Positions 1 to 20,192 of a stretch of 20,192 nucleotides of DNA are shown one piece after another. The translations under genes were made by a program, and so were the position numbers. The first letter of the stretch is position 1, and each line of letters begins with the position of its first letter. The stretch comes from a virus. Location: IMG/VR virus record IMGVR_UViG_3300025282_002201, positions 1-20,192 of that record, one strand, 5' to 3'. Under the pieces are notes generated by a model. It made no database searches. It worked only from the letters and a program-made list of their open reading frames with translations, and had not been told where the DNA came from.

Positions 1-718
1 ATCGCTCGGTGCCGTCGGACTCGTAGGTCACGGCGAAATACCTGAACTGGGCGGACCCGTCCGTAAACGTGGACAGTATCCAGTCAGCGTCGGAGTCGGC
101 CTTGTAGATATAGGCAGACGGGCGGAACTTATCGGTGGCCGCTGGTTGTTGCGACCACCCAGGCACGAACACGTTCGAGCCGAAGACAACGCCGTTCCTG
201 TACAGCTTCGGGACTATGGTAGAACTCGCCGCCACAGCAACCGGGGTCGTGCCCTCGTCCCAGTCCTCGTCGGTGTAGTTCCAGAGCCAAACCTCGTGGC
301 CCTGGAACGACCAGACCTCGGAGCCGACCACCGCAAAGCCAGACCCGATGGGGAGCCGATTCGTGACGGTGCTGCCGCTTCCGATAGTTGTCGTGACGCG
401 GCCCCCAGCTAGCTTCAGCGAGTGCGGGTCGGCTGAGTCAATGCTATAGGCGAACGCCAGCTCTTGCGGGTTGTCGCGGTGGAGGACGCCGCCCAAGCCG
501 CCACGCCAGTCATCCTGGTGGAAGACGTTCTCGACCAGCGGGTCCAGCGTAGCGTGAGTCAGCTCCACGTCAGACAAGATTCTGGGCGCAATCGTTCTGA
601 AGTCGGTGACCCGAAACCCCGTCCCGCGTTTCTGCTTCGGGTACATCAACCCGACCTTCGGGCTTCCCGACGAGGAGTCCTCAATCGTGATGTGGTGCGT
701 TACTCCGGCGGTGGGCAT
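1..718 (-). CDS. Large tail/virion structural protein, N-terminal part (cut by left edge)
   Basis: An open frame starts at ATG 718-716 and stays open to the window edge, giving 239 codons of an incomplete protein. GAGG lies six bases before the ATG and overlaps the stop codon of the preceding gene, so the start is well supported and translation is probably coupled. The protein begins MPTAGVTHHITIEDSS and has no signal peptide or membrane segment. It is rich in Trp, Gly and short beta-type stretches; examples are HQDDWRGGLGG around residue 70 and EVWLWNYTDEDW around residue 145. Repeating Trp/Gly beta strands of this kind are common in large phage tail proteins with beta-propeller or receptor-binding roles. 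That role is inferred; no family is firmly recognised. Position directly after the neck-like gene agrees with a tail component. Confidence 0.8.
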   Translation of the reverse strand, partial: MPTAGVTHHITIEDSSSGSPKVGLMYPKQKRGTGFRVTDFRTIAPRILSDVELTHATLDPLVENVFHQDDWRGGLGGVLHRDNPQELAFAYSIDSADPHSLKLAGGRVTTTIGSGSTVTNRLPIGSGFAVVGSEVWSFQGHEVWLWNYTDEDWDEGTTPVAVAASSTIVPKLYRNGVVFGSNVFVPGWSQQPAATDKFRPSAYIYKADSDADWILSTFTDGSAQFRYFAVTYESDGTER

Positions 719-721
719 ACA

Positions 722-2023
722 CTACCTCACAAATCTGTATCTGAGCCGTGCCCCTCTGAGAATCCGTACCCCAGCCGTCGCCCTCAGCCCGTTAGCCATC
801 TGCTGGTGCTTGATAGCGAGGGCCTGGAAGTACTCCCCACCCTCACTACTAGCGCTGTCTGCCAGCGCAGAAAATAGCTCTGCCGCAGCGAGTTCGGCAA
901 TGAGGTCAGCCTGGGCACCGCTGACTTCCATCGTGTCCGTATCAGCGGACACGCTCGATAGGTAACCCTTCCCCTCCAACCTGATGACCCGCCCGCGTGG
1001 CAGAGGCTCATCGACTCGGAGGTATGTACTCGCCCCATTGCGCTCGAAGTACGCCCCGGTCACCGGGACGAAAGGCCCCGTGGGCCTGTTCTCGTCCACC
1101 TGGATTTCTACCTGCGAGGGCGGCTCGGCAAACGCGGTTGGGACGGTGTAGCGGTAGACTGAATCTATCGACGCCTGCACCTGGTCGAAGAAGGCCGTCT
1201 TGCCTGCGGCCACCTCGCACCATATGGATATCTCTGTCGGGTCGTTGGGGATGGCCGTGTCGATGTAGATCGTCCCTGGGCCTTCCCACTCCCCACCACC
1301 GCTGTGGTAGGAGCTATCCGTATACGTGGACCCATCGAAGCTCACCCGTATCCTAGCCGAGGCTGCATCGGTGGCCCATATCCTGGCGGTGATGTGGATG
1401 GTCTTCCCCACGATCTCGTGGATCGCCAGCCGCGTGTCGTAGATGTTCTGCTCCATCTGGGCCGCAGCGCCACCGCCAACCCCTTTCGCTGAGTACGTGC
1501 CGTGCCAGACTGCATCCCCTGTAGCGGTCGATGCCTGCGACCACGTAGAAACGGTGTGAGTCCAGCCGCTGCCAGGGAGCGGGTCTGTCTCCATCCCGCT
1601 GTTCTGGACGAGGTTGTCACTCAGGAGCGTCTCGTTGATCAGCGGCAGGTGCAGCTCCGGGTATGCCTTTCTAGCGGCCCTGTTGATCGCTGCTAGTTTC
1701 TCCGTTGGGTGGTAGCGGTGAAGCTCGTATGTATCGTTCACTGCGATGGCTGCACTGAACTCCTGCGTCACCGTGACGTTCGTGGAGGACGCATCGGAGT
1801 CGGTGATGAGCCTGATATCGCCCGTGGCACTCCCGCCAGAAGCGTCATTGAGGATCAGCACCCACCACCCGACGAAGGCGTCGTCCTCGTTTGCCATTGG
1901 CTGCTTGGCGAGGCTGGTGTCCACAACGGTTGTGGTCGATCCCCCCGTCGCCGTGCCTGTGATGTAGTCGCCTATCGTCTCACTGAGGCGCTGTCGAAGC
2001 ACTGCCAGGGTTGTCGTTGACAT
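722..2023 (-). CDS. Neck/tail connector-like protein with inserted carbohydrate-binding-like domain
   Basis: This 433-residue protein starts at ATG 2023, two bases after the previous stop codon, with AAGGTG upstream. Residues 1-134 look like a phage neck or tail-joining protein: an N-terminal helix, a small beta domain, then a helix HPTEKLAAINRAARKAYPEL (105-124). Residues about 136-286 differ in style. They open with NLVQNSGMETDPLPGSGW, followed by TYSAKG, KTIHITARIW and FFDQVQ, the order of strands seen in jelly-roll modules of the CBM4/9 type. The phage-like part resumes at VYRYTVPTAF (289-298) and ends in a helix and a basic tail (ARLRYRFVR). I infer a head-tail joining or tail protein carrying a sugar-binding insertion for host or surface contact. 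Existence of the gene is certain; the function is moderate. Confidence 0.85.
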   Translation of the reverse strand: MSTTTLAVLRQRLSETIGDYITGTATGGSTTTVVDTSLAKQPMANEDDAFVGWWVLILNDASGGSATGDIRLITDSDASSTNVTVTQEFSAAIAVNDTYELHRYHPTEKLAAINRAARKAYPELHLPLINETLLSDNLVQNSGMETDPLPGSGWTHTVSTWSQASTATGDAVWHGTYSAKGVGGGAAAQMEQNIYDTRLAIHEIVGKTIHITARIWATDAASARIRVSFDGSTYTDSSYHSGGGEWEGPGTIYIDTAIPNDPTEISIWCEVAAGKTAFFDQVQASIDSVYRYTVPTAFAEPPSQVEIQVDENRPTGPFVPVTGAYFERNGASTYLRVDEPLPRGRVIRLEGKGYLSSVSADTDTMEVSGAQADLIAELAAAELFSALADSASSEGGEYFQALAIKHQQMANGLRATAGVRILRGARLRYRFVR

Positions 2024-2025
2024 GC

Positions 2026-2862
2026 TTACTTCACCTTGCCCTCACTGAAATACCCGTCGAGGGAGGCGCAGTTGACCAAGCAGTTAGCCGTGCCTGCGTT
2101 GGTCAGCATTTCATAGCCGGCAATCCCGTCCTGCCCGAACCCCATGTGGACGCGGGCCTGCCTCGTGATCCCGGTGGGTATCTCGGCGTAGGCCGTGGAC
2201 TCGTTGATGGCGAGCATGGCGTTGAGCGTGACGCTGGCGTCCATTGCATGGCTCCATTCCCAGCGGGTCCAGTACATGGTCTCGTCCCGCCACGCGAACT
2301 TATCGGCAATGCCATTCCCGAGTTCCACGGAAATTCGTGCCAGCGACGCCGCCCGCCACGGTAGCGCTGACGGCACTGTCCAGGTGACCGAGCCGTCTTG
2401 GTCAAGCGAGACCGAGCTGGCTGTCCCGTCGGAGTCGGAGAGGTCTGTCCATAGCCCCGACCAGTAGCGGACCGTCAGGGCTGTCGAGCCTGTGCTGTTG
2501 GTGGAATCAACGTCGATGTTGACGCCGCGGAACGGTACTGCTGACCCCACATAGAGGTAGCGCCCGGCAGCGAGGCCAGAGAGCGTTACATCCGTAGACG
2601 TGGAGCCGTCTTGGGCAACCTCGGTGTAGTTTGTTGGAACGGTCGCGAGGTCGTCTGAGCTATCGGCTTTGAGGACGACGAGATAGGGGCACGCGGCGTA
2701 CCGCATGACCACCGCCGTTGAGAAGTTCCGAGTGATGAGGGTCGTCAGCTTCGTGCCCTTCACAAGGCCAACGAAGGCCGCTGTCGTACTTAAGGACACG
2801 CCGCTGGCAGCGCCAGCTATCCGCTCGTGCCCAAGAGACCCTGAATACGTGTCTGTTGCCAT
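2026..2862 (-). CDS. Beta-sandwich virion structural protein (tail-associated)
   Basis: This 278-residue protein has ATG at 2862 and an excellent Shine-Dalgarno sequence, AAGGAGG, five bases upstream. It is Ser/Thr/Gly/Val-rich with almost no charged helix. Residues 131-175 carry RYWSGLWTDL, then SDGTASS, then a Gly-Ser-Val-Thr-Trp-Thr-Val-Pro strand; residues 194-220 continue with ETMYWTRWEWSHAMD. From memory, this order (Trp-x-Leu-Trp, Asp-Gly-Thr, Thr-Trp-Thr-x-Pro, Tyr-Trp-x-Arg) recurs in phage virion proteins of beta-sandwich type, often near the tail. Two Cys close to the C-terminus (261, 265) could matter for stability. A head decoration role is the alternative. Its upstream leader can fold so that the ribosome binding site is paired (see the 2867-2916 entry). 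Confidence 0.8.
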   Translation of the reverse strand: MATDTYSGSLGHERIAGAASGVSLSTTAAFVGLVKGTKLTTLITRNFSTAVVMRYAACPYLVVLKADSSDDLATVPTNYTEVAQDGSTSTDVTLSGLAAGRYLYVGSAVPFRGVNIDVDSTNSTGSTALTVRYWSGLWTDLSDSDGTASSVSLDQDGSVTWTVPSALPWRAASLARISVELGNGIADKFAWRDETMYWTRWEWSHAMDASVTLNAMLAINESTAYAEIPTGITRQARVHMGFGQDGIAGYEMLTNAGTANCLVNCASLDGYFSEGKVK

Positions 2863-2866
2863 GCTG

Positions 2867-2916
2867 TCCTCCTTGGTCTATCCAGCCCCATCCAGACCTC
2901 TTGTGTGGGAGGAGGA
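2867..2916 (-). promoter_or_regulatory. Possible Shine-Dalgarno-sequestering hairpin
   Basis: On the minus strand TCCTCCT (2916-2910) is exactly complementary to AGGAGGA (2873-2867), which is the ribosome binding site of the 278-residue virion gene. Between them GGTCT (2898-2894) pairs with AGACC (2879-2875). The two stems stack on the downstream side with one unpaired base; an 11-base bulge lies on the other side. If formed, the structure hides the ribosome binding site. It occupies most of the 67-base gap after the zinc-cluster gene. Translational control is inference from base pairing alone. Confidence 0.35.
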
Positions 2917-2929
2917 TGTTTTGTTGTGA

Positions 2930-3718
2930 TTACTGCTTGTCCCCGCAATGCCACCCGTGGGAACGGAGTGATGCTTCGGCGTGGTCTTTATCTTCGCGGG
3001 TGAACGCCTTGTTGCACTTGGGGCAATACACCGTAGCCCCACCACTTGTCTGAAGGTCGGTTGCCGGCTGCTCTTGCGCCTGGGCCACTATCTGCGTTGC
3101 CTCTTTGGCTAAGTCCTCTGGGACAAACCGGCCCTTCATGGCCTCGGCCAGTGAGACCTGGGCGTCGAGCATCCGCTGCTGCAACTCGCGGTCTTCGCGA
3201 CGCTCTCGGTTCGCAGTCTCGGTCTGGCGCATGTCCCACGCCCGCTTGTGCGAGTGGCGAACGTGTCGCCACAGAGCGTCCTCGTGGGGGATGTGGCGTT
3301 TTGTACAGCTACGGAACCCTTTACCCCTATAGAACTCGTTTTCCGCGGACTCTGGGTTGAGCGGGCAAGCGAGGTCATCACCATAGCTGGGGGGAATCTT
3401 AGGGTCGGTCCTCGTGAACCTTGGCGTCCCGTCCTCGTGCTTCTTCCGCATGGTCTGCCAAAGCAGCCACCACGGCTGAAGACTCATATCCCCCGTCTTC
3501 GTGTCCCAGACCTGGGTGTACCCGCGGAAGCGCAGGTCGGTGATGCGTAAGGCACCAGGAGATTCTTCTGACGGGCGTCCTACGATATCGCCTACCTGAC
3601 TGTACGTGTCAGGGATAACCTCGACGGGGTTGGCCGGGTCGGCCTCTGCGGTCGCTTCCTCCCCCGCCAGCATGGCCTGCCACGCTGCTTCCTTCTGGTC
3701 TGTCATATCTGTGGTCAT
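2930..3718 (-). CDS. Hypothetical protein with two Cys/His clusters (putative zinc binding)
   Basis: This 262-residue protein starts at ATG 3718, whose bases overlap the preceding stop codon as ATGA; GGTGAG lies upstream. A second Met at residue 5 is a possible alternative start. The N-terminal third is acidic. Residues 118-155 hold the first cluster: Cys118, Cys138, His142, His145, His151 and His155, around RSCTKRHIPHEDALWRHVRH. A charged helix, likely coiled coil, covers about 163-197. The second cluster is near the C-terminus: YCPKC (Cys232, Cys235), His246, His254, His257 and Cys258. Both resemble C2H2-type zinc sites. Proteins with such fingers occur among phage genes of unknown role. 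Possible jobs are nucleic acid binding or a structural joint in the virion. No function is assigned. Confidence 0.75.
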   Translation of the reverse strand: MTTDMTDQKEAAWQAMLAGEEATAEADPANPVEVIPDTYSQVGDIVGRPSEESPGALRITDLRFRGYTQVWDTKTGDMSLQPWWLLWQTMRKKHEDGTPRFTRTDPKIPPSYGDDLACPLNPESAENEFYRGKGFRSCTKRHIPHEDALWRHVRHSHKRAWDMRQTETANRERREDRELQQRMLDAQVSLAEAMKGRFVPEDLAKEATQIVAQAQEQPATDLQTSGGATVYCPKCNKAFTREDKDHAEASLRSHGWHCGDKQ

Positions 3719-4176
3719 GCTCTCACCAGTTGTCCTTGATACCCAAAGCTAGACTGTTTCTTTCGCCGGCGTCCCTTCTCCTCGGTCATGTTGCGGAACG
3801 CCCCCTGGAGGTCGGAAGGCGCTAGCTCCCTGCGCTGGGGCTTGGTCCGCAACTCATCAGCCCCGTCCTGCATCTCTGCCACGGTATGTTCCGCATACCC
3901 CTTGCCGTCCTCGCTGAACCAGCCGCCGACCATCGTGAACTGGTCTGCCGAGAAACTCGCTGCTGGCCCCAAGTACACATAGGCCGTGACGAGCCGGTCT
4001 TGCCGTACCACACGCAGAAGCTGATACCGGCTCTTGCTCTTCCCACTCTTGGACGGTAGGTCGAACTCGCCGAGGAAGAAGCAGGGTTCATTGTCGAGTA
4101 CCGCACGGGTCGTTGAGTCAAGTGCGGTCTTGGCCTTGAACCACCCGACCTCTGCCCCAGGCTGCTGGTCCGTCAC
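3715..4176 (-). CDS. Hypothetical protein with very basic C-terminus
   Basis: A 153-residue protein begins with GTG at 4176, directly after the TAA of the preceding gene. AGGGG lies five bases upstream, which supports the GTG; no ATG occurs nearby in frame. The first 80 residues look like a small alpha/beta fold (TRAVLDNEPCFFLGEFDLPS, then RYQLLRVVRQDRLVTAYVYL). The C-terminus is strongly basic (EEKGRRRKKQSS). The end of the gene overlaps the next start by four bases (ATGA), so the two are probably translated together. I recognise no family. A nucleic-acid-binding or head-associated role would fit the basic tail but is a guess. Confidence 0.7.
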   Translation of the reverse strand: MTDQQPGAEVGWFKAKTALDSTTRAVLDNEPCFFLGEFDLPSKSGKSKSRYQLLRVVRQDRLVTAYVYLGPAASFSADQFTMVGGWFSEDGKGYAEHTVAEMQDGADELRTKPQRRELAPSDLQGAFRNMTEEKGRRRKKQSSFGYQGQLVRA

Positions 4177-4494
4177 TTATCCCCTGACATACTTGTCCCT
4201 TACCATCATCTCATCAGCGAGCTTCTTGGCCCCAGGGTGCTTCCACTGGATGTAGCCGAGAACGGTTTTCGCGAACAGCTTGTTCTTGTTTATTTCCTCG
4301 GCCCGTTTATGGTCTTCGTTGTGGAGGGCCGCTTTCTGCTGGAAGTCCAGGCTGTGGTATTGACGGAGGTACGAGACCATGTCCACGGCCATTGCGCCGT
4401 CCATGAACTCCTGAGGCATGGAGAGGTCTACAGCATCAATCACCTCTGGCGGGATGTCCGCCAGACCAACGTCTGCCAGCAATTGCTCTGTCAT
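4177..4494 (-). CDS. Small hypothetical helical protein
   Basis: This 105-residue protein starts at ATG 4494 with GGGGGAG upstream and ends flush with the GTG start of the next gene. The sequence is mainly helical: DIPPEVIDAVDLSMPQEFMD, then MVSYLRQYHSLDFQQKAALH, then a Lys/Glu-rich helix and IQWKHPGAKKLADEM. There is no signal peptide, membrane segment or Cys. Tight spacing on both sides places it in the head/tail operon. It could be a small assembly chaperone or minor structural component, but no family is recognised. Confidence 0.7.
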   Translation of the reverse strand: MTEQLLADVGLADIPPEVIDAVDLSMPQEFMDGAMAVDMVSYLRQYHSLDFQQKAALHNEDHKRAEEINKNKLFAKTVLGYIQWKHPGAKKLADEMMVRDKYVRG

Positions 4495-4521
4495 ATCTCC
4501 CCCTGCTTCATTACGTCCATA

Positions 4522-4553
4522 GCCCGCCCCAAGGATTGCTCCCTGGAGCGGGC
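4522..4553 (-). other. GC-rich hairpin in the gap between two small genes
   Basis: GCCCGC (4522-4527) and GCGGGC (4548-4553) are perfect complements. After one C-A mismatch three more pairs follow, with a 12-base loop. It sits in the 75-base gap between the 86- and 105-residue genes. No run of T follows in the transcribed direction, so it is not a classic intrinsic terminator. An RNA processing or stability element, or a weak terminator, is possible. Confidence 0.35.
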
Positions 4554-4569
4554 CAGGCTCAGTTCACCG

Positions 4570-4830
4570 TCACAGGCTCGTTATGTCGATCTTGGCGTTG
4601 GCGGCAGAGGCGAATACCCCATCAGTCACGTTTGCATTCGAGAACCACCGCTGCCCTGTGGATGACGCGATTGCCGCGTTCTTGCTTAGACCAGTGGATA
4701 CAAGCCACTGGATCACGATGTGCCGTAGCTCACGCGCCGAATACGAACCGCTACTAATGCCCTTGGCGGCTAGTGCAGCCTTCGCATCAACCTTCATCGC
4801 GCTGTTTAATGGTGCCGTAATTCCAGCCAT
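4570..4830 (-). CDS. Small hypothetical protein after the fibre-like gene
   Basis: An 86-residue protein starts at ATG 4830, immediately after the TAA of the fibre-like gene, with AGGAG eight bases upstream. The N-terminal half is Ala/Ser-rich and helical (MKVDAKAALAAKGI, then ARELRHIVIQWLVSTG). The C-terminal half is short beta strands ending KIDITSL. It has no Cys or membrane segment. Abutting genes suggest translational coupling, and hence a possible partner or subunit role for the fibre-like protein. No known family is recognised. Confidence 0.7.
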   Translation of the reverse strand: MAGITAPLNSAMKVDAKAALAAKGISSGSYSARELRHIVIQWLVSTGLSKNAAIASSTGQRWFSNANVTDGVFASAANAKIDITSL

Positions 4831-5700
4831 TTATGCCGCTCCTATCGCTGCGAGTTTCCGCTCGGCGACTTCTAGCTTTACTCCAAGCTCCGCAAGGCGT
4901 TCTGCCTGCTGGCGGACTGCGCCAATGACCAGCATGTGCGTGCGACTCCAGTTGATGAAGTGGTGGCCGTCATCGTTAAAGGTGACGAGCTTGTGCGACT
5001 CCAAAAACTCCCGGTGGTCATCGAGCAACTGGCCGAACTGTTCGCGGACAGGGTCAATAGCTTGGCTCACTCCTGCGGATAACGCGTGGAGCAGGCTAAC
5101 GTCATCGTAGTCATCGAAGTTCGTCCAGGCCGTGCCGACATCCTGGTGCGAATCACCATCGCCATCAAAGATGAACCTAGTCGTACCGTTGTTGCGGATC
5201 GCCACAAGGTTAGCGTTACTATTCATCGCCCCTCGGGTATTAGAATCGAGAAACGCGCCGTTGAGGACAATCGGACCAAACCTGGACGTGGATTTGCTCA
5301 AGTCCTCGGTGGTAACCGATCCGCGGATATGCACCGCGTCCCGGGCACCAGTCTCGACAAAGGCATCAATGAGGAGCCCGCCCTCGGCTGCGTTTGCCTT
5401 AGTGATAACCGCTGCGGTATCAGCTTCTACCAAGTCAGTGAACGAATGGGCGACATCGGAAGACTTAAAGACGATGAGCGCATCGTCGGCAGCGCCCTGA
5501 TTGATACAAAGCCCGAGGGTCATATCCCCGGTTGCGGTATCGTTTATAAAGAGGTTCTTGGTTATCGCGAGGGCAGAAGTGGTCGCCTGTACTAGCTCTA
5601 CGGGGTCTGAAGCCCCGCCAAAGCCCACATAAAGGTCGAGCGCACTGTTCTCGCGGTCAAGATACCAGCCTCTGTAAGATGAACTAGTTGGTGCAGTCAT
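4831..5700 (-). CDS. Fibre-like virion protein with C-terminal coiled coil
   Basis: This 289-residue protein has ATG at 5700 and AAGGAG six bases upstream. The first 130 residues are repeated short strands (LFINDTATGDMTLGLCI, ALIVFKSSDVAHSF, AAVITKANAAEGGLLID), suggesting an extended beta structure such as a beta-helix or fibre shaft. Residues 175-205 read RFIFDGDGDSHQDVGTAW followed by an Asp-rich NFDDYDDVSLL. From memory this Asp-Gly-Asp plus Trp-Thr-x-Phe-Asp signature recurs in virion fibre or appendage proteins of uncultured phages. The C-terminal 50 residues (HMLVIGAVRQQAERLAELG onward) form a likely coiled coil, a typical trimerisation end. Role in host contact or capsid decoration is inferred. 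The boundary with the upstream gene carries a strong hairpin. Confidence 0.8.
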   Translation of the reverse strand: MTAPTSSSYRGWYLDRENSALDLYVGFGGASDPVELVQATTSALAITKNLFINDTATGDMTLGLCINQGAADDALIVFKSSDVAHSFTDLVEADTAAVITKANAAEGGLLIDAFVETGARDAVHIRGSVTTEDLSKSTSRFGPIVLNGAFLDSNTRGAMNSNANLVAIRNNGTTRFIFDGDGDSHQDVGTAWTNFDDYDDVSLLHALSAGVSQAIDPVREQFGQLLDDHREFLESHKLVTFNDDGHHFINWSRTHMLVIGAVRQQAERLAELGVKLEVAERKLAAIGAA

Positions 5701-5711
5701 TTGCTACTCCT

Positions 5712-5726
5712 TGCGTAAAGTACGCA
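5712..5726 (-). promoter_or_regulatory. Small hairpin abutting the fibre-like gene ribosome binding site
   Basis: TGCGTA-AAG-TACGCA is a perfect six-base inverted repeat with a three-base loop. Its left end touches the AAGGAG ribosome binding site (5707-5712) of the fibre-like gene. A hairpin at that position could alter ribosome access or mark a processed 5' end. The stem is short, so this could be chance. Confidence 0.25.
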
Positions 5727-5744
5727 CTTGAAAGGAATTCCCGC

Positions 5745-5789
5745 GTGGGCCACCCTGAGTGTAGCTCAAGCCTTTTCAGGGTGGCCCAC
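5745..5789 (-). terminator. Perfect 14-bp stem-loop between surface-protein and fibre-like genes
   Basis: GTGGGCCACCCTGA (5745-5758) and TCAGGGTGGCCCAC (5776-5789) are exact reverse complements, separated by a 17-base loop. It lies 14 bases past the stop codon of the 245-residue gene. This is the strongest inverted repeat I found in the window. No T-run follows on either strand, so termination is uncertain; an attenuator, an RNase stop that stabilises the capsid transcript, or a protein site are alternatives. Confidence 0.5.
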
Positions 5790-5803
5790 ATCACCACGTC
5801 AGC

Positions 5804-6541
5804 CTAAACGGTCCAGTCCCTGTTGGCCGTGACGAGCAGGTAGTCCACGTCCAGGTTCTCGATGGCATTACCCTTGGCCTCAACGCCAAGGCATACTCCC
5901 ATGACCGTGGTTGTGGATACTGCTCCTGTCTTGGTCTGCTTCAGGACGCCATCGATGTACCACCGGGCAGTGCCGTTGGTGTCGATTTCCAAACGAAGGA
6001 CCTGCCACTCGGCTGCGACGGCGTCGTCGTCAGCATCTACGCTAGTTGAGGTCGTCTCTCCCGTTGTACTGCCCCCGTTGTACACCATGTGCCAGTCCTC
6101 GTCGTCAGTAAGCTCTGCCGACAAGAAAAAACCACATAGATCAGACGCTGTTAACGTAAGCGTGGTGGTAGCACCCGTCATAACGTCAGTTTCAATACTG
6201 AGCGTATCCGGGTCTATGTCACTCAGGCCAAAGAACACCTCTTTCGTGTCTATGTTGTCAAGCTGGACACGGGCCTCCAGTACGATTGGCCCATTCAGGC
6301 TGGCGCTGAAAGCAGTGTTCGTACCTACCAGCGTTGTGTGGTTATCTTCGTTGGTCGTTGTTATGCGCCCAGCGCCACTGACCATGCCAGCAATGGTTGG
6401 GACCCCAGCGTCGGTCTCGGCGTTGCCCTGACCACCCACAACGAATGGGCCAAGGACCCGACTCTCTGCCGTGTTCGCTATGTTGTCCTCACCAAAGAAG
6501 TCGTAGAACAGTTCGATTCGTCCGCGATCACTCTGTGCCAT
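5804..6541 (-). CDS. LamG/concanavalin-like virion surface protein (putative capsid decoration)
   Basis: A 245-residue protein starts at ATG 6541 with AAGGGAG about seven bases upstream. It opens with ELFYDFFGEDN, then a Gly/Thr-rich region and strands such as PIVLEARVQLDNI and KEVFFGLSDID. The clearest motif is WQVLRLEIDTNGTARWYIDG (179-198) followed by LDVDYLLV (230-237), the back strands typical of LamG or concanavalin A-like jelly rolls. These domains bind sugars or proteins and are often found in phage surface proteins. The gene directly follows the major capsid gene, so a capsid decoration or head fibre role is reasonable; a tail role is the alternative. Only two Cys (136, 217) and no membrane segment are present. 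Confidence 0.8.
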   Translation of the reverse strand: MAQSDRGRIELFYDFFGEDNIANTAESRVLGPFVVGGQGNAETDAGVPTIAGMVSGAGRITTTNEDNHTTLVGTNTAFSASLNGPIVLEARVQLDNIDTKEVFFGLSDIDPDTLSIETDVMTGATTTLTLTASDLCGFFLSAELTDDEDWHMVYNGGSTTGETTSTSVDADDDAVAAEWQVLRLEIDTNGTARWYIDGVLKQTKTGAVSTTTVMGVCLGVEAKGNAIENLDVDYLLVTANRDWTV

Positions 6542-6572
6542 TAGTATCTCCCTTAGACAAAGTTGTTACTTG

Positions 6573-6649
6573 CCTCGGTCGAGGGAAGCCCCCGCCTCAG
6601 CAACACGTTTGTCTCCCGGTTATGATGTGGCCCCTATTACGCTGGGGCC
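6573..6649 (-). other. Two hairpins after the major capsid gene
   Basis: GGCCCC (6629-6634) and GGGGCC (6644-6649) are perfect complements flanking a nine-base loop that contains the capsid gene stop codon TAA. Further along, CCTCGGTCGAGG (6573-6584) is a second short dyad. No T-run follows either one. Both lie around the 95-base gap between the capsid gene and the surface-protein gene. They could mark partial termination or transcript processing that keeps capsid mRNA more abundant than the downstream message; this is inference. Confidence 0.35.
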
Positions 6650-7506
6650 GTTGCGTCTGCGATGATCTCGAAGCTCCAGTTCCCTGCGCTCCTCTCGCCG
6701 TAGGCGTACTCGTCCGTCAGGAACACCGAGTCCCCGCCGCCGCCGATATGAGGCTCACGCCGCGTCTCTGTTCGGAGCGTCATCCCGTTGACCAGTACCC
6801 AGGCCGACTTGCTGAACACGAAGTTCTTGGCGTCGGAGGCGCTGTCAATGCTGATGTTGCCGTCCTCATGGATCGATACGTTCGCGATGGGCAGCGTGAA
6901 GCCGCTCTGGAACACCGTTGCCGTCGCACCATCTGGGATGGCGTAGGTGCCGACACCAGCCACGAGTTCGTCGTACAGGTCCTTGATGCAGAACCCGTGG
7001 ATTACGCTGTTGACCGGCATGGAGCCTGGCTCCGTTGCGTTGCTGGTGATCCGATAGCGTGCCGCTGACACGTCGCCAGCCTGTATCGGCGTACCCGCCC
7101 CACCCATCTGGGTGGAGCCGTCTGCCGCCGTCAGCCCGTCTTCGTCCCGCTTCCTCATCATGGCCTCTCCAGCCAATTTGCCCATCTGGCCGAACGCCTT
7201 TTTGTTCAGGTTCCGCCCCACCTTGTCCGATATGAATGTCTGAATCTGGACAAGCTGCGGGGTGATCGAAATAGCCGAGTCGTCGAACTGCTGCGGGTTG
7301 TCGAGGGTCGTCGTCTCAGTAACAGACTGGGCCGACAGTTTCTCGAACAGGACCTCTCTCCATGCCGTCCCAGACCCAGCTTCGAGGTCTACCCTGTCCA
7401 CCAGTTGTGGGAAAACTGCATCGTACTCGCGTCGTGACCTGGCTGCTGCCGCTACGATATCTAAACTATCGCTGACTGAGCCGGTAGTCGTATTTCCACT
7501 AGCCAT
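6637..7506 (-). CDS. Major capsid protein (HK97-fold type)
   Basis: This 289-residue protein starts at ATG 7506, with AAGGAG seven bases upstream in the 15-base gap after the scaffold-like gene. Residues 20-60 hold a helix and strand pair (SRREYDAVFPQLVDRVD). Residues 55-90 are an extended Thr-rich segment of E-loop character. A long helix follows at about 95-125 (KKAFGQMGKLAGEAMMRKRD), as in the spine helix of HK97-fold coats. The C-terminal half alternates short strands and loops (GFTLPIANVSIHEDGNISID, FVFSKSAWVLVNGM), ending EYAYGERSAGNWSFEII. Length and placement immediately after a scaffold-like gene fit a podovirus or small siphovirus coat. I did not identify a maturation cleavage site. 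Fold assignment is by pattern and context. Confidence 0.8.
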   Translation of the reverse strand: MASGNTTTGSVSDSLDIVAAAARSRREYDAVFPQLVDRVDLEAGSGTAWREVLFEKLSAQSVTETTTLDNPQQFDDSAISITPQLVQIQTFISDKVGRNLNKKAFGQMGKLAGEAMMRKRDEDGLTAADGSTQMGGAGTPIQAGDVSAARYRITSNATEPGSMPVNSVIHGFCIKDLYDELVAGVGTYAIPDGATATVFQSGFTLPIANVSIHEDGNISIDSASDAKNFVFSKSAWVLVNGMTLRTETRREPHIGGGGDSVFLTDEYAYGERSAGNWSFEIIADATAPA

Positions 7507-7521
7507 AACTTTACTCCTTCA

Positions 7522-8313
7522 TTAAAGTGCGCCGAGCGCACGCCCGGCGTCTTGTACTTCTTTACTCCATGACACCTCGCCGCGCCCGTAAGCACTCCAC
7601 CGCTGCTCGGCAGTCATGCCGCCGGCGGTGCCAGATGAGCCTGGGGCCACGTTGAGTGTGCCGTTCCGACGTTGCTGGTTGACCTTGGACTTGCGTTGGT
7701 CGTCAGCTTCCTGCTGGACCTGGAGCCTGTCCAATGCCAACTGGTAGGCCGCATCGGCCCTATAGAACCCGCGCATGGCCTCCTGGACATTGCCTGACGC
7801 CCAGACTTGTCGGGCCTGCTCCCACTGGTTCCTGGCATTGGCAAAGCTCTCGCCGGTGATGTCGGTTTCCATGTCAGCAGCGCGGTCGGCTATCCTGGCG
7901 AGTATGCCCGATGTCTCGCCGACCAGGCCCTGGAGTTCTGTTTCGGTATTGACCGTAGCGACCTCTTGGCGGAACTGATCTGGGTCTGCGTCTGGGTCTG
8001 CCTGCTGCTTCACGAGAAGAGAGACATACTGTTCCAGTGGTTTAATCGCAAGATCAATCTCGCGCCTGATCGCAGACGATGAGCGCTCGCCTTCACGCTT
8101 CGGTTCATACCGCCCGAGCCTGGTCCTCGTCCGTTGATGCGCTAAACGCTCGTTAGCAAGCTCTTCAGAGCGCCGGTCAGCGAGGGACTTGTAGTCAATC
8201 TCGCCGTCATCTTGAAGAGGGGGTGCCTCTATCTGAGACTCGTCGTCAGCCTCTAGAGGGGTATCCTCCACTAAGGTAGCGTCGTCCAATACCTGCGTGT
8301 CTTCGTCTGGCAT
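7522..8313 (-). CDS. Capsid scaffold-like protein
   Basis: This 263-residue protein starts at ATG 8313, with AGGAG five bases upstream, contributed by the end of the leader repeat. The first 40 residues are very acidic (MPDEDTQVLDDATLVEDTPL). A long charged helical middle follows, rich in Arg, Glu and Gln (KSLADRRSEELANERLAHQ). The tail contains a Gly/Ser linker and ends GRGEVSWSKEVQDAGRALGA. An acidic N-terminus, coiled middle and short C-terminal helix form the usual layout of phage scaffolding proteins, which direct coat assembly and leave or are cut before DNA packaging. The gene is directly upstream of the coat gene, the standard position. No protease active site is visible, so I do not call it a protease-scaffold fusion. 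Confidence 0.78.
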   Translation of the reverse strand: MPDEDTQVLDDATLVEDTPLEADDESQIEAPPLQDDGEIDYKSLADRRSEELANERLAHQRTRTRLGRYEPKREGERSSSAIRREIDLAIKPLEQYVSLLVKQQADPDADPDQFRQEVATVNTETELQGLVGETSGILARIADRAADMETDITGESFANARNQWEQARQVWASGNVQEAMRGFYRADAAYQLALDRLQVQQEADDQRKSKVNQQRRNGTLNVAPGSSGTAGGMTAEQRWSAYGRGEVSWSKEVQDAGRALGAL

Positions 8314-8320
8314 CTCTACT

Positions 8321-8397
8321 CCTATCCGGGAGTTCCCATTGTGGGGTTTCCGAATAAGTCCTATCCGGGAGTTCCCGTATGGGGTTTCCGAATAAAT
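8321..8397 (-). repeat. Two tandem 38-39 bp repeats forming the scaffold/capsid leader
   Basis: Copy one covers 8321-8359 and copy two 8360-8397; they differ only at a few positions in the centre and end. On the minus strand each unit runs from TTATTCGGAAACCCC to GGGAACTCCCGGATAGGA. The last bases of the gene-proximal copy supply the scaffold ribosome binding site, and the distal copy carries a second AGGA. Each unit contains CGGGAACTCCCG or TGGGAACTCCCG, a short dyad able to form a tetraloop hairpin. The repeats begin where transcription from the candidate promoter would start. Confidence 0.85.
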
Positions 8398-8405
8398 CTA
8401 GCCTT

Positions 8406-8435
8406 TGTTTAGCATGACCCGTATCTACGTGTCAA
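8406..8435 (-). promoter_or_regulatory. Candidate sigma70-type promoter for the scaffold/capsid genes
   Basis: On the minus strand a perfect TTGACA (8435-8430) is followed after 18 bases by TAAACA (8411-8406). TG-C directly precedes the latter, as in an extended -10 element. The -10 hexamer matches the consensus TATAAT only partly. It sits in the 142-base gap after the giant gene, the only sizeable gap upstream of the capsid genes. The predicted start near 8399 falls at the edge of the tandem repeats. A dedicated capsid promoter is inferred. Confidence 0.5.
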
Positions 8436-8455
8436 GTAATGGCCCCGAATGCCCT

Positions 8456-11400
8456 TTATCCCTGATACCCGTATTTAGTCCTCATGAGGTCAAGGAACCC
8501 CGGTGGGAGGGGCCTTGCGGTCGGCGCCGGGGCCGCAGTGCCTCTCGGTGCAGTGGCGGTGGCTGGAACTGCGGGGCCTCGCAGTGGAGGGGACACGGCC
8601 CGCACCCCTGCGCCACCCAGCCATTGGTCCAGGGCTTGTTTTATCTGTTCGGGCTGGTGCTTTGGGACATTGCCGTACCACCGTCCGAGGAGGGCGTCCA
8701 GGAGGGCCGGGTGTTGGCCTGGGATGCCCTCTGTTCTCAGCCTAGCCTTTGCCCTCTTCGCCTGCCTCATGGCCCGTCTTGCCATGTGCCTCGTATGGCT
8801 ATCCTCGCTATTGAGAAGCTCCTCTCGTATAGCGGCAGTGCCTTTGGCATAGTTTCTTGCTATCGCTCTGTCTGCCGCAGTCGCGAACTTAGAGAGCACC
8901 GCTTCTGTCTCACCAACTTCCCAATAGGCTTCTATCGCTCCAAGCGCCCTGTAGTATTCCTGCTCAAGCTCTGTGCGCTCCCCAAGACCGCTGTTCCTGG
9001 AGATGTGCTCCTGTTCTACCAGGGTTCTCCTAGATAGCCACTGGTCAATCTCGTGCCAAGCGTCTGGGTCTAGTACGCCGCCGTGTTCTTCTTTTGCTTT
9101 ATCTACGCGCTCATAGTATTCATCCATAAGCGGATCAGACCCCTTCGGGAACTCCACGTCACGGCGCTTCTCGTCTATCTTGACGTGGAGTTCCGCCCTT
9201 CTCGTCTTCCGACGATTCTTCCATTCTTTGAGTTTCACCCTCCTGAGGGCCGGCGACTTAAAGGACGGATCGAGATACTGTTGGAAAGTGCGGTCGTCTT
9301 CGGCCTGCTCATCCAAAAACTCCGTCTGGTATATATTTATAGCTTCTCTGTCGCAAGCGCCCATATCCCCCTGCTGGCAGCGGATGACATCCTCTTGCTT
9401 TATCTCTTCCCTGAACCCAGGGTGCTTCTTCCAGAATTCAGATTTCTGTGCTGGGGTGGTGTCCCACCACCCCTCATTGAAGAGTTCTTTCGCCATCTGG
9501 TCCCGCTTGTCATAGACAGTCTCCGTAGAAGTCCTCGCGCCTAACCCACCGAGGAACGTTGAAAACCACGAGTCCCCTTCCATCTTGGCGTCCACCGCAA
9601 AGGGGGATAAGGCGGTGCCAGCGAAAGCAGCGACTTCGGGCAACGTGTCTATGTTGTCAAACGGGAGGATGTCCACCTTCCCCCCCATGAGGGCAGAGAG
9701 CGCCTCCACGCCGCCGCCAGCGAGGTGAAGAGCAGGGGCACCGCGTGAGTGCCACGCATAGATGAGCGGGTTTGCCTTCGGGTCTCGGCGGAGGAACACG
9801 CTTGGGTCTCCTGCTGACATCGCTAGCTTGGAGACGATCTGCAAGATCGACCTGACCTGCCCGCCGACCCCGATCCATTCCCCGTTGATATTGAGGCTAA
9901 GGAACTTCTTCCCTCCTAGAGGGTTCCACGATGTCTGAATCCTATCCCATATTTCTTCCCAGCTCTCGTTGTTAGCCCGTCCGATGGCAATGTTCGCCAA
10001 GGCAAAAAAGCCCCCAATGCCAAAGACGAGGCTCGCCATTGTTTTCGTTGACTCGCGCTGGGCAGCGTTTGCCCCTGGCCGCAGGCCGCGGATGGCATCG
10101 GTCATCAGGGCCATAGTGGAGCGGAAATATCTTGGGGAGAAGGCAAGCCACATCCCCTCGATATGCCGCTGGTTTGCGCCTACCCCAAGCGCCTTGGAAT
10201 CCAAGCCTCCCGTCATGTTTCGGATATACTGCGCCAGTTCACCCTTGCTCCCTTTCCACACTGCACGCGGCCCACCGTACCCCTTCGAGAGGGATTTCCA
10301 AAGCTCTGCCCGTGCCGTTGCAAGCCCCATGTCGTAGGAGGCTTGGAACCGGCCAAAGGACTGCTTCCCGATGCCCCTAAAGGTCTCTCTCATCCCCTTG
10401 CCGAATTGCTTCTCGACCATGTTCCCAAGGAAACTTATCCCCTGCCCTTCCCGAATGGCAGTGAACAGCTCCACGTCACCGACGGGAATGCCGTGGCGCA
10501 CCATATCCTGGAATACCTCCAGGTTATCCGAGAAGTACCGCGCCTGCACCGTGGGATCGAAAAACGCCTGATAGTGCTTGGCTGTCATCTTCGACCACAA
10601 GAGAGGGCGCGTCACTAGGAGCGGAAGACCCTGAAGGAACGGCATGGCAAAGTCCATAGTTGCTTGAAGGAACCGTGTATGGTTGACGACTTGCCCCAGC
10701 CCTCGGCTTATGGGTCCGCCTTCGATGCTGGCAACGCCAATACCCTCTGGGCCAATGCCCAGGGTCTCTTTCATGCGCTTGAGGTCTTCTTCCTTGAGAA
10801 ACCAATCTCTCCACTTTCGAATGGGGACATTCTCTGTTTGGTTGAATTCACTCCCAGGGAGGTATTTCACCTTCCTGCGCTGACGGTCAAGGTTCAGCTG
10901 TCTCCTCTTCAACTCCTCCGTCGCCTTGGCGATAGCGTCTGCATCGCCGGCTTCCACGGCGTCAGCCAGTGCCTTCTCTGCCTTAAAGTACCTTGTCTTG
11001 GTTAACTCGGGAACGTATTTATCAATCAGGGCTGGAGAAATACTATGCTTGCCTATCATCTCGTCGAACTGTTTCTCTATAATTTCTTGATAAGCGTCTA
11101 GGATGTGGAATTTAAGGGTCTCCATCGGGTCTTTGCTGTACTCGATTCCGTGTGCCATCCCCTGGGATACGGAATTGTACTGCCGGTCCAGGCTCGGGTT
11201 GGCCTTTGCCGCGTACCCCCGCCCATGCTCAGACATACTTCTGTGGGGGATATAGTATTTGTTCTTCAACCCCTTGGCCGACCCGGCACGGGGGGTGAGT
11301 CCGTTCCTCAGCCTCATCTCCTCAACCTGCTTAAGGACTTGCAGGTAGTCGTCCCGCAAGGCACGCTCGACATCACTGAGCACCGCATTCGGGTGTTCAA

Positions 11401-13222
11401 GCACACTCTGCCACGGGATAGACCTCTCTGCCCCTTCCTTAGCCTGCGTCGTTCCTATCCAGATGCCCTCTTTATTGACGGGGAACGGAGCCTCGCCTGG
11501 GCGCAGCGCCCGCTTAATCCCTCCAACGACCCCCGTGCGAATGCGCTCCAGGTGCCTGGCCCGAAACAGCGCCAAAGCGATATCGGCAAAGTCGACAGCT
11601 TTCTGCTGTTGCAGGCTGCGCGCAAGAAAGAGCTTCCTCAATCTGCCCCAGCCGACAATTGGGACCATTCCCCGTTTGACAATTTGCTCGACTACATTCT
11701 CGGATATGCGCTCAACCTTCCCACCAGGCCCAGTCCCCTCAAGTATGGGCCTAGCCTGTTTCGTCTCAAGCGCTGCCAGCTCATCCGTAACGGTACGAAG
11801 GTCTACTATCACGTCAGGTATCCCAAGCGCTCGCCTTGCCTCAGCCCCCTTCCCTGCTTTGGCAACCCCCTCCTTCATCCCATTAACATACGCCTTGAGT
11901 GCCTGGATGGACTTCTCTAGTTTTTGCTGTTCTGGGCCAAGCGGCAGTGGCCTTGCCCCTCGATGCACAACTGGCAAGGAGAGGAGTTGGCCTCGGTGTC
12001 GGTTAATCTGGCCCTGGAAGTCAGCGATAATCCTCTCTGCGTTGGGAATATCCAACGGGGTCCCCTTGGGCATCAGGCGGGCCATGTCCTCTGGGTGAGC
12101 CTGGGTGAGCATGGACTGCACAAACTTTCGGGTGATACCGCCAGTAGCCCCCTTGACCCAGGCAGTCCTCCCCAGCGTCCCAAAGGCTACCAGCGCTGGC
12201 TTCGTGGCGAGGCCAGGAAAACCGAAGATCGGGAGTATGTTCTCGGGAGCCAGGATTAGCTCCATTGCCCCTTGAACCCCCCAGGGTAGTTCCACCTCTC
12301 TAGACGCCCAGGTGGTCGACTGCAATACACCGTAGCCCTGGGCCATATACTGGTCTGCGATCCGCTCCATCTCGTGATCGCGAGGATCAACCTTCTGCAC
12401 CGCATAGACTAAGGCTGCGGTGGCCGGGACGGTGAGCGTCTGCTTTATTTCCTCTTGCTTTTCCAGGGCGGCTGTTGCCACCCCCTTGGCCGTTTCTATG
12501 CCGCGCAGCACGCCCACTTCTGCGAATTCCTTGGCCTGAACGTACTGCCTGAGCCGGTCCCGTTTTCCCTCTAGCTCTCTTGTATCCTCGCCAGCAGCCA
12601 GCGCTGTGACGATTTGCAACTCTATCGCCCTGCCGGTGGCCTCAAGCGTGCCGCCTTGATTTATCATCCAAGGTTCGTAGAGGTCTTCAGCAGTTTTCTC
12701 TTGCTTTTCCTTAAATTCTCGCTTCTTTTCTAACCCCTTTTCCGCAGCCTGGACGGCTTGTTGCAATGCCTGCACCCCCAGTGGGGTGTGATAGATCGGC
12801 TCGGCCCACTCCGCCCCTGGCCTCTCCAGTACCTCTTGTGCCTCTTCGTAGGCAGCAGTCGCCTCTTCCGGGGTCATTTTCTTGCCGCGGGCACCTACCC
12901 CCCACTGCATAGGGCCTCGCGTGACTTGCGCTACGGCAAAGGGGTCTGGCAAAGCAGCCCGCTCCCGAGCGACAGCAGCCCGCTCCTGGGAGGCAGCGAG
13001 TAGTTCCTCTTCTTCCTGGTACGCCTGCCTCCAATCGTCAGCGCCGGGTGCCGGCTGGGTCGGGGCTGGGCTGACCGCTGGCGTCGTGGGCAACTCATCC
13101 GCAAGTTTCTCTTTGCGGAACTTATCTTGCGCCCACTGAATGAACTCCTTTTCACGCTTGCTCTTTTCCGCGTCTATCGCTGAGTGCGGGACGAAAGAGG
13201 GAACATTATTATGTTTTTGCAT
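8456..13222 (-). CDS. Giant virion protein, putative ejection/internal protein (1588 residues)
   Basis: I choose ATG 13222 because AGGA lies eight bases upstream; the frame extends to a TTG at 13255 with no comparable site. The first 270 residues are helical and charged, with coiled-coil stretches (EKGLEKKREFKEKQEKTAED). Hydrophobic segments appear at about 322-350 (NILPIFGFPGLATKPALVAF), 854-875 (FAMPFLQGLPLLV) and 1059-1082 (LVFGIGGFFALANIAIG). FSPRYF near 1027 followed by a hydrophobic segment and VGGQVRSILQIV resembles patterns in large phage polyvalent or internal proteins. The last 50 residues are Pro/Ala-rich. Huge helical proteins with membrane-like segments encoded near the portal often travel in the capsid and are ejected with DNA in podoviruses. 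No enzyme motif is recognised. Function is inference; the gene is certain. Confidence 0.85.
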   Translation of the reverse strand: MQKHNNVPSFVPHSAIDAEKSKREKEFIQWAQDKFRKEKLADELPTTPAVSPAPTQPAPGADDWRQAYQEEEELLAASQERAAVARERAALPDPFAVAQVTRGPMQWGVGARGKKMTPEEATAAYEEAQEVLERPGAEWAEPIYHTPLGVQALQQAVQAAEKGLEKKREFKEKQEKTAEDLYEPWMINQGGTLEATGRAIELQIVTALAAGEDTRELEGKRDRLRQYVQAKEFAEVGVLRGIETAKGVATAALEKQEEIKQTLTVPATAALVYAVQKVDPRDHEMERIADQYMAQGYGVLQSTTWASREVELPWGVQGAMELILAPENILPIFGFPGLATKPALVAFGTLGRTAWVKGATGGITRKFVQSMLTQAHPEDMARLMPKGTPLDIPNAERIIADFQGQINRHRGQLLSLPVVHRGARPLPLGPEQQKLEKSIQALKAYVNGMKEGVAKAGKGAEARRALGIPDVIVDLRTVTDELAALETKQARPILEGTGPGGKVERISENVVEQIVKRGMVPIVGWGRLRKLFLARSLQQQKAVDFADIALALFRARHLERIRTGVVGGIKRALRPGEAPFPVNKEGIWIGTTQAKEGAERSIPWQSVLEHPNAVLSDVERALRDDYLQVLKQVEEMRLRNGLTPRAGSAKGLKNKYYIPHRSMSEHGRGYAAKANPSLDRQYNSVSQGMAHGIEYSKDPMETLKFHILDAYQEIIEKQFDEMIGKHSISPALIDKYVPELTKTRYFKAEKALADAVEAGDADAIAKATEELKRRQLNLDRQRRKVKYLPGSEFNQTENVPIRKWRDWFLKEEDLKRMKETLGIGPEGIGVASIEGGPISRGLGQVVNHTRFLQATMDFAMPFLQGLPLLVTRPLLWSKMTAKHYQAFFDPTVQARYFSDNLEVFQDMVRHGIPVGDVELFTAIREGQGISFLGNMVEKQFGKGMRETFRGIGKQSFGRFQASYDMGLATARAELWKSLSKGYGGPRAVWKGSKGELAQYIRNMTGGLDSKALGVGANQRHIEGMWLAFSPRYFRSTMALMTDAIRGLRPGANAAQRESTKTMASLVFGIGGFFALANIAIGRANNESWEEIWDRIQTSWNPLGGKKFLSLNINGEWIGVGGQVRSILQIVSKLAMSAGDPSVFLRRDPKANPLIYAWHSRGAPALHLAGGGVEALSALMGGKVDILPFDNIDTLPEVAAFAGTALSPFAVDAKMEGDSWFSTFLGGLGARTSTETVYDKRDQMAKELFNEGWWDTTPAQKSEFWKKHPGFREEIKQEDVIRCQQGDMGACDREAINIYQTEFLDEQAEDDRTFQQYLDPSFKSPALRRVKLKEWKNRRKTRRAELHVKIDEKRRDVEFPKGSDPLMDEYYERVDKAKEEHGGVLDPDAWHEIDQWLSRRTLVEQEHISRNSGLGERTELEQEYYRALGAIEAYWEVGETEAVLSKFATAADRAIARNYAKGTAAIREELLNSEDSHTRHMARRAMRQAKRAKARLRTEGIPGQHPALLDALLGRWYGNVPKHQPEQIKQALDQWLGGAGVRAVSPPLRGPAVPATATAPRGTAAPAPTARPLPPGFLDLMRTKYGYQG

Positions 13223-13232
13223 AAGGCCAGTC

Positions 13233-15695
13233 CTATGTGTAGGTGCGCCCACCAAGTGACTGTTGCTGCATCCTAACGGTCCGTCCTCGCGGGATGCCCG
13301 CGGGCTGGAAGGTCGTAAGGCCAGCCTCGCGCAGGAACGTCGCCCTCGGGATACCCGTGGCCTCTACGGCGGCAAGGAAGGTCTCCCGTTCCGTTGGGGT
13401 GAACTGTCGCCATGCCTGCATCGAAGGGAGCGTGACCCCTGCCAGGGGCGACAGTTGCTTCGGCGCACCGATGGCCTGCCCCAACACGCCAACCTTGTAG
13501 ATATTCGGGGCCTGCTTCTTCAGGAAGGTCTCCGGGGTGAGTCCCGCTCCGACCCCCTTCGGAATATTGGTTGGCGTTCCCGTTGCAGGCGTTGCATACG
13601 GGGCCGTTGGCGAACCTCCAGGGGCCTGGGGGATGGCGGGGGGTGCCGCCTTCTGGAACATCTTTTCCACTTGCTGCCAAGGCATGGCGGTCCCACCGCC
13701 TAGGTCAGTGACGCCGGGTGTATATGCCGTGGTTATCGGCTTGTCAGAAACAGAAGTAACCTTTGGCGCTAGATTGTACTTCTGGAGAACTGAAGTCGGC
13801 GCTGGGCCAAAGCTCATCTTGAATACCTTGCCGCTGGGGTCCCATCCACCCGTCCCCTTGCCGTACTTCATCGCAAGCGCCCCGCCCGTCAGGGCCTTTG
13901 CCGATTGGCCCAATTGGGCTGCTTGCTTTGGATTAAAAACCATTCCTCCCTCGGCAAACGATGGGATATCGTTAGCGGTAAGCCGCCTGTATATATTCAC
14001 GAGGTTCTCGGCCTGAGCGCGCTTCCGCGGGTCGAGTGGAACCACCATTTCTGGCCCCGTCTCGCCGAGTGTTGCCAGGGTTGGCCCGCGTACAATACCG
14101 CCCCCCGCATACTTCTTCCCCAGGCTTCCCATAGGCGCTTGGGTAAATTGGTAACCGCCGCCAACGTCGGTCGGCGCCAGCCCGTAGGGTTGCGGGACAT
14201 CCCCAAGCACCCACGGCGCGCCGGGTGGCGTCACGCTTGCGCCGGGTGGCGTCACGCTTGCGCCAAGGTCAACTACGCCAGACGGCGCAAGGGGTTGCGG
14301 GATATCTCCAGGCCCCAAAATCACCGGAGGTGTAAATTGTCTCCGTTGTGTGCTAAACGGGTCTACCTCGCCCCCGCGGAACGTTACTTTTTCCTCGGCG
14401 GCGAGCTTGCGAAGATATTCATCCATAGAGGCAACGTCTGACATTGAGCCAGCTTTGGCCTCTTCGACGGCCTGCGCGTCTGCTAACGCTTGGGCCTGTT
14501 GGGCTTGAAGCAGCGCGTCCAGCCCCACAAGGTCAGTGTCGGCGAACTGTGTAGCGGCCTGGTGGGCCTGTTGGGCTTGAAGCATCTCGTCCAGCCCCAC
14601 AAGGTCCATTGGGCCTTCCTGGGCCTTTACGAAAGCCTGCTCGTCGGCCAGCCTACGCCGTGCCCTATCTTCGTCGGCTTGTTGCCTACGAAGCATCTCG
14701 TCCAGCCCCACAAGGTCCATTGGGCCTTCCTGGGCCTTTACGAAAGCCTGCTCGTCGGCCAGCGCTCGGGCCTGCTCGTCTACCCCAGGCGCTGCGGGCG
14801 GGGCTATAAGCCCAAGGCGCTCAAATAGGTTCGTGATCGTCTGCGACCCACGAGGCCCGATACCACGAAACGCCCCTGTATACCCAGGTTGCTGGATAGG
14901 AGCAGCGCCTGACTGAAGCTGCATCAAGGTAAAGAAGTCAGCGGGGCTGCGAGAGATTTCGAGGGCCTGCTGCAAGCCCTGCTGGTTTATCTGACGTGAC
15001 TGGAGTTCGAGGGCCTGACGCTGGTACGGCGTCATCTGGTTTTTGAACTCCCACAGCTTCAACGCTGAGGCCATCTTTCCTTCTTGAACCAACAGGTCCG
15101 CTATTTGCTGATCGATGGTCGGGCCTGCCTCGTACCCTGGCTCTTCATACGGCCTGATGCTCCCATCTGGCTGGCGTATGAAAAGCCGCCCCTCCAGGCC
15201 GGGGGCACCAAGCTCTTCGCCGGTGATGATCTCAGCGGGGATAACCTCGGCGGGGACTTTCCCTGGCGGGACATACTCCCACCCTCCGTACTCTCCCCCT
15301 CGTTCGTAGAACATCCCCCCGCCTGGGCCTCCGACAATTCTGGGGCCAGTAGTAGCCGCGGCCTGCTGGGCTGCGATGGTCTGCTGGGCTGCGATGTTCG
15401 CGCTCACCTGCTCTTTCAACTCCTCAGGCCAAACTATCGGGTCGCCCTCCCAGTCGATTTCCCCCTCGATTGAAGCCTGTTTTAACATTGAAGCCTGTTT
15501 TAACAGTTGATCGGGGTGCGAAGGCAAGTTCAAATCCTCTACAACCCTGTTGGCTTTTTCCAGCGAATCAAGCGGCAGAGGAAAGCCACCGGGGAATTCG
15601 GGGCTGGAAAGGAGAAAGCCGCCCTGCGTATTGGGGTCTCGCTCCAGCACATGGCCGTAGGTCGCAAGGAGTGCTCGGAGTTGCTCGAAGGTCAT
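13233..15695 (-). CDS. Repeat-containing 820-residue virion protein with tape-measure-like motif
   Basis: ATG 15695 overlaps the previous stop as ATGA, with AGGAGG six bases upstream. The N-terminal region contains a tandem LKQAS repeat and Gln/Ala-rich stretches. A helical region (about 185-250) follows. Residues about 311-372 hold two copies of a 37-residue-period unit containing AFVKAQEGPMDLVGLDEML, plus a diverged third. A Pro/Gly linker leads to GGGIVRGPTLATLGETGPEM and VVPL near 530-553, then FAEGGMV. The Gly-Glu-x-Gly-Pro-Glu-x-hydrophobic-Pro-Leu signature is typical of tail tape measure proteins. Here the gene lies between portal and scaffold, and long hydrophobic segments are missing, so I favour an ejection or internal protein sharing this motif. 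The last 11 bases before the next ATG carry that gene's ribosome binding site. Confidence 0.8.
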   Translation of the reverse strand: MTFEQLRALLATYGHVLERDPNTQGGFLLSSPEFPGGFPLPLDSLEKANRVVEDLNLPSHPDQLLKQASMLKQASIEGEIDWEGDPIVWPEELKEQVSANIAAQQTIAAQQAAATTGPRIVGGPGGGMFYERGGEYGGWEYVPPGKVPAEVIPAEIITGEELGAPGLEGRLFIRQPDGSIRPYEEPGYEAGPTIDQQIADLLVQEGKMASALKLWEFKNQMTPYQRQALELQSRQINQQGLQQALEISRSPADFFTLMQLQSGAAPIQQPGYTGAFRGIGPRGSQTITNLFERLGLIAPPAAPGVDEQARALADEQAFVKAQEGPMDLVGLDEMLRRQQADEDRARRRLADEQAFVKAQEGPMDLVGLDEMLQAQQAHQAATQFADTDLVGLDALLQAQQAQALADAQAVEEAKAGSMSDVASMDEYLRKLAAEEKVTFRGGEVDPFSTQRRQFTPPVILGPGDIPQPLAPSGVVDLGASVTPPGASVTPPGAPWVLGDVPQPYGLAPTDVGGGYQFTQAPMGSLGKKYAGGGIVRGPTLATLGETGPEMVVPLDPRKRAQAENLVNIYRRLTANDIPSFAEGGMVFNPKQAAQLGQSAKALTGGALAMKYGKGTGGWDPSGKVFKMSFGPAPTSVLQKYNLAPKVTSVSDKPITTAYTPGVTDLGGGTAMPWQQVEKMFQKAAPPAIPQAPGGSPTAPYATPATGTPTNIPKGVGAGLTPETFLKKQAPNIYKVGVLGQAIGAPKQLSPLAGVTLPSMQAWRQFTPTERETFLAAVEATGIPRATFLREAGLTTFQPAGIPRGRTVRMQQQSLGGRTYT
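14220..14261 (-). repeat. Tandem 21-bp repeat inside the 820-residue gene
   Basis: Two exact 21-base copies (14220-14240 and 14241-14261) encode a doubled Gly-Ala-Ser-Val-Thr-Pro-Pro unit in the linker before the tape-measure-like motif. Identity at the DNA level suggests recent duplication. Confidence 0.9.
14579..14763 (-). repeat. Two identical 74-bp direct repeats inside the 820-residue gene
   Basis: The copies at 14579-14652 and 14690-14763 are identical base for base, with a 111-base (37-codon) period. Each encodes a unit containing ADEQAFVKAQEGPMDLVGLD. A shorter, diverged copy of the Asp-Leu-Val-Gly-Leu-Asp part begins near 14509. Perfect DNA identity points to recent duplication or gene conversion. 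Confidence 0.92.
15469..15504 (-). repeat. Tandem 18-bp repeat near the start of the 820-residue gene
   Basis: Two exact 18-base copies (15469-15486, 15487-15504) encode the doubled Leu-Lys-Gln-Ala-Ser unit around residues 64-75. The reading frame is kept. Confidence 0.9.
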
Positions 15696-16186
15696 GGCAT
15701 TCCTCCTGGCATGGGGCCGGCTGCGGGCATTGGTGGCATCCCACGCGGCCCACGCGGCCTAGGTCCTGGTCCTGGCATCCCCCCAAGCATGGGCGGCATT
15801 CCGCCTGGCATGGGTGGCATACCGCCTGGCATGGGTGGCATACCGCCTGGCATACCTCCCGGCATACCTCCCGGCATACCGCCCGGCGGGCCTCCAGGCT
15901 GGGCCTCCTCTTCGGGCGGTGCGGTCATAGCGCCGAGGTCGCTCATAATCTGGCTGACCCCCAGCTCGTCGATCATCCGCTGCCGCATCTCCGGGTCAAG
16001 CTGCCCCCACATCTCCTTACGCTGTTCGATGGGCATCTTGCGCCACTGGGCCACAAAGTCCCTAAAGGAGCTGATCTTGTCATAGCCGGGCGGTATGGGG
16101 TTCGCATTGACGATAGCGTCTGCCTGCTGCCCCATACGTCCAACGACTCTATCAGCGACACGAGAGGTAAAAGATGGTTCTGCCAT
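15692..16186 (-). CDS. Small protein with Met-Pro-Gly repeat tail, downstream of portal
   Basis: I choose ATG 16186, whose A is the last base of the portal stop codon (TAATG), giving 164 residues starting MAEPSFTSRVADRVV. The frame continues to an upstream GTG at 16228, but that would overlap the portal gene by 43 bases and has no better ribosome site. Residues 1-90 are helical and charged (FRDFVAQWRKMPIEQRKEMW, then EMRQRMIDELG). From about residue 95 the protein becomes low complexity: Gly-Gly-Met-Pro and Gly-Gly-Met-Pro-Pro-Met-Pro units to the C-terminus. The gene ends in an ATGA overlap with the 820-residue gene, and the last repeat codons double as its ribosome binding site. It may be a portal-associated or internal minor virion protein. 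No family is recognised. Confidence 0.75.
   Translation of the reverse strand: MAEPSFTSRVADRVVGRMGQQADAIVNANPIPPGYDKISSFRDFVAQWRKMPIEQRKEMWGQLDPEMRQRMIDELGVSQIMSDLGAMTAPPEEEAQPGGPPGGMPGGMPGGMPGGMPPMPGGMPPMPGGMPPMLGGMPGPGPRPRGPRGMPPMPAAGPMPGGMP
15788..15886 (-). repeat. Tandem 21-bp and 12-bp repeats coding the Met-Pro-Gly tail
   Basis: Three 21-base units (15788-15808, 15809-15829, 15830-15850) are followed by three 12-base units (15851-15862, 15863-15874, 15875-15886). Units within each set differ by at most a base or two. All lengths are multiples of three, so copy number can change without breaking the frame. Confidence 0.92.
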
Positions 16187-17832
16187 TACATCATCCCTGC
16201 GCCATTCGGGGCGACTTTTTCTTGCCACATCTGCTGGACTAGTTGCATGACCATCTGGTGCGTAGCGGGGTCGGCCATGCCGCGTTCCTCTGCGATCCGT
16301 TCCTCGATCTCGGTGATATTCCCCAGGTGGGCGAAGCGCTCTGCGAAGGTACGCCAGTCGATGGCTCCGGGCTGGCCGTCCGGGCCTGGGGCCATCCTAA
16401 GCTGAAGCCCCGTCTCGATGCTTGCGGCCCGTTCCATCGGGTCTGACGCCTCGTAGTCCACCTCGAAGGTGTAGTTGTCCTCGAAGTCCTCGGCCTTGAT
16501 CGTCTCCACCCTGTGGTTCCCGGCCAGCGTCCCTTCGAGGGTAACCTCGTCCTCGAACACACTGAGCAGTCTGCCGCAGTCCCCAAGGAACAGGCTCATG
16601 ATCGTGTTCAACTGGAGCATGGGGACATGGAAGAACTGCTTGGCCTTGGAGACGATCTGGGCGTGCTGCGATGCCGTGCGAACGCCCTGGGGGCGTATGC
16701 CGTGCAGGATATTGCCGAACGTCCCCTGGTCAACATCGGAGCGAAGCTCCCCCATCATCTCGGCCATGCCGCCTGGGATAGCGGGGATGGCCTCGTTCCA
16801 GATACTGGTCTGCCCGCCTGGGGCTGGGACGACCTGGTTGTCCTCCATGAGCCTGGCAAGCTCGCCGGCATCGCCGTCGGTGAAGATATGCTGGTTTGCC
16901 GCCCTCCAGATGTAGTGGACGAGCGAGGTCTTCACCGACGCCTCGCCCTCAAGGGCCGAGCGGACGTACCGCAGGAGTCCTGCACAGAGCTTCGAGAGGG
17001 CTATCTGGCCCGTGTCCATAGCGGAGTCCGAGCCATAGCCTGCGAGGGCCTGCTTGAACGGCACGAAGCCGTAGGGGTTCTCGCAGTCCATAAGCTCCAT
17101 TTCCGAGCCGTCGTTGGCCCCAGCCGACATGTGGTACTGGTCTGCGCTCCAATAGGTACGGCAGGTCAGAAGCTGGAACGGCTGTATCTTGGCGAGGTCC
17201 TGGTTGTCCGGGTACGCCTTCTGGAGGGCCGTGGCGTATTTCCGCTCCCGATAGATGCCGAAGGTCGGCTCCTTGCCCTCTTGCGGGTCGAGCAGGGTCT
17301 TTGTCGGGTGCGGGGCGGTGATCCAGAAGGGGAATACGGAGGCTATCTTGTTCCTCCGCTCCTCGATCTCGGCGAGGTAGCGTTTATTCGTGCGGCGACG
17401 GCCCTGCCGTTCGATGTGCATGGGCCAGCGGGTGATATCCCAGCCTGGGCCGTAGATCGTTGCGTACCCATACAGCCCCAGGTGCTTGGCGAAGCTCTTC
17501 GCCGGGGGCATCAGGGAGTATTTATCGAAGTTCTTGAGGATCAGCACGCCGGCGACCTGGGTTTTCTCGGCCCTGGCCCTGCTGACATCGGAGTCCCGTA
17601 TAGCCCGCCTGATGACGGTCGGCTCCGAGGTGACCAACTGGTCGGCAAAGGTATTCACCTTCTGCCGTGCGGTTGGGGGGACGACCTTCTCGACCTCCGG
17701 GCCGCGCTTCACGGGGAACTCCAGCTCGTAGTAGTCCTTGTCGAGGCTCCACTCCAGGTGTGCCCGTGACCAGACATCGTTGAGCAGGGAGTCCGTCAGT
17801 CGTTTGATATCGGCATTGTCCAAGATTGGCAT
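16186..17832 (-). CDS. Portal protein
   Basis: This 548-residue protein starts at ATG 17832 with AGGAG five bases upstream; that site overlaps the terminase stop codon. The N-terminal helical region (IKRLTDSLLNDVWSRAHLEW) precedes VVPPTARQKVNTFADQLVTS, a stretch typical of portal N-terminal domains that precede the wing. The middle has alternating strands and Trp/Tyr-rich segments. A helical stem-like region follows (QIALSKLCAGLLRYVRSALE), then GIRPQGVRTASQHAQIVSKA and helices, as in the crown-side part of portals. Length is normal. The gene directly follows the large terminase, its packaging partner, which is the standard order. The portal forms the dodecameric DNA channel at one capsid vertex. 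Assignment rests on order, size and overall pattern. Confidence 0.85.
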   Translation of the reverse strand: MPILDNADIKRLTDSLLNDVWSRAHLEWSLDKDYYELEFPVKRGPEVEKVVPPTARQKVNTFADQLVTSEPTVIRRAIRDSDVSRARAEKTQVAGVLILKNFDKYSLMPPAKSFAKHLGLYGYATIYGPGWDITRWPMHIERQGRRRTNKRYLAEIEERRNKIASVFPFWITAPHPTKTLLDPQEGKEPTFGIYRERKYATALQKAYPDNQDLAKIQPFQLLTCRTYWSADQYHMSAGANDGSEMELMDCENPYGFVPFKQALAGYGSDSAMDTGQIALSKLCAGLLRYVRSALEGEASVKTSLVHYIWRAANQHIFTDGDAGELARLMEDNQVVPAPGGQTSIWNEAIPAIPGGMAEMMGELRSDVDQGTFGNILHGIRPQGVRTASQHAQIVSKAKQFFHVPMLQLNTIMSLFLGDCGRLLSVFEDEVTLEGTLAGNHRVETIKAEDFEDNYTFEVDYEASDPMERAASIETGLQLRMAPGPDGQPGAIDWRTFAERFAHLGNITEIEERIAEERGMADPATHQMVMQLVQQMWQEKVAPNGAGMM

Positions 17833-17838
17833 AAGCTC

Positions 17839-19236
17839 CTACCTTTTCCAGGCCCCTCCGCCTTCGCCGCGGGCTGTCGAGGCGACCCCGCGCATCTCAA
17901 GGTACTCCAGGGCCTGGGTCATCTGGTCTACTTGGTCATCGTACTTGCCCCCAGGGAACCGCGCTAGCTCGTCCACGAACTCGTGGGTCCACTCGCTGCT
18001 CGACGGGAGCCACACCCGTTTCCCCTCCACCAACCCGACCACGGCCTGGAGGCGGGACACCTTGTCCTTCGTGCCTGGCTTGACGCTCCTGATCGGCAGG
18101 TTCGTGTGGCTCCGAAGGTACTGGATCACCGGGATCGACGTGCCGGCCTCCTCGACAAGGATGATCTGGGGGCGCTGCTCGGTGTACAGCTTCGTCATTT
18201 TCCTGACCAGCTCGTCCATCGTCAAGCGCCACCGACCGCCGTCGAGGGCATAGTAGCCGTAATCCGTCGCTCCCCAGTGCCCAAACGCCGAATAGTCACC
18301 CTGGGCAGAAATCCCCGTCGATAGGTCCCACGAATGGATTCTTTTGCCGCGCGGGATATCCTGAGGTTCAGCGTACCACTGCCACCACTCCCGTTTGACC
18401 ATCGAGCCGGTTGCCGCCCCTGGGTCGCAGAGGTAGGTAAGGGCATAGAGGGCCGAGCCTTTCTGGGTACGGAGGTCGAGCAGGCGGTCGTCGGGGAAGA
18501 GGTCCGTTGACAGGAGCCTCCCCCAGGGGTAGCGGCCCTCCACGGGCTGCTCCAAGATCGAGAACCCCATATCCTTGAAGTCCTGGAAGAGGTCTGCCTC
18601 GCCCCATCTGGTAAAGATGGCCCAGAACTCCCCTCCTGCCGTGAGCCGGTCGAGGAGGACGCCGCGGAGTCTTGCCCTCTGGTCCGACATAACGGTCTCC
18701 GAGCGCACCTCGTCCTGGTTCGTCAGGTCGTCGGCGACGATCTTCTTCGGGTGCATCCCCTGGTAGGCCCCGTTCCAGCCCGTGCCGAACACCGTTGGGT
18801 CCGGGTGGTCAAGCTCCTCACGCACGAGATAGACCGTGTCCTGGGTCTGGGGCTTCTTCGGGTCCAGCCTGACATTCGGGAACACGGCCTTGAACCGGTC
18901 GTTCTCCTGGATCGTCGCCTTCATCGACATGATATTCCGCATCGCCTGGGTCGCCGTGTTCATGACCCAGATGCACCGTTCGTTGGTGTCCTGGCCGATC
19001 TCCCACTCCAGGAGGTAGCGGATCAGCGTGCTCTTCCACGACTCCGGGGGCGCAATGATCGCCTTCCGTTTGATATCGGCCCGCTTCAACTCGGCGTGCC
19101 AGGCTTGGAGGTGCGGATACAGTTCAATCTTGTGGACATAGCGGCAGTATTCGTCGAAAGAACGCCGTGCCGCCTCGATAGAGACGGCGGTTTGCAGCGC
19201 CTGTCTTTGCTCCGGGCTGAGGTCGGTTGCGAGCAT
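17839..19236 (-). CDS. terL: Terminase large subunit (packaging ATPase and nuclease)
   Basis: The 465-residue protein starts at ATG 19236 with AAGGA upstream. The ATPase half shows a Walker A-like AIIAPPESWKST (59-70; Lys68, Ser69), a Walker B-like KKIVADDL (164-171; Asp169, Asp170) and the coupling-type motif FTRWGEADL (208-216). The nuclease half shows IHSWDLSTG (Asp304), IILVEEAGTS (Glu362 or Glu363) and KYDDQVDQM (Asp433, Asp434, Asp437), the expected acidic triad of an RNase H-like fold. The protein cuts concatemeric DNA and drives it through the portal. Length is slightly short for the family but both domains are complete. The residue before the Walker A Lys is Trp, where many ATPases have Gly. 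Flanking small terminase and portal genes confirm the call. Confidence 0.95.
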   Translation of the reverse strand: MLATDLSPEQRQALQTAVSIEAARRSFDEYCRYVHKIELYPHLQAWHAELKRADIKRKAIIAPPESWKSTLIRYLLEWEIGQDTNERCIWVMNTATQAMRNIMSMKATIQENDRFKAVFPNVRLDPKKPQTQDTVYLVREELDHPDPTVFGTGWNGAYQGMHPKKIVADDLTNQDEVRSETVMSDQRARLRGVLLDRLTAGGEFWAIFTRWGEADLFQDFKDMGFSILEQPVEGRYPWGRLLSTDLFPDDRLLDLRTQKGSALYALTYLCDPGAATGSMVKREWWQWYAEPQDIPRGKRIHSWDLSTGISAQGDYSAFGHWGATDYGYYALDGGRWRLTMDELVRKMTKLYTEQRPQIILVEEAGTSIPVIQYLRSHTNLPIRSVKPGTKDKVSRLQAVVGLVEGKRVWLPSSSEWTHEFVDELARFPGGKYDDQVDQMTQALEYLEMRGVASTARGEGGGAWKR

Positions 19237-19264
19237 GGGTCCTTAAACCCCCCGAACTGTCTCT

Positions 19265-19442
19265 TTATGTCAACGAGCGGCGGGTGTCATCCTGTACGGA
19301 GGTTTTGAACAGTGGCACCCTCTTACGACCGCCCTTGTTTGCCCATAGCCGGCGGGTGGCGATGAATTCCACTGCCGGGGTGGGAGGGCAGTACCGCTCG
19401 CGGCTCCCTGCGACTTAACACGGGGTTCAGCTTTCTCATCAT
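19265..19442 (-). CDS. Possible small gene with a frame break between the terminase genes
   Basis: The 202-base gap between terminase genes is otherwise empty. ATG 19442 overlaps the small terminase stop (ATGA) and opens a 39-codon frame to 19323, starting MMRKLNPVLSRREPR. A second frame, open from 19414 to the TAA at 19265, encodes ERYCPPTPAVEFIATRRLWA followed by a Lys/Arg-rich tail and has GC-rich third positions like the neighbours. It has no usable start except a GTG at 19372 without a ribosome site. One base of frame change near 19400 would join them into a protein of roughly 60 residues. A sequencing error, a decayed gene or programmed frameshifting are all possible, as is chance. A six-base inverted repeat (19371-19376 with 19387-19392) lies within. 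Confidence 0.3.
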
Positions 19443-19930
19443 TCCATCGCTGTCGTTTCGGAAGGCTCTTCGAGGGCCTGTCTCAGGCCCCGGAGGTCAT
19501 CGAGGGACATCCCTGAGAGATCGACCTGCATCTGCCTATTGTCCTGCTGGATGAGCATAGCGGGGTTATCTGCGAACCGCCCCGTCATTTTGAGGCCCAC
19601 GATGATAGCGACGGTATTCCCTTTAGCGGCCTGGTCTCTGAGCTGGTCTTCGTACCAGTCGCCGCGGGCGACGCAGGCGTCTGCCCAAGCCTGGGCGAAG
19701 CGGTAGTCGCGCTGACGCCATGCGTAGAGGGTTGACGTGGAGAGTCCTGCTGCGGCGCAAGCGCCGTTGATGCTAGAGCCTGAAGCCCGAGCGTCGAGGA
19801 CGATCCGTTTGAGCGGGTGCCAGGGCGGGTCTGCAACGACCTCGGCGCTTTCTGGCACTGGCTCGATCCCCACCGAACGGAGGTGCGTCTGGTATGGCGG
19901 TTCAAGCCCGGACATGTACGGGTCTTCCAC
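19439..19930 (-). CDS. terS: Terminase small subunit (helix-turn-helix)
   Basis: The 163-residue protein starts at GTG 19930, chosen because AAGGAG lies five bases upstream; an in-frame ATG at 19915 would put that site about 20 bases away. Residues 40-85 form a helix-turn-helix: LKRIVLDARASGSSINGACA, then the AAGLSTSTLYAWRQRDYRFA part. After it comes the helix GDWYEDQLRDQAAKGNTVAI and LKMTGRFADN, the arrangement seen in small terminases that carry a DNA-binding N-terminus and an oligomerising middle. The C-terminus is acidic. It recognises phage DNA and hands it to the large subunit. Location directly upstream of the large subunit agrees. A generic transcription regulator is the alternative, much less likely here. 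Confidence 0.85.
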   Translation of the reverse strand: MEDPYMSGLEPPYQTHLRSVGIEPVPESAEVVADPPWHPLKRIVLDARASGSSINGACAAAGLSTSTLYAWRQRDYRFAQAWADACVARGDWYEDQLRDQAAKGNTVAIIVGLKMTGRFADNPAMLIQQDNRQMQVDLSGMSLDDLRGLRQALEEPSETTAME

Positions 19931-19953
19931 CCTCTCTCCTTTTCCTACTCTGC

Positions 19954-20192
19954 CTAGCTTGGGCTTGGCTCCGAGATCGAGACCTCAACGTTGTCTTCCA
20001 CGGTGATGACGGCCCCGGTCACATTTGTGGCGATGACGAATTCCTTCGTTGCAAATCCGTTCCCCTGCCCAACCTCGTTGTAGAGAATCTCAATCGTTCC
20101 GGCAGTGATCCTGGACAGGACACACTCCCCGCCTGACGTGTACAGATTGCTCAGGGTTAATTTATCGATCTTGCCATTGACGGCGCTGGTTG
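19954..20192 (-). CDS. C-terminal end of a small beta-rich protein (cut by right edge)
   Basis: A minus-strand frame is open from the window edge to a TAG at 19956-19954, giving 78 whole codons. The translation includes AVNGKIDKLTLSNLYTSGGE, then CVLSRITAGTIEILYNEVGQ and VTGAVITVEDNVEVSISEPS. The pattern of short alternating strands with Gly and Thr turns suggests a small all-beta virion or decoration-type domain. The gene ends 24 bases before the small terminase start, on the same strand, so it likely belongs to the same transcript. Codon third positions are mixed. The N-terminus is not visible, so no function is assigned. Confidence 0.55.
   Translation of the reverse strand, partial: TSAVNGKIDKLTLSNLYTSGGECVLSRITAGTIEILYNEVGQGNGFATKEFVIATNVTGAVITVEDNVEVSISEPSPS

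Follow-up and report, generated by a model that had tools for sequence, protein, structure and literature searches.

The scaffold–capsid locus

The window, by which we mean the whole stretch of DNA analysed, is a complete virus record of 20 192 bases with a G+C content of 60%. Because the minus strand carries its large genes, the leader region reads from 8455 down to 8314, in a gap bounded by the stop of a 1599-codon open reading frame (ORF) and the ATG of the scaffold gene (Table 1). Searches with the 1599-codon ORF matched nothing in Pfam or PHROG, whereas the terminase large subunit of the window has a clear PHROG match (E 7e-72). A nucleotide search of phages with the window gave no match, and a search for relatives among bacterial genomes found none.

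Identification of the major capsid protein is supported by distant sequence similarity to the protein annotated as major capsid protein in Pelagibacter phage HTVC111P (tblastn, E 3e-7; hhalign, 97.6%, E 4.5e-12). The AlphaFold model of the window capsid is uninformative (pLDDT 28), and the identity thus rests on profile similarity; a sequence search of the PDB was empty. The scaffold is assigned from its position. Profile comparison with the HTVC111P scaffold detected no similarity, and the scaffold proteins of the relatives described below share 28–32% identity with one another.

Elsewhere in the window, a 245-aa gene (5804–6541, minus strand) with weak similarity to phrog_6368 is located 3' of the capsid gene, and its counterpart in one relative (L008 5236–5973) is placed between scaffold and capsid, suggesting that the head module has been rearranged. 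An 820-aa gene (13233–15695) has weak tape-measure matches; short tandem repeats lie in and next to it (15773–15899 and 14218–14264), comprising arrays of 12, 21 and 24 nt and a 21-nt repeat that is exact.

Table 1. Positions of the features of the scaffold–capsid leader in the window and of terminators in its relatives
Feature	Position	Strand	Basis or remark
Upstream 1599-codon ORF	8456..13255	-	stop precedes promoter (ORF list)
-35 box TTGACA	8435-8430	-	exact consensus
Spacer CGTAGATACGGGTCATGC, 18 nt	8429-8412	-	between -35 and -10-like boxes
-10-like box TAAACA	8411-8406	-	TGC directly before (extended -10)
Predicted transcription start	8399..8400	-	inferred from boxes, ~7 nt past -10
Repeat unit 1 GATTTATTCGGAAACCCCATACGGGAACTCCCGGATAG, 38 nt	8398-8361	-	TRF; RNA hairpin 8395-8361 by folding
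Repeat unit 2 GACTTATTCGGAAACCCCACAATGGGAACTCCCGGATAG, 39 nt	8360-8322	-	TRF; RNA hairpin 8358-8321 by folding
Scaffold Shine–Dalgarno AGGAG	8323-8319	-	sequence; 5 nt to ATG at 8313
Scaffold gene, 263 aa	7522..8313	-	assigned by position, directly 5' of capsid gene
Major capsid protein gene, 289 aa	6637..7506	-	similarity to HTVC111P major capsid protein
Intrinsic terminator between TTGACA promoter and scaffold gene	L002 5045-5199		
Intrinsic terminator, same placement	L008 4246-4395		
Intrinsic terminator, same placement	L013 5088-5248		
Intrinsic terminator, same placement	L109, upstream of scaffold		

A conserved promoter and a virus-specific duplication

The first-pass annotation of the gap had described a perfect TTGACA, an 18-base spacer and a TG-extended −10-like hexamer, and all three are present on the minus strand. 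Together they agree with a sigma70-type promoter (TTGACA and a TATAAT-like hexamer, 16–18 nt apart) with a weak −10, since TAAACA matches TATAAT at 3/6 positions. A generic promoter scan of the window did not list this site. The near-repeat TA(A/G)ATACGGGT occurs in the promoter spacer (8417–8427) and, 50 bp away, at the end of the upstream gene (8467–8477); these copies may be of chance origin.

Capsid searches yielded usable leaders from about 25 distinct contigs, whose capsid identities to the window range from about 80% down to 39%. Among the representative relatives whose leader is covered and whose scaffold start could be placed (capsid identity at least about 62%, the window included), TTGACA is found 61–151 nt 5' of the scaffold Shine–Dalgarno sequence (SD) in 13/13. 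In contrast, it precedes none of 102 other SD-bearing genes at the same loci, a count that leaves out one match, the L002 scaffold mis-called as another gene. TTGACA is also present in L109 (capsid identity 45%), and it is absent from before the scaffold gene in L112 and L078 (39–41%) and in HTVC111P. Most relatives have a −10-like hexamer 17–18 nt past TTGACA (TAAAGT, TATAGA, TATATT, TATCAT and TATTAT, among others), which in most cases is better than that of the window. The sequence around the promoter is unrelated between lineages. A dedicated promoter for the scaffold and capsid genes is therefore well supported by this comparison of sequences, and the earlier proposal that the capsid genes have their own promoter is borne out by the contrast between 13/13 relatives and 0/102 controls. 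Comparison of the homologous gap revealed no closer relative in which TTGACA and the repeats were both absent.

The predicted leader RNA, about 87 nt long, is filled from the predicted start (~8399) to the SD by two near-identical units of 38 and 39 nt, the second of which supplies the scaffold ribosome binding site, just as the first-pass annotation had it. The array has a TRF score of 131 with 92% matches and so is not a chance occurrence. Of the four columns at which the units differ, three belong to the apical loop and the fourth to the base. The same duplication exists in two further contigs (L010/L012 being one, L011 the other), which are 99.86–99.94% identical to the window and differ from it by up to 17 mismatches. 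The duplication is therefore not an assembly artefact.

The exact duplicated motif occurs only in these near-identical contigs of the window virus, and leader comparison found no second copy of the unit in relatives outside it. Having no counterpart in any relative, the duplication was rejected as a general functional feature. Thus, the part of the earlier reading that gave the capsid genes a promoter of their own stands, and the part that took the duplicated unit itself for a functional element (translational enhancer, RNA switch or operator) is unsupported, the candidate now being the single hairpin inside the unit.

Several other identities for the repeat were discarded. Its alternative folds (0.64 tandem, 0.35 cross-paired) could be taken for a two-state RNA switch, but such a pair follows automatically from duplicating any hairpin. 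A known riboswitch or RNA family was rejected, as a search of Rfam 15 gave no covariance-model match over the gathering cut-off. The dyad CGGGAACTCCCG, a possible DNA operator, is present in unit 1 and almost so in unit 2, and unlike the RNA hairpin it is not kept in relatives. Neither unit is followed by a T-run, and the window leader accordingly contains no intrinsic terminator.

A hairpin beside the scaffold Shine–Dalgarno sequence

The first of the two predicted window hairpins begins some 4 nt past the predicted transcription start and is separated by two nucleotides from the second, which is the counterpart of the single hairpin of the relatives. The 3' arm of the second takes in AGG of the scaffold SD, and these A, G and G have unpaired probabilities of about 0.04–0.36 in the window fold. 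Most lineages have a predicted hairpin that abuts or closely precedes the scaffold SD: it is seen in the window, L002, the L008 group, L013, L028, L031 and L075, and in a group comprising L015, L020, L022, L027, L030 and L127 (the L022 group). Its forms include CUGGC-CUA-ACC-AAU-GGU-UUGA-GCCAG in L008, UUUUGGC-AGU-CCC-ACA-GGG-UAA-GCCAGAA in L028, UUCGG-CGGUU-CCC-GAAU-GGG-CCGUU-CCGGA in L002 and GGUUA-GGGCA-AUUA-UG-A-CCC-U-UAACC in the L022 group. L017 has the promoter and lacks the hairpin, which is thus dispensable.

A 44-nt stretch about the scaffold SD folds more stably than expected from its composition, with a mean z-score of −1.86 compared with −0.33 for other genes (Mann–Whitney p 2.6e-5), and with the scaffold leaders of nine lineages ranging from −3.7 to +0.1. 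Taken one by one, the leaders have modest z-scores against dinucleotide shuffles (−1.45 in the window). Comparable hairpins exist at 16/102 other genes, and because the relatives are akin to one another, counts overstate independence. Very stable hairpins are also predicted before other gene starts in L075, near 5219 and 4402 (z −5.2 and −2.5), indicating that SD-side hairpins are not restricted to the scaffold gene.

Between lineages, in an alignment fitted to the structure, the innermost pair of the outer stem changes between G-C and C-G and the third pair between C-G and G-C, both in a compensatory manner. Within the L022 group a C-G/U-A double change is compensatory and slide controls are clearly worse; the score was reached by 17/500 shuffles, and the lower A-U stem extension fails in L015, L020 and L127. 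The apical part of this group, GGGCA-RUUA-UG-A-CCC, is fixed in all members, which were partly collected by that motif (five had been found earlier by capsid search), and the stem below it varies, partly by compensation. Conservation of the apical loop beside the SD holds within the L022 group and not across lineages. Only in seven of the 65 viral matches to the pattern GGGCARTTATGACCC are TTGACA and an SD both in place, and these seven are scaffold leaders; the others look like chance.

The compensatory changes and the folding bias give moderate, not overwhelming, support for the hairpin. In about half of the distinct leaders most of the GGAG core is predicted to be unpaired, and predicted accessibility of the SD is low in L008, L075 and L017.

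Possible roles of the leader and comparison with known systems

Our preferred explanation, held tentatively and by analogy, is that the leader stabilises mRNA and presents the SD, its hairpin having been recently duplicated. A sigma70-type promoter would serve the scaffold–capsid operon alone and produce a short leader RNA, in which a small two-part hairpin fronts the SD. This hairpin would slow decay of the capsid mRNA, as in the T7 gene 10 leader, and would keep the SD at the foot of a defined stem, so that scaffold and capsid output is raised late in infection. A recent tandem duplication in the window virus would then have given the stretch from start site to SD a pair of hairpins, of which the second would most likely have little or only a modest dose effect. 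According to published work, the stem-loop of T7 gene 10 stabilises mRNA and, when it lies 5' of an SD, increases output (PMC2254391, PMC6146998). The comparison established where the promoter lies, that it is conserved and that a hairpin recurs adjacent to the SD; a similar action of the hairpin in the window virus is what we infer. In favour of this explanation also count the folding bias, the compensatory stem changes, the fact that three of the four differences between the window units fall in the apical loop, and the largely open GGAG core of about half of the leaders. Against it, the 3' arm over AGG of the SD would lower initiation in the window unless melted, and the low predicted SD accessibility in L008, L075 and L017, the lack of a hairpin in L017, the similar folds at other genes, the modest z-scores and the weak −10 also count.

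The main rival is a translational operator: the scaffold, the capsid or an RNA-binding protein of the phage (a Com-like zinc ribbon, for example) would bind the SD-adjacent hairpin and tune scaffold translation, the operator being doubled in the window virus. The fixed apical part over a changing lower stem in the L022 group is as expected of a sequence-specific binding site, and the window SD is partly inside the stem. In two branches, moreover, the promoter directly follows a Com-like zinc-ribbon ORF, namely in the L008 group (L008 4107–4274; phrog_6417 ‘translational regulator’, 1.8e-4) and L109 (1722–1895; phrog_6417, 9.4e-5; PF10122, 3.4e-4, under the Pfam cut-off). There are also precedents. 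The scaffold of P22 is subject to post-transcriptional autoregulation. In phage Mu, translation of mom is activated by Com, which binds a hairpin beside a translation-inhibition structure (PMC6483171), and T4 gp43 regulates its own synthesis through an RNA operator that takes in a hairpin and a sequence that overlaps the ribosome binding site (PMC3014915). However, the loops vary from lineage to lineage, about half of the relatives have a free GGAG core, and the Com-like matches elsewhere are under the Pfam cut-off. The window contig, possibly a fragment, has no match to PF10122. We regard an operator as somewhat unlikely.

It is also unlikely that, behind a real promoter, the leader structure is unselected or mere spacing and the duplication a product of neutral replication slippage. 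Such a by-product would accord with the restriction of the duplication to one virus, the hairpin-free leader of L017, the 16% of other genes that fold similarly and the automatic origin of the two repeat folds, but not with the better folding of scaffold leaders as a set or the compensatory stem changes.

In L002, the L008 group, L013 and L109, a structured stretch that ends in a hairpin and T-run follows within about 65–80 nt of the promoter, before the scaffold SD (folding z −2.7 to −4.7), a promoter–terminator stretch with the layout of an attenuator or a short RNA gene. L112 and L078 also have terminators before the scaffold SD. If such a terminator gates capsid transcription in the four relatives, the window leader could be a relic or variant in which it was swapped for a second hairpin; this is very unlikely, because without T-runs intrinsic termination is not expected at the window units, and the L015, L022, L028 and L031 types likewise lack them. 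Directly 5' of the scaffold ATG of L109, a terminator-like hairpin has the scaffold SD (GGAGG) in its 3' arm, and this single hairpin could block transcription and translation alike. HK022 put is a cis antitermination RNA, and two hairpins two nucleotides apart, starting almost at the predicted 5' end, might by analogy act on RNA polymerase in the same way, but this is barely credible given the single hairpin of relatives, the lack of an Rfam match and the terminators retained in relatives' leaders.

A broader conjecture, quite unlikely as a whole, is that these uncultured, apparently marine phages set scaffold and capsid dosage by a fast-evolving leader-RNA module between promoter and SD. In some phages the module would consist of one hairpin abutting the SD, in others of a hairpin together with a terminator (as an attenuator or short RNA), and in others of a hairpin in duplicate; a Com-like zinc-ribbon regulator, encoded next to the module, would read it in some branches. 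Scaffold and capsid proteins are needed in bulk and in ratio, and a fixed promoter with a variable SD-side hairpin offers a small, testable model of how a phage with no RNA polymerase of its own sets this output. The terminators and neighbouring Com-like ORFs hint at actual regulation, which, if true, would be of greater interest than the duplication.

In sum, a true promoter is followed by an SD-side hairpin that is probably functional and of a known kind, and the duplication of this hairpin is specific to one virus, where it is probably a small elaboration on a layout like that of T7. The first-pass annotation knew of no described element with this layout, but the T7 gene 10 leader has a similar order of capsid-dedicated promoter, 5' stem-loop near the transcript start and strong SD downstream (PMC2254391, PMC6146998). 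The window leader likewise has its own promoter before it and a predicted stem-loop near the predicted 5' end, 5' of the SD. The likeness is one of layout and not of sequence: T7 gene 10 uses a T7 RNA polymerase promoter, whereas that of the window is of the host sigma70 type, and the window hairpin, unlike that of T7, is flush with the SD, fronts the scaffold gene and is duplicated. The gene 43 operator of T4 and RB69 is also a phage-leader hairpin 5' of an SD and, like the leaders of the L022 group, has an apical loop conserved within a clade; it belongs to another gene class, its loops do not match, and the window hairpin is a putative binding site at most. The Mu Com/mom system resembles the leaders in having hairpins around the SD, with a Com-like zinc-ribbon ORF directly upstream in two relatives, and differs in that no mom gene was noted, no Com-like gene was detected in the window contig and the scores are under the Pfam cut-off.
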